Origin: Candidatus Arsenophonus lipoptenae
GTDB taxonomy: Bacteria > Pseudomonadota > Gammaproteobacteria > Enterobacterales > Enterobacteriaceae
Reading direction: 5' to 3'
DNA length: 64,000 nt
NCBI RefSeq assembly: GCF_001534665.1
Contig: NZ_CP013920.1
Span: forward strand, 694,501-758,500
Each line of letters begins with the position of its first letter. Position 1 is the stretch's first letter. The position numbers and the translations under genes were made by a program. Below are positions 1-64,000 of the stretch, in pieces. The notes under the pieces were generated by a model. That model was not told the DNA's origin. It did no database searches and worked only from the letters and a program-made list of their open reading frames with translations.

Positions 1-70
1 TGCTTTTAGATCCAGGAAGAGTAATAACACCGTTAATATAAGAAATTGGTTGAATAGTTAAGGATTGCAT
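1..70 (-). CDS. aroA: 5-enolpyruvylshikimate-3-phosphate synthase, N-terminal fragment
   Basis: Only the first 23 codons are inside the window. Reading the minus strand from the ATG at 70 gives MQSLTIQPISYINGVITLPG followed by SKS. This matches the start of AroA, including the LPGSKS loop that contacts phosphoenolpyruvate and shikimate-3-phosphate. AroA makes EPSP in the shikimate pathway, the route to chorismate. It lies 113 bp downstream of serC on the same strand, the serC-aroA operon of enteric bacteria. The rest of the gene lies beyond position 1, so intactness cannot be judged. Confidence 0.88.
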   Translation of the reverse strand, partial: MQSLTIQPISYINGVITLPGSKS

Positions 71-183
71 GAGAAGTAAAGACTCTATTAATATTATATT
101 AAATAAATTGTTTAAATAATGTTTTTAGGAAACTTAAGTTATTAATTATTTCTTATTCAAGAGATAATATGTTCAAATATTCA

Positions 184-1281
184 TTATTTATTTTGATATT
201 CAAAATCCTTCATAAAATTAATTAATTTTTTTACACCATCTATAGGCATAGCATTATAAATTGAAGCACGTAATCCTCCGGTGCTATGATGTCCTTTTAA
301 AAAAAGTAACCCTTTTTGCTCTGCAGATTTGATAAAAATTTTATCTAAATTTGATTTTTTTATTTTAAATGGTATATTTATACTAGAGCGATTTATTGGA
401 TTTATTTTATTGATGTATAAACTACTATTATCAATAGTATCATATAATAACTTTGATTTTTCTTGATTTCTTTTTTTCATTTCTAGTAATCCACCTTGTT
501 TTTTTAACCATTTAAATACCATGCCAGATAGATACCATGCAAATGTTGATGGGGTATTATACATTGAATGATTTTTATCTAAAATATTATAATTAAGAAT
601 AGAAGGAATTATTTTTCTGTTTGCTTTTTCGCAATATAATAAATCATTACGAATGATAACTAATGTAATACCTGAAGGTCCAATATTTTTTTGTGTTCCA
701 GCATAAATAACGCCAAAACGATTTACATCTAATGGTGCTGATAAAATAGCAGATGAGTAATCTGCAAGTACAATTTTATTATTTGAAAAATTAGGTAACG
801 AATTAATAGCAATACCATCAATTGTTTCATTTGGGCAATAATGTATGTATTTTGAATTATTTGTTAATGACCATTGATTTATTGGTTGTACACTTAAATG
901 TTCTGATTTTTCTATTAAAATGTTAATTTTGTTAACAATACAATATTTTAATGCTTCATGAGCAGCAGATTTAGACCAATATCCACTTATAACGTAGTCA
1001 ACCGTTTCATTAGGATTAAATAAGTTTAATGGTAATGCGGCAAATTGACCTCTTGCCCCACCATGGCAAAAAAGAATTTTATAATTATCTGGTATTTTGA
1101 GAAGTTCACGTAGATTTTCTTCAGCTTGTTTAACTACTTCTATAAATGCTTCACTACGATGACTTATTTCCATGATAGAAACACCCATACCATTCCAATC
1201 ACAAAATTCTTTTTTAGCTTTTATTAATACTTCTTTAGGTAACATAGCCGGACCAGCGCTAAAATTATATATTTGATTCAT
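184..1281 (-). CDS. serC: Phosphoserine/phosphohydroxythreonine aminotransferase
   Basis: SerC is a cytosolic PLP enzyme. It converts 3-phosphohydroxypyruvate to phosphoserine and also serves pyridoxal phosphate synthesis. The 365 aa are close to the usual 362. The N-terminus NFSAGPAMLP, the FCHGGARGQFAALPLN segment, the HYCPNETIDGIAI segment and the PLP-lysine motif AGTQKNIGPSG are all present, as is the C-terminal GGLRASIYNAMP. The start is supported by AAGGATG about 5 bases upstream. It is followed by aroA on the same strand, so one operon feeds both serine/PLP and chorismate synthesis. Nothing looks broken; Lys and Asn content is raised, as expected in this AT-rich genome. Confidence 0.96.
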   Translation of the reverse strand: MNQIYNFSAGPAMLPKEVLIKAKKEFCDWNGMGVSIMEISHRSEAFIEVVKQAEENLRELLKIPDNYKILFCHGGARGQFAALPLNLFNPNETVDYVISGYWSKSAAHEALKYCIVNKINILIEKSEHLSVQPINQWSLTNNSKYIHYCPNETIDGIAINSLPNFSNNKIVLADYSSAILSAPLDVNRFGVIYAGTQKNIGPSGITLVIIRNDLLYCEKANRKIIPSILNYNILDKNHSMYNTPSTFAWYLSGMVFKWLKKQGGLLEMKKRNQEKSKLLYDTIDNSSLYINKINPINRSSINIPFKIKKSNLDKIFIKSAEQKGLLFLKGHHSTGGLRASIYNAMPIDGVKKLINFMKDFEYQNK

Positions 1282-2258
1282 AATTCATCCTTATTTTTAT
1301 TTAAATTGAAATTGTTACTAATTATTTTTTCACTATTTAAATTTTTAATTAAGTTAAATTATTACTTAATTAATATTATAATTAACTTTATAATTATTTA
1401 AATATTAATTTAAATTATTAATAATTATGACATATTAATAATATAACGATATCAATCATATTTAATTATGAAAATTTATTTTTTATTAGATAGTTTAGTA
1501 ATTATTAAATTCCTATATAAGATTTATTATTTATCTAAAAATATTATTTAATATTAATATAATTTAAATAATCTAACTTAATACGAATAAGATTTTTTGA
1601 AATTAAGTATTAATATATTTTTTATACTTTATATAAAGTATAAAAAATATTAATATAAAATTTATAATGCTAAAATCAATAATTTTTATTTATTATTAGT
1701 TATTTAAATATTATTTATATAGTTTATTAATAAACTTCATAAAATTATTTTGTATTAGGTAAAAATGAATATTTTTTGTTTATTAAAAATTACTTATATA
1801 CTTATATATAACAAATAAAATAATTTAATAGTTATACTTTTATTTATTTATTGTTATAAATTTTAATATTATATTTGAATATAATAATAGTTAATTATAG
1901 AATATAAAATATTAAATTATTAAAAATATTATATATTTCTTATATAAGCATCACAAAAAATTTAATTTATTAAAACATTTTAATAAGGTATATAATTATA
2001 TTTATAATATATCATAATATCTATTTATATGTTTATTTCTTCGTTAGTTATCTAATAAATATTCAAATATAAAATCATACTATAATAAAAGTTATGATAA
2101 ATATATAATTATTTTTATAAAAAATTATTTATCAATTTAATTAATATATTTATTATATAAAGTATAATTTATTTATTCGATAATTAATTTACTTTATTAT
2201 TCAGTTTAATAAATAGTTTATTTGCAATATTTTTATCTAAATTACAAATATATATGAG
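1282..2258. other. Long AT-rich gap without recognisable gene
   Basis: The 977 bases separate the divergent serC and aroH genes. All frames are riddled with stops and I recognise no gene remnant. The only clear structure is a perfect 36-bp palindrome at 1615-1650. Promoters for both flanking genes should lie at the two ends, but A/T richness makes any -10/-35 call unreliable. Confidence 0.6.
1615..1650. repeat. 36-bp perfect palindrome
   Basis: The sequence is identical to its reverse complement over 36 bases, centred on TTTATATAAA. The first mismatch is the pair 1614/1651. It contains only A/T except for one C and one G in each arm's TATACTTTA core. It could fold as a hairpin in RNA from either direction or bind a dimeric protein. 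It shows no resemblance to the TrpR operator expected upstream of aroH in E. coli. Confidence 0.6.
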
Positions 2259-3311
2259 ATGAATATGTATAAAATAGATGAATTAAGAACTCGACATATT
2301 GATAAATTAATTACACCTCAAGATTTAGTTGATGAGTTCCCATTATCTAATAAAATCGTAGAAAATGTAGTAATGTCTAGAAAAGCAATTGAATTAATTT
2401 TGATAGGTCAAGATCAACGATTATTAGTAGTAATTGGCCCCTGTTCAGTACATGATACTAAAGCAGCATTTGAATATGCTCAATTATTATCTAAATTAAG
2501 AGTGGAATATAAAGATTATCTTGAAATCGTGATGCGTACTCATTTTGAAAAACCACGTACAGTAATTGGATGGAAGGGATTAATTTTAGATCCTGATTTA
2601 AATAACTCTTATAAAGTTAATAAAGGATTACGTTTAGCTCGTGAGTTATTAATGAATATTAATCAACTCCAATTACCAACAGCAACTGAGTTTTTAGATA
2701 TGATAACTGGACGTTATGTAGCAGATCTTATTAGTTGGGGGGCTATTGGAGCTAGAACAACAGAAAGTCAAATTCATAGACAAATGGCATCAGCACTATC
2801 ATGCCCAATTGGTTTTAAAAATAGTACTGACGGAAATATTAATATTGCTATTAATGCTATCCTTGCTGCACGCACAAGTCATGTATTTTTATCACCAGAT
2901 AAAAATGGTCAAATGACTATTTATCAAACCCAAGGTAATCCTTATGGTCATATTATTATGCGAGGTGGAAAAAATCCTAATTATAAAGCTAAGGATATAG
3001 CTATAGCTTGTTATCAATTGCGCCAATTAGAATTACCAGAACAATTAATGATTGATTGTAGTCATGGTAATTGTCAAAAAGATTATCATCGTCAAATTGA
3101 TGTAGCTAAAAATATTGCTGGACAATTAGAGAGAGGATCTAAGGTAATTGCTGGGATTATGGCAGAAAGTTTTTTAGTTGAAGGTGCTCAGAAAGTAATT
3201 TCTGGCAAAGAGTTGACATATGGTCAATCTATTACTGATCCTTGTTTAGGCTGGCAAGATACTGAAAAATTACTAGCTATATTAGCCGAAGCAGTAAAGT
3301 ATAGATTTTAA
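2259..3311 (+). CDS. aroH: 3-deoxy-D-arabino-heptulosonate-7-phosphate synthase, tryptophan-sensitive type
   Basis: This enzyme catalyses the first step of the shikimate pathway, condensing phosphoenolpyruvate with erythrose-4-phosphate. The 350 aa show the type I DAHP synthase signature: LLVVIGPCSVHD, RTHFEKPRT, GWKGL, GARTTESQIHR and GFKNSTDG. Segments such as HVFLSPDKNGQMTIYQTQGN and the end YGQSITDPCLGWQDTE match the AroH paralogue and not AroG or AroF, where this region differs. I therefore call the Trp-feedback isozyme; actual allostery is inferred. It appears to have been kept as a single gene. An in-frame ATG at 2265 is an alternative start and gives a terminus closer to MNRTDELRT of E. 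coli AroH. Confidence 0.93.
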   Translation: MNMYKIDELRTRHIDKLITPQDLVDEFPLSNKIVENVVMSRKAIELILIGQDQRLLVVIGPCSVHDTKAAFEYAQLLSKLRVEYKDYLEIVMRTHFEKPRTVIGWKGLILDPDLNNSYKVNKGLRLARELLMNINQLQLPTATEFLDMITGRYVADLISWGAIGARTTESQIHRQMASALSCPIGFKNSTDGNINIAINAILAARTSHVFLSPDKNGQMTIYQTQGNPYGHIIMRGGKNPNYKAKDIAIACYQLRQLELPEQLMIDCSHGNCQKDYHRQIDVAKNIAGQLERGSKVIAGIMAESFLVEGAQKVISGKELTYGQSITDPCLGWQDTEKLLAILAEAVKYRF

Positions 3312-3782
3312 ATCTATTGATGTTACTTTTAAAAAGTATAATAAAATTTATTTATAGTTTATTTTTTTATATTTTTGTAAAAAATTTTATTTAGTTATCA
3401 TAATTTTCTAAAATGAATTTTTATATAGGAAATATAAATTTTATTATTATATTAATTATAATTCTTTTTACTGTATTTACTTTGTACATTTAATATTTAA
3501 GTGGTATTAAATAAAAAATAATTTTTTATTTTAAATTTTAAAAAAATTGTTAACGCAATATTTTTAAAAAAATATAATTATTTTGAAGCTAATTTTCTGA
3601 AAAGTTTTTTTTGCTAATTATTTTTATTTAAATTAAAAATAATTATATTAAATGATTAATACAAGATACTGTTAAATACTAATTAATTAAATATAATTTT
3701 TAGCAAAAATTTATTTAAATTTACCTGATAATTTACTTTATTAATTAAATATTTAAAAATTATAATTTTAACTAATTATATG
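3312..3782. other. Intergenic gap between convergent aroH and guaA
   Basis: The 471 AT-rich bases hold no recognisable gene or remnant. Both flanking genes end here, so transcription terminators are expected, but I see no GC-rich hairpin followed by a U-run. Confidence 0.6.
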
Positions 3783-5360
3783 CTATTCCCATTCTATTGT
3801 AGCTGGTGGTTTGCCTGTAATATCATAAACTACTCTAGAGATACCTTTTACTTCATTAATAATTCTATTTGATACTAAATTAAGAAAATCATATGGAAAA
3901 TGTACCCAATTAGCAGTCATAAAGTCAATGGTTTCAACTGCTCTTAATGCTATTGTCCAATTATATTTGCGTTCATCTCCCATTATACCAACAGATTGTA
4001 ATGGAAGAAAAACAGTAAAAGCTTGGCTTACTTTATAATAAAAATTGTTTTTATGTAATTCTTCAATAAAAATTGAATCAGCTTGCCTTAATAGATCACA
4101 ATATGATTTTTTTACTTCACCTAATATACGAACTCCTAATCCAGGACCAGGAAATGGATGACGATATAATATATCGTAAGGAAGACCTAATTTTGTACCT
4201 ATTATCCGTACTTCATCTTTAAATAATTTTTTTAATGGTTCTATTAATTTTAATTTCATTTTTTTTGGTAACCCACCAACGTTGTGGTGGGATTTAATAA
4301 TATCTTTTTTACCTTTCAGAGAAATAGAAGATTCGATAATATCTGGATAAATAGTCCCTTGTGCTAACCATTTTACTGTAGTATACTTTTTTGCTTCTTC
4401 ATTAAGAATTTCAATAAAAATGCGACCTATTTTTTTACGTTTTAATTCTGGTTCAATAATTCCTACTAATCCATTAAAAAATCGTTCTTCTGCAGATACA
4501 TTAATAATGTTTAAATTAAATTTATTTGATAATATATCAATAATTTGTTGTGCTTCATTTAGGTGTAATAAACCATTATCAATAAATATACATATCAATT
4601 GATTACCCACAGCACGATTAAGCAGTAATGCAGTTACTGATGAATCTATACCTCCAGATAATGCTAAAATAACAAGATCATTTCTAATTTTTTCTTGTAA
4701 TTCTTGTATTGTATTTTCAATAATTATTTCAGGTGTCCAATATGTTTTACAATGACAAATATTTAATATAAACCGTTGCAAAATAGCTTTACCTTGATAA
4801 GTATGAGTTACTTCAGGATGGAATTGAATTCCATAAAAATGTTTTTTTTCATTAGCAATGATAGCAATAGGACAGTTATCAGTACTAGCTATAACCTTAA
4901 AATCTTTAGGAAGAGTAGTTACTTTATCTTCATGACTCATCCATACATTAAGTAATGGTTCACCATTTATACTAATATCATCATATATATTGTTAAATAG
5001 ATTGCAAAAACTTTTAATATATACTTTGGCATAACCAAATTCTCGTTTATTAGTTGTTTCAACTTGTCCCCCTAATTGAATAGACATAGTTTGCATACCA
5101 TAACAAATGCCTAATACAGGAACACCTATTTTAAAAACATATTCAGGAGCACGTGGGCTATTTTTTTTAGTAGTACTATTAGGTCCTCCAGAAAGAATAA
5201 TGCCATTTGGATTAAATTCATGTATTTTAATTTCTGAAATATTCCATACAAAAAGTTCACAATAAACACCTATTTCTCGAATACGACGTGCAATTAATTG
5301 ACTATATTGTGAACCAAAATCAAGAATTAATATTTTATATTGCTGAATATGAGATGTCAT
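3783..5360 (-). CDS. guaA: GMP synthase (glutamine-hydrolysing)
   Basis: GuaA aminates XMP to GMP using glutamine and ATP. At 525 aa it has exactly the E. coli length. The N-terminal class I glutamine amidotransferase shows the nucleophile Cys in GICYGMQ and the His/Glu pair in [11 protein letters not shown]. The ATP pyrophosphatase domain follows, with P-loop [11 protein letters not shown] near residue 230. The C-terminal dimerisation domain ends in the conserved [10 protein letters not shown]. It lies 73 bp after guaB on the same strand, the standard guaBA operon for IMP to XMP to GMP. There is no strong ribosome site directly before the ATG, which suggests coupling to guaB or weak initiation. 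Confidence 0.97.
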
Positions 5361-5433
5361 CTAAATAAAATTCCAAAAATAAAATCTATTATTTAATTAA
5401 TTTGTAAAATTACGTTAATAAAATATAAAATAA

Positions 5434-6894
5434 TTAACTTAAGCGATAATTAGGTGATTCTTTAGTAATTGTAACATCATGTACGTGACTTTCTTGTATA
5501 CCAGCATAACTAATACGTACAAATTCTGTCTTTTTTCTTAATTCTTCAATAGTACTACAACCTGTTAGTCCCATACAAGAACGTAGACCTCCCATTTGCT
5601 GATGTATAATATGTTTTAATAATCCTTTATAAGCAATACGTCCCTCTATTCCTTCAGGCACTAATTTATCAGTTGTATTTTCTACTTGAAAATAACGTTC
5701 AGAAGAACCTTTCGACATGGCACCTAATGATCCCATCCCTCTATATGATTTATAAGAACGACCTTTAAATAAAATTATGTCTCCAGGTGATTCTTCAGTA
5801 CCAGCAAGCATTGAACCAACCATAACACATGAAGCACCTGCTGCTATTGCTTTAGCAATATCACCTGAAAATCTAATCCCACCATCAGCTATTACAGGGA
5901 TATTCATGTCATTTAATGCTTCAACTGCATCAGAAATAGCAGTAATTTGAGGTACACCAACCCCTGTTATAATACGTGTTGTACAAATAGAACCTGGCCC
6001 AATGCCTACCTTTACCGCATTAACACCAGCTTCTACTAATGCTTTTGCACCCTCACCGGTTGCTATATTACCTCCAATAATTGGTAATTTGGGATATTTT
6101 TTCCTAATATCTCTAATATACTGTAAAACATTGTTAGAATGCCCATGAGAAGAATCAATTAGCAAAACATCAATACCGGCTGCGACTAATGCTTCTATAC
6201 GTTGTTCATTATTTTTACCAATACCTACAGCTGCACCAACTCTTAAACGACCTTGTTTATCTTTACATGCATTAGGTTTTCTTTCAGCTTTTTGAAAGTC
6301 TTTTACTGTAATCATTCCAAATAAATTAAAATTATCATCAACAACTAATGCTTTTTCTATGCGTCTTTCATGTAATTTTTGTAAAACTACTTCACGTGAT
6401 TCATTCTCTTTAACCGTGAGTAAATTTTGTTTAGTTGTCATAACTGCTGTTACTGGTTGATCTAAGTCTGTTACAAAACGAATATCTCGACCAGTAATAA
6501 TGCCAATCAATTCTTTTTTATTAACTACAGGATATCCAGCAAATCCATTTTGCTTAACCAATTTATAGACTTCTCTGATTGTTGTTTTTGGAGTTACTGT
6601 TACAGGATCTATAACAATACCACTTTCATGTTTTTTTACTCTCCGCACTTCTTCTGCTTGATGTTTGATAGACATATTTTTATGAATAAAACCCATACCA
6701 CCTTCTTGGGCTAATGCAATTGCTAAATTTGATTCAGTGACAGTATCCATTGCAGCAGAAATAATAGGGATAGTTAAACGAATAGAATCAGTTAATTGTG
6801 TAGATAAATTAGCTGTATTTGGTAATACATTTGAATGTGCTGGAACTAATAACACATCGTCGAATGTCAGTGCTTCTTTCTTTATACGTAACAT
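5434..6894 (-). CDS. guaB: IMP dehydrogenase
   Basis: GuaB oxidises IMP to XMP with NAD+, the committed step to guanine nucleotides. The protein of 486 aa starts [20 protein letters not shown] and has the split barrel with two CBS domains (about residues 90-205). The catalytic loop [18 protein letters not shown] contains the active Cys, the flap is GSSERYFQ, and the C-terminus ends ESPNYRLS. I place the start at the ATG at 6894, which follows GAAGAG at good spacing and matches the family N-terminus. The frame is open upstream to 6993 but encodes nothing conserved. A second ATG at 6900 is too close to the ribosome site. Operon with guaA. Confidence 0.96.
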
Positions 6895-7652
6895 TAGCAT
6901 ATCTCTTCTGAAGAGATTTAGAAAAGGATAAAATCTTATCATAAGATTATATATTATGGATTTTATTGATTCCAGTGTTTTTGTTAATAACAAGTGAATA
7001 ATTTTATTTTAAAACTTAGATATATTGATATTGATTTCATTTTTTATATATATGCTATTTTTGTATTTTAATTTTATATAATTTTTTTAAATATTAGTTT
7101 TTTTAAAAGTATTTAAACATCATTATTTTAAATATCTTGTAATACTATTGCATATTATAAAAATATATTAAATATATGTAATATTTGTATTTTTTACATA
7201 ATCTATTGTTAAAATCAAGTTAATGAGTTATAAATAAGTCCATAAAAATATTAGAATTTTAAAAAATATAAAAATATGATTTTTATCATAGAACATTAAA
7301 ATTTGTCATATTTTTTTAATTTACTTTATTAATTATTAGTTTATTTTATTAGTTAATTTAAATATATATAATTCTAAAAAATAGTTTAATAACTTCTTAA
7401 GTTATATATATTTTGATTTATATTATATATAAGCTATAAAAATAATAATATATACGTAGAAAAGAATTAAAATTTATGATCATATAATTTAAAAAGTATT
7501 ATTTTAAATATTAAACTAATAATATTGAATTTTATAAAATGCTATTTATAATAAATTAAATAAAAAATTCTGTCGTTCCTATTATTGTTATACTTTTAAC
7601 ATAAAAAGCAATAATATATTACAAGATTTGTATAGTTAAAAACTAATACGTT
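6895..7652. other. AT-rich gap upstream of guaB and of the yffB remnant
   Basis: About 760 bases. In E. coli xseA lies divergent to guaB. I looked for it here on the plus strand and saw no recognisable XseA segment. The guaBA promoter should lie in the first 100-200 bases, but no PurR-like operator is visible to me. Confidence 0.55.
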
Positions 7653-8020
7653 ATGTCATCATTAATTGATTATATACTATACAGTATATAAAACTGTAAT
7701 TCTACTAGACAAGCATATAAATAACTGGATAGCAATAAAATTATTTACTATTCATATGATTATAAAGTTAATGGAATACATATTAAATTGATTAAATTTT
7801 TTCATATTCACAATGAGAATTATTAATTAATAAACGTAGAATTACATGAAAAAATTTGTCTGAAGAACAAAAGAATATTACAAATATAAATAGTGATAAA
7901 AATTTAATATTAAATTATCCAACAATTATAAAACATCCGTTATTAGTTGTTAAAAATAAATATTTACTCAGATTTTTAATACTAGATTATAACAAGATTG
8001 AAGAAAATTTATACTATTAG
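7653..8020 (+). pseudogene. yffB: Decayed yffB (Spx/ArsC-like protein)
   Basis: In E. coli yffB lies directly before dapE, and a dead copy survives here. From about 7683 one frame reads YSI*NCNSTRQAYK*LDSNK, then YYSYDYKVNG, which aligns with the N-terminal [20 protein letters not shown] and DYRVDG of YffB. After a frameshift near 7810, another frame reads ELLINKRRIT*KNLSEEQK, then YPTIIKHPLLVVKNKYLLRF, against LLNTRGTTWRKLDE and [21 protein letters not shown]. Stops have replaced a Lys codon and two Trp codons (TAA, TAA, TGA). The end at 8020 sits 9 bases before dapE. With three nonsense changes and at least one frameshift it cannot make YffB. The transcript may still serve as the dapE leader. 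Confidence 0.82.
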
Positions 8021-8029
8021 AAGCTAATT

Positions 8030-9166
8030 ATGATTTGTCCTGTTATTAAGTTAGCACAAGAACTTATCCAACAACCATCTATTAGCCCAAATGATCATGG
8101 TTGTCAAATTATTTTAATGAATCGATTAAAAAAAATAGGTTTTTTAATTGAAGTTATGTCATTTGGGGATACCACTAATTTATGGGCTTATCATGGAAAA
8201 TATGGTGATATGGTAGCTTTTGCTGGACATACTGATGTTGTTCCTGCAGGTAAAATTCAGGATTGGCGTTATCCTCCTTTTACTCCAACTGTGGATAAAG
8301 GTATGTTATATGGCCGAGGAGCTGCTGACATGAAAGGTTCTCTAGCTGCAATGATTATTGCAACTGAGAAATTTATTATTGATAATCCTAATCATGCTGG
8401 TAGATTAGGTTTTCTGATCACTTCTGATGAAGAAAGTGAAGCAATTAATGGAACAGCAAAAGTAATTGACAAATTAATATATCGTAAAGAAAAAATTAAT
8501 TATTGTATTATAGGTGAACCATCTAGTCATATGAAATTAGGTGATAATATCAAAAATGGTCGTAGAGGTTCATTAACGGCTAAACTTGATATCAAGGGGA
8601 CTCAAAGTCATATTGCTTATCCATGTTTAACTAATAATTTAATACATAACTCATTATCGTTGTTAAATGAATTAATTAAAAAAAAATGGGACACTGGTAA
8701 TGATTTTTTCCCTCCAACAAGCATGCAAATTTTTAATATAAATACTAATAGTATTAGTAATAATACTATTCCTGGGGAATTGTCTGTTCAGTTTAATTTT
8801 CGGTTCAATAGTAATATTACAGAACAACAAATTCGTCATCAAGTTGAAAAGATACTAAGAAAATATAATTTTCATTATAAGATCAAATGGGTTTTATCTG
8901 GTAATCCGTTTATAACAAAAAGTGGTAAATTAATTGATATTGTACGTCAGGTTATAAAGCAGCATTGTGGTTATCAACCTCAGTTATCAACTTCTGGAGG
9001 AACATCTGATGGACGTTTTATTACTAAAATGGGAACAGAAATAGTTGAATTAGGTCTATCAAATCAAACTATTCATAAAGTTAACGAATGTGTTAGTATT
9101 ATAGATCTACAAAATTTAAGTTTTATTTATCAGAATATTTTGCAAAAAATATTTGCAATAATTTAA
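8030..9166 (+). CDS. dapE: Succinyl-diaminopimelate desuccinylase
   Basis: DapE is a cytosolic di-zinc M20 peptidase-family enzyme. It cleaves N-succinyl-LL-diaminopimelate to LL-DAP and succinate, for lysine and peptidoglycan. The 378 aa (E. coli 375) keep the metal ligands in FAGHTDVVP (His), GRGAADMKGS (Asp), TSDEESEA (general-base Glu and ligand Glu), GEPSS (Glu) and TIHKVNE (His). The dimerisation domain sits in the middle, near residues 180-290. It follows the yffB remnant by 9 bases, the ancestral order, and no strong separate promoter is obvious. With dapA and dapF also in this window, the DAP branch looks functional. Confidence 0.97.
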   Translation: MICPVIKLAQELIQQPSISPNDHGCQIILMNRLKKIGFLIEVMSFGDTTNLWAYHGKYGDMVAFAGHTDVVPAGKIQDWRYPPFTPTVDKGMLYGRGAADMKGSLAAMIIATEKFIIDNPNHAGRLGFLITSDEESEAINGTAKVIDKLIYRKEKINYCIIGEPSSHMKLGDNIKNGRRGSLTAKLDIKGTQSHIAYPCLTNNLIHNSLSLLNELIKKKWDTGNDFFPPTSMQIFNINTNSISNNTIPGELSVQFNFRFNSNITEQQIRHQVEKILRKYNFHYKIKWVLSGNPFITKSGKLIDIVRQVIKQHCGYQPQLSTSGGTSDGRFITKMGTEIVELGLSNQTIHKVNECVSIIDLQNLSFIYQNILQKIFAII

Positions 9167-9518
9167 AATTATTTTTTCAATGTTTAAAAAAATTTGTATA
9201 TTAAATTCAATTAATATTCGTTAAATAACATTAGTTTATTAACATACTATTTTGTGTTTTATTATTTATTAATAATATTTTTAGTGCTATAGTGTGATCT
9301 AATAATTAGATAGTTAAAATTTTATAAATAAGATTATTTAATATCTTATTAAAAATGATTTATCCTGATATTTTTTTGTTAAAAATTTTATTTTTCAGTT
9401 TTTAATATATACTTTTAATATAAATTTAAATATCATTAAATCCTGATAGGTAGTATTACTAATTTTTTAATTTTGCTATTAAAATGCATTTTGCTAAATT
9501 ATTTTTAAAATTATAAAT
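9167..9518. other. Gap between convergent dapE and bamC
   Basis: The 352 AT-rich bases contain no gene I can recognise. Part of it may be the vanished C-terminal half of bamC, which reads on the minus strand from 9518 downward, but I see no convincing match. Confidence 0.5.
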
Positions 9519-10196
9519 TTAACTTATTGTATTATTATGTAATTTATTTATTGAATAAATTAGTTTATTTAACATTAACATATTATAACGTTGAATTTCT
9601 GTAGGACTGGAAATATTTTTTGATTTTTGTTTTATGCCTTCATTACTTATTGTAATTATTATTTGATTATTTTTCAATTTAAATTGGATCTTTTGTTTAG
9701 TTTGTACTGGAATATCTTCATCTTTTCTTTCCCAAGAAATCCAATCTGTAATTAAGAAGAAATGGGAATCATTTTTTTTAATAATTTTTGTTATTTTTTG
9801 TTTTAATATTTTTATAATTTGTTCCCAAATATATTTATTTTCAGTTGATTGTTTTAAAAATAAACTACAAGTAGTTAAAGTATTTTTGATATAAGTGTTG
9901 TTAAGTAACAAAATAGGTTGAATAGGAGGTCTAATATCTAAATCTTTACCTACCGCATTATTTTGGTTACCTTGTGGAGGAATATAATATTCATCTTCTT
10001 CTAAAGGTAATGATATTCCATATGGAATAATTAAACGTTTTAATGGTGTATATTTTAAATATGTGTCATCCCCATTAATTTGACGTTTATGTTTTTGATT
10101 ACTTGTACATGACATTAAAAGTATTATAAATAATAATACTATTATTTTTATTTTTAATTTATATAGTGATATTTTATGTGGAAATATTTCCATCAT
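9519..10196 (-). CDS. bamC: Outer-membrane assembly lipoprotein BamC, shortened to one folded domain
   Basis: BamC is an accessory lipoprotein of the BAM complex that inserts beta-barrels into the outer membrane. The 225 aa compare with 344 in E. coli. A signal segment (about residues 15-29) ends in the lipobox-like LLMSC. The conserved unstructured stretch that binds BamD follows, with KRQINGDDTYLK, IPPQGNQNNAVGKDLDIRPP. Then comes the first helix-grip domain, with TDWISWERKDED and EIQRYNMLMLNKL. The protein stops where E. coli begins the linker to the second helix-grip domain, which is missing. It lies 19 bp after dapA, as in the E. coli dapA-bamC operon. Probably still functional through its N-terminal BamD-binding part; this is inferred. 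Confidence 0.85.
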   Translation of the reverse strand: MMEIFPHKISLYKLKIKIIVLLFIILLMSCTSNQKHKRQINGDDTYLKYTPLKRLIIPYGISLPLEEDEYYIPPQGNQNNAVGKDLDIRPPIQPILLLNNTYIKNTLTTCSLFLKQSTENKYIWEQIIKILKQKITKIIKKNDSHFFLITDWISWERKDEDIPVQTKQKIQFKLKNNQIIITISNEGIKQKSKNISSPTEIQRYNMLMLNKLIYSINKLHNNTIS

Positions 10197-10215
10197 ATTT
10201 ACATTTCTCTAAATC

Positions 10216-11118
10216 TTATAAATTAGCTATTTTTAGTGCTTTTTTTACTGCTATTTGACCAACTAATGTTAATGATGTCATAGGTAATCGTAATGTATAC
10301 GATTTAATTAATCCTAATTGATAACAGGCCCATTTGATTGGAATCGGATTAGTTTCAATAAATAATTGATTATGTAATTCACTTAATCTATAATTTAATT
10401 TATATGCTTCAGCGTATTTTTTTTTCAATGCTAGTTTACATATTTTAGTCATTAATTTTGCAGCAATATTAGCTGTCACAGAAATTACTCCTTGACCACC
10501 TAATTGAATAAATTCTAATGCTGTAGCATCATCACCACTTAGCAAAATAAAATTTTCATTATTTATTAATCTACGCATACGATTAACGCGAGCTAAATCG
10601 CCACTAGCATCTTTAATGGCTATTATATTACTTAATTTTGCTAATCTTGCAACTGTTTCAGGTAATAAATCACACCCAGTACGTGATGGAATATTGTATA
10701 AAATTTGAGGCAGATTTGTTTTTTCAGCAATAGCTTTAAAATGTTGATATAATCCTTCCTGTGAAGGTTTATTATAATAAGGAGTAACTGTTAGACAAGC
10801 AAAAATACCTGTCTTTTCTAAAGATTTAATTACTGAAATTGCTTTTTTTGTGTTATTATGACTAATTCCAGCGATAATAGGAATTCTATTATGAGAATAT
10901 TTTAATGTAGTAAATATTACATCTAAGTATTCATTATAATCAAGTGTCGCTGATTCTCCAGTAGTACCAACTGATACAATAGCGGTAGTACCGTTATTAA
11001 CGTGATAATCAATTAATTTTTTTAGGCTAGTTTTATCTATCCTTCCTTGTGTATCCATTGGGGTAATAAGCGCCGCAATACTACCTCGCAAAATTCTTTT
11101 ATAAAGATTATTAAACAT
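10216..11118 (-). CDS. dapA: 4-hydroxy-tetrahydrodipicolinate synthase
   Basis: DapA condenses pyruvate with aspartate semialdehyde, the entry to diaminopimelate and lysine. The 300 aa TIM barrel shows [10 protein letters not shown], the [10 protein letters not shown] motif that positions pyruvate, [10 protein letters not shown] with the catalytic Tyr, and the Schiff-base Lys in AIKDASGD. The ATG at 11118 is preceded by AAGGA at 8 bases. It adds about 7 residues before the usual MFTGSI start. An A9 run (T9 on the plus strand near 10407) sits in the coding region. Operon with bamC, as in E. coli. Lysine feedback residues were not assessed. Confidence 0.96.
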
Positions 11119-11638
11119 AATATATCCTTATTTAATTATTTTATATTTATGATTTATATTTTATGTTTTGATATCTATCAAAATAAATATTTTTTATAAA
11201 TATATTTAATTTTATTACTATGAAATAAAAAAATATGTTACTACTTAAATTTTTAATATATTATTTTTGTTTATATAATTTATTTAAATTTAAAAAATAA
11301 AATAGATTTGTAATTTTATGTAAAAATTATATAAAAACAATATAATACAAATAAATGCATGTCTATTTTAAATAATATTTATATAAGATTATAGTGATAA
11401 TAGTGAAATTAAACTAGTACGAGATGTAGATTATAATATATAATATAGAATATAATAATAAGGCATAAAAATTGATAAATAGTGTGACTTATTGATTATT
11501 TAAAATAAATATGGCAGTAAAAATAATAAAATATAATTTACTGCAAAATAACTTATTAAAAAATATAATATTTTTGTGGTAAGTATTTAATACATTAAGG
11601 TATATCTGTATATAAATTTATTCAAAAGGATATTTTTA
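11119..11638. other. Gap between divergent dapA and bcp
   Basis: About 520 AT-rich bases. E. coli carries gcvR between dapA and bcp, divergent from dapA. I found no recognisable GcvR segment. The promoters of dapA and bcp must lie here. Confidence 0.55.
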
Positions 11639-12109
11639 ATGATTAGATTAAAAATAGGTGATAAAGCACCATTTTTTAGCTTGCCTAATCAGGAAGGTAA
11701 AATAATTCAATTATCTAATTATTTTAATAAAAGAGTTTTAATTTATTTTTATCCTAAAGCAATGACACCAGGATGTACCATCCAAGCTTGTAAATTAAGA
11801 GACGATATATATAAATTTCAACAAATGAATGTTGAAATTGTTGGTATAAGTACTGATAAATTTGAAAAATTATTGCTTTTTGCTAAAAAAGAAATGCTAA
11901 ATTTTACTTTATTATCTGATCATAAGCATGATGTTGTAAAAAAATTTGGTGTATGGGGTATAAAAAAATTAATGGGAAAAACTGTTTATAGTGTACATCG
12001 TATTAGTTTCTTAATAAATACTAAAGGTGAAATTGAATATATATTTGATAAATTTAAAACATCTAATCATCACCAAATTGTATTAAATTATTTAAATCTT
12101 CATTCGTGA
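11639..12109 (+). CDS. bcp: Thioredoxin-dependent thiol peroxidase (BCP/PrxQ family)
   Basis: Bcp is a cytosolic peroxiredoxin that reduces hydrogen peroxide and organic peroxides with thioredoxin. The 156 aa match the family length. YPKAMTPGCTIQACKLRD contains the peroxidatic Cys (TPGC) and the resolving Cys five residues later, as in E. coli Bcp. The motifs NFTLLSDHKHDVVKKFGVWG and HRISFLI follow. A clear AAGGA precedes the ATG. The gene ends in TGA, showing that TGA is used as a stop in this genome. It is convergent with perM. Likely an antioxidant defence that remained after gene loss. Confidence 0.96.
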   Translation: MIRLKIGDKAPFFSLPNQEGKIIQLSNYFNKRVLIYFYPKAMTPGCTIQACKLRDDIYKFQQMNVEIVGISTDKFEKLLLFAKKEMLNFTLLSDHKHDVVKKFGVWGIKKLMGKTVYSVHRISFLINTKGEIEYIFDKFKTSNHHQIVLNYLNLHS

Positions 12110-12190
12110 GGATCGAAAGGATATATTATAGAATAATGAATAAATTTTATTACTACTAAATTTATCTATTTATTATATTATCTTTATCTA

Positions 12191-13240
12191 TCAGGATCTT
12201 TCAGGGCATACATCTAAAATAGCTTTAATTAAAGTTGCTAATGGAATAGCAAAAAATACTCCCCAAAATCCCCAAAGACCACCAAATACTACTATAGATA
12301 AAATAATAATAAGTGGATGTAAATTAACTATTTCAGAAAAAATAATTGGAACTAATAGATTGCCATCTAATCCTTGAATAATTAGATAAGTGATGAGTAA
12401 AGTACAAAATTCAGATCCAACCCCCCATTGGAATAATGCAACTAATACTACTGGTATAGTGACAACAATTGCCCCAATATATGGTATCAATACTGAAATA
12501 CTAATAATTACTGATAAAAATAATGAATACCGTAATTCTAAAATAATAAATGATATATAAGAAAATAAACCAACAATGATCATTTCTATTACTTTACCAC
12601 GTATGTAATTAGTAATTTGTTTATTCATTTTTTGCCAAACTTGTCCTACTAATAATCTATCTTTAGGTAAAATACGTTGTAGTCCATTTATTATGTTTGT
12701 TTTATCTTTTAATAAAAAAAATATTATAAAAGGTACTAAAACTAAATATATTGCTATCGTGATAATACCAATAAGTGAAGCGACAGAATATTTAACTACA
12801 GATTCACCTAATGTGGATAAGCGGTTTCTTAAATTATTCAGAATCATATCTATGATACCAACATCAACTAAATCAGGATATCTTTCAGGTAACGCTTTAG
12901 CATATTTATTAAAGCTATTTACCATTGAAGGTAAATCTAATAATAAATTCATTCCTTGTTGCCAGATGATTGGTACAATAATTAAAAAAAACATAGCACT
13001 AATACTTATAAAAAATATAAATACAATAGACACAGAAGTTAATCTTGATAAACCTAAAGCACTTAATTGTTGTGTAGGTCCCTCTAGTAAATAAGCTAAT
13101 ACAATAGACACTAATAATGGAGCTAAAATATCATGAAAAAATAATATTATGCAAAAACCCATTACTATACTGATAAATAATGCAACTATTTGCGGGTCTG
13201 AAAATCTTTTTTTATACCATGTTAAAAACATATCGAACAT
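12191..13240 (-). CDS. perM: AI-2E family inner-membrane transporter PerM
   Basis: PerM (YfgO) is a multi-spanning inner-membrane protein of the AI-2E/PerM superfamily with an unsettled substrate; a permease role is only inferred. The 349 aa (E. coli 353) show about eight hydrophobic segments. These include paired helices at residues 14-50, a long soluble middle segment (about 75-145), and the conserved end PLIIILSIVVFGGLWGFWGV then FAIPLATLIKA. The start at 13240 follows CTGGAGTGA. In E. coli perM lies in the bcp-perM-hda neighbourhood, and here the hda remnant lies just upstream, so the order is ancestral. Confidence 0.9.
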   Translation of the reverse strand: MFDMFLTWYKKRFSDPQIVALFISIVMGFCIILFFHDILAPLLVSIVLAYLLEGPTQQLSALGLSRLTSVSIVFIFFISISAMFFLIIVPIIWQQGMNLLLDLPSMVNSFNKYAKALPERYPDLVDVGIIDMILNNLRNRLSTLGESVVKYSVASLIGIITIAIYLVLVPFIIFFLLKDKTNIINGLQRILPKDRLLVGQVWQKMNKQITNYIRGKVIEMIIVGLFSYISFIILELRYSLFLSVIISISVLIPYIGAIVVTIPVVLVALFQWGVGSEFCTLLITYLIIQGLDGNLLVPIIFSEIVNLHPLIIILSIVVFGGLWGFWGVFFAIPLATLIKAILDVCPERS

Positions 13241-13623
13241 ATATATTCACTCCAGAATGAGGCGAAAATCTATCAAATTAAAATAATTGATATCAAAATT
13301 ATGCGTTTTTGATATATTATCATTTAGTAAATAGTATTTATTATAAAAATATTATTTTAAAATTTAATTATTTATAAATTATATGCTAGTTTATAGTATT
13401 TGTTAATAATGATAAACTAATTATAAATTTTATATAAATTTCATAAATTTTAATTATATTTTTGTATAATTTTATTGACTATAAGATATTATTTTTAAAT
13501 AAGTTAGTTTAATGAAATTAAATATTTTATCATTATTTATGATATCTAAATTATTTAAATATTAAAAATAATAAAATGAGCAATTTAATTGTTAAAAATT
13601 TAATTTTAAAAGATAATTTTTAA
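13241..13623. other. Gap upstream of perM
   Basis: About 380 AT-rich bases between perM and the hda remnant. Near 13290-13318 an inverted repeat of ATATCAAAA and TTTTGATAT flanks TTATGCGT. It is a possible hairpin or operator in the perM leader. Nothing else is recognisable; E. coli has yfgD (arsC-like) in this area, of which I see no trace. Confidence 0.45.
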
Positions 13624-14329
13624 TTAAAGTTTCAAAATATTTTTATAAATGAGATAGTTAGTTTTCAATGTGCAACAATAGAGTCATGATCTAATTTATC
13701 TAATATAGCGAGTAATATGCTAGTTTTTCTATTTAAACGATTTAATACAAATATAATAACTTCCTTTAGATAATTTAAAACCGCGTAACTGGGCACGTAT
13801 TTGTAGTGCTTTTATTTTATCTTTATCACTAAGTGGATAAAGAGTTTATATATCTGCCCCAGTAAGCCTAGAAGCTAAATCAGGTAATGATATATTAATT
13901 AATTTTGGTGATGCTTTATTACCTGTAATTAATAAACAGGAATTACCATATTCTATTATGGATTATATAAATTAAAGATTGCCATTTCCCACTTACTGTT
14001 ATTAACAATGCGATGAATATTATCAATACAAACTAGCATTAAGTGTTCCACACCATCTAAAACATTAGGTATGAAATGACTATATTTATTTAAAGGTAAT
14101 ATAATAAGTAACTGCCTTATTTTTTTTGATAATTTATTACATGCAGCATGTAATAAATGGCCTTTACTACTAACTTCTTGATGTGACTAGAAATAAATAT
14201 AGCTATAAACTTTGTTGATTAATTGCAGATTTAATAATAATAAAAAGCTATTTTTACAGTAATAAAACTATTAAATGTTTTATAATCAGGAGCGAATAGT
14301 AATATAAGTTGAGATATTATTATATTCAG
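13624..14329 (-). pseudogene. hda: Decayed hda (DnaA-related regulator of initiation)
   Basis: The minus strand carries a nearly full-length but broken hda. Readable pieces, in order, are LILLFAPDYKTFNSF, then SKGHLLHAACNKLS (the Walker A region, with its glycines lost), VLDGVEHLMLVCIDNI (Walker B), KWEMAIFNLYN, LLITGNK, LPDLASRL, PLSDKDKIKALQIRAQLRGF and a final NILKL before TAA at 13624-13626. They match E. coli Hda throughout but lie in different frames with several stops. The span of 706 bases fits the 233-codon gene. The unusual CTG start of E. coli hda is still visible at 14329, with GAGGT just upstream. Loss of Hda removes regulatory inactivation of DnaA. Confidence 0.92.
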
Positions 14330-15460
14330 AATCACCTCTATTTTAATAAAAAATAATACATATAATTTAATATAAAAGTTTTAATTTTACTAATTTAAAT
14401 ATATTTTTTATAATTTATATAACTAATATTTTATTAGTTTACTAATGTTAAAAACATAATAATTTTTAATTAAATTATTATAATTATATCTTATATAAGA
14501 TATAATTATTATTTTATCATATATAGTATTTTTATTTTTAATAAAATATTTTGAAATAGCGTTTATAATATAACAATTAATTATCAATTAAATATGGATT
14601 TTTGTAAATTTTATATAAATGATTAAAATAATAACCTATTTTAATTATAAAAATTGTAAGACACTCATCAATTAAAATAAAAATTACTATAAGTTTAACC
14701 ATTATAGATTTAACCGTTATATAACACATAACAATAACCGTTTATATCATACTTACCTATAAAATAATAAAAGTTAACTATTATAATTCTCTATTTTAGA
14801 AACAACTTCTATGGTATGATGAAATCATTTAAAAATATGTAATTAGATAATTTAATTTTATGTATAAATAAAAATATTCTTTCAAAAAAAATTAAAAAAA
14901 ATTTATTAATTTTTTGATAGTTATTTTTACTGAATTATAAAATTCTTTAGTATCTTTAATTAATTATTTTAAATTATTATTTAACTTTATATACTGAATA
15001 TATTACTTAATTTTTGCTTTTAAAAAAATTAATATTAATACTGTTTTTTATAAAAATAGTTTAATATTTATATAGGATGATTTACTTAAAAATTATTTTA
15101 AGTAGCTATTTTTTGTTTTAGTAAAATTTAATTATAAAATCGATTTATAATATTTTAATTATATTATAAAATAATTAAGATTTTTATTTCTATAATCATA
15201 AATTCTTGTATTTTAAATTTATTAAAATTATTAAAAATATTTAATATATGTATATTTATTTAAAAATTTAAAAAAATAATTAGAAATCTAAAGGAGTTGA
15301 TAATTAATTAATAGTTTATTATTAATAATAAATTAGAATACAGTTATCAAATAATTAGTTTTGTATTAAAAATAATAGTTATTGCTAGATAAAATAGTTA
15401 TAGTTATTTATATATTTTTATATAATAAGTAATTCTTATCTTTCTAATTAAGGTTATCTA
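14330..15460. other. 1.1-kb AT-rich gap upstream of speG
   Basis: No gene is recognisable on either strand. In E. coli uraA and upp precede hda, and I looked for both without success. A well-formed AAGGAG at about 15291 is followed by TTGATAATTAATTAA, a four-codon frame, possibly the fossil start of a lost gene. Promoter elements for speG cannot be distinguished from the background. Confidence 0.5.
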
Positions 15461-16036
15461 ATGTCTACTGATAAATCTAATGAGTCAATTACATTACGAC
15501 CATTAGAACGTGAAGATCTACCATTCATTCATCAATTAGATAATAACGCTAGCGTAATGCGTTATTGGTTTGAGGAACCTTATGAAGCCTTTGTTGAATT
15601 AAGCGATTTATATGATAAACATATTCATGATCAACTAGAACGTAGATTTATTATTGAACATAAAGGAACTAAAATTGGATTAATTGAATTAGTAGAAATA
15701 AATTATATTCATAGAAGAGCTGAAATTGGTATTATTATTGATCCTGCATTTCAAGGTAAGGGATATGCTGCTAAAGCTACCAACTTAGCAATGGATTACG
15801 CATTTTCAGTATTAAATTTATATAAAGTTTACTTGATTGTGGATAAAGAAAATACAAAGGCTATGCATATTTACAAAAAATTAGGTTTTCGTATTGAAGG
15901 TGATTTAATTGATGAATTTTTTATCAATGGAAAATATCGTACAGTTATTAGAATGAGCATCTTTCAACATCAATATAGTGAAATAAAGAAATCTTTGTTT
16001 ATAAAAAATAATAAAATAAATGAAAGTCATTATTAA
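15461..16036 (+). CDS. speG: Spermidine N(1)-acetyltransferase
   Basis: SpeG is a GNAT-fold enzyme that acetylates spermidine and spermine with acetyl-CoA, preventing polyamine toxicity. The 191 aa (E. coli 186) contain [29 protein letters not shown], the acetyl-CoA loop [10 protein letters not shown], and [20 protein letters not shown] then GFRIEG. The start follows AAGG at 7 bases. The last ~15 residues are AT-biased and not conserved. It lies 52 bp before ppk in the same direction, a pairing not seen in E. coli, so the two were probably joined by deletion. Keeping a polyamine-detoxifying enzyme in a reduced genome suggests significant polyamine exposure; that is inference. Confidence 0.95.
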
Positions 16037-16088
16037 TTAAAAATTAAGTAAGTTATAGCAGTATATTACTACTGTTTATGGAGTAAGG

Positions 16089-18167
16089 ATGTATCAAGAT
16101 CTTATTTATACTGAAAAAGAGATTAGTTGGCTTTCATTTAATGAACGAGTGTTACAAGAAGCAGCAGATAAAAGAAATCCATTAATTGAACGTATGCGGT
16201 TTTTGGGTATTTATTCAAATAATCTTGAGGAGTTTTATAAAATTCGATTTTCTGATGTAAAACGACGCATACTAATTAATGAAGAAAGAGGAACAGCATC
16301 TAATTCAAGAAAGTTGTTAAAAAAAATTGAAAGTAAAGTTGCTCAAATGGATCGCGAATTTGATTTTTTATATAATGAATTATTATTTGAAATGGCTCGT
16401 AACCAAATTTTTTTAATTAATGAGCGACAAATTTCATCAAATCAACAAATTTGGTTACGACAATTTTTTCGTCAGCAACTCCGTCAGTATATTACTCCTA
16501 TATTAATAACTCAAGAAATTGATTTAGTTGAATTTTTAAAAGATGATAACACTTATTTAGCTGTTGAGATTATTCAAAATAATAATATACAGTATGCTTT
16601 ATTAGAAATCCCAGCTGGCAAACAACCTAGATTTATTCATTTACCACCCGATACTTCTAAAAAAAGAAAATCAATGATATTGCTAGATAATATTTTACGT
16701 TATTGTCTGGACGAAATTTTTAAATGTTTTTTTGACTACAAGGCATTAAATGCTTATGCCATGAAAATGACACGTGATGCGGAATATGATTTAACTACAG
16801 AAATGGAATCTAGTATGTTGGAATTAATGTCATCTAGTTTAAAACAACGTCTTAATGCTGAACCAGTTCGTTTTGTTTATCAGAGTAATATGCCTGATGA
16901 AATGGTAGAATTATTAAAAAAAAAACTTGGTTTATGTAATGATGATTCAGTTATTGCTGGTGGACGATATCATAATTTTAAGGATTTCATGAAATTTCCT
17001 AATAAAGGAAACAAAAACTTACTTAATAAGCCATTAATTAGGTTACGTCATCGCCGTTTTGATGACTTACGTAATGGATTTGATGTTATTAGAGAAAAGG
17101 ATGTTCTGCTCTATTATCCTTATTACACTTTTGAACATACTATAGAATTATTACGCCAGGCCTCTTTTGATCCAAAAGTTTTAACAATAAAAATAAATAT
17201 TTATCGTGTAGCTAAGGATTCACGTATTATTGGATCTATGATCCATGCTGCTCATAATGGTAAAAAAGTTACTGTAGTAGTTGAATTACAAGCTAGATTT
17301 GATGAAGAGGCTAATATTCATTGGGCTAAGCATCTCACTGAAGCTGGAGTACATGTTATTTTTTCTGCCCCAGGACTTAAAATTCATGCGAAGCTTTTCA
17401 TGATTTCTAGGCTTGAACAAAATAAAATTATTCGTTATGTCCATATTGGAACTGGAAATTTTAATGAAAAAACTGCTTTGCTTTATACTGATTATTCTTT
17501 ATTGACAGCAAATCAGACAATTACCAATGAGGTAAGAAGAGTATTTAATTTTATTGAAAATCCTTATAGACCTGTAACTTTTGAAAATTTAATGGTTTCG
17601 CCACAAAATATGCGTGCAAAATTAACGCAACTAATAAATAGAGAAATTAATAACGCAAAAGCTGGTAATATTGCTTTTATATCATTAAAAATTAATAACT
17701 TAGATGATAAAGAATTAATTAATCATCTTTATAATGCTTCAAATATTGGCGTAAAAATTCGTATTTTAATTCGTGGTATGTGTTCTTTAGTTCCTGGTAT
17801 AGTTAATTTTAGTGAAAATATTCAAGTTACTAGCATTATCGATCGGTTTCTTGAACATGATAGAGTATATGTATTTAGTAATAATGGTAACGAAGATGTT
17901 TTTATTTCATCAGCTGATTTAATGACCCGAAATATCGATTTTCGTATTGAAGTTGCAGTGAAATTAGTAGATCAACAATTAAAACAACGTGTCCTTGATA
18001 TTCTTGAATTGCAATTTAATGATACTGTAAAAGCACGTTATATTGATAAGAATTTGACTAATCGTTATGTGCCACGTGGAAATAAACGTAAAATACAATC
18101 TCAACTTGCTATATACAATTATTTAAGATTATTAGAACATCCAGATATATTAAAGCTAAATAAATAA
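16089..18167 (+). CDS. ppk: Polyphosphate kinase
   Basis: PPK1 reversibly polymerises the ATP gamma-phosphate into inorganic polyphosphate. The 692 aa (E. coli 688) include the N-terminal helical domain ([31 protein letters not shown]), the head domain, and two PLD-like catalytic domains. The autophosphorylated His is in [12 protein letters not shown]. The second catalytic His is in [13 protein letters not shown], and [10 protein letters not shown] is present. A run of ten A at 16916-16925 (Leu-Lys-Lys-Lys-Leu) is prone to slippage. The start ATG follows GGAGTAAGG. E. coli ppx follows ppk; here no intact ppx remains. Confidence 0.97.
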
Positions 18168-18511
18168 TATTATAGATACAAGATTTAAATGCCTAAATAG
18201 AAGAATATTAATTTAATTTTCAATTGATTTCTTACAAAGAAATTATATTAATATATAATTACAGTGTAATTTAAACTGATTAACTATTAATGCAAAATTA
18301 ATTCAATAAGCTTCAATTTAATTAATGTTGTGCATTTGATATTTAAAGGCATTAAACTTAATATAGTAGATAATCATTTGAATTAACTTATAATAGAATA
18401 AGTTAATCAATATTTTTAAAACAAGAAAATCATCAAATTATTTATGATAATTATTATAAAATTCTGATGAAACTAATTTAGTTAAACTTATATTACTGTA
18501 CTTATATGTTG
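18168..18511. other. Gap downstream of ppk
   Basis: About 340 bases where ppx would stand in E. coli. A start-like ATGCCT at 18189 and short plus-strand pieces such as NVVHLIFKGIKL vaguely recall the Ppx N-terminus, but the match is too weak for a pseudogene call. Otherwise nothing is recognisable. Confidence 0.4.
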
Positions 18512-18958
18512 TCAAACTATGGGTTTTACATTTAAAGTATTACCATTAATTGAAATAATTTCTACTTTAGTGCCTATTATTAACTCCATTTCACAATAAG
18601 TACGCCAACTACTATCGTTTATTTTCACTCTGCTATAACCATTATTAGTTGGTTCAATCAGTATTACTCGTAATCCAATCATATTTTGATTTCGTTGATT
18701 TGGTAGTCCTTTTTGTGGTTTACAAATCTTGTTTAACCAATACCACCAAAAAAGCACGGAAATAATAGTTGAAATTAAAAAAATAAAAACTTGGATTTCT
18801 AAACTGAGTGGGATTAACCAGACAATAATTCCAACTATGATAGCTGCAATACCACTCCATAATAAGTAGCCGTTTGCAATTAACGTTTCAATTGCTAGCA
18901 ATAAACAACTAACTGATATCCAAAATTCGTATGCTTCTTTTGTAATTTGTTTTATCAT
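18512..18958 (-). CDS. ybbJ: NfeD-family inner-membrane protein
   Basis: The 148 aa match E. coli YbbJ. Two to three hydrophobic segments come first (about residues 12-70: LLLAIETLIANGYLLWSG, then IAAIIVGIIVWLIPLSLEIQ). A small soluble OB-fold follows, with NQNMIGLRVILIEP, GYSRVKINDSSWRTYCE and the end NGNTLNVKPIV. NfeD proteins normally pair with an adjacent SPFH/stomatin partner, QmcA in E. coli, to affect membrane protein quality control and microdomains. No qmcA is found upstream; the next 1.4 kb are empty. The window does contain SPFH proteins HflK and HflC elsewhere. A missing partner makes its present role uncertain. Confidence 0.85.
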   Translation of the reverse strand: MIKQITKEAYEFWISVSCLLLAIETLIANGYLLWSGIAAIIVGIIVWLIPLSLEIQVFIFLISTIISVLFWWYWLNKICKPQKGLPNQRNQNMIGLRVILIEPTNNGYSRVKINDSSWRTYCEMELIIGTKVEIISINGNTLNVKPIV

Positions 18959-20342
18959 AGTTAATTTCCTAATAAGTATCGATTTTATTTCATTAAAACA
19001 TGAATAACACTAATAATACTTATTATATTACTGGTCATTAATAAAATTATTTTTTATATATTAAAAATATAATTGATCTATACTATAATTTTCTTCTTAT
19101 AAATACAAGAATTTATATTTCTATTGTTATTTATATAATAATTGAATAGTTTTTTATAATTTTATCAAATCATAACATAGAAAATTTATTAATTTTAAGT
19201 TTAGTAATATATAATTAATTATTATTGTTTATGATGGCATGGTTATTCCTTTTCGAATACTTATTAGTTATAATAAAATTATTTATTAATTATGTAGTTT
19301 TATTATATTTGATATTTATCATTTATTATAAATTAATTTTTTATTTATTGAATTAAAATGTGTTTGTTAAAATTGATTTATAGTTTTAATTATTTTAAAT
19401 AATATTTTTTTAAGAAATTAAGTATCTCAAATCCAATTTTACAATTATAGTTATTTAAATTATTTTTATTTTAAATAAACAAATTTTTTGACACACTTTA
19501 TTATAAGATTATTACGATAATTTTATATATCGTAATAATAATATTTAATACTATATAACTTAATAATTTGAAATTTACGCTAATTTCATGTCTTTATATT
19601 AAATTTTTAAAAAAATTATATATTGTTATATATATGACAATATGATTAGTAAATAAAAATAATATTTATGAATACATTATATATTTTAGATTATATTTTT
19701 AGAAAATTACAGTTTTTTATGCTATATCTTATTTTTATTTAATTAAAAACTATTTTTTATTTTGTTTTTGATGTCTTTAGGTATGTTACTTTTATTTATT
19801 GTTGGAATTTTTTGAAATTTATAAAAAATTAAAATTATATTAGTTTTATATTTTATTTTTATGTAATATTATAATTGATTAATGCTATAATTAAATATAA
19901 ATAAATGTATCATATTAAAAAATTATTGATAATAATCAAAAATAAATATTTTATATTTACTATAAGATAGATACTGGTTATTCAAAATATTGTATTTATA
20001 TGAATACATCTAAATATAATTATTATAAAAAAGTATTTTTTAATTAAAATTATTTTTATTTGAAAGTGTTAATTTAATAAATATTTTTAAATAATTTTAA
20101 TTTAATAATATCAAAACTTACTGAAAGAATATTTAATATAAATTGTAAAGATCATAAAATTAAACTACATAAAACATTTTAATAAATAAATTTAATTTAA
20201 AACTTAAAATATGTTTATAGATAAAATGATGATACAAGTTTAAATTATTATTACTATTACTGCTAGTAATATCTATCTTGTTATTTTAATTAATATTTAT
20301 ATTATACGTAAATTATTTTAATCATATTAATCAAGATGTTTT
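18959..20342. other. 1.4-kb AT-rich gap between divergent ybbJ and murJ
   Basis: This is the longest empty stretch. The partner gene qmcA would be expected upstream of ybbJ on the minus strand, but no SPFH motif is readable. On the minus strand near 19225-19250, AAAAGGAATAACC precedes ATG CCA TCA TAA, a strong ribosome site with an immediately closed frame, perhaps a fossil start. Everything else looks random and A/T-dominated. Confidence 0.55.
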
Positions 20343-21878
20343 ATGAATTTATTCAAATCATTAGTATCTGTAAGTATTATAACTATATTTTCTAGAATAT
20401 TAGGCTTTATTCGAGATACTTTTATTGCTCATTTTTTTGGTGCCAGTGTAGTAACTGATGCTTTTTTTATCTCCTTTAAATTACCAAATATTTTACGAAG
20501 AATTTTTGCAGAAGGAGCATTCTCTCAATCATTTATTCCTATTTTAGGGGAATACAAAAACAAAGAACATATTGATACAATACGCAATTTTATTTCTTAT
20601 GTTGCTGGATTATTAATATTAATTTTATTTATTATTACAGTATTAGGAATTTTAGTTGCACCATGGATTATTTATATTATTGCACCTGGTTTTATTGATA
20701 TTCCTGATAAATTTGATTTAACGGTACGTTTATTTAGAATTACTTTCCCTTATATTTTATTTATTTCCTTGGTGTCTTTTATTAGCTCTATTTTAAATAC
20801 TTGGAATAAATTTTCTGTTCCTGCTTTTTCTCCTATTTTATTAAACATTAGTATGATTATGTCAATGTTATTTTTAGTGCCATATTGTGAATTTCCTATT
20901 TTAGCATTAAGTTGGGGAGTTTTTATAGGTGGAATTTTACAGTTATTATATCAAATTCCATTTTTAAAAGGAATGGGTTTATTAGTTTTACCTCGTATTT
21001 CTATGCAACATATAGGTGTATTAAGAGTAATAAAGTTAATGGGATCTGCTATTATAGGTGTTTCAATAAGTCAAATTTCTTTAATGATCAATACTGTGTT
21101 GGCATCATTTTTAGAATCTGGTTCTATTTCATGGATTTATTATGCTGACAGATTAATGGAAATACCATCTGGTATATTAGGATCAACAATTGGAACTATA
21201 TTATTACCTTCTTTATCAAAAAGTTTTTCAACTGGTAATTACAGAGAATATCAGTGTTTAATAAATTGGGGATTGCGACTTTGTTTTTTATTAGCTCTTC
21301 CTTGCACTATTGTACTAGCTATTTTTGCCAAACCATTAATAATATCACTATTTCAGTATGGTAATTTTAGTTCGTATGATACCACAATGACTTTCCGCGC
21401 ATTAATTGCATACTGTATTGGTCTAATGGGATTAATTATAGTAAGAATATTAGCAACTGTTTTTTATTCCAGAAAAGATATTAAAACTCCTATTAAAATA
21501 GCTTTTGTTAGTTTAATCTTAACGCAATTAATGAATATTATTTTTATTAAATTATTACAACATGTTGGATTGATTTTATCAATTAGTTTATCAGCATGTA
21601 TAAATGCATTCATGCTATATTGGCAATTACTTCGTCAAGGTATATTTATTCCATCATTAAATTGGGGTAATTTTTTGTTAAAATTAAGCGCTTCATTAAT
21701 GATTATGACTATTATATTAGTATTAATATTACAATATATCCCATTATGGGAAGAAGAAATTATGTTGATAAGAATATCTTGGTTATTAATTGTATTTTTT
21801 ATAGGTATAATTAGTTATTTTATTGCATTATTTGTTTTTGGGTTTCGTTTACGCGATTTTTCACTAAGTGTTATGTAG
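20343..21878 (+). CDS. murJ: Lipid II flippase
   Basis: MurJ (MviN) is an inner-membrane MOP-superfamily flippase that moves lipid II to the periplasm for wall synthesis. The 511 aa equal the E. coli size. The family N-terminus is clear: [39 protein letters not shown] and [11 protein letters not shown]. About fourteen hydrophobic helices follow, with the conserved [20 protein letters not shown] segment near residues 262-281 and LLPSLSKSF. The charged residues of the central cavity (RD near residue 24, the Arg-Arg-Ile-Phe stretch) are retained. It works with RodA and PBP2 encoded nearby. The ribosome site is weak. Confidence 0.96.
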
Positions 21879-21982
21879 TTTACAAGCGGTATAATTATCT
21901 TACAATCAGTATAATTATATTAATTTTGATTGTTAAATATGATTTTTCATTTAAAATAAAGAAGTATTATCAGTATTAGAAA

Positions 21983-22056
21983 TGCGTCCGAGTGGATTCG
22001 AACCACTTACCATCACCATGTCACGGTGATACTCTAACCAACTGAGCTACGGACGC
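21983..22056 (-). tRNA. tRNA-Val, anticodon GAC
   Basis: The minus strand folds as a complete cloverleaf. The acceptor stem is GCGTCCG/CGGACGC, the D-arm contains AGCTCAGTTGGTTAGAG, the anticodon stem is TCACC/GGTGA with loop GTGACAT, and the T-arm contains GGTTCGAATCC. The anticodon GAC sits at positions 34-36 and reads GUC/GUU valine codons. The discriminator base is A. The 3' CCA is not encoded; the genome reads TTT after the discriminator, so CCA must be added by the nucleotidyltransferase. It is the only tRNA I could find in the window. Confidence 0.95.
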
Positions 22057-22416
22057 AATAATCCAATAATCATTGTTAAATTTTAATTGGTATTTTAAAT
22101 ACCAAAAATATCAAATTTATGGCTACAATATTAGTTTTTATAAAAATATATTTATTTAGTATAGTAAATATAAATTTACTCTATTAAATAATTTTTAAAA
22201 TATAATCATAAAATTATTTATCATTGACATTTTAAAAATTTTAGTAATACAATTATTTTAGAAAAAAACTAAATTGAACTATAATTCCATATAAAGAGTA
22301 GTATAATAATACTATTATTTATAATATAGTCTAATATAAAATATAATTTATTAAAAGTAATATTTTATTAAAATATATAGTTGGTATTTAATATATTTGT
22401 ACAGGTATCATTTAAG
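22057..22416. other. Gap upstream of riboflavin synthase
   Basis: About 360 AT-rich bases between the divergent tRNA-Val and riboflavin synthase genes. I looked for an FMN riboswitch (RFN element with its GC-rich conserved arms) and see none, as for E. coli ribC. The tRNA promoter should lie just above 22056, but it is not distinctive. Confidence 0.55.
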
Positions 22417-23040
22417 ATGTTTACAGGCATCATTCAAGGAAAGGGAATACTAGTAGATGTTATCAATAGGATTAATTTAAACCGTTTTATTGTTAAATTT
22501 CCTAATGAAATGCTTCCTAATTTAAAGATAGGTGCTTCTGTTTCTAATAACGGATGTTGTTTAACAGTATCTGATATTAATCAGGAGTATATTACTTTTG
22601 ATTTAATGAAAGAAACTTTAAAATTGACAAATTTAGAAAGTTTAAAAATAGGAGATATAATTAATTTAGAAAGATCAGTGAAATATAGTGATGAAATAGG
22701 TGGACATATAATGTCTGGACATATAATTACTACAGCTAAAATAATTAAAATTTTAAAATCTAAAAATAATCTTCAAATATGGTTTAATTTATGTAAAAAA
22801 AAATATGTAAAATATATTTTACATAAAGGGTTTATAGGTATTGATGGAATTAGTTTAACAGTAGGAAATGTAACTAATAATAGTTTTTGTGTTCATTTAA
22901 TACCTGAAACAATTCTTCGTACTACTATAGCAGAAAAAAATCTTGGAGAAAAAGTTAATATTGAAATAGATTTTCATACTCAAGCAATAGTTGATACTAT
23001 TGAACGCATAATAAACAAAAAATATAAAAGAATAATTTAA
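22417..23040 (+). CDS. ribC: Riboflavin synthase (alpha chain)
   Basis: This enzyme dismutates two 6,7-dimethyl-8-ribityllumazines into riboflavin. The E. coli gene is called ribC, and in other schemes ribE. The 207 aa form two lumazine-binding barrel repeats: MFTGIIQGKG, then NNGCCLTV and KETLK in the first; GHIMSGH, KGFIGIDGISLTVG and IPETILRTT in the second. I start at the ATG at 22417, which gives the invariant MFTGI terminus. An in-frame TTG at 22381 would add 12 unconserved residues. Riboflavin provisioning is a common symbiont service, but this gene alone cannot prove it. Confidence 0.95.
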   Translation: MFTGIIQGKGILVDVINRINLNRFIVKFPNEMLPNLKIGASVSNNGCCLTVSDINQEYITFDLMKETLKLTNLESLKIGDIINLERSVKYSDEIGGHIMSGHIITTAKIIKILKSKNNLQIWFNLCKKKYVKYILHKGFIGIDGISLTVGNVTNNSFCVHLIPETILRTTIAEKNLGEKVNIEIDFHTQAIVDTIERIINKKYKRII

Positions 23041-23518
23041 AGTAAAAATAATCTATATATAATATACTATATATAAATTTATTTTATCATAAAATAATTT
23101 AAAATTAATATATTAAAAAAATAAGCTAAGTAATATTCATAATTAAACTTACTTATCTTTTTATTATTTTATATTTTTATCTATTTTAAGATCAAAATAT
23201 TATTATCAGTTGTGTTTCACACATTGATTAATATTAATTACATAATATATATCGATTAAAAATATTAATATAAAAAAATACTTTGAATATATATTTTAGG
23301 TATTGTATTTTTTATTATTAGTTGAATTAGTGAAAAAATTTAAAATTTTACTAAAAAACCATAATATTTTTATGATTTTAAAAAAAAGATAGAACAGTAG
23401 AGAACAGTAGTTAGATTTACTATAGTTAGTTATTAGTTATTATTCTAAATTAATAAATATACAACAAATAAATTTTTATAAAAGATAATATCATTAAGTA
23501 CTAATAATTAACATATAG
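23041..23518. other. Gap downstream of rodA and ribC
   Basis: About 480 AT-rich bases between two convergent genes. E. coli carries rlpA after rodA; no trace is readable. A perfect 10-base tandem duplication (AGAACAGTAG) lies at 23391-23410. Confidence 0.55.
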
Positions 23519-24634
23519 TCATAAATTTTTTGATAAAAATTTTCTATGAGTATGAATTGACATAATAATACCGAATCCAGACATTAATACAATTAATGCA
23601 GAACCTCCATAGCTTAATAATGGTAATGGAATACCAACTATAGGTAAAATACCACTAACCATTCCAATATTAATAAATATGTAAGTAAAAAAGATTAATA
23701 TTAACCCACCAACCATAACTCTACCAAATGTATTTTGTGCATTAGCTGCAATTATAAACCCACGTATTATCAATAATAGATATAGTGTTAGTAAAATAAT
23801 GACACCAATTAATCCAAATTCTTCAGATAGTACAGCAAAAATGAAATCAGTATGACGTTCTGGTAGAAATTCCAATTGTGACTGAGTACCATGTAACCAT
23901 CCTTTTCCAAATAGGCCACCTGAACCTATAGCAATTTTGGATTGAATAATATGATAACCAGATCTTAATGGATCCATTTCTGGATTCAATAATATAGTAG
24001 TAATACGAATTCTTTGATAATCATGCATTAAAAAATACCATAGAATAGGAATAAAACAAGCGATACCTATAAATGAAATAGTAATTAATTTCCAATCCAT
24101 GCCAGCTAAAAAAAGTATAAATAAACCAGATGCGATAATTAAAATAGAAGTACCTAGATCTGGTTGAGCTGCAACGAGTAATGCTGGTAAGAAAATTAGT
24201 ATTAATGCTAGAAGAGTATTTTTTAATGTAGGAGGATATATATCTCGATTTACAAAACGTGCTACCATCAGTGGGACTGAAATTTTAGTTATCTCTGATG
24301 GTTGAAAACGAATAAATCCAATGTCTAACCATCTTTGTGCACCTTTACTAATTTGACCATATGCATCAACAAATAATAACAAGATTACAGAAAAAAAATA
24401 AAGATGAGGTGCCCAATTTTCATATATACGTGGAGAAATTTGCGCCATAATAATCATTAGAATAAATCCAATTAAAATCTGAATGCACTTGCGTTGCATC
24501 ATATCTATATTTTGACCACTAGCACTCCACATGATTACAACACTGTATATTATCAAAGAGCAAATAATGAGTAACATTGTAATATCAAGATGCAACCATT
24601 TGGACAGCGATAATTTATTTAAATTATCATTCAT
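23519..24634 (-). CDS. rodA: Rod-shape peptidoglycan glycosyltransferase RodA
   Basis: RodA (MrdB) is the SEDS-family polymerase of the elongasome that works with PBP2. The 371 aa (E. coli 370) show about ten membrane helices. SEDS signatures are VVIMWSASGQ, GAQRWLDIGFIRFQPSEI, VAAQPDLGTSI (catalytic Asp region), SGGLFGKGWLHGTQSQLEFL then PERHTDFIFAVLSEE, and LSYGGSALI near the end. The start is 6 bases after the mrdA stop, so translation is probably coupled. The order mrdA-rodA is that of E. coli. It implies that side-wall synthesis persists in this symbiont. Confidence 0.97.
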   Translation of the reverse strand: MNDNLNKLSLSKWLHLDITMLLIICSLIIYSVVIMWSASGQNIDMMQRKCIQILIGFILMIIMAQISPRIYENWAPHLYFFSVILLLFVDAYGQISKGAQRWLDIGFIRFQPSEITKISVPLMVARFVNRDIYPPTLKNTLLALILIFLPALLVAAQPDLGTSILIIASGLFILFLAGMDWKLITISFIGIACFIPILWYFLMHDYQRIRITTILLNPEMDPLRSGYHIIQSKIAIGSGGLFGKGWLHGTQSQLEFLPERHTDFIFAVLSEEFGLIGVIILLTLYLLLIIRGFIIAANAQNTFGRVMVGGLILIFFTYIFINIGMVSGILPIVGIPLPLLSYGGSALIVLMSGFGIIMSIHTHRKFLSKNL

Positions 24635-24640
24635 GTATTA

Positions 24641-26551
24641 TTAATCTTCTTTTAGTAATGTATTTGTATTTTTTACTTGTGATATATTTTTTTTATTAAT
24701 TAATAAATAATCAAAAATACTTCTAACAAAATTACCAACAGTTATCCCAGTACCACCATTTTCTAGAATAATAGTAATAGAAATAGTTGGTTCATGATAT
24801 GGTGCAAATCCAATCATTAATTTGTGATCACGTAGGTGTTTAGATACCTGACTTTCATTATATTTTTCATAATTAAATACCTGTGCTGTACCTGATTTGA
24901 CAGCAGCTTTATATGGTGTATTGAGAAAATTTTTATATGCTGTTCCATTTGGTGCATTAGCTACCCCGTACATAGCTTCTTTAACTAATTTCCAAAATAC
25001 TAAATTAATATTACCTATTTGTATATAATCTTTATGTTCATATGGTAGAATAGCTTTATCTAACTTTATTCCATAAAGTAGATGTGGAGTTTTAACAACA
25101 CCATTATTAATTAACGTCATTAATACTTTAGCCATTTGAATTGGAGTCGTAGTCCAATAACCTTGTCCAATTCCTATAGGAATTGTATCTCCTTGGTACC
25201 AAGGTTTTTTGTAACGTTTTTGTTTCCATTCACGAGTTGGCATAAGACCTGAATTTTCTTCCCAGAGATCAATTCCAGTATATTGACCATATCCAAATTT
25301 ATGCATCCAATATGATATACGATCTATACCCATATCATAAGCTATCTGGTAAAAAAACGTATCTGATGATTCAATAATAGCTCTAACAACATTTAATCTA
25401 CCATGACCAATTTTTTTCCAATCTCTATAACGTTTTCCAGAATTTGGCAATTGCCACCAACCAGGATCAAAGAATATAGAATTAGTTGAGATAATGTTTT
25501 CAGTTAATGCAGCAATTGCTATAAATGGTTTAACAGTTGATGCAGGTGGATATACTCCTTGAGTAGTTCTGTTAATTAATGGTTTATTTGGATTATTTAA
25601 TAATAATTGATACTCCTTATTAGATATACCATTAACGAATAGATTAGGTCCATATGTTGGTTTAGAGACTAAAGCTAAAATTTCCCCATTACGTGGATCG
25701 GTTACAATTGCCGCAGCTTTGCTGCTATTTAATAGTTTATCGATTTTAATTTGTAAATTGAGATCAATAGTAAGATAAATATCTTTTCCTGCTTGTGGAG
25801 TGTATTCATGTAGTTGACGTATAACTTTGCCATGACTATTCACCTCAACTTCTGCATATCCTATTGTACCATGTAAAATATTTTCATAATATCGTTCAAT
25901 GCCTAATTTACCGATATTATGCATTGATTGATAATTTTTTAATAAATTATTTTTTTTTAATTTACTTATATCTTTATCATTGATTTTACCTACATAACCT
26001 ATAACATGAGTCAGAATAGAGCCATAAGGGTAATAACGGCGTTGGTAACCTTTTACTTCAAGTCCAGGAAATTTATGCTGATTAACAGCAAAACGTGCTA
26101 CTTGTACTTCATTTAATGAATTTTTTAATGGTATAGAAATAAATCTATGTGAACGTTTATGTTCTTTTTTGAAATCTTCTATATCTTTATCATTTAGATC
26201 TATAATATCACGTAATTGAGAAAATATTTTTTTTAGATTAATTGTTTTTTCAGGAATAATTTCCAATTTATAAAATGTTTTATTTAATGCTAGCGGAATT
26301 CCATTCCTATCATAAATTATACCTCTGCTTGGCAGCAGAGGGACTATTTTAATTCTATTATCATTTGATTTAGTTTGATAATTTTTATGTTGAATTACTT
26401 GTAAATTATAAAGATTGATAATTAAGATACTTATTAATATTAAAATAATAATAAAAGATATTAAGGAACGACGAATAAATAAAGTTGTTTCAGCGGTGTA
26501 ATCGCGAAAAAATAATCTTTTCTTTTTTTCTTTTTTTTTCTTCGGATTCAC
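24641..26551 (-). CDS. mrdA: Penicillin-binding protein 2 (peptidoglycan DD-transpeptidase)
   Basis: PBP2 cross-links peptidoglycan during elongation. The 636 aa (E. coli 633) have one N-terminal membrane anchor (about residues 28-50), a pedestal domain with PSRGIIYDRNGIPLALN, and the transpeptidase domain. Its three active-site motifs are STVK in GVYPPASTVKPF, SSD in IESSDTFFYQ, and KSGT in AVKSGTAQVF. The start is a GTG at 26551. It gives a short Lys-rich N-terminus (NPKKKKEKKK) not found in E. coli, made of A7 and A9 runs that may slip. It is followed 6 bases on by rodA. Upstream rlmH and rsfS of E. coli are absent. Confidence 0.96.
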   Translation of the reverse strand: MNPKKKKEKKKRLFFRDYTAETTLFIRRSLISFIIILILISILIINLYNLQVIQHKNYQTKSNDNRIKIVPLLPSRGIIYDRNGIPLALNKTFYKLEIIPEKTINLKKIFSQLRDIIDLNDKDIEDFKKEHKRSHRFISIPLKNSLNEVQVARFAVNQHKFPGLEVKGYQRRYYPYGSILTHVIGYVGKINDKDISKLKKNNLLKNYQSMHNIGKLGIERYYENILHGTIGYAEVEVNSHGKVIRQLHEYTPQAGKDIYLTIDLNLQIKIDKLLNSSKAAAIVTDPRNGEILALVSKPTYGPNLFVNGISNKEYQLLLNNPNKPLINRTTQGVYPPASTVKPFIAIAALTENIISTNSIFFDPGWWQLPNSGKRYRDWKKIGHGRLNVVRAIIESSDTFFYQIAYDMGIDRISYWMHKFGYGQYTGIDLWEENSGLMPTREWKQKRYKKPWYQGDTIPIGIGQGYWTTTPIQMAKVLMTLINNGVVKTPHLLYGIKLDKAILPYEHKDYIQIGNINLVFWKLVKEAMYGVANAPNGTAYKNFLNTPYKAAVKSGTAQVFNYEKYNESQVSKHLRDHKLMIGFAPYHEPTISITIILENGGTGITVGNFVRSIFDYLLINKKNISQVKNTNTLLKED

Positions 26552-27237
26552 ACTGGTAACCTAGATAAATATCATATTTCTTATGTTTATAATGATTTTG
26601 TTATGTTTTCATTTATTTAAATTTTTCTATAAATTTAAAAAATAAAATTTTAATCTTTAATTGTATTAATCTTTTATTTTGTATAAAACATTATATAAAA
26701 ATTAAAATTTTTACTTTTATATTTAAAATTAATATAACTTTTGTATTATGTATCTTAATTATTTATATCTATTTTTATAAAATGTTAAATATTTTATAAA
26801 AATAGATATAAATACAAAGTTAATAATTAATTTTAGTATAAAATATAATAATTTTAAATATTAAATTCAAATACAAAATTTTTGGATACAAGTTAAAACT
26901 ACTATCTATTATATAAGAATGCTAAACTACATAATTATATTAATTATATTAAATATAATTTATATAAAAATTATTTGTTTTTAACAATATCATGTTATTA
27001 ACATATTTTTGTGATTTTATTTGAAATCGATATAAAATATTGATAGCAATTAAATTCAGTTGATTAAATAATAAATAATTATAAATTTTGTATAATATGA
27101 AATATTGATATTTTTGGTTTCTTATTTTTTGATTTTATTATTATGTATATTGTACATAATATAATTTTTCCAAAAAACTGAATGATTTGAATCACATCAT
27201 TGTGATAGTTTATTTCATTTTATATGTAAAATTATAT
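26552..27237. other. Gap where rsfS and rlmH stood
   Basis: About 690 AT-rich bases between nadD and mrdA on the minus strand. E. coli has rsfS and rlmH here. Just upstream of mrdA one minus-strand frame reads QNHYKHKKY, recalling the RlmH tail TNHPYHRE, but the match is too short to be sure. Downstream of nadD a hairpin ATCACA-ATGA-TGTGAT (27193-27208) is followed 13 bases later on the minus strand by six T. It may act as a weak terminator. Confidence 0.45.
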
Positions 27238-27921
27238 TTAGTATTCATTTTTATACAGTTGATTTTTTTTAACATAACGTAATACTAGAGGTGGTAATAT
27301 TTTTTTACTATTTTTTTTATCATACTGATATTTTCTTATCTCAGTCGAAGAAATATTTAATAAAGGAGTATTCGCTAAATATATAGCTCCAAATGGTTTA
27401 TATCTAAGTATTGCTGGAAAATAAACTTGATATTGTTTAATCCATTGTCTCATATATATATTTTCAAAACATTTATTGGTGTATCCAGGTCGAGGATACA
27501 CCAATAAATGACAAATTTTTAAAATTTTTTGCCAATTAAACCAAGTATTAATTGACAGTAATGAATCCTGTCCAATAATAAAGGCCAATGATTTTTTCCA
27601 ACCTATTTGTTGTCTAATAGAGAGGATAGTTTCTATTGTATAAGATGGTGTTATACGATTAAATTCACGAGTATCTATACTAAAAAGAGGTTTATGTTTG
27701 ATTGCTAATTTTAACATATCTAATCTTTGTTGAGCAGTTGTTGTGGGCTGTGATTTATGTGGTGGGATGTGATTTGGAATCAAAATAACTTTTTGTAAGT
27801 AAACTTGTTGAGCTAGTTTTTCAATTGGAAGTAGATGACCATAGTGAATAGGATCAAAAGTACCACCAAATAGTGCTTTAATAACTGGAAAATTAGATTT
27901 TTGTTTAGCTTGTAAATTCAT
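27238..27921 (-). CDS. nadD: Nicotinate-mononucleotide adenylyltransferase
   Basis: NadD transfers AMP from ATP to nicotinate mononucleotide, the penultimate step to NAD. The 227 aa (E. coli 213) have the nucleotidyltransferase motif ALFGGTFDPIHYGHLLP, then LIPNHIPPHK, the FIIGQDSLLSINTW segment, and the terminal ISSTEIR motif (T/S-X-I-R type). Start choice: the ATG at 27921 gives about 12 extra residues before ALFGGTFD and overlaps the end of holA by 17 bases. No better internal ATG exists. It sits in the leuS-lptE-holA-nadD transcription unit as in E. coli. Confidence 0.95.
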   Translation of the reverse strand: MNLQAKQKSNFPVIKALFGGTFDPIHYGHLLPIEKLAQQVYLQKVILIPNHIPPHKSQPTTTAQQRLDMLKLAIKHKPLFSIDTREFNRITPSYTIETILSIRQQIGWKKSLAFIIGQDSLLSINTWFNWQKILKICHLLVYPRPGYTNKCFENIYMRQWIKQYQVYFPAILRYKPFGAIYLANTPLLNISSTEIRKYQYDKKNSKKILPPLVLRYVKKNQLYKNEY

Positions 27922-28945
27922 TAATGAAACTTTTTGTTATTGTTTCGCTACACAATAATATAGACAAAATTTCTAGTAAAGGCCAAATAATATAGCAATA
28001 ATCTTTTTTTAAATTTACTTCTACTTTATTAAGTATTTGTATAGCAAGCTGTAATTTATAAATTGATAATCTTTTTATTGCAGTACTGATAATAGGTCTA
28101 CGATATTGCCACACGTTATTTTGATTAAATAATTTAATTAAATCTTTTCCTTTACTTTGATATTTTAATGTCAAAATTAATATAAGTTCACGTTGAATAA
28201 TATGTAATAAAAATACATTTTCATAATTTTCTTTTTTTAATTGTTGTAAAATATGCCAGCTACGTTTAATATTACCTTGAAGTAACATATCAATCCAATG
28301 ATATGGTTTAAAATGAACGTTATCATTTACTACTTTTTGAACACGAGATAAGGTAAAGTTACCATCAGGATACAATATTAATAATAATTTAAATATTTGA
28401 TTTAGAGCTAGTAAATTTCCTTCATAGTAATAGCATAGTAACTGAATAGATTGTTCATCTAAGGTAATTGACATAACTTTTGCTCTTTTAGATATCCATT
28501 TTGGAAATTGATGTAGTTCAGGTGTTTGGCAATTAATGTAAACCCCGTCTTTGCTTATTTTTTTATACCATATACTATTTTCCTGTTCTTTCGTTAATTT
28601 TTTGGCACATAATATTAGTAATAAATCAGAGTGTAATAATTTGCTTAATTTTAGAAGTTTGTTTTTTAAAATCGTCGTATAACCACTTTCAGGTAAAATT
28701 AAAATAATTATTTGTCTTCTTGAAAATAAGCTATAAGATTTACTAAGGTGATAAATATTATTCCAGTCAGTATTAGTATCAAGTGAATATGTATAACGTT
28801 CAGTAAAACCTTTTTTATGAGCTATTTCACAGATTTTATCAATACTTTCCTGTAATAAAAAAGCATCATCACCAATAACTAAATAGCAAGATCTTATCTT
28901 ATCATTAAGATATAAGTTGAGGTTTGTTGTACATATATGAATCAT
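27905..28945 (-). CDS. holA: DNA polymerase III delta subunit
   Basis: HolA is the clamp-loader wrench that opens the beta sliding clamp during replication. The 346 aa (E. coli 343) are weakly conserved, as usual for this subunit. Recognisable stretches are CYLVIGDDAFLLQESIDKI at the start, then YSLFSRRQIIILILPE, YEGNLLALNQIFKLLLI and RPIISTAIKRLSIYKLQLAI. The assignment rests on these and on position: directly after lptE and overlapping nadD by 17 bases, exactly as in E. coli. It is expected to act in the cytosolic replisome with tau/gamma and delta-prime. Confidence 0.92.
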   Translation of the reverse strand: MIHICTTNLNLYLNDKIRSCYLVIGDDAFLLQESIDKICEIAHKKGFTERYTYSLDTNTDWNNIYHLSKSYSLFSRRQIIILILPESGYTTILKNKLLKLSKLLHSDLLLILCAKKLTKEQENSIWYKKISKDGVYINCQTPELHQFPKWISKRAKVMSITLDEQSIQLLCYYYEGNLLALNQIFKLLLILYPDGNFTLSRVQKVVNDNVHFKPYHWIDMLLQGNIKRSWHILQQLKKENYENVFLLHIIQRELILILTLKYQSKGKDLIKLFNQNNVWQYRRPIISTAIKRLSIYKLQLAIQILNKVEVNLKKDYCYIIWPLLEILSILLCSETITKSFINEFTS

Positions 28946-29006
28946 TATTGAATTATTAATATTTTACTCATATTTTATAGGACTTATGTTTTTCAAAATA
29001 TTTATA

Positions 29007-29498
29007 TTAAATATTACCATAAATAATTAGTAATTTATCAATTAATTGACAAACAGCTTCTTCGTATATTTCTTGTTTAATAACTTCATTTTCAGCTTCT
29101 CTAGCTAATATTTCCAATGGATTATCAAAAAAAGTTCTTTCTACGCGTACGTTTATTGGATAAGAAGTACCATTTGGTAGAATAAATAGTACATTTAGAA
29201 AAAAAATTAATTTTTTTTCTGCACTTTTCCCATCTTGATAAATAGAAACAGTTTCTATTTTTTTTGAGGTATTTTCAATTTTTAAAATTGGTATATTCTG
29301 AACGGCTTCATTCATTAATCTGATATTGTTTAACTTTAATTGTTGCTTAATTATATGTGTAATATGTCCATAGGAATTATTAATATTTAATTTTAATATT
29401 TTTAATTCTTTGGGTATTTTATCAGTATCGTGTAAATGAAATCCACAACCATTTATAATTATTATAAATGTAATAATAAATAAGATTAAATAACGCAT
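29007..29498 (-). CDS. lptE: LPS-assembly lipoprotein LptE
   Basis: LptE (RlpB) plugs the LptD barrel and helps insert lipopolysaccharide in the outer membrane. The 163 aa (E. coli 193) begin with a hydrophobic signal (residues 2-16) and the lipobox-like IINGCGFHLHDT, so Cys18 should be lipidated. The fold continues with PKELKILKLNINNSYG and VSIYQDGKSAEKKLIFFLNV, and ends shorter than E. coli. It follows leuS by 29 bases and precedes holA by 61, the standard order. Its presence implies an LPS-bearing outer membrane. Confidence 0.92.
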   Translation of the reverse strand: MRYLILFIITFIIIINGCGFHLHDTDKIPKELKILKLNINNSYGHITHIIKQQLKLNNIRLMNEAVQNIPILKIENTSKKIETVSIYQDGKSAEKKLIFFLNVLFILPNGTSYPINVRVERTFFDNPLEILAREAENEVIKQEIYEEAVCQLIDKLLIIYGNI

Positions 29499-29527
29499 AT
29501 TATTCTTTAATTAAATGACAATAAATT

Positions 29528-32116
29528 TTAATAAATAAAATTTAATAATTTAAGTGGTATATAAATTACTTTTTTAATAGTTTTATCTTTAAGATATTTA
29601 GCTATGTGAAATTCTTTTTTTGCCATGTCTAATATAGTATCTTGAGATGTATTGACGTCTACAATGATATTACCTTTAACTTTACCATTAATTTGTATAA
29701 AAATAACTTTAGTATTTTTTATGATTGCTTGTTCATTAGCAATAGGCCAACTAGCGTTATCAATATCCCCTTGCTGATTAAGTGCCTTCCACATAATAAA
29801 ACAGGCATGAGGAATAATAGGTGATAATAGTAGTATGATAACCTCTAATGATTCCTGTATTAATGCACGATCTTGCTCACTGTTGTTTGATATTTTTGTT
29901 AATTTGTTCATAAATTCCATAATTGAGGCAATTGCAGTATTAAAAGCATAACGTTGGTCAATATCATTAGTTACCTTAGATATTGTTTTATGCAAATCAC
30001 ACCATATGTTTTTTTGATATTGATTTAGAATAGATTTATTCAAGGGTATAGTTTTTCCTTTTTTTGTGTGTTCAAAAACAGTACGCCAGAGACGACGAAT
30101 AAAACGATTCATACCATTTAAACTTGATTCCTTCCATTCTAAATTATTTTCTGGTGGTGCTGCAAACATTATAAATAACCTTACTGTATCAGCTCCATAT
30201 TTTTTTATCATTAATTGTGGGTTTATGCCATTATTTCTAGATTTAGACATTTTACTCATACCTTTATAAAATAGCTTGTTTCCATTTTTATCTATAGCTT
30301 TAATGATCTCATTTTTTTTATTTCTTTTTACTATTACATCATTTGGTGATACCCAAATACGTTCACCTTTTTTTCCTAGATAATAAAATGCATCTGCTAA
30401 TACCATTCCTTGACATAAAAGTCGTTTAACTGGTTCATCTGTATTAACTAAACCAAAATCACGCATTAATTTATGAAAAAAACGAAAATATAATAAATGC
30501 ATAATAGTGTGTTCAATACCACCTATATATTGATCTACTGGAAGCCAGTAATTAGTAGCTGCTAGATCTAACATTGCTTTATCATAATGAGGACATGTAT
30601 AACGAGTATAATACCATGATGATTCTACAAATGTGTCAAAAGTATCAGTATCACGTAATGCTATATAACCATTAATTTTGGTTTTTGCCCATTGTGGGTT
30701 TATTTTTATATTTTGAACTTTTCCATGTATTCTATGTATCAAGATATCTTCAGGTAAAATTACTGGAAGTTGTTTTTCTGGTACTGGTATAGTAGAACCA
30801 TTTTCTAAAGTTACCATAGGAATAGGTGTTCCCCAATAACGTTGACGAGATACGCACCAATCACGTAATCGATAATTAATTTTTCGTTTCCCATTACCTT
30901 GTGTAATTAATTTTTCAGCAATAGCATTAGCACCTGTTTTATTATCTAATCCACTGAATTCACCAGAATTAATTAAAATATTTTTTTTAATTAATAATTC
31001 TTTTTTTATACTTGTGATATTTTGTTTATAATTAATAATAACTGATTTAATAGGTAAATTATATTTAGTTGCAAATTCAAAATCATTTTTATTATGTCCT
31101 GGAATAGCCATCACTACCCCTGTATGATATTCCATTAATATAAAATTAGTTATCCAGATTGGTATCCTTTTATTAGTTAGTGGATGTATTGCAAATAAAT
31201 TAGTATTAATACCTTTTTTTTCTATATTTGCTATTGCTTCTTCAGCTATTTTAATATTACTATTTTTATTAATAAAAGAGTTAAGTTCATTATTTGTTTT
31301 TGCAAGACTTTTTGCTAATGGATGATTTGTTGCAATAGCTAAATAAGTTACACCCATAAAAGTATCTAATTTTGTAGTATAAGCAATTAATGTTTTATCA
31401 TTATTTTCTAATTTAAAAGTAATTTCAATTCCTTCTGAACGCCCAATCCAATTACGTTGCATAGTTTTAACATCTTCTGGCCATCCATCTAATTTATCTA
31501 GATCATTTAGTAATTCTTCTGCATATGCGGTGATTTTAATAAACCATTGAGGAATTTCTATTCGTTCTATAGGTGTATTACAACGCCAACAATTACCATC
31601 GATAACTTGTTCATTAGCTAAGACAGTTAAATCATTTTTACACCAATTAACAGATGATAGCCTTTTATAAGCTAACCCTTTTTCATAAATTTTAGTAAAA
31701 AACCATTGTTCCCAACGATAATATTCTGGTGTACAAGTTGTAATTTCTCTACTCCAATCATAACTAAATCCAAGCATTTTTAATTGATTTTTCATATAAC
31801 TAATATTGGAATAAGTCCAAGTTGCAGGATCAGTATTATTTTGTATGGCAGCATTTTCTGCAGGTAACCCAAAGGCATCCCAACCTATAGGTTGTAGAAC
31901 ATTTTTTCCTAACATTCTTTGATAACGTGATATAACATCACCGATAGTATAATTTCTAACATGTCCCATATGTAGTTGACCAGATGGATATGGTAACATT
32001 GATAGGCAATAAAATTTTTCTTTATTAATATCTTCTGTTACTTTAAATGTTTGTTTTTTTTCCCAATGTTGTTGCACTAGTATTTCTACTTCTTCTGGTA
32101 TATACTGTTCTTGCAT
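29528..32116 (-). CDS. leuS: Leucyl-tRNA synthetase
   Basis: LeuS is the class Ia synthetase that charges tRNA-Leu. The 862 aa (E. coli 860) contain the HIGH-type motif [21 protein letters not shown], the zinc-binding Cys pair in [15 protein letters not shown], the CP1 editing domain (about residues 225-415) with the Thr-rich [16 protein letters not shown] and the [11 protein letters not shown] segment with its editing Asp region nearby, and the KMSKSRNNG loop. The anticodon-binding and C-terminal domains complete it. It heads the leuS-lptE-holA-nadD unit. Lysine-rich insertions around residue 365 are typical AT-driven drift. Confidence 0.97.
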
Positions 32117-32876
32117 TGATGGGATATTCCTATAATTAAATGTTATATAAAATTAATATTTATTTATTCTATATTGCTATAAAATATATTTTAATTGTTT
32201 TTAATAACTATAAAAACTTTTAATTGCTTTTTTATTTTACTAGAAATATTAAATTAATTTTATTTACAATAATAAAATTTATATTTAAATAGCATTTTAA
32301 ATTAAGTTCTTAGATATTTGATATAACTAATATTGTATAATGATTTCTTAATAAGAAAGAAGAAGAATATTATTTTGTATTTTTTATTTTTACATAAAAA
32401 AATATTTTATCAATAGATTGGATAAATTAATTTTTTCTTAAATTAAATATTTAAATATACATAATTGTATATGTAAGTTGTTTATTTTAAGTAATTGATT
32501 AAACAGATGGTTTATTATGTGTTTTTCTTTAAAAATTTTTATTTATAATTTTTAATTATTTATAGGATATATAAATATCTATTTTATTTTTGTGCTAAGC
32601 TAAAATATTATAAAAAATAATATTAGTACATTCTATACTACATCCCTATTTTCTATTATACAATTGAATATTAATTCAATATATCATACATTTTTTATAA
32701 AAAAGCAACTATTTACTAAAAATTAATTAGATGATTAACAGCTAAAAATAAAATATATATAATAATATAATATAAAGATAAAAATTATAACTGATATTAT
32801 CATAAAATATATTTTTTAAAAAATTCAAAATAATATATATTGTATATATAAAATATAAAAAGAGAAAATTCACACT
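32117..32876. other. Gap between divergent leuS and pssA
   Basis: About 760 AT-rich bases with frequent stops in all frames and no recognisable remnant. The promoters of the leuS operon and of pssA must lie here. Confidence 0.6.
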
Positions 32877-34235
32877 GTGATTTTATCAAAATTACAACAA
32901 ATCAAAACTCAACAATACCTTGAAAAATTAGCAAAATTATCTCAGGATGTATCTGGATTCACCACTTTATATCAACCAGAAAGTTTTCGTAAAGCATTAT
33001 TAGATAATATTGCTAAAGCTAAAAAATATATTTATATCACTACACTTTATTTCGAATCTGATGATGCAGGATCAGATATATTAAATGCATTATATCAAGC
33101 TAAGATAGCTAGACCAACATTAGATATAAAAATAATGGTTGATTGGCATCGTGCGCAACGATGCCGTATTGGTGGATCTAAAAATTCAACTAATGCTGAA
33201 TGGTATTATCAAATGGCTATATCTCATCCTGAATTAAATATTGCTATTTTTGGCATTCCTGTAAATACACTAGAAGCTTTAGGTGTTTTTCATGTAAAAG
33301 GTTTTATCTTTGATAATAATATCATTTATACTGGTGCTAGTATAAATAATGTTTATCTTAAACAAAATAAACGTTATCGCTATGATCGCTATCATATATT
33401 AAATAATACACAATTAGCTATAACAATGAAAAGTTTTATTGATCAATGCTTATTATCTTCACCAGCTATCCAACTTCTAAATCAAGTATATTACCGAAGT
33501 AATACTAAAATAAAGCGTTTTATTAAAAAATTTCGTCATAATTTAAAAAGCTCTCATTATCAATTTAAAAATAATGCTACTAATGGAGAATTAGCAGTGA
33601 CTCCATTAATCGGCTTAGGTAAAAGAAATGAATTAAATAAAATTATTTTATATCTAATGCATTGCACAAAAAATAAGATGATTATCTGCACTCCTTACTT
33701 TAATTTACCAACTATTTTAATACATATAATTATTAAATTATTACGTGATGGTAAACAACTGGAAGTTATCATTGGCGATAAAACGGCTAATGATTTTTAT
33801 ATTCCACCAGAAGAACCATTTAAAATTATTAGTACATTACCTTATCTATATGAGATAAATTTGAGAAGATTTATATATCGTCTACAATCTTTTGTAGATA
33901 ATCAACAATTAACTATCAGGCTATGGAAAAATGGAGATAATAGTTACCATTTAAAGGGTATTTGGATAGATAATAATTGGCAGTTAATAACAGGTAATAA
34001 TCTAAATTCTCGTGCATGGGGATTAGATTTAGAGAATGCAATATTAATCCATGATCCTGAAAATGTTTTATTTCAACAAAAAAATAAGGAATTAAAATGT
34101 ATAACAAATTATACAAATATTATACATTCTTATCAAGAAATAGATAATATTCAACATTATCCAGTAAAAGTCAAACAACTTATTCGTCGTTTAAATAGAA
34201 TTTATGTTGATAACTTAATACGTCGTATTATTTAA
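32877..34235 (+). CDS. pssA: CDP-diacylglycerol-serine O-phosphatidyltransferase (phosphatidylserine synthase)
   Basis: PssA makes phosphatidylserine from CDP-diacylglycerol and serine, peripherally at the inner membrane. It is the first step to phosphatidylethanolamine; Psd at 45.5 kb does the second. The 452 aa (E. coli 451) are a phospholipase D-type enzyme with two HKD-like motifs, FHVKGFIFD (residues about 140) and YHLKGIWIDNNW (about 361). The segments VDWHRAQRCRIGG, ICTPYFNLPTILI and IGDKTANDFYIPPEEPFKII are also present. The start is GTG at 32877, reading ILSKLQQIK against LSKFKRNK in E. coli, with AGAGAA upstream. Full length and apparently intact. Confidence 0.96.
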   Translation: MILSKLQQIKTQQYLEKLAKLSQDVSGFTTLYQPESFRKALLDNIAKAKKYIYITTLYFESDDAGSDILNALYQAKIARPTLDIKIMVDWHRAQRCRIGGSKNSTNAEWYYQMAISHPELNIAIFGIPVNTLEALGVFHVKGFIFDNNIIYTGASINNVYLKQNKRYRYDRYHILNNTQLAITMKSFIDQCLLSSPAIQLLNQVYYRSNTKIKRFIKKFRHNLKSSHYQFKNNATNGELAVTPLIGLGKRNELNKIILYLMHCTKNKMIICTPYFNLPTILIHIIIKLLRDGKQLEVIIGDKTANDFYIPPEEPFKIISTLPYLYEINLRRFIYRLQSFVDNQQLTIRLWKNGDNSYHLKGIWIDNNWQLITGNNLNSRAWGLDLENAILIHDPENVLFQQKNKELKCITNYTNIIHSYQEIDNIQHYPVKVKQLIRRLNRIYVDNLIRRII

Positions 34236-34386
34236 TAAAAGAAATTATTTATTTTTATTATCTAAATTTTACTAAAATAATTTTTATTACCAAATAATAG
34301 ATAAATAAATTTATTGATCTAATACTAATAATAGTATATTAATCTTTTGATTAATTATAAATGAAAATTTATAGTAGGAAATATTT

Positions 34387-35586
34387 TTGTATATTCATCT
34401 TGAAATATTAAAACAAAGACTAGATTCAATTAATCAATTAAGATTAATTCGTGCATATTCATCTATGAGTGATCAGTTAAAAATAATATATGAGTTACTC
34501 CCAATTCTGTTAAATTATCATCATCCTATTTTACCAGGATATATAGAAGGTGATGTACCTGTTGGTATTTGTTTTTTTGTGCCTGATACAGATCAAATTA
34601 ATTGGTTAAAGCAATTTGATATAAATTTTTATTTTGAACCAATTTTATATAAAAATAACAGTGAATTACCTATTATAGGTATTTATTCTATGGGTAGTAC
34701 TTCATCAATTGGTCAAAATAATAATTCCGATTTAGATATTTGGATATGTCATCAATCATGGTTAAATAAAAATGAAAAAAAACTTTTGCAAAAAAAATGC
34801 ACATTAATTAAAAAATGGATATCTTCATTTGGTGTTGATGTTACGTTATTTTTAATTGATGAAAATTTGTTTCACGATAACATTAGTAATAGTATTATTA
34901 GTGATTCTGAACATAAAACTAGAACAATACAATATATTTTATTATTAGATGAATTTTATCGCACATCAGTCCGCATAGCTGGAAAACGTTTATTGTGGAT
35001 GATAATACCTGTAGAAGAAGAAAAAAATTATGATGAATATGTTTTATTATTATATGCACAAGGAATTTTACTTCAAAATGAATGGTTAAATTTAGGTGGT
35101 TTAGGAAAATTGTCATTAAATGAATATTTGAGAGCTAGTATATATCAATTATATAATAGTACTAATTTTTCTTATAAAACTATATTAAAAAGTATTTTGT
35201 TAGAATCATATTTTATGAATTCTCATTATGGAGAATTATTATCTATAGAATTTAAAAAGAGATTACATGCTGGACAAATGATTTATTATGGGCTAGATGC
35301 TTATTGTTTAATGTTGGAACGTGTTACATGTTATTTGATAAATATAAATGATTTTGCATTACTTGATATAATTAGATGTTGTTTTTATCTAAAAGTTAAT
35401 GAAAAATTATCTGATAAAAATAATAAATTTATAAATAATAATTGGCGTAAGCATGTATTATCCCAGCTTGTTATTTCATGGAAATGGAATATAAAGAAAT
35501 TAAGGATTTTAGATAATAAAAATAATTACATAATAGATCAGTATCAGTATGAGTATAAAAAATATTTACAAAGGAATGCGTACTGA
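34387..35586 (+). CDS. cyaA: Adenylate cyclase class I, catalytic half only
   Basis: CyaA makes cAMP for CRP signalling. The open frame gives 399 aa against 848 in E. coli. It covers the N-terminal catalytic half: LKQRLDSINQLRLIRA, YHHPILPGYIEGDVPVG, the nucleotidyltransferase motif YSMGSTSSIGQNNNSDLDIW, FLIDENLFHD, LLLDEFYRTSVRIAGKR and LMLERVTCYL. The start is TTG with AGGA 7 bases upstream, and E. coli cyaA also starts at TTG. A frameshift at the TGA (35584) ends it where E. coli continues with SYRNLIRFARR. The regulatory C-terminal half is decaying downstream. Either a recently broken gene or a surviving unregulated catalytic domain; order cyaA-dapF-uvrD-corA is ancestral. Confidence 0.9.
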   Translation: MYIHLEILKQRLDSINQLRLIRAYSSMSDQLKIIYELLPILLNYHHPILPGYIEGDVPVGICFFVPDTDQINWLKQFDINFYFEPILYKNNSELPIIGIYSMGSTSSIGQNNNSDLDIWICHQSWLNKNEKKLLQKKCTLIKKWISSFGVDVTLFLIDENLFHDNISNSIISDSEHKTRTIQYILLLDEFYRTSVRIAGKRLLWMIIPVEEEKNYDEYVLLLYAQGILLQNEWLNLGGLGKLSLNEYLRASIYQLYNSTNFSYKTILKSILLESYFMNSHYGELLSIEFKKRLHAGQMIYYGLDAYCLMLERVTCYLININDFALLDIIRCCFYLKVNEKLSDKNNKFINNNWRKHVLSQLVISWKWNIKKLRILDNKNNYIIDQYQYEYKKYLQRNAY

Positions 35587-35730
35587 TCACAATTTAGGAT
35601 TTTACTAAGCTTGAATTTTTATTAATTAATACAATCAATAAGATATTGATTACTTTAAAAGTAAAAATTATATATAATTTTTAAAACTATTTTAAAAAAT
35701 TCTAATTAATAAATTTTATTGTATTTATTT
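35587..35730 (+). pseudogene. cyaA: Decaying continuation of cyaA C-terminal half
   Basis: In the +1 frame after the cyaA stop I read HNLGFY, then DIDYFKSKNYI*F, then LF*KILIN. These align in order with E. coli CyaA RNLIRFA, DIGVLTRKLYAAF and LPGKVTLVN, about residues 408-450. Several codons are now stops. Beyond about 35730 the match fades. It shows that truncation was by frameshift followed by erosion, not by a clean deletion. Confidence 0.6.
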
Positions 35731-36654
35731 GAAAGTTAAACTTTAATTTGTGCACATCTGTTATCTTATTTATGTAGATTTTGTTTAATCTCATCTAAAT
35801 ATACTGAAATTATAAATTTAAGATTCATATACTCTTAAAAAAATAATTATTCTGCTATATATAAAATTAATTTATTGTTATTGATGTGGATATATTTTTT
35901 AAACTTTTACTTCTTACATACTTTATTTGAAAATATAAGCTCATACTTAATAAGTTCAAACTTAATATAATATGATCATATTAGAATTTAAATATAAACA
36001 TATTAATAGTAATATAAAATTTTTTTGTTTTTGCATTTAACATTAATTCAAGAATATAAAAAATATTTATATATTTTCTTTATAGTTAATTATTTATTAA
36101 TTTAAAATTTATTACTTTAATTAAAAAAAAATTGACTTTAGTTTGATTTATCAAATCAATTTATTGCAATAAAAATGTTTTATTAAATGTTTTTGCATGA
36201 TATTTATTATTGTTATTGTAAATAATATATTAATTAATATAACTGTTATAGTGAGCTAAGTTTATAGTATTATAAAAAGCAAATATTTTAGTATAGTGTT
36301 TCATATTTATATTTTTATATTTTTAAATGCATAATTAAATCCATATATTATTTTATATTCTGCTATATAATATAATTTTTGTATATCGAAATAATATTCT
36401 TATTTTTTTCTGATTATATTATAAATTATTATAATTTATAATTAAGAATATGAATTATTAAATTAATGATAAAGGTTAATTTCTCTATTAATGATATCAA
36501 TATTTGTTTTTAAAACTATCTGTATATCATTTTTAATGATCATGAAAAAATGATTTAAAATTAAATTTTACATAAAAATAATTAATCATAATATATATAA
36601 ATAAACATTTCACGTATCGATTAATGAAAAGAATTAATTATACTGGAGTATAAA
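35731..36654. other. Eroded gap between cyaA and dapF
   Basis: About 920 AT-rich bases. The rest of cyaA (some 1.2 kb in E. coli), cyaY and yifL would occupy this place; I recognise none. The dapF ribosome site (CTGGAG) lies at the right end. Confidence 0.5.
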
Positions 36655-37479
36655 ATGCAGTTTTCTAAAATGCATGGTTTGGGTAACGATTTTATGGTAG
36701 TAGATGCTGTAACCCAAAATGTTTGTTTTTCTACTGAACTTATTTGCCGTTTATCAGATAGATATAAGGGAGTTGGATTTGATCAGCTTTTATTAGTTGA
36801 AGCTCCTTATGATCCAGAGTTTGATTTTCATTATCGTATTTTTAATGCTGATGGTAGTGAAGTTTTCCAATGCGGCAATGGTGCTCGTTGTTTTGCTCGT
36901 TTTGTTCGTATGAAAAAACTTACAAATAAACGTCTTATCAAAGTTAGTACTCAATCTAGTAGAAAATTGATATTATTAGTAGAAGAGAATGAAGATATTT
37001 GTGTTAACATGGGTGTTCCTGAATTTAAGTCATTTAACTTATTCTTTAAAAAAGAAAAAATAAAAAAAAAATACATATCAACAATTCAACAAACAAGATT
37101 ATGTGGTATAGTTTTCATAGGCAATACTCATTGTGTATTACAGGTAGAAAATGTTGACACTATTAAAGTTAATTTATTGGGATCAATTCTTGAAAAGAAT
37201 AAATTTTTTCCTGATAAGCCTAATATAGGATTTATGCAAATTGTTAATCATGAACATATCAAGTTACGAGTACATGAACGTGGTGTAGGAGAAACTCAAG
37301 CTTGTGGTAGTAGTTCTTGTGCAGCAGTTGCTATAGGTATTAAACAAGGTTTATTAAAAAATAATGTACGAGTTGATTTACCTGGTGGTATGTTGAAAAT
37401 ACATTGGAATGGATTAGGTCATCCATTATTTATGATTGGTCCTGCAATACATGTATATGATGGTATTATTCATTTTTAA
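36655..37479 (+). CDS. dapF: Diaminopimelate epimerase
   Basis: DapF interconverts LL- and meso-diaminopimelate with two active-site cysteines acting as acid and base. The exact 274 aa of E. coli are kept, starting [20 protein letters not shown]. Cys73 is in [13 protein letters not shown] and Cys217 in [14 protein letters not shown]. Two motif positions differ from the E. coli protein: GNTHCV for GNPHCV, and CGSSSC for CGSGAC. A run of ten A lies at 37062-37071 (about codons 136-139), prone to slippage. The start follows TGGAG. With DapA and DapE this completes most of the late DAP route seen in the window. Confidence 0.96.
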
Positions 37480-38369
37480 TTTTTATTCTTTTCTAAAGTT
37501 TTTAAAATTTTATTTAACAGACAATTTTTATTTACAATTTTATTGTAGCTAAATAGAGTTTTATTTTAAATTTGTTTGGGTTTATTGTTTTTAAATATAT
37601 AAAATTATTTCTAATATTAAATTAGAAATCAAAATTAAAATTAAATTTATGTTGATTTTTAATAAAATTAATATATAATTTTATACAAAACAGCATGTTA
37701 AAATTAAAAGCATAACATAATTATGTATTCCATAGTTACTTGATTTTAAATAATCTGCGTATTTTTATATAAAAAGCATTTTTCAAATAAATTTATTATT
37801 TTTCTTATTAAAATATTTTGAACTGATTTTTTTAAAAGAATATTCATATAGTTTAGTTAATAGAATTTATATATGTTTTAATACAATATTATTAAAAAAT
37901 TATTAATAATACAATGATTTAGTAAAAATCATTGTATTATTATGAAAATATTTTCGTATTTTTCATTAATTTTAAAAGTTTTATAATATTAAAAATTTTA
38001 TAAATTGAAATAACTATTCTAGTTATTGTTTTGTTTTTATTTGTGTAGATAAGATTATAACTATAAGATTAATTAAATTAATCTTTTGTTTTATTAAAAC
38101 TATATTATTCAAAAATCAATAATAATTGACTAAATTAATTATATAAATAATTAATTTATATAAATATTTAATATATTTTACATAGAAAAATGTATATTAC
38201 CATATTAATAATTAACAATGTTAAGTGTTTTTTTTAAATAAAAATTGTACATTTTATGTATATGATAAATAATTTAGTTTTTATTTTATATATTTATATA
38301 ACCTTATGTTTTTAAAGATTTTTTTAAAGATTAATAACTTTATTTTATAATTCATAAATTATTATAGAT
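37480..38369. other. Gap between dapF and uvrD
   Basis: About 890 AT-rich bases where E. coli has yigA, xerC and yigB. I saw no XerC catalytic motif or other remnant. The clear structure is a 17-bp hairpin at 37904-37942. Confidence 0.55.
37904..37942. terminator. 17-bp perfect hairpin, possible terminator
   Basis: The arm 37904-37920 (ending ACAATGATTT) pairs without mismatch with 37926-37942 around the loop AGTAA. Read on the minus strand, the stem is followed within a few bases by a run of six T, as in an intrinsic terminator. On the plus strand no such run follows. No minus-strand gene ends here today, so it may be a relic of a lost neighbour or the dapF transcript end. Confidence 0.4.
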
Positions 38370-40538
38370 ATGAAATTTTTTAATTTACTTAACAATTTAA
38401 ATGATAAACAAAAAGAAGCTGTTTCTGCAGATAGGATTAATATGTTAATACTTGCTGGTGCTGGTAGTGGCAAAACTAGGGTGTTAATTTATCGTATAGC
38501 ATGGTTATTATTAGTTGATAAAGTTCATCCTCTTTCTATTATGGCGGTAACCTTTACAAATAAAGCAGCAGATGAGATACGTTGTCGTGTTAAAACTTTA
38601 TTAGGTAGTAATATTAATCCGGCAGGAATATGGGTAGGAACTTTTCATGGATTAGCATATCGTTTATTACGTCTTCATTATTTAGATGCTAAATTACCAC
38701 GTAATTTCCAAATATTGGATAATAATGATCAATATCAATTATTACTTAGAATTATCAAAACTATTAATTTAGATAAAAGTAAATGGTTACCTCGTCAAGC
38801 TATGTTATATATTAATAAAAAAAAAGATGAAGGATTAAGGCCAGAGTATATTGAAAGTTATAGTAATCCAATTGAAGAAATGTGGTTAAGAGTTTATAAA
38901 ATTTATCAAGAAGAATGTGATAAATCAGGGTTAGTTGATTTTTCTGAAATATTATTACGTTCACAGGAATTATGGTTAAATAATCCTGATATACTAAAGC
39001 ATTATAGTAATCGTTTTACTAATATTTTAGTTGATGAATTTCAAGATACTAATAGCATCCAATATGCGTGGATCAGGTTGCTAGCTAGTAATACTAGCAA
39101 GCTGATGATTATTGGAGATGATGATCAGTCAATTTATAGTTGGCGAGGTGCTCAAATAGAAAATATTCAACGATTTCTGCATGATTTTCCAGAAACAAAA
39201 ATTATAAGGATGGAACAAAATTATCGTTCTACTAAGAATATTTTGAAATCAGCTAATACATTAATTACTAATAACAATAATAGATTAGGGAAATTTTTGT
39301 GGACAGAAGGTCCTGATGGTGATCCTATATCTATTTATTGTGGTATTAACGAATTAGATGAGGCACGTTATGTTATTAATAAAATTAAGCAATGGAATGA
39401 AGCTGGAGGTAATTTAAACGAATGTGCAATTCTTTATCGTAATAATGCTCAATCACGTATATTTGAAGAAACATTATTATATTTTTCAATTCCCTATTGT
39501 ATTTATGGTAATCAAAAATTTTTTGAAAGACAAGAAGTTAAAAATGTACTTGCTTATTTGCGTCTAGTGGCTAATCGTAACGATGATATATCATTTGAAC
39601 GAGTAGTAAATGTTCCTCCACATGGTATAGGCAAAAAAACATTAGAAATTATTCGTACAGTAGCACAGAAAAACCAACTTACTCTTTGGAAGAGTTGCGA
39701 ATATTTATTAACTGATAATATTCTTGCTCGTAATAAGAATATAGCTATTAGTAGATTTCTTAGTTTAATTAATTCCTTAGATCAAGAAACATATGGTATG
39801 ACATTACATGTACAGATAGAACAGATTATCCTGAAGTCAGGGCTACGTAATATGTATGAAAAGAAAAAAGAGAATAAAGGACAAGAGCGTATTAATAATC
39901 TTAATGAATTGTTAACTACTACTAAGCAATTTAATTATCAAGAAGATAGTCAAGATATAACACCAATAAATGCATTTTTATCTTATGTTACATTAAGATC
40001 TGATGATAGTTTGGTGAAAGAAAATCAAGATACAGTACAATTAATGACAATTCATGCAGCAAAAGGTCTGGAATTTCCATTAGTTTTTATTGTAGGTATG
40101 GAAGAAGGTATATTTCCAAATCAAATGAATATTGAAGATGTTAGATGGTTAGCAGAAGAACGTAGATTGGCTTATGTTGGATTAACTAGAGCAATGAAAA
40201 AATTGATATTAACTTATTCTAAAAGTCGTCAATTATATGGTAAGGAGGTATATCATTCTCCTTCTCGTTTTATAGATGAATTACCTATAGAATGTATTAA
40301 AAAAGTTTATTTGAATACAAATATTTCAAATTCTATTAGTTATAAACGAACTAATACTAAAATGAATAAAAATTATAATAATTATTTATTAGGCCAAGTA
40401 GTTTATCATTCTAAGTTTGGAAATGGAACTATTATTAATTTTGAGGGCAATGGCGATCGTTTCCGTATACAGGTTATTTTTAATTCTGTAGGTATAAAAT
40501 GGTTAGTTGTAAATTATGCTAAATTAAAATGTCAATAA
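38370..40538 (+). CDS. uvrD: DNA helicase II
   Basis: UvrD is a superfamily 1A 3'-5' helicase in nucleotide excision and mismatch repair. The 722 aa (E. coli 720) contain LNDKQKEAV, Walker A LAGAGSGKTRVL, motif Ia AVTFTNKAADEI, Walker B VDEFQDTN, motif III GDDDQSIYSWRGA, motif IV QNYRSTKNIL, motif V TIHAAKGLEF and motif VI EERRLAYVGLTRA. The C-terminal region keeps GQVVYHSKFGNGTIINFEG, the Tudor-like RNA polymerase/UvrB-binding fold. mutL is also present in the window, so some mismatch repair may remain. An A9 run lies near 38817-38825. Confidence 0.97.
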   Translation: MKFFNLLNNLNDKQKEAVSADRINMLILAGAGSGKTRVLIYRIAWLLLVDKVHPLSIMAVTFTNKAADEIRCRVKTLLGSNINPAGIWVGTFHGLAYRLLRLHYLDAKLPRNFQILDNNDQYQLLLRIIKTINLDKSKWLPRQAMLYINKKKDEGLRPEYIESYSNPIEEMWLRVYKIYQEECDKSGLVDFSEILLRSQELWLNNPDILKHYSNRFTNILVDEFQDTNSIQYAWIRLLASNTSKLMIIGDDDQSIYSWRGAQIENIQRFLHDFPETKIIRMEQNYRSTKNILKSANTLITNNNNRLGKFLWTEGPDGDPISIYCGINELDEARYVINKIKQWNEAGGNLNECAILYRNNAQSRIFEETLLYFSIPYCIYGNQKFFERQEVKNVLAYLRLVANRNDDISFERVVNVPPHGIGKKTLEIIRTVAQKNQLTLWKSCEYLLTDNILARNKNIAISRFLSLINSLDQETYGMTLHVQIEQIILKSGLRNMYEKKKENKGQERINNLNELLTTTKQFNYQEDSQDITPINAFLSYVTLRSDDSLVKENQDTVQLMTIHAAKGLEFPLVFIVGMEEGIFPNQMNIEDVRWLAEERRLAYVGLTRAMKKLILTYSKSRQLYGKEVYHSPSRFIDELPIECIKKVYLNTNISNSISYKRTNTKMNKNYNNYLLGQVVYHSKFGNGTIINFEGNGDRFRIQVIFNSVGIKWLVVNYAKLKCQ

Positions 40539-40643
40539 AAATACATTATTATTTATAAATATAAAATAATATTAATCATCACAAATAATTTATTTTATTT
40601 CTTTCATTTGCTATTTAGATTTTAAAAAAGGGGGTGCCATAAC

Positions 40644-41594
40644 ATGTTGTTGGCATTTAAATTAAAGAATAGTTATTTGTATCGTCTTAAATTAAATTCT
40701 GGTGAAAAATTGACAGATGCTATATGGATTGATTTGATGGAGCTTGATGAAAAAGAAAGGCAAAAAGTTCAAACTGAATTAAAACAATTATTAGTAACCC
40801 CATCTGAATTAACTGATATTGAGGCTTCAGCTAGATTTTTTGAAGATGAGTATGGTTTACATATTCATTCTTTTTTTTATTATCAAGATAAAAATGAACA
40901 TGTTGATAATTCTACTGTTGCTTTTACTTTTTGTGATGGTCGTTTATATACTTTACGGGAACGAGATTTACCTGCCTTTAATTTATATTTGATGCGTTCA
41001 AAAAGTCAAAAATTAATTAATGCTAATGCCTATGAGTTATTTTTAGATTTATTTGAAATTAAAATTGAGCAACTTGCTAATACAATAGAGAATATTTACT
41101 CAGTATTAGAAACGTTAAGTAGAATTATATTAGAAGCTAAAAACGGAGTTAGTACGGATAGCGCTCTTTCTAATTTAGCTGAACAAGAAGATATTGGTTG
41201 GAAAGTTAGGTTATGTTTAATGGATAGTCAACGAGCTTTGAATTTTTTAATTCGCAGAGCAAAATTATCAACAAGACAATTAGATCAAGCTAGAGATATT
41301 TTACGTGATATTGAATCACTATTACCCCATAACGAATCATTATTTCAGAAAGTAAACTTTCTTATGCAAGCAGCAATGGGGTTTATTAATATTGAACAAA
41401 ATCGCATTATTAAGATTTTTTCTGTTGTTTCTGTAATTTTTTTACCTCCAACATTAGTAGCATCTAATTATGGTATGAATTTTGAATTTATGCCTGAATT
41501 AGAATGGCGTTTTGGTTATCCTATAGCCATTATATTAATGATTATAGCAGGATTAGCTCCTTATTTTTATTTTAAACGTAAAAATTGGCTATAA
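40644..41594 (+). CDS. corA: Magnesium/cobalt transport protein CorA
   Basis: CorA is a pentameric inner-membrane Mg2+ channel. The 316 aa equal E. coli. The long cytoplasmic funnel includes AVWIDL-like [46 protein letters not shown] and [20 protein letters not shown]. Two C-terminal helices flank the signature [10 protein letters not shown], and the basic end is YFKRKNWL. The ATG follows a strong GGGGGTG-like ribosome site (40631-40636 region). It lies 105 bp after uvrD, with E. coli yigE lost between. It is the only obvious metal uptake gene in the window. Confidence 0.97.
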
Positions 41595-42161
41595 TGAATT
41601 TATTAATTTTGATGAATTTACTTATAAAATCAGCAAAAGAGTAGCAAATAAAATAATGTGTAGTAATAATTTAATTATTGATTTTATTAAGTTATTTTTA
41701 AATTTTGTAAAAATTTCTACTATTTTAAGTATTTTGATGATTTTTAATATGAAAGATATAAAATATATATTATGTAATAATATGTTAATTTATAGAACAT
41801 AGGTATTAGTTATTAGATATAAATTGATTACTATTTTAGTAATAAAAAATATAATATATTTTGATATAAAATAATTATTAGATTGAATTTAATTATTTGA
41901 AAATAACTACATATAATATTAATTAAAATAAAAATGTTTTAAATTATTATCAATGGGATAACTTATGATATCTACATTGAGTATTATGTATGATAAATTC
42001 ATATATAATTACATTATCTAATGTATGCTGGTTTAAAGTATTAAGATTTATTTTTTTATTTTTTAAATAAAAATAGAACAAGATACAATCTCTATATTTA
42101 TAATGTAATAATTATTGGAAAATATTATTTGTTTTTATTTAAATAAATATAATTTGTTAAA
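41595..42161. other. Gap between convergent corA and mscM
   Basis: About 570 AT-rich bases, no gene or remnant recognised. This is a synteny breakpoint relative to E. coli: the cyaA-corA block ends here and the orn/psd block begins. Confidence 0.6.
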
Positions 42162-45100
42162 TTATGATAATTTTTTTGTTTTATTTCTAAATATCGTATC
42201 GTCTATTATATGAATTTTAGCTTGAAATGAAGTACATGGTAAAATAATTCCATTTTTTTCAAAACTAATTAGTATATTTTGATGTACTTCATGTTTAGCA
42301 GGCATTCTGTGTCCCATTTCAGCTACATAAATACGTAATTCAAAAATTTGAATTCCTTTTTGTAAATCAATTAAATATGCTTCAGGTGCAGGATTAGTTA
42401 AAATAGTAGGTGTTTTTTTGGCAGCCTCTATTAAAATTTGACTAATTTTAAGACTATCTATATCAGATGGTGCTGGAATAGTTAACACTATACGTGTAAT
42501 AGTATCTGATAATGACCAATTAATAAATTGTTCTGTAATAAATGCTTTATTAGGGACAATAATTTCTTTTCGATCCCAATCTGTTAAAGTTGTTGCTCTA
42601 GTATTAATTTTAGTAATACTTCCAGTTAAATTACGAATAGTTACAGTATCGCCAATACGAATTGGTTTTTCAAATAAAATCATTAAACCAGAAATTATAT
42701 TAGCAAAAATTTCCTGCAGTCCAAAACCTAATCCAACACCCATAGCAGCAATTAACCATTGTAATTTTGACCACTCTATACCAAGCATTGAGAATCCTAT
42801 TAATGTACCTATTAGAGCTATAGTGTATTTTGTTAAAGTTGTGATTGCATAACCTGTGCCTGGAGTTAAATCAAGATGCTGTAATAGAGCTAATTCTAAT
42901 AATGCTGGTAAGTTTCTAACTAATTGTGTAGTAATGATAATAATAAGAATAGTAATAAATAAAGAACTTAAAGTAATAGGTTGAATAGTATCTACACCAT
43001 TAACTGTAGTATTGACGTTCCAAAGTTGTATATTTTCTAAAAAAGAAAATGCTGAGTGTAATTCAGACCAAAGTAAAATTAAAGATACTAATGCTATCAT
43101 AGTTAGGATAGATCTAACTAAACCAAGAGATTGTGTACTTATTGTATCCAAATCAATAGTGCTTTCTTCGATATCTACTAAACATTCCCCACTACTATTG
43201 ATATTAGTATCACCTTCATCTTTTGCCCGTTGAGCTAAGATATCAGCTCGACGTTGTTTTGCCCTATCAAAAGCAATTTTACGTCTTTGAATAGACATCC
43301 ATCTACGTATAATATGATAAATAATAAGCAAAAAAAACCAAATTGCAACAGAGGTTTCTAACCTAGCTAAAAGTTCTTGTGATGTTGAAAGATAACCTAA
43401 AAGTGCTGCAATAGCAGAAAAAATTGGAGCTATAATCAGCAATAACCATAGTATATTACTAACTGCATTCTCACCTGATCCATGGCGGGCTAAATAAAGT
43501 GGGACACCTACACGTTTTAAGTTATGTGTAATTAAACTTAATGCAAAACAAAGTAATAATAAACATAATCTACCTAAACTTGGAGCAAACTCACGGTCAT
43601 TATAATATTCAAATGTAATTAAGGCAATCATTAATGGTACAATAGCAAAAATTGATAATTGATAATAACGCATTGCCTTCTTAACATTTTCTTCAGACCA
43701 ATCGAAATGAGAAATAAATAATCCATTAGGTAATGCAAAAGTAGCACTAATCATAAAAAACCATAAAACTGGTGTTGTGGCTTTTAATCCTGAGCCAATA
43801 GCAGTAGCCATTGGAAATTGCCAAGCATTTTGTAATCCATAACCAATGGCGGACCATAAGATAGGTAAAGGTAATGCAATAAGAATTGACCAAAAAACAG
43901 TTCTTAATGTCAGAGAAAAGTGATCTTGAGTTACTTTTCCAATACGTGCACTTGCACGAATAAGAAAATTATTATAATGTTGATGAGTACTTATACTAAA
44001 AATAACTATAATAAAAGCAGAAATAAGATATAGTAAGCTATCTTGATTTGTAAATATAATTTTAATAGCTCCACTAAGTTGTGATAAAGTGTCTAATGAT
44101 AGTAAACGAGTTAAATCTTTGACTATTATTATGGGATAATTGAGATTTATAGGATTAGTATCTGCAATCCAAAACATATAGCGATGGGTTGCATCTTTAA
44201 TCTCATTTAGTGCGTCAGTTAATTGAGTTGTAGCAACTTTAAGTTTAGTTAATTCTAATATTTCACTATCATAACCAGAAATTATTGAGTTTAATAATTC
44301 TGTTCTAGTTTTCATAAGTGATTCAAAAATATCTTTTTGTGCTATTGTAAGGTTTTTTGTTTCAGTTTTTATTTCATTATTTTCTTTGTTGTTACTTAAA
44401 TTAAGATTTTCCAACATATCTTGATATTTAAGATGCTCAACTCGCGTATTGATAATTTCTCTATCAATTTGTTGGTTTTTTGGAATTTCTGGCAAATGAT
44501 ATAATTGAGTTCTTAAAACTTCACCTAAAGCAGTTGAACCATTTAACCATTGAGCTTGTTCACGTATTGTTCTAATCGATTGACTTACGGTTAATATATC
44601 GATAGAAGTTTGACGATATCTTTGTTCAATATTATTTATTCTATATGATTGTTCATTAAGTATTTCTGATAATTTACGATTTATTTGTAATTGTTTTGTT
44701 AAAAATTGTGGTAGTTCTTCTCCTTGAGAAGCTAACATTTCAGTATGTTTCAGTGCTAATTGTGCTTTCTGTTGGCGTTGAAAATTTAAGTGATTTCTTA
44801 GGTTCTGTAGTTCTTGATCAATTTTCTGATAACGTTTTTTAAAAAGCTCAATACGTAAGCGAACAATTTCTTGACGATTATTAGCTGAAAGCTGTGCTAT
44901 TTCTAGTTCATTTGTTTTTGCTTTTCTTGCTATTATTTCTATTTTTGCTAAATTATATTGTGCTTCAGCTAAAGTAGTCAGCGGGATAGGTAGTGATTGT
45001 AATTTAAATATAGAATTAGAAAGTAATTTTCTGGCTTCTAATAATTGTTGAGGTAATGTTATGATGGAATCACTAATGCTGCGATTAATATCCTGTTCTT

Positions 45101-45491
45101 GTTGAATTTTTCTGCCGTATTCTAGTAATTTACTACTAGCTTGGACAATGCGTTGTTCAAGTTCAAGAATTGTTATATTTGTCGGTATAGTAATATTTTT
45201 TTTATTTTCAATAAAAAATTTTTGTTGTAATTCTTGTATAATTTTAGGAAAATCGTCAATTGCTTTTTGGTAATCTTGTATTTTTTTTTCAGATTCTTTT
45301 GCTTCTAATAACCAATTTAATGAAACTTGTAATGCTTGAATAATTTCTGTATTTTTTTTATTTTTATTTATTTCTAGTTGTTTAATGTCTTTTTTTATTT
45401 GTGTTGCACTGAAGTCAATTTCTGCACATAAAGTTATTTTTATAAACGAGATGCTAGATATTATAAATAGTATGTAGACTATCATATGCAC
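42162..45491 (-). CDS. mscM: Miniconductance mechanosensitive channel MscM
   Basis: MscM (YjeP) is a large MscS-family channel that opens on hypo-osmotic shock. The 1109 aa (E. coli 1107) start with a signal peptide (about residues 1-23). A periplasmic coiled-coil region follows (about 25-480; QLSANNRQEIVRLRIELFKK). Then come many membrane helices (about 490-880), the pore helix WLIAAMGVGLGFGLQEIFANI, the MscS beta domain KPIRIGDTVTIRNLTGSITK then INTRATTLTDWDRKEIIVPN, and the C-terminal domain. The GTG at 45491 has AAGGA at 8 bases; an ATG at 45485 is the alternative. It begins 11 bases after psd, as in E. coli. A gene this long surviving whole argues for strong selection for osmotic protection. 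Confidence 0.96.
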   Translation of the reverse strand: MHMIVYILFIISSISFIKITLCAEIDFSATQIKKDIKQLEINKNKKNTEIIQALQVSLNWLLEAKESEKKIQDYQKAIDDFPKIIQELQQKFFIENKKNITIPTNITILELEQRIVQASSKLLEYGRKIQQEQDINRSISDSIITLPQQLLEARKLLSNSIFKLQSLPIPLTTLAEAQYNLAKIEIIARKAKTNELEIAQLSANNRQEIVRLRIELFKKRYQKIDQELQNLRNHLNFQRQQKAQLALKHTEMLASQGEELPQFLTKQLQINRKLSEILNEQSYRINNIEQRYRQTSIDILTVSQSIRTIREQAQWLNGSTALGEVLRTQLYHLPEIPKNQQIDREIINTRVEHLKYQDMLENLNLSNNKENNEIKTETKNLTIAQKDIFESLMKTRTELLNSIISGYDSEILELTKLKVATTQLTDALNEIKDATHRYMFWIADTNPINLNYPIIIVKDLTRLLSLDTLSQLSGAIKIIFTNQDSLLYLISAFIIVIFSISTHQHYNNFLIRASARIGKVTQDHFSLTLRTVFWSILIALPLPILWSAIGYGLQNAWQFPMATAIGSGLKATTPVLWFFMISATFALPNGLFISHFDWSEENVKKAMRYYQLSIFAIVPLMIALITFEYYNDREFAPSLGRLCLLLLCFALSLITHNLKRVGVPLYLARHGSGENAVSNILWLLLIIAPIFSAIAALLGYLSTSQELLARLETSVAIWFFLLIIYHIIRRWMSIQRRKIAFDRAKQRRADILAQRAKDEGDTNINSSGECLVDIEESTIDLDTISTQSLGLVRSILTMIALVSLILLWSELHSAFSFLENIQLWNVNTTVNGVDTIQPITLSSLFITILIIIITTQLVRNLPALLELALLQHLDLTPGTGYAITTLTKYTIALIGTLIGFSMLGIEWSKLQWLIAAMGVGLGFGLQEIFANIISGLMILFEKPIRIGDTVTIRNLTGSITKINTRATTLTDWDRKEIIVPNKAFITEQFINWSLSDTITRIVLTIPAPSDIDSLKISQILIEAAKKTPTILTNPAPEAYLIDLQKGIQIFELRIYVAEMGHRMPAKHEVHQNILISFEKNGIILPCTSFQAKIHIIDDTIFRNKTKKLS

Positions 45492-45502
45492 AATATAATT
45501 CC

Positions 45503-46429
45503 TTAGATAAATTTGCTTAAATCCATTTTATTTAAATTTTCTAGATTATTATGTTGGTAATTATTATTATAAATTGATTCTGCTAATAATTCACCTACTT
45601 GAGTTATTTTTCCTGGTAATAAATTAGAATTAAGTGTAATTTGATTTGATTCAAATAAATTAATTACTGTTGATCCTAATTGAAATTTTCCCATTTCTTC
45701 ACCTTTTTTTATATAAATAGAATTTATTTTTTCTTTTTTTGGATAACTCCAATGTTGAATTATACCTTTTCTTTTATTATTAACACAACCATACCAACTA
45801 GTATTTATACTTCCTACAATTGTTGCACCTATGAGAATTTGTGCCATATTTCCTACTGGTGTATCAAAAATACAAATTAGTCGTTCATTACGAGCAAATA
45901 AATTTGGAATATTAATTACAGTTAATGGATTAACTGAAAATAAATCTCCAGGAACATAAATCATTTCAGTTAATAAACCATCACAAGGCATATGGACACG
46001 ATGATAATTACTTGGAGATAAGTACGTTGTTACAAATAATCCATTACGAAATTTATTAGCAAGTATGTAATTACCTGCTAACAATGCTATTAAACTATAA
46101 GAATGTCCTTTAGCTTGTAAAATTTGATTATCTAAGATTAGCCCTAATTGAGTTATCATTCCATCTGCAGGTAATGCTAGTTTATTTTTACCTATAACAA
46201 TAGGTCGAATATTTTCTTTTAATTGACGAGTAAAAAAATCATTGAATGTAGAATAAGCTGAAAGTTTACTTTCTTTTGCTTCATTCATGTCGACTTTATA
46301 AAATTTAACAAAAAGTTTAATAATTAGCTGAGTCAAACCAGCTATTTTCTGATTTGCAAACCATCCTGCTAATTGTGTTAGCTTTTTTTTAGGTAATAAA
46401 TATTGTAAAATAATTTTTATTTTTTTCAG
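45503..46429 (-). CDS. psd: Phosphatidylserine decarboxylase proenzyme
   Basis: Psd decarboxylates phosphatidylserine to phosphatidylethanolamine at the inner membrane, after PssA. The proenzyme self-cleaves at the LGST motif, found in [11 protein letters not shown], making a pyruvoyl Ser. [54 protein letters not shown] and [12 protein letters not shown] are conserved. The frame preceding the first conventional start (TTG at 46336) still encodes family sequence: [18 protein letters not shown], against LQYILPKLWLTRLAGW in E. coli. The only sensible start is a CTG at 46429 with AGG 8 bases upstream, giving 308 aa (E. coli 322). In-frame TAA lies just above. Cotranscribed with mscM. Confidence 0.93.
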
Positions 46430-46840
46430 AAAATTAACCTGCAGTTAGATTTAATTATCATTAATAATCAAATATTAATTTATTCTTTATTTCAGTATAC
46501 ATTGTATGTTATACATTTATAATATTGGTTGTAGTATGTGTATAATTTATGATATATATCATTTTTTATTTTTAGTATATAAACCATGTCATAAATTGTA
46601 TGATGCTTATATAAAGTTGATAATATCTTAAATTTTATAAAATTTTTATAATATATACCTATCTAATTTGTTATTTTTTCTTTTTTGATCTTCTTATTTT
46701 TATAATAAATTATTTTACTATTTTATTAAATAAATTAATTAATAAAAGTGACTTTACTTTTATTGTTAAAAAATTTTTATGTATTATATATTTGCGTTGT
46801 TAGTTTAACACAAAAATAAAAATGAAACATATGGTATAAT
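46430..46840. other. Gap between divergent psd and orn
   Basis: About 410 AT-rich bases. E. coli has rsgA directly upstream of psd; here it is gone. One minus-strand frame just above psd reads IKNKLIFDY before a TAA, faintly like the RsgA tail, but too weak to call. The promoters of both units must lie here. Confidence 0.5.
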
Positions 46841-47386
46841 ATGACAAATAATAATTATAATTTAATTTGGATAGATTTAGAAATGACAGGATTAGATCCA
46901 GATCAGAATCGTATTATTGAAATTGCGACGATTGTTACTGATTCTAATTTAGAGATTCTATCTGAAGGACCAGTTATTGCTATTCATCAGTCAGAAAAAC
47001 AAATATTACTTATGGATGAATGGAATATGATAACTCATAATAAAAGTGGATTAATTGATAGGGTAAAATGTAGTCAGTATAATGAAAATAAAGCGGAATT
47101 AGAAACAATTGTATTTTTAGAAAAATGGGTACCTAAAGGGGTTTCACCTATTTGTGGTAATAGTGTTGCCCAAGATCGCCGGTTCTTATTTAAATATATG
47201 CCTAAATTAGAAAAATATTTTCATTATCATTATTTGGATGTTAGCTCTTTAAGAGAGCTAGTTCTCAGGTGGAAACCAGAAATATTAAATGGTTTTATGA
47301 AAAAAAATACACATCAAGCGCTAGAAGATATATATGAATCAATTTCTGAAATTTCATATTATCGCAAGTATTTTATTAAATTGTAA
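46841..47386 (+). CDS. orn: Oligoribonuclease
   Basis: Orn is the DEDDh exonuclease that degrades 2-5 nt RNA, including pGpG, and is usually essential. The 181 aa equal E. coli. Catalytic motifs are [11 protein letters not shown] (DxE), [12 protein letters not shown] (D) and HQALEDI (His and Asp of motif III). No Shine-Dalgarno sequence precedes the ATG; instead TATAAT ends directly before it. A five-codon frame ATG AAA CAT ATG GTA TAA (46822-46839) ends one base earlier. Translation could be leaderless or by reinitiation; this is inference. First gene of the orn-rplI cluster. Confidence 0.96.
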
Positions 47387-47658
47387 CTATTATTAGAAAT
47401 TTTTAGAACATTTTACATTTTTATTTTATATAAATTATAGTTATTTATAACTTTTTTAGTTTAAAATATTACATATAAATTTTTGATATAATAAAATAAG
47501 TGTATTAAAAAATTTTTATTTATTTTATGATTAATTATACAAATTTTAATTTTGGAATAAATTATGAATATATACTATATCTCATTTGATTGTTAGTATC
47601 ATTTCATGATATAGCTTATTAAAAAGCTTTAAATTATACAAAAAATCTAATACTTCTT

Positions 47659-48156
47659 ATGAAAGAACTTATATTATATCTTGATAATGAAAAAAAAACA
47701 GTTACTTTAGGATATCAATTAGCTAACATTTGTACACAAAATTTAATTCTTTATTTGTATGGTGATTTGGGATCAGGAAAAACTACTTTTAGTCGTGGTT
47801 TTATAAAAGGTAAAGGATACCAAGGTTACGTAAAAAGCCCAACTTACACGTTAATTGAAACTTATTTATTACCTTTTAGTACAATTTATCATTTTGATTT
47901 ATATCGTTTAAATGATCCTGAAGAACTTGAATTTATAGGGATTCGTGATTATTTTAATTCTCATTCTATATGTTTAATTGAGTGGCCAAATAAAGGTAAT
48001 GGTATGTTAGCATCTCCTGATCTTAATATATATTTATTGCATAATAATAATATGAGACAAGTAAGATTGATTTCCGTATCAACATATGGATACTCATTAT
48101 TAAAAAAATTGTCGTTAGTTATTAATAATGATCATGATGACAATTTTTATAATTAA
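47659..48156 (+). CDS. tsaE: tRNA t6A37 biosynthesis ATPase
   Basis: TsaE (YjeE) is the ATPase partner of TsaB-TsaD in making threonylcarbamoyladenosine in ANN-decoding tRNAs. The 165 aa (E. coli 153) have the P-loop YLYGDLGSGKTTFSRGF, then YVKSPTYTLIETY, FDLYRLNDPEELEFIGIRDY and CLIEWPNKG. A run of nine A near codon 12 may slip. Its last 29 bases overlap the start of amiB. The E. coli genes queG and nnr between orn and tsaE are absent. Confidence 0.95.
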   Translation: MKELILYLDNEKKTVTLGYQLANICTQNLILYLYGDLGSGKTTFSRGFIKGKGYQGYVKSPTYTLIETYLLPFSTIYHFDLYRLNDPEELEFIGIRDYFNSHSICLIEWPNKGNGMLASPDLNIYLLHNNNMRQVRLISVSTYGYSLLKKLSLVINNDHDDNFYN

Positions 48157-49375
48157 TAAAATAAAACAATATCAATTTTATGTGTTTTATTTATTAAAAA
48201 TAATAGTATTATTTAGTACATTGTTATTATTTAATTCACCATATGTACAAGCGATAATATTATCTAATATTAATATTCATAACAACATATTAAATGCACA
48301 GATAAGTTTTTATTTTTCTAAAGGTCATTTAAAGTATCGTTTTTTTATACTTCATAAACCTGAACGTTTGGTTATAGATTTTTATATATCAAATAACATT
48401 ATTAGATTACCAATAAAATTTAAAAATAATAATTTAGTAAAATTAATTCGTACTAGTAAATCACCAAATAATAAATACCAACGTATTGTAATTGAATTAT
48501 CACAATCTATAAGAACAAATATAGCAGTCAAAAAAATAAATAATTATAATAAAATTATTTTTAATTTAAAAAAAAATGTTAATAGTGAAATACAATTTCA
48601 GAAAAACAAATTAAAATTACTATCGATACATTCAAAATATAAACAATCACCTAAAAATACTAGAAAAATAATTGTAGCAATTGATGCTGGACATGGTGGT
48701 AAAGACCCAGGTGCAATTGGACAGAATGGTTATCTAGAAAAAAATATAACAATGGGTATAGCACGTAAATTACAAAACCTTTTAAAAAGAGATCCTATTT
48801 TTAAACCAGTAATGACTATCAATGGTGATTATTTTCTTTCTGTAGAAGATCGTTCAACAATAGCACGACAAAATAGAGCTGACATGCTCGTTTCAATTCA
48901 TGCTGATGCAGCACCTAATAATCGTGCTAAAGGAGCTTCTGTATGGGTTCTTTCTAACCAAAGAGTTAATAGTGAATTAGTAAATTGGCTAGAACAGCAT
49001 GAAAAACAATCTGAATTATTAGGTGGGGTGGCTAATGTATTAGCTGATAGAAGAAAGGATCCTTTTTTTAGTCAAGCAGTTTTAGATTTACAATTTTGTA
49101 ATTCACAACGTGTAGGTTATGCTGTAGCCGTATTAGTATTAAAGGAATTAAGCAAAATTGGCAGTATTCATAAATATAATCCAGAACATGCTAGTTTTGG
49201 TGTACTTTGTTCACCTGATATTCCTTCTATTTTAGTAGAAACAGGTTTTATTAGTAATATTTTTGAAGAACGTCTTTTAGTTTCTGCTGATTATCAAGAA
49301 AATTTAGCAATAGCTATTCACCGTGGATTACATAAGTATTTTTCCAAAAATCCTTTGCAAGTTACGCTTAGATAA
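48128..49375 (+). CDS. amiB: N-acetylmuramoyl-L-alanine amidase AmiB
   Basis: AmiB is a periplasmic zinc amidase that splits septal peptidoglycan for daughter cell separation, normally activated by EnvC. The 415 aa (E. coli 445) start with a signal peptide (about residues 10-42, ending PYVQA). An AMIN domain follows (about 45-150). The amidase_3 domain has zinc ligands in IDAGHGGKDPGAIG (His), EKN (Glu) and VSIHADAA (His), and the catalytic Glu in ILVETGFISN. The proline-rich linker of E. coli is replaced by a Lys/Asn-rich one. The start overlaps tsaE; ATGs at 48128, 48134 and 48137 are all possible. It ends 22 bases before mutL. Confidence 0.95.
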   Translation: MIMMTIFIINKIKQYQFYVFYLLKIIVLFSTLLLFNSPYVQAIILSNINIHNNILNAQISFYFSKGHLKYRFFILHKPERLVIDFYISNNIIRLPIKFKNNNLVKLIRTSKSPNNKYQRIVIELSQSIRTNIAVKKINNYNKIIFNLKKNVNSEIQFQKNKLKLLSIHSKYKQSPKNTRKIIVAIDAGHGGKDPGAIGQNGYLEKNITMGIARKLQNLLKRDPIFKPVMTINGDYFLSVEDRSTIARQNRADMLVSIHADAAPNNRAKGASVWVLSNQRVNSELVNWLEQHEKQSELLGGVANVLADRRKDPFFSQAVLDLQFCNSQRVGYAVAVLVLKELSKIGSIHKYNPEHASFGVLCSPDIPSILVETGFISNIFEERLLVSADYQENLAIAIHRGLHKYFSKNPLQVTLR

Positions 49376-49396
49376 TGGAATACATCAGAGGTTATT

Positions 49397-51328
49397 ATGT
49401 CAGAGATAAGAATTCTTTCTCCTAAATTAGTTAGTCAAATTGCTGCTGGTGAAGTAGTAGAACGTCCATCATCAGTAGTGAAAGAATTAATTGAAAATAG
49501 TCTAGATGCTGGAGCTAATAGTATTGATATTGAAATTGATCATGGTGGTGTAACACGTATTCGTGTACATGATAATGGTATTGGTATTTCAAAAAAAGAT
49601 TTATCATTAGCGTTAGAGAGGCATGCTACTAGTAAAATAAATACGTTAGAAGATCTTACTAAAATTAAGAGTCTTGGATTTAGGGGAGAAGCATTATCTA
49701 GTATCAGTTCCGTATCTCGTTTAATACTCACTTCACGTGTTGATGGACAAATAGAAGGATGGCAAGTTTACGCTGAAGGACATGAAATGTCTTTTACATT
49801 AAAACCTATTGCGCATCCAATAGGAACAACAGTTGAAGTTTTTGATTTATTTTATAATACACCTGTTCGGCGAAAATTTTTACGTACAGAAAAAACCGAA
49901 TTTAATCATATTGATGAAATTATCCGTAGAATAGCTCTGTCACGTTTTGATGTTAAAATTAATTTATCTCATAATAGTAAATTAGTACGCCAATATCGCT
50001 CAATAAATACAAAAAATAATATAAAAAATGAAGAGCAATATAAACGACGTTTAGCGATTATTTGTGGTGATAATTTTACAAGAAATTCATTAACATTATA
50101 TTGGGTAAAAGATGATTTAGAAATAAAAGGTTGGATCATTCGTCCTAATTTAGATAATAATTCTAAATTTCAATATTATTATGTTAATGGTAGAATAATA
50201 CGTGATCGAATCATTAACCATGCAATTCGACAAGCATATGCTGATGTTCTTCAAGAAGAACAGAATTTGGCTTATGTACTATATTTAAATATAGATCCTA
50301 ACAATATTGATGTTAATGTTCATCCAACTAAACTTGAAATTCGTTTTCATCAATCAAGATTAGTACATGATTTTATTTATCAAGGATTAATAAATACATT
50401 AAAAAAACAGAAAAATTTACAACAATGTTGTCAACAATATGATCAACTAATTATAAATAAAACACAAAAAATTAATTCTATTGTAGGATTACAACAGAAT
50501 TCTGTTGTAAAGGAAAAACTTTTTAAATCATATAATGTAGACGATTGTTTATTTATTAAAAATAATACAATAGGAACAATGTCAAAATTTAATAAAAGTA
50601 ATATAAATTCACTCTCTGAAACTGATTCACTTTATTATCCTAACAAAGTAGAAGTAGATAATGTAATTTTTAGTAGAGAACGTGTTGAATTTGATCAGAA
50701 ATTGTTAAATAATATATCTGAAAGAGAAAATAAAAATATTGCGATATCATCTTTTTCTATAAAACAAAATTATACATTTAGTAAAATATTAACAATTTAT
50801 TTGAAAAAATTTGCATTAATCGAATCATATTTTGGAATAGGTTTATTATCATTAATAGAGGCTAAAAAGTATTTAAAAATAAATCAATTAATACCTGCTG
50901 ATATTAATAAAGGATTAAAAATCCAACCATTATTAATGCCAGTAAAATTAATATTAGAGGATTGGGAAATTGATACTTTTTATAGAGTAAAAATATTATT
51001 AAATAAATTAGGTTTTGATGTCAATATTTTTGACAGTGAAATAATAATTCATGGAGTATCTTGTCCATTAAGATCTCAAAATATGGTTATTTTTTTTCCA
51101 AAACTATTGAAATATCTTTCTCAGAATATTTTTTGTCAATTATATGATTTAATTATTTGGATAGCAGATCAAATAATAAATAAAGAGCAAGTGTGGACGA
51201 TTACTAATGCCATGCATTTATTAATAGATTTTGAATTAATTTATCCTGAATTAATTAAAAAACCTCCAAAAAAATTAATACAAATAATTGATTTTCAATC
51301 AACAATAGCGGCATTAACTAATGAGTAA
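49397..51328 (+). CDS. mutL: DNA mismatch repair protein MutL
   Basis: MutL couples MutS mismatch recognition to downstream nicking and to UvrD. The 643 aa (E. coli 615) show the GHKL ATPase motifs: [24 protein letters not shown], and [18 protein letters not shown], with HATSKI between. The transducer domain includes [11 protein letters not shown]-like [17 protein letters not shown] and [11 protein letters not shown]. The linker is long and low-complexity (about residues 350-460). The C-terminal dimerisation domain is divergent. It overlaps miaA by 8 bases (ATGAGTAA), a coupled pair as in E. coli. Whether mutS and mutH exist cannot be known from this window. Confidence 0.96.
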
Positions 51329-52295
51329 AAATCAATTTAAGCATCAGCCGGCAGCTATTTTTATAATGGGTCCAACAGCTTCTGGAAAGACAAGTTTAGC
51401 AATAGCATTATGTCAAAAATTACCTGTTGAAATAATTAGTGTGGATTCTATGTTAATTTATCGTGGTATGGATATAGGTACTAAAAAACCAACATTAAAA
51501 GAGCAAGAATTAGCTCCACATAGACTAATTAATATTTTGGATCCATCAGAGTCTTATTCTGTAGCAAATTTTCGTCATGATGCTCTATTGGAAATGGAAA
51601 ATATTATCTTATCAGATCGTATCCCATTATTAGTTGGAGGGAGTATGTTATATTTTAAAGCATTATTATATGGTTTGTCATCATTACCCTCGTCTGATAT
51701 TAAAATTCGCTTAAAAATTAAAATGCATGCTAAGAAATTTGGTTGGATGGCTATTTATGATTGGTTAAAACGTGTTGATCCTATATCTGCATATAGAATA
51801 CATCCTAATGATCAACAGAGATTATCTCGTGCATTAGAGGTTTTTTTAATTTCTGGAAAAAGTTTAACTGAATTAACTAAAACTGTAGAATCAAAATTAC
51901 CTTATAGTGTATTACAGTTTGCTCTTTTACCTAAAAATCGTAAAATGCTTTATGATCGTATCGAGATGCGGTTTCTAAAAATGTTAAATTTAGGTTTTGA
52001 GGATGAGGTCATTAATCTTTATGCTAGAAAAGATATACATGAGGATCTACCAGCTATTCGTTCTATTGGTTATCGACAAATATGGTCATATTTGTCAGGT
52101 AAAATAAGTTATGATGAAATGGTTCATAGCAGTATATGTGCAACACGTCAATTAGCTAAACGGCAAATTACATGGTTAAATAGATGGAAAAATCTACATA
52201 AACTAGATATTTCTGATATAGAAGAATCTATTAAATATATTAATAAAGTACTAAATATTAATAAATCAGTACAGAGGATACTAGCTAGATATTAA
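51321..52295 (+). CDS. miaA: tRNA dimethylallyltransferase
   Basis: MiaA adds a dimethylallyl group to A37 of tRNAs reading UNN codons. The 324 aa (E. coli 316) contain the P-loop [19 protein letters not shown], the [20 protein letters not shown] motif, [18 protein letters not shown], the [16 protein letters not shown] motif, and [11 protein letters not shown] with [15 protein letters not shown]. In E. coli the GTP/ATP-type loop [10 protein letters not shown] reads VYRGMDIGT. Its ATG overlaps the mutL stop. A 142-base gap with AAGGAAA leads on to hfq, as in E. coli. Confidence 0.96.
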
Positions 52296-52437
52296 TAATT
52301 CAGTTGATTTAGTAATTTAATTTAGTAATTTTACTATTTATGTATAAAAAGTGATAAAATTATAATTTTTATTGAATATTTATTTTTTCTATCTATCAAG
52401 GTTCTTAGTTAAAACAATAAAATAAGGAAAATAAAGA

Positions 52438-52734
52438 ATGGCTAAAGGGAAATCTTTGCAAGATCCGTTCTTAAATGTGTTACGGCGTGAAAGGGTTCCA
52501 GTTTCCATTTATTTAGTTAATGGTATTAAATTACAAGGTCAAATAGAATCATTTGATCAATTTGTAATTTTATTAAAAAATACAGTAAGTCAAATGGTAT
52601 ATAAACATGCTATTTCTACTGTAGTTCCCTCTCGTCATGTATCTCATCATAGTAGTCAAGGTTGTAATACAAATTTAGGTAATTACAATACAGGCAATAT
52701 TGTAGTGTCACAAAATAATGATACAACTAAATAA
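52438..52734 (+). CDS. hfq: RNA chaperone Hfq
   Basis: Hfq forms a hexameric ring that pairs small RNAs with mRNAs. The 98 aa (E. coli 102) begin [20 protein letters not shown]. The Sm1 motif [21 protein letters not shown] is conserved. The Sm2 motif reads [16 protein letters not shown], including the YKHA signature of the uridine-binding pore. The variable tail is short and Asn-rich. A clear AAGGAAA precedes the ATG. Its retention suggests that riboregulation, or an RNA-stability role, persists. A structured region follows the stop. Confidence 0.97.
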
Positions 52735-52748
52735 TTGTGTTGATTATT

Positions 52749-52801
52749 TGAACAGGTAAAATTCATATATATGAAATTTTGATTATTAGTTTACCTGTTC
52801 A
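52749..52801 (+). terminator. Structured 3' element after hfq
   Basis: A 12-bp perfect outer stem (TGAACAGGTAAA at 52749-52760 with its complement at 52790-52801) encloses a second, perfectly palindromic segment TTCATATATATGAA. It starts 14 bases after the hfq stop. A T7 run appears only about 20 bases further, so it is not a textbook terminator. It could end or stabilise the hfq transcript, since hflX, the next E. coli gene, is missing. Confidence 0.45.
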
Positions 52802-53969
52802 GATTTCTTAAATTTAAGTATTTTTTTACGAAAAAGAAATATTCTTTCATCTATTTTTTGAATAACCTAAAATTTATTTTTTATAATTGATAGTACATTT
52901 TCTCTATAACTTTATTAAAAATAAAAATTAATACTTAAATGATTAATATCTTTATAAAGAAAGACATTTTGTAAATTTATTTTGATATCTAATTAATCTA
53001 TTTTAATTATGTGATATAATAAAAATATATTAAATATTATAAATTATTATAATATAAGTATAATATGTAATGATTTGGTTATTATAAAAAAATTATTGAG
53101 ATATTTAGTATATAAGAGTTTAATGAAATTTGAGATATTTTTCAATATATTAAGTTTTGTATATAATTTAAAAAAAATTATTTTTTTATTTAAAAACTTT
53201 GATAAATAACTTATGCTATGTTTTAGTTAATTTTTAATCAATAAATGAAGTGTTCATAACATATTAAACAATATACATTTAGTTATAATATTAACACAAT
53301 TTATAATTATTTTATAATAAAATTATTAAAAATCCTTAGTATAATATTCTAATATTACTATTAGAATTTTTAATTAAATTTTTACTTGTAATTATATCTT
53401 TAGTATTTTAGATTAAAATTATAAAAATAAGCATAATAATTTTAATTAATTTTAATTAAAATTAATTAAAATTAATTAAAATTCATAATCCATAAATTTC
53501 TAGAAATTTATAATAAATAAATTAATGAATAAATTTAGTTATATTGATTATTAGTATAAAACATTAAATAATCACATAATTATTTTTGTTTATATTTATT
53601 TGTAATATATCAATATATGAATAATTTTTATAATTATTATGAAAACTAACCTAATTTTTATTAAAAAGTTATTTATTCTTAGAATGAAAATATTTCGGTA
53701 ACTAAAATATATGTTTATTTATTAAATTTTATAAATTAAAAATGATCTAAATATAAAAGAAAATTATGGTAAAATCATAATTTATTTAGTATGTTAGTTG
53801 TTAATTTAATAATCTATATTAACTAAAATTATTTATTGAAAATTTTTAATTACATGCATTTTAAACAATTAATTAAAATATAGTAAATTATAAATAAAAT
53901 AAAAAAATTAAGAATAAAGATTATAATTTAAGCGTTTTAGAAATAATTATAACGAATGGGAGCTATAAC
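52802..53969. other. 1.2-kb gap where hflX stood
   Basis: All frames are closed and no HflX GTPase motif can be read. Features seen: a tandem 10-base repeat at 53440-53483 (about four copies of ATTAATTAAA) and a 20-bp palindrome at 53492-53511. Directly before hflK one frame reads KKIKNKDYNLSVLEIII without a stop up to the hflK ATG, a faint echo of the HflX C-terminus. The hflK ribosome site GGGAG is at 53958-53962. Confidence 0.5.
53440..53511. repeat. Tandem 10-mer repeat and adjacent 20-bp palindrome
   Basis: Between 53440 and 53483 the unit ATTAATTAAA repeats about four times; it is also nearly self-complementary. Eight bases later ATAAATTTCTAGAAATTTAT (53492-53511) is a perfect palindrome. 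Both lie in the dead hflX space, and slippage during replication is the simplest origin. Confidence 0.55.
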
Positions 53970-54047
53970 ATGGCGTGGAATCAGCCCGGTAACAACGGAC
54001 AGAACCGCGATCCGTGGGGAAGCAACGATAGTGGCGACTCCAGTGGT
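53970..54047 (+). promoter_or_regulatory. GC-rich island at the hflK 5' end
   Basis: I counted 46 G or C in the 78 bases from the ATG, inside a region otherwise dominated by A/T. The island ends abruptly near codon 26 (after CAGTGGT). It starts near the ribosome site GGGAG. The encoded peptide is conserved, but synonymous positions also resist A/T, for instance AAC AAC, CAG, CGC and CCG. This suggests selection on the nucleotide sequence itself. A 5-bp stem ACGGA/TCCGT is possible; no strong fold is obvious by eye. Confidence 0.6.
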
Positions 54048-55199
54048 AATAAAAGTAATCAAAAAAAGAAACCAAATAATCTTGATGATTTATTCATTAA
54101 GTTAAGTCGCAAAATTATAGATTTAGGTGGTAATTATAAGGGTAAAAATAGCTTTGGCTTTGGTAATCAAAATAATATTAATTTAAATATAAATAACCGT
54201 TTTATATCTTTTATTATTACTTTATTAATAATCGTTTGGTTTATTAGTGGTTTTTATACAATAAAAGAAAGTGATCGTGGTATTGTTTTTTTGTTTGGTA
54301 AATATAGCTATACAGTAGAACCAGGTTTAAATTGGAAACCTACTTTTATTGAAAAAGTAATTTCTGTTAATGTGGAAACTATACGTGAACAAGCTACTAG
54401 TGGCATGATGTTAACTTCTGATGAAAATGTTATTCAAGTGGAAATGAATGTACAGTATCGTGTAACAGATCCTACTTGTTATTTATTTAATGTGACTAAT
54501 CCTAATAATAGTTTACGTCAAGCTATAGATAGTGCAGTGCGCGGAATTATAGGTCAATCAGATATGGAGCAGATATTGACAACAAAGCGTGCTTTTATTC
54601 GAGATGAAACACAAAAAGAACTAGAAAGTACAATAAAACCTTATAATATGGGTATAACAATATTAGATGTTAATTTTCAGGCAGCTCGCCCACCAGAAGC
54701 TGTTAAAGCAGCTTTTGATGATGTGATTGCTGCACGTGAAGAAGAACAAAAAACTATTCGTGAAGCACAAGCTTATCGTAATGAAGTATTGCCATTAGCA
54801 AAAGGTAATGCACAGAAATTAATTGAAGAAGCAATGGCTTATAAGGCAAGTGTAGTTTTTAAAGCAGAAGGTGAGGTCGCTAGTTTTTCTAAGATATTAC
54901 CTGAATATCATGCAGCACCTCAAATTACTTGTGAACGTTTATATATTGAAACTATGGAGAAATTATTAGGTAATACTCGTAAAGTAATTGTGAATGATAA
55001 AAGTAATAGTGTTGTCATATTGCCATTAGAACAAATATTAGATATCAGCAAAAAAAATAAAATTTTAGATGCAAATAAAATAAAAACATCAAAAATTATA
55101 AAAAAATCAGATAAATCTAATGATGCACCTTATTCATATAGTTATGGTACTAGTGATAATGCTCGTAGTAATAGTTCAACTCGTATTGGGAGACAATAA
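53970..55199 (+). CDS. hflK: FtsH-modulating SPFH protein HflK
   Basis: HflK and HflC form a large inner-membrane cage around the FtsH protease and tune its activity. The 409 aa (E. coli 419) begin MAWNQPGNNGQNRDPWGSND, have one membrane helix (about residues 70-92, ending SGFYTIKESDRG), and an SPFH domain with PGLNWKPTFIEKVISVNVE, SGMMLTSDENVIQVEMNVQY and DVNFQAARPPEAVKAAFDDV. The first 78 bases are about 59% G+C, using codons such as GCG, CAG, CCC, CGC and CCG that are rare elsewhere here. The ribosome site GGGAG is strong. It ends 2 bases before hflC. Confidence 0.97.
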   Translation: MAWNQPGNNGQNRDPWGSNDSGDSSGNKSNQKKKPNNLDDLFIKLSRKIIDLGGNYKGKNSFGFGNQNNINLNINNRFISFIITLLIIVWFISGFYTIKESDRGIVFLFGKYSYTVEPGLNWKPTFIEKVISVNVETIREQATSGMMLTSDENVIQVEMNVQYRVTDPTCYLFNVTNPNNSLRQAIDSAVRGIIGQSDMEQILTTKRAFIRDETQKELESTIKPYNMGITILDVNFQAARPPEAVKAAFDDVIAAREEEQKTIREAQAYRNEVLPLAKGNAQKLIEEAMAYKASVVFKAEGEVASFSKILPEYHAAPQITCERLYIETMEKLLGNTRKVIVNDKSNSVVILPLEQILDISKKNKILDANKIKTSKIIKKSDKSNDAPYSYSYGTSDNARSNSSTRIGRQ

Positions 55200-55201
55200 T
55201 T

Positions 55202-56200
55202 ATGCGTAGTAAATCACTATTTAGTTTTATTATAGGTTTATTGTTGTTTTTATTATATATTTCAATTTTTACAGTTCAACAAACAGAAAGAGTTATTATT
55301 TTACGGTTTGGTAAGGTTGTGCGTGATAGTAATAATAAACCTATTATTTATGGTCCTGGATTACATATAAAAATACCATTGATTGAAAAAATAAAAATAT
55401 TAGATGCACGTATACAGACACTAGATGTACAAGCAGATCGTTATCTAACTAGAGAAAATAAGGATTTAATGGTTGATTCTTATTTAAAATGGAAAATTAT
55501 TGATTTTAATCGTTATTATGTTGCTACCGGTGGGGGTAATGCTTATCAAGCTGAGACTTTATTGAAACGTAAATTTAGTGATCGCCTACGTTCAGAATTT
55601 GGTTGTTTAAATGTAAAAGATATTATTACTGATTCTAGAGGAAGATTAACTGTTGATGTACGTGATGCACTTAATAAAGGTTCTAGTTCAGATATTGTTG
55701 TTATAAATAACATGAACAATAATATTGATTATCCTAATATCTATTCTAATAAAGATATTAGAAATAAAATAGATATTTTTAATTCAAATAGTATAGCTGC
55801 ATTAGGAATTGAAGTTGTGGATGTTCGCATTAAACGTATTGAATTACCAAGTGAAGTTTCTGAAGCTATATATCAACGTATGCGTGCTGAACGTGAGGCT
55901 GTAGCAAGACAGCATCGTTCACAAGGTCAAGAAGAAGCAGTTAAGATACGGGCTGCAGCAGATAAAAATGTCACAGAAACATTGGCTAAAGCTAAACGTA
56001 CTGCACTTAAATTACATGGTGAGGGAGATGCAATAGCATCTAAGTTATTTGCTGATGCTTTTAATCAAGATCCTGATTTTTATGCTTTTATTCGTAGTTT
56101 ACGAGCGTATAAAAAAAGTTTTAATAAAAATGGTGAAGATGTAATGGTATTGAGTCAAGATACAGATTTTTTCCGATATATGAAAGCACCTACTAAATAA
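55202..56200 (+). CDS. hflC: FtsH-modulating SPFH protein HflC
   Basis: This is the partner of HflK in the HflKC cage on FtsH. The 332 aa (E. coli 334) have an N-terminal membrane helix (about residues 5-24), then TVQQTERVIILRFGKVVRD, PGLHIKIPLIEKIKILDARI, QTLDVQADRYLTRENKDLMV, SEVSEAIYQRMRAEREAVAR and the C-terminal FYAFIRSLRAYKKSF. A middle insertion (about residues 165-200) is Asn-rich and variable. Its ATG lies 2 bases after the hflK stop, so translation is probably coupled. A large hairpin follows 40 bases after its stop. Confidence 0.97.
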   Translation: MRSKSLFSFIIGLLLFLLYISIFTVQQTERVIILRFGKVVRDSNNKPIIYGPGLHIKIPLIEKIKILDARIQTLDVQADRYLTRENKDLMVDSYLKWKIIDFNRYYVATGGGNAYQAETLLKRKFSDRLRSEFGCLNVKDIITDSRGRLTVDVRDALNKGSSSDIVVINNMNNNIDYPNIYSNKDIRNKIDIFNSNSIAALGIEVVDVRIKRIELPSEVSEAIYQRMRAEREAVARQHRSQGQEEAVKIRAAADKNVTETLAKAKRTALKLHGEGDAIASKLFADAFNQDPDFYAFIRSLRAYKKSFNKNGEDVMVLSQDTDFFRYMKAPTK

Positions 56201-56240
56201 TGATAATATTAAGCAACCAATTTTATGAAAATAGAAAGAT

Positions 56241-56309
56241 TTATTATTACTGAATAACATAGATAAGCCCGCATAACGCGGGCTTATCTATGTTATTCAG
56301 TAATAATAA
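56241..56309. terminator. Perfect 32-bp hairpin between hflC and purA
   Basis: Bases 56241-56272 pair without a single mismatch with 56278-56309 around the five-base loop ATAAC. The top of the stem is GC-rich (AAGCCCGC/GCGGGCTT), like an intrinsic terminator. The lower 24 bp are mixed, including TGAATAACATAGAT. No long T-run follows on either strand. It lies between hflC and purA, where E. coli has yjeT, and probably ends the hfq/hflKC transcript or protects its 3' end. The exact symmetry is striking among eroding DNA. Confidence 0.75.
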
Positions 56310-56375
56310 CATATTTTTGATATTATAAATTATTTATAAATAATAATTCTTATACTTTGATTTTTAAGTAAATGA

Positions 56376-57686
<1,311 letters not shown>

Positions 57687-57799
57687 TTTTAAAAAATAAA
57701 TGTAAATAAGTAATTTATTATATAATTAATACTTTTTTTTAAAAAAATTATTATTTTTATGATTATTGTATAGATTTTGGTTATAGAGAATTAATATAA

Positions 57800-60004
57800 A
57801 TGATAAAAAAAATTTTATATAAGTACCTAGTAGATGAAAAATATTATTTACCAATTTGTGAATCCATTTTGAAATTATTAACAAAATTTACCATACCTAT
57901 TAGCCAAAAAAAGATAGCTAAAATACTAAAATTAACTAAAGAAGAGGAATTAAAAACTTTGTATCATCTTTTACAAATGATGGAATATAATAAGCAATTG
58001 GTATCCACTTCCAGTAAATATTATGCGTTACCGGAGAATATTAATTTATTAAAAGGTGTTGTTATTGGTCATCATAATGGTTTTGGTTTTTTGCGAGTAT
58101 ATGGCAAGAAAAAGGATATGTATATCTCTTCAAAAGAAATGAAAAAAGTATTACATGGTGATTTTGTTCTTACACAACAATTATATAAAGATGGCCGAGA
58201 AAGTAAAGAAGAAGTACATATTATTCGAGTCCTTATCCCCAGAAATAATCATATTATTGGACGTTATTTAAATGAATCTGGAATTGGATATGTAATCCCT
58301 GAAGATCGTAGATTATCATTTAATATTTTTGTTTCTCCAGAGAACATTAATGGTGCTAATATAGGCAATATAGTTGTTGTAGAGATGACTACTAGGCCAT
58401 TAAAAAATATCAAAGCATCAGGAAATATTATAGAAATATTAGATGAAAAAGTTAGTATTAATATGGCTATAGAGGTTGCATTAAGAACTCATGCAATTCC
58501 TTATATTTGGCCACAAGCAGTAAAAAAACAAGTTTCTAGACTTTCTAATAAAATTTCTATATCAGAAAAAAAAAATCGGGTTAATTTATGTCATCTACCT
58601 TTAGTCACTATTGATGATGACGATGCTAGTGATTTTGATGATGCAGTATATTGCAGTTTACAGGAAAATAGAAGTTGGTGTTTATGGGTTGCGATTGCTG
58701 ATGTCAGTTATTATGTCCATCCACAAACTGCTTTAGATATTGAAGCTATCAAACGTGGAAATTCAGTGTATTTCCCGTCACGCGTAATACCAATGTTACC
58801 TGAAATTTTATCTAATGGATTGTGTTCATTAAAACCTTCAGTGGAAAAGCTTTGCTTGGTATGTGAAATGCAATTATCAGAACAAGGACAAATGATTTCA
58901 TATAAATTTTATGAAGCAGTAATGTGTTCTCATGCTAGATTAACGTATAACAAAGTTTGGAGAATTTTACGGGGTGACAAAAAATTACGTCTGTATTATA
59001 TTAATTTAATACCACATTTAGAACAGCTTTATCATTTATATAAAACAATATATAGTTCACGTTTGAAAAGAGGAGCTATTTCATTTAAAACCACAGAAGT
59101 TAAATTTATTTTTGATAAAAAAAAACAAATTAAGCGGATAGAAAAAATTAAACGTAATGATATACATAAATTAATAGAAGAATGTATGATTTTAGCAAAT
59201 ATGGCGGCTGCTAATTTTGTTGAGAAAAATAAAGAACCTAGTTTATATCGTATCCATGAGAGTCCTTCAAAAGATAGTATTATAAATTTACGTACAATAT
59301 TAAGTGAATTTGGTTTACAATTATCAGGAGGTATGAATCCTAGGACTGCTGATTATGCTAATATTATGGATAAAGTTAATAAGCATTTAGATTATGAATT
59401 ATTACAAATGATAATTTTGCGCTCAATGAAACCGGCTTTTTATTATCCGAAAAATATTGGACACTTTGGATTAGCATTGAAATCTTATGCTCATTTTACT
59501 TCACCTATTCGTCGTTATTCAGATTTATTATTACATCGTTCTATTAAATATATTTTATCTACTGATCAGAAAAACAGCGATAATATATTAACACCAACTG
59601 GTGGTTATCATTCATATGCTAATAATTTATTCTCATTAGGTGAGATTTGTTCAATGGCAGAACGGCGAGCTGATGAAGCGATTAGAGATGTTTATGATTG
59701 GTTAAAATGTGATTTTATGAAAAATCAAGTTGGTAATGTATTTAATGGTATTATTACTAGAATAACAGATTTTGGTTTTTTTGTACGCTTAAAAAATATT
59801 TTAATTGATGGTTTAGTACATATTTCTTCACTTAATAATGAATATTACTTTTATGATAATATTAGAAATCGACTTATTGGTGAATTATCAGGAATAGAAT
59901 ATCATCTTGGTGATAAAGTGAAAATTAGAGTTGAAGCTATACATATGAATATTCGAAAGATTGATTTTAAGCTTTTATCGATTTTGCGTAAAGTAAAAAA
60001 ATAA
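57800..60004 (+). CDS. rnr: Ribonuclease R
   Basis: RNase R is a processive 3'-5' exonuclease that degrades structured RNA and takes part in trans-translation. The 734 aa compare with 813 in E. coli. In order: an N-terminal HTH (about residues 20-75), two cold-shock-like domains (YGFLRV-type GFGFLRVYGKKKDMYISSKE; GRYLNESGIGYVIPEDRRLS), the RNB catalytic domain with TIDDDDASDFDDAVYC (metal-binding Asps) and HFTSPIRRYSDLLLHR, and the S1 domain (FNGIITRITDFGFFVRL). It ends right after S1; the Lys-rich tail of E. coli is missing. A run of ten A lies at 58566-58575. Confidence 0.96.
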   Translation: MIKKILYKYLVDEKYYLPICESILKLLTKFTIPISQKKIAKILKLTKEEELKTLYHLLQMMEYNKQLVSTSSKYYALPENINLLKGVVIGHHNGFGFLRVYGKKKDMYISSKEMKKVLHGDFVLTQQLYKDGRESKEEVHIIRVLIPRNNHIIGRYLNESGIGYVIPEDRRLSFNIFVSPENINGANIGNIVVVEMTTRPLKNIKASGNIIEILDEKVSINMAIEVALRTHAIPYIWPQAVKKQVSRLSNKISISEKKNRVNLCHLPLVTIDDDDASDFDDAVYCSLQENRSWCLWVAIADVSYYVHPQTALDIEAIKRGNSVYFPSRVIPMLPEILSNGLCSLKPSVEKLCLVCEMQLSEQGQMISYKFYEAVMCSHARLTYNKVWRILRGDKKLRLYYINLIPHLEQLYHLYKTIYSSRLKRGAISFKTTEVKFIFDKKKQIKRIEKIKRNDIHKLIEECMILANMAAANFVEKNKEPSLYRIHESPSKDSIINLRTILSEFGLQLSGGMNPRTADYANIMDKVNKHLDYELLQMIILRSMKPAFYYPKNIGHFGLALKSYAHFTSPIRRYSDLLLHRSIKYILSTDQKNSDNILTPTGGYHSYANNLFSLGEICSMAERRADEAIRDVYDWLKCDFMKNQVGNVFNGIITRITDFGFFVRLKNILIDGLVHISSLNNEYYFYDNIRNRLIGELSGIEYHLGDKVKIRVEAIHMNIRKIDFKLLSILRKVKK

Positions 60005-60105
60005 AATAGTTTTTAAAAAAATTATTTAAAATTATGAAAAATTTTAGTAATTTAAATTTAAAAATTATTTATCATTTTAAATTATATTTATTAATTAATA
60101 AATTT

Positions 60106-60852
60106 ATGAGCGAAATTATTTATGGTATTTATGCAGTAAAAACTTTATTAGAACAAAACCCTATGCGGTTAAAAAAAATTTATGTTATTAAGGATTCAAA
60201 ATATAACCGTTTATTATCAATAATTAATCAAATTAAAAAATTAAATATCATGATTACGATTACCAATCGTCAATGGATGGATAAGTATACAAGATATGCT
60301 GTTCATCAAGGTGTTATCGCTCTTATAAAACCTGAAAGGCAATATCAAGAAAGTGATTTAAATATTATTATTTCTCAAGTAAAATCGCCTTTTTTGCTTA
60401 TTTTGGATTGTATTAATGACCCTCATAATTTAGGAGCTTGTTTACGTAGTGCAGAAGCTGCTGGTATTGATGCTGTTATTTTACCAAAAGATAAATCAGC
60501 TCAGTTGAATAGTACTGTTAAAAAAGTTGCTTGTGGTGCAGCTGATAATATTCCATTAATTAGAGTTACTAATCTTGCACGTACTTTATATAAATTAAAG
60601 GAATATCATCATATTTGGATAGTTGGCACTTCAGATAAAGCTAGTAAAACACTATATGATAGTAAATTAATTGGTTCTATAGCATTAGTTATGGGTTCAG
60701 AAGGTTATGGAATGCGTCGATTAACAAGTAAATATTGTGATGAGTTAATTAGTATTCCTATGAAAGGAATAGTTTCATCTTTAAATGTTTCTGTAGCAGC
60801 TGGAGTGTGTTTATTTGAAGCAGTACGTCAACGTAGAAATTATTTAGAATGA
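60106..60852 (+). CDS. rlmB: 23S rRNA 2'-O-ribose G2251 methyltransferase
   Basis: RlmB is a SPOUT-fold methyltransferase that modifies G2251 in the ribosomal P-loop. The 248 aa (E. coli 243) begin MSEIIYGIYAVKTLLEQNP. The N-terminal L30e-like domain is followed by the trefoil-knot motifs LDCINDPHNLGACLRSAEAA, LVMGSEGYGMRRL and ISIPMKGIVSSLNVSVAAG. The ATG at 60106 gives the family N-terminus. The frame is open upstream to 60034 and contains another ATG there, but those 24 residues are not conserved. It follows rnr by about 100 bases, as in E. coli. Confidence 0.96.
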   Translation: MSEIIYGIYAVKTLLEQNPMRLKKIYVIKDSKYNRLLSIINQIKKLNIMITITNRQWMDKYTRYAVHQGVIALIKPERQYQESDLNIIISQVKSPFLLILDCINDPHNLGACLRSAEAAGIDAVILPKDKSAQLNSTVKKVACGAADNIPLIRVTNLARTLYKLKEYHHIWIVGTSDKASKTLYDSKLIGSIALVMGSEGYGMRRLTSKYCDELISIPMKGIVSSLNVSVAAGVCLFEAVRQRRNYLE

Positions 60853-61063
60853 TAAAACTAAAATAATATTATAGCTATATTTATAATATAGCTTAGTACT
60901 AGATTAATAACCATTTATTTAATAATTGTAATGTAATTAAAAATTACATATAATATCATATATAAAAAATATTATGTTTTAACTGAATTCTATCAGTTCC
61001 TTCTTCTAAATAAATTTATTGATTTTTAATACTAGGTATAATTAATCTATAAGGAGCAAATTC

Positions 61064-61450
61064 ATGCGTCATTATGAAATCATATTTATGATTCATCCAG
61101 ATCATAGTGATCAGATTACAGATATGATTGAACGTTATAATAAATCAATTAGTGAATATAAAGGTAAAGTTCATCGTTTTGAAGATTGGGGTCGACGTCA
61201 ATTGGCTTATCCAATCAATAAATTACACAAGGCACATTATATTTTAATGAATATTGAAGTACCACAAAATTATATTTTTAATTTAGAAACAAATTTTCAT
61301 TTTAATGAAATTATCATACGTTATATAATTATTCGTGTTAAGTCTGCTATTACAGAGTCTTCACCTATGATGACCTCTAAAGATAATCGATGTCTGTCTA
61401 ATTTAACTGATGAAAATCTAAAAGAGAGTCATGTAAATTATAATAAATAA
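61064..61450 (+). CDS. rpsF: 30S ribosomal protein S6
   Basis: S6 binds S18 on the platform of the 30S subunit. The 128 aa (E. coli 131) begin [18 protein letters not shown] and contain [20 protein letters not shown] then HYILMNIE. The acidic tail of E. coli has become Asn/Ser/Lys-rich. The ribosome site AAGGAG is strong (61051-61056). A TATAAT at 61037-61042 could be a promoter with a very short leader. Autoregulation by the S6-S18 complex is known in many bacteria; the leader hairpin AACTGA/TCAGTT at about 60980-60997 is the only candidate structure I see. First gene of rpsF-(priB)-rpsR-rplI. Confidence 0.97.
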
Positions 61451-61487
61451 TCTTATTTTTTAATAGTAAAATATTACTATTAGGTCA

Positions 61488-61750
61488 ATGTTATATAAAA
61501 AATAAAAAACATAATCTTTTTTACTAAGAAAGATTTTATTAAATATAGTTTGCAAATGTTTTTTATCATATCTTGCTGTTAAGCAAGATTATATTTACTA
61601 TTATAGGTGTTATTATAGTTATTTAACTAAAATTGTAAAGATTTGATCTTCTAATTATTTAAAATTAAATCAAATATTGATTTATTAATATTATAATTTT
61701 ATTAAACTAATTTGGTATTTTATATATGATATATCATGAAATTGATAAAT
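61488..61750 (+). pseudogene. priB: Probable remnant of priB
   Basis: E. coli has priB exactly between rpsF and rpsR; here the 316-base space is closed by stops. The frame from ATG 61488 reads MLYKK*KT*S, then NIVCKCFLSYLAVKQD and YYRCYYSYLTKIV. The last parts align loosely with PriB PHCQFVLEHRSVQEE and FHRQAWCQMPVIV (shared C, L, V, R, I, V, with aromatic swaps). The distance from this ATG to rpsR fits a slightly shortened priB. The match is modest and AT bias inflates it. A hairpin ATCTTGCT-GTTA-AGCAAGAT lies inside at 61570-61589. Confidence 0.35.
61570..61589. terminator. 8-bp hairpin between rpsF and rpsR
   Basis: ATCTTGCT pairs perfectly with AGCAAGAT around loop GTTA. It is followed on the plus strand by TATATTTA, so it could attenuate transcription between rpsF and rpsR and let the two genes be expressed unequally. 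The stem may also be a chance product of priB decay. Confidence 0.35.
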
Positions 61751-61766
61751 TTTGGAGAATATTAAA

Positions 61767-61994
61767 ATGACACGTTATTTTCGTCGTCGAAAGTTATGTA
61801 GGTTTACAGCAGAAGGAATTAAAGAGATTGATTATAAAGATATATTAATGTTAAAAAATTATATTGCTGAAAGTGGTAAAATTGTACCTAGTCGTATAAC
61901 TGGTACTCGTGCAAAATACCAACGTCAACTAACTCGTGCTATTAAGAGAGCACGTTATTTATCTTTATTACCATATACAGATAATCATCAATAA
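61767..61994 (+). CDS. rpsR: 30S ribosomal protein S18
   Basis: S18 is the partner of S6 in the 30S subunit. The 75 aa equal E. coli in length. [20 protein letters not shown] and [20 protein letters not shown] are almost unchanged, as is the end [11 protein letters not shown]. The ATG at 61767 follows GGAG at 61754-61757. An in-frame TTG at 61752 is possible but would place the ribosome site inside the gene. It lies 39 bases before rplI, so S18 and L9 are probably cotranscribed. Confidence 0.97.
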
Positions 61995-62033
61995 TTATTA
62001 TATTTTACTATATTAATTAAAGGAAAATGAAAT

Positions 62034-62483
62034 ATGCAAATTATTCTATTAGACAAGGTAGAAAATTTAGGTGATTTAGGTGATTATGTTAATGCTAATG
62101 CTGGTTATGTCAGGAATTATTTAATTCCACGTGGAAAAGCTATGCTTGCAACTAAAAAAAATATTGATTTTTTTGAAGCACGTCGTGTTGAATTAGAAAA
62201 TAAATTAGCAAATATTTTAGATATTGCAAAAGACAAAGCTAATAAAATTAATTTATTAACAGTGTTAACAATTTCTTCTAAAGCTGGTGAGGGTGGTAAA
62301 TTATTTGGTTCTATAGGTGCTCGTGATATAGTACAGAGCCTTGTTAAGCATGGTATTAATATAAATAAAAATGAAGTTCGGTTACCTAATGGTTTATTAC
62401 GTAATACTGGTGAATATGAAATACATTTTCAATTGCATAGAGAGGTTTTTGTAAAACTACAAGTTAATATTATTGCTGAATAA
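62034..62483 (+). CDS. rplI: 50S ribosomal protein L9
   Basis: L9 bridges the L1 stalk base and helps keep frame and fidelity. The 149 aa equal E. coli. The N-terminal domain [20 protein letters not shown], then [20 protein letters not shown], is followed by the long connecting helix (about residues 41-75) and the C-terminal RNA-binding domain with [27 protein letters not shown] precedes the ATG. It is the last gene of the orn-rplI block; beyond it synteny with E. coli ends in a 1-kb gap. Confidence 0.97.
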
Positions 62484-63493
62484 CTATCTTTTTCTTTTTG
62501 TTTAGAATTATATAAAGTAAAATATCATAAAATATTGTGTAAAGATAATTACATTTATATATTTTATAATTCTAATAATTAATATAAATATAAATAAATT
62601 TTATTTATTATTGTATAATAAGTGATTAAAAATAATTAAAATAATTATAAGATATAAATTAAATCTTAGATATATAATAATGATAATTATAGATAATTAA
62701 TTAAAGAAATTTTAATTAATTAAGTTCTCTATAGTTTATTTAATATTTGGTAATTGTTTCATTAAAAAAATAATTTATTTTAAATAATTTTATAATTCGT
62801 AATTCAGATTATTATTAATAATATAGTTGTCTATATAAAATAATTAAATGCTGATAAGTTCAAAACTATGATGCTTTATGAGTTAAAAATAATAAGATAT
62901 ATTATCTTATTATTAATAGATAATAAAGGTAATAAGATGAGAAATTATAAACTGTTAGTGTGATGATAATAATCATTTATTTTTTGATTAATGTTTTATT
63001 ATCATAAACTAAAAAGTTATTAAAAATCATGGGTAAATTTTTTGAGTTATTATTAATATTAGATAATAATTAGTTAAATAGTAAATATTAAGTGAATAAA
63101 GATAAAGATCTTTTGTAAATAAGAGTGTGATATGTAGCATTAATTCATTGCTGTAGTAACTGCTATAAGATGTTACTCTATTAATTAATATCGCAAATAT
63201 ATTTGATAATATATATCTATAATTTAAAGATTATTGGATCTACTTAATTAGTTATTATAATAATATATATAAATTAAAATAAATATTAATATCATTATAA
63301 GTTGTTTTTTGCTTGTTAAAAATAAATAAATAATTTAATTATATATTTTATTTCTTAAAGTGCTTTATCATATCATATTAAGCATATTATTGTTAAATTT
63401 AGTTCATTTAAACGATATGTATTATGAAAAGTAAAAAAATATTTTTTTACACTAATAACTTTTTATTGAATTTGCATAAGCCAAAAATATTTT
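62484..63493. other. 1-kb AT-rich gap between rplI and ppa
   Basis: No gene or remnant recognised. In E. coli a long segment lies between rplI and ppa, so a large deletion is inferred. One perfect hairpin stands out: AATAATAAGATA at 62888-62899 pairs with 62903-62914 around TAT. It lies some 400 bases from rplI and could end either transcript. Confidence 0.55.
62888..62914. repeat. 12-bp perfect hairpin downstream of rplI
   Basis: The two 12-base arms pair exactly with a three-base loop. There is one G-C pair in the stem and no T-run of note beyond it. Possible relic terminator; in DNA this AT-rich, chance cannot be excluded. Confidence 0.35.
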
Positions 63494-64000
63494 TTATTTA
63501 GATGCACGTTCAAAAGCAGAAATAATTTCTGATTTTGCTACATTAATATCCCCCCAATTTTCAATTTTTACCCATTTTTTTTGTTCTAAATTCTTATAGT
63601 GTTCAAAAAAATGTTGAATTTGAGATTTTAATAATTTAGGCAAATCTTGAATATCTTTAATGTCATTATATTCTTTAGTCAATTTAAAATGGGGTACAGC
63701 GATTAATTTTACATCTTCACCTGATTCATCTTTCATTTTTAATACACCTATTGGACGACAACGAATTACTATTCCTGTTTGTAGAGGATAAGGTGTTGGC
63801 ACTAATACATCAACTGGATCTCCATCAAGCGAAAGTGTATGATTTATATATCCATAATTACATGGATAGAACATAGTGGTAGATATAAATCGATCTACAA
63901 ATATATTGCCAGTATTTTTGTCTACTTCATATTTTATTGGATTAGTATTTGCTGGAATTTCTATAATGACATATATATCTTCAGGTAAATTTTTTCCAGC
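63494..64000 (-). CDS. ppa: Inorganic pyrophosphatase, cut by window edge
   Basis: Ppa hydrolyses pyrophosphate and pulls biosynthetic reactions forward. The frame reads from the edge as [20 protein letters not shown], so about 7 N-terminal residues lie outside; 168 of about 176 aa are present. Mg-binding and catalytic residues are visible in [36 protein letters not shown] then DVLVPTPYP, and in [16 protein letters not shown]. The end ERASK is close to E. coli. Apparently intact. The ATG inside (MFYPCN, 63874) is not the true start. Confidence 0.96.

Follow-up and report, generated by a model that had tools for sequence, protein, structure and literature searches.

Genomic context and composition of the hflK start

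The window analysed here, which is the whole 64-kb stretch of DNA, carries the gene hflK on its forward strand, with hfq located upstream and hflC following it. The beginning of hflK stands out by its base composition and contains a sequence element that is conserved among relatives. The gene and the two parts of this element are as follows.

53970-55199, forward strand: hflK coding sequence, an open reading frame for the 409-aa FtsH protease modulator, with Pfam domains PF12221 (HflK_N) and PF01145 (SPFH/Band 7)
53970-54026, forward strand: core part of the element under synonymous constraint (codons 1-19), as judged from synonymous changes, codon homogeneity and near-identity in hundreds of species
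54027-54047, forward strand: 3ˊ shoulder comprising codons 20-26, with weaker synonymous conservation and an in-frame length that varies among relatives

The preliminary description of this locus had reported a GC-rich island of 46 G/C bases among the 78 at positions 53970-54047, and this count is exact. The A/T-rich character of the surroundings is equally clear, given that the mean GC content of the window is 24%. Its most GC-rich 54-nucleotide segment is found at positions 53969-54022 (61%), the most GC-rich 78-nucleotide segment also starts at 53969 (60%), and the island exceeds the sole tRNA gene in the window in GC content. The enrichment extends to third codon positions, which are G or C in 17 of the first 26 hflK codons (65%) versus 47 of the 383 later codons (12%). 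When Met and Trp codons are set aside, the counts are 14 of 23 and 38 of 374 (Fisher p = 3e-8). The assignment of the island to the first 26 codons holds for composition, whereas strict conservation is confined to approximately nucleotides 1-57 (codons 1-19) and fades by about codon 25.

The genome consists of one 837-kb contig, and the same genus also includes genomes of 2-4 Mb. Loss of hflX had been noted as making a local regulatory role for the island plausible. The gene is indeed absent from this genome by Pfam search, although genomes that have hflX carry the same element, which argues against its loss as the source of such a role. At the expected place of hflX (52735-53969) there is a 1.2-kb AT-rich gap without open reading frames of at least 80 aa. 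The same type of search indicates that hflX is also missing from G004, G005 and G447, all of which retain the hflK element. Further downstream, between hflC and purA, a perfect inverted repeat with 32-bp arms set 5 nt apart occupies positions 56241-56309. Its GC-rich core (AAGCCCGC/GCGGGCTT) has no counterpart elsewhere in the window, and the repeat, which is strikingly long and intact for an AT-rich genome, is perhaps a terminator.

Synonymous conservation among relatives

We gathered hflK genes from nine genomes at the genus level, 159 at the family level and 296 at the order level. Across the family, the gene opens almost uniformly with ATGGCGTGGAATCAGCCCGGTAATAACGGACAGGACCGCGACCCGTGGGGAAGC over its first ~54 nucleotides. 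Almost the same DNA begins each of the seven other hflK genes identified in the genus and recurs across the whole family, which excludes an assembly error as the origin of the island. A search pattern that permitted all synonyms of the start peptide matched 254 of 392 family genomes, and the matches listed correspond to nearly a single DNA sequence. Two loci from one sister family (L049 and L050) have the same start DNA. Farther out, among Vibrio-like, Pasteurella-like and other genomes assigned by sequence only, a similar peptide is encoded with different codons and spacing. The distance from Met1 to the DPWG residues is fixed in 99 of 99 species, whereas for most relatives beyond the family it spans 8-18 residues.

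For 99 higher-GC Enterobacteriaceae, synonymous changes were counted along a phylogeny inferred from the remaining part of hflK. Codons 2-19 have undergone 5.9 changes per codon compared to 24.9 in the gene body (4.2-fold fewer, p = 1e-9), so early codons do not evolve as fast as the remainder, and the proposal that selection acts on the RNA or DNA gains strong support. The values are 3-8 changes for codons 20-25 and mostly 9-35 from codon 26 onward. Among 101 higher-GC family members, codon homogeneity reaches 0.84 over codons 2-18 but only 0.52 past codon 60, and the homogeneity excess of the start (0.38) is greater than that of the best 12-codon window past codon 30 (0.18). Moreover, codon choice is specific to the site, with Gly7 encoded by GGT and Gly10 by GGA. 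The similarity to E. coli DNA stated in the preliminary description is also borne out. Within E. coli, the first 84 nucleotides of hflK are identical in 5,385 of 5,395 matching genomes. For a mid-gene stretch of equal length, 186 genomes are identical to the reference used for the start, whose allele is rare at that place, and 5,203 fall at 95-99%.

In one relative (L136, genome G420), the hflK frame is apparently shifted near codon 20, just after the conserved stretch, where a G run has one base fewer. Either a sequencing error or a disrupted gene is possible in this case.

Persistence in AT-rich symbionts

Approximately 50 nucleotides of the hflK start are nearly unchanged in three AT-rich symbionts, namely the present organism (G000), G004, and G447 from another genus. 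We scored wobble retention at sites with a G- or C-ending family consensus codon and an unchanged residue. In G000, 9 of 10 such wobble bases are kept within hflK codons 1-26, as opposed to 26 of 184 at other reading-frame starts (p = 7e-7) and about 10% away from gene starts. The corresponding values for G004 are 10 of 11 and 6 of 40 (p = 6e-6). These counts agree with the earlier view that C and G have been retained at synonymous positions against mutation pressure. G447 retains the same ~52 nucleotides, with a third-position GC content of 46% in codons 1-26 and 7% thereafter. The HflK protein of G000 resembles its counterpart in a 3.6-Mb relative (80.5%) more than that in G004 (74.3%), and thus the AT shifts of G000 and G004 look independent. 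In addition, each of the three symbionts has different changes within the stretch, which argues against one recent import. Both the peptide and the DNA of the hflK start are gone in many more reduced genomes.

Together, the comparative data strongly support purifying selection on the RNA or DNA of the hflK start rather than on the peptide alone, and such selection would be the reason why these codons are fixed against AT mutation pressure.

Comparison with other gene starts

As background, we used the 64-kb window and, from up to 19 relatives, three neighbourhoods of 20 kb each, which by our reading include about 44 real genes once antisense open frames are discounted. Conserved gene starts are common in this set, and hflK, although not alone, stands at the upper end of the range. 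By start excess it ranks second (0.427) to atpH (0.508), and when the gene body is subtracted the two are tied for first (0.31 and 0.32, respectively). Other starts with family-wide conservation, in addition to atpH (L277, 0.51), are those of ftsZ (L256, 0.39), hfq (L233, 0.34) and purA (L233, 0.33), and these four are mostly decayed in G000 where they can be tested. L233 also includes a stretch of strong internal synonymous conservation in relatives (excess 0.35) at codons 171-183 of miaA (frame p2_2456). This stretch is possibly a promoter for the downstream hfq gene, since hfq promoters have been reported thereabouts.

A suggested hairpin at the start codon

The consensus minimum free energy structure of the conserved stretch suggests the following feature.

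53969-54016, forward strand: suggested hairpin enclosing the start codon, from the consensus minimum free energy fold

In this model, the region from base −1 to nucleotide 9 pairs with nucleotides 36-47, and an inner stem (17-19/27-29) carries the loop GUAAUAA. Wobble sites predicted to be unpaired have changed more often than paired ones (MWU p = 0.011), and the relation between wobble changes and pairing probability is weak (Spearman 0.47, p = 0.067). No covariation was observed for the hairpin in the higher-GC set, where the pairs are near-invariant with too few changes to test, and the observed pairing equals the expectation under independence. In most species, the native sequence gains no folding stability over its synonymous alternatives (E. 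coli z = +0.75), and the stability of the window fold relative to shuffled sequences is ordinary (z = −0.43). Searches with Rfam yielded no match in the island of this window, nor any close to the start of the gene in a relative. Among the roles initially listed for the island, one at the start of translation fits best, although the structure itself is suggested rather than established.

Several other structural possibilities were rejected. A stable hairpin judged by folding energy is unsupported, as the energies are ordinary, and an alternative hairpin (18-21/35-38) has support no better than that for the model above. A likeness to the SRP RNA loop was dropped for want of an Rfam match and because the base concerned, nucleotide 33, ranks second in variability among the wobble sites.

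A candidate CsrA operator

Previous work on E. coli describes binding of CsrA to hflK RNA spanning −86 to +48 with a Kd of 55 nM and several CsrA per RNA, elevated HflK in a csrA mutant, and repression of HflK by CsrA (PMC10277598). GGA sites were assigned there at −65, −32, −11, +7 and +27. Those at +7 and +27 fall within the island, and that at −11 falls within the conserved Shine-Dalgarno sequence. The corresponding sites in the window, numbered with the A of the start codon as +1, are listed here.

53959-53961, forward strand: Shine-Dalgarno GGA, predicted CsrA site (E. coli −11); a GGA at −16 to −5 is present in 99 of 99 species
53977-53979, forward strand: GGA of codons 3-4, predicted CsrA site at +8 (E. 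coli +7), in 98 of 99 species
53997-53999, forward strand: GGA of codon 10 (ANGGA context), predicted CsrA site at +28 (E. coli +27), in 92 of 99 species
54018-54020, forward strand: GGA of codon 17 (G GGA), a weaker candidate, in 59 of 99 species

The triplet across codons 3-4 would be fixed in any case by the Trp and Asn codons. At codon 10, by comparison, GGA is used in 92 of 99 species but makes up just 7.3% of the Gly codons of the gene body, and the ANGGA context is present in 89 of 99 species. The GGA triplets at 53977-53979 and 53997-53999 are spaced from the Shine-Dalgarno GGA at distances that a CsrA dimer could bridge, and the codon-17 triplet lies past the +48 end of the RNA tested in E. 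coli. The csrA gene is intact in G000 (best E-value 3.2e-26) and in G004, and it is present in all of the genus genomes G000-G007.

CsrA binding in E. coli, the retention of GGA triplets and an intact csrA gene make an operator in the Shine-Dalgarno and early codons the best explanation for the conserved element. On balance, we therefore lean toward the view that the hflK start is a translational operator within the early coding region that is bound by CsrA. The operator would begin at the Shine-Dalgarno sequence and extend to around codon 19, with the island as its coding half and three close GGA sites (Shine-Dalgarno, +8 and +28), probably set in a fold around the start codon. Presumably, CsrA bound to this region would block ribosome loading and keep HflK and HflC low until CsrA is titrated away. 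The suggested hairpin would account for wobble bases that GGA triplets leave unexplained. We infer that this symbiont uses the same operator, that most of the constraint stems from CsrA and that the hairpin forms.

Several observations count against this proposal. GGA motifs need not fix every wobble base, such as those of CAG at codon 5, GAC at codon 12 and CGC at codon 13. The −65 and −32 sites of E. coli sit in poorly conserved sequence, the +28 GGA is partly paired in the predicted fold, and the individual GGA sites were not mutated in the E. coli study (PMC10277598). Furthermore, genomes lacking csrA that keep at least eight residues of the peptide have a retention excess of 0.16-0.36, which for the four usable cases is not clearly different from the range of −0.29 to 0.67 in genomes with csrA. 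The Rfam model for CsrB has no match in any of the eight genomes searched in the genus (G000-G007), including those of 2-4 Mb, and thus the derepression circuit may differ here.

The element resembles the E. coli operator in gene, position, the Shine-Dalgarno, +7 and +27 GGA triplets and the presence of csrA. It differs in that the −65 and −32 sites lie in non-conserved sequence and the operator here is predicted from sequence. The sections of the E. coli report at hand make no mention of synonymous conservation at the hflK start (PMC10277598). Operators that extend into early coding sequence are among the CsrA targets from CLIP-seq (PMC5694010, abstract), and compared to these the coding half at hflK is unusually deep in synonymous conservation, which covers ~55 nucleotides.

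Alternative explanations

An RNA element with another partner, either a start-codon hairpin or a site for a different protein or RNA, might be the main cause of the constraint, with CsrA secondary. We regard this as possible but rather unlikely. In its favour, almost all wobble bases are fixed, beyond the GGA triplets, the unpaired wobble sites change more as described above, and the element survives where CsrB is not detected. The lack of covariation among so few changes, the ordinary fold stability and the missing Rfam family argue against it, as does the fact that no partner is known. Nothing was found in support of the Hfq, ProQ or small-RNA site that had been suggested, and CsrA, which is the likelier partner, was not among the initial candidates. 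Slightly more doubtful still is the specific version wherein a family-wide structured mRNA element of ~55 nucleotides is needed in its entirety for control of HflK translation through a partner other than CsrA, and is still required in symbionts of 0.65-0.85 Mb.

It is improbable that the conservation reflects a general property of gene starts, such as a low mutation rate or initiation-friendly codons, with no specific element. Low synonymous rates at gene starts are widespread and partly mutational, and 5ˊ regions of AT-rich genomes often have raised third-position GC content (PMC12725619), features which hflK shares; the conserved starts of atpH, ftsZ, hfq and purA among the ~44 genes point the same way. 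In contrast to generic 5ˊ ends, which are usually AT-rich, the constraint at hflK is much stronger, extends to codons 19-25 and is GC-rich. It also ranks at or near the top of the sample and is kept in symbionts whose other starts have lost G/C wobble bases (ftsZ 3 of 13 and purA 1 of 14). Constraint by the protein alone, whereby the HflK_N peptide sets the sequence and Gly, Pro, Arg and Trp codons supply the GC content, is hardly credible. The MAWN-PG...DPWG peptide is conserved far outside the family, where other codons encode it, it is spanned by a Pfam domain, and its amino-acid content does lift GC. However, this reading is already contradicted by the synonymous data, including the nearly single DNA sequence recovered with the synonym-tolerant pattern, the site-specific Gly codons and the raised third-position GC content itself. 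A DNA signal such as an internal promoter or protein site, an overlapping frame, or a recent GC-rich transfer could each fix wobble bases, but this group is very improbable. The internal promoter raised in the preliminary description finds no promoter-like match inside the island, and matches around it are as numerous as expected by chance. Changes at the variable nucleotides 33 and 51 would alter the +2 product, a stop codon closes the +3 frame at nucleotides 21-23, and the differences among the three symbionts oppose a recent transfer.

Concluding remarks

The hflK start element is real and under selection, and it is probably regulatory. CsrA control of hflK is already known in E. coli. A literature search on hflK combined with synonymous conservation, sRNA, Hfq or CLIP revealed no description of such an element, and the near-invariance of its coding part across the family and its survival in AT-rich symbionts were not found in the open papers searched, although earlier notice is possible. 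The hflK start offers an exact target for gauging what share of the constraint is due to a CsrA operator, and it indicates that RNA signals may hide beneath conserved protein starts. Because three separate symbionts with tiny genomes keep the site, translational control of FtsH-HflKC would appear to be worth retaining after most regulation has been lost.
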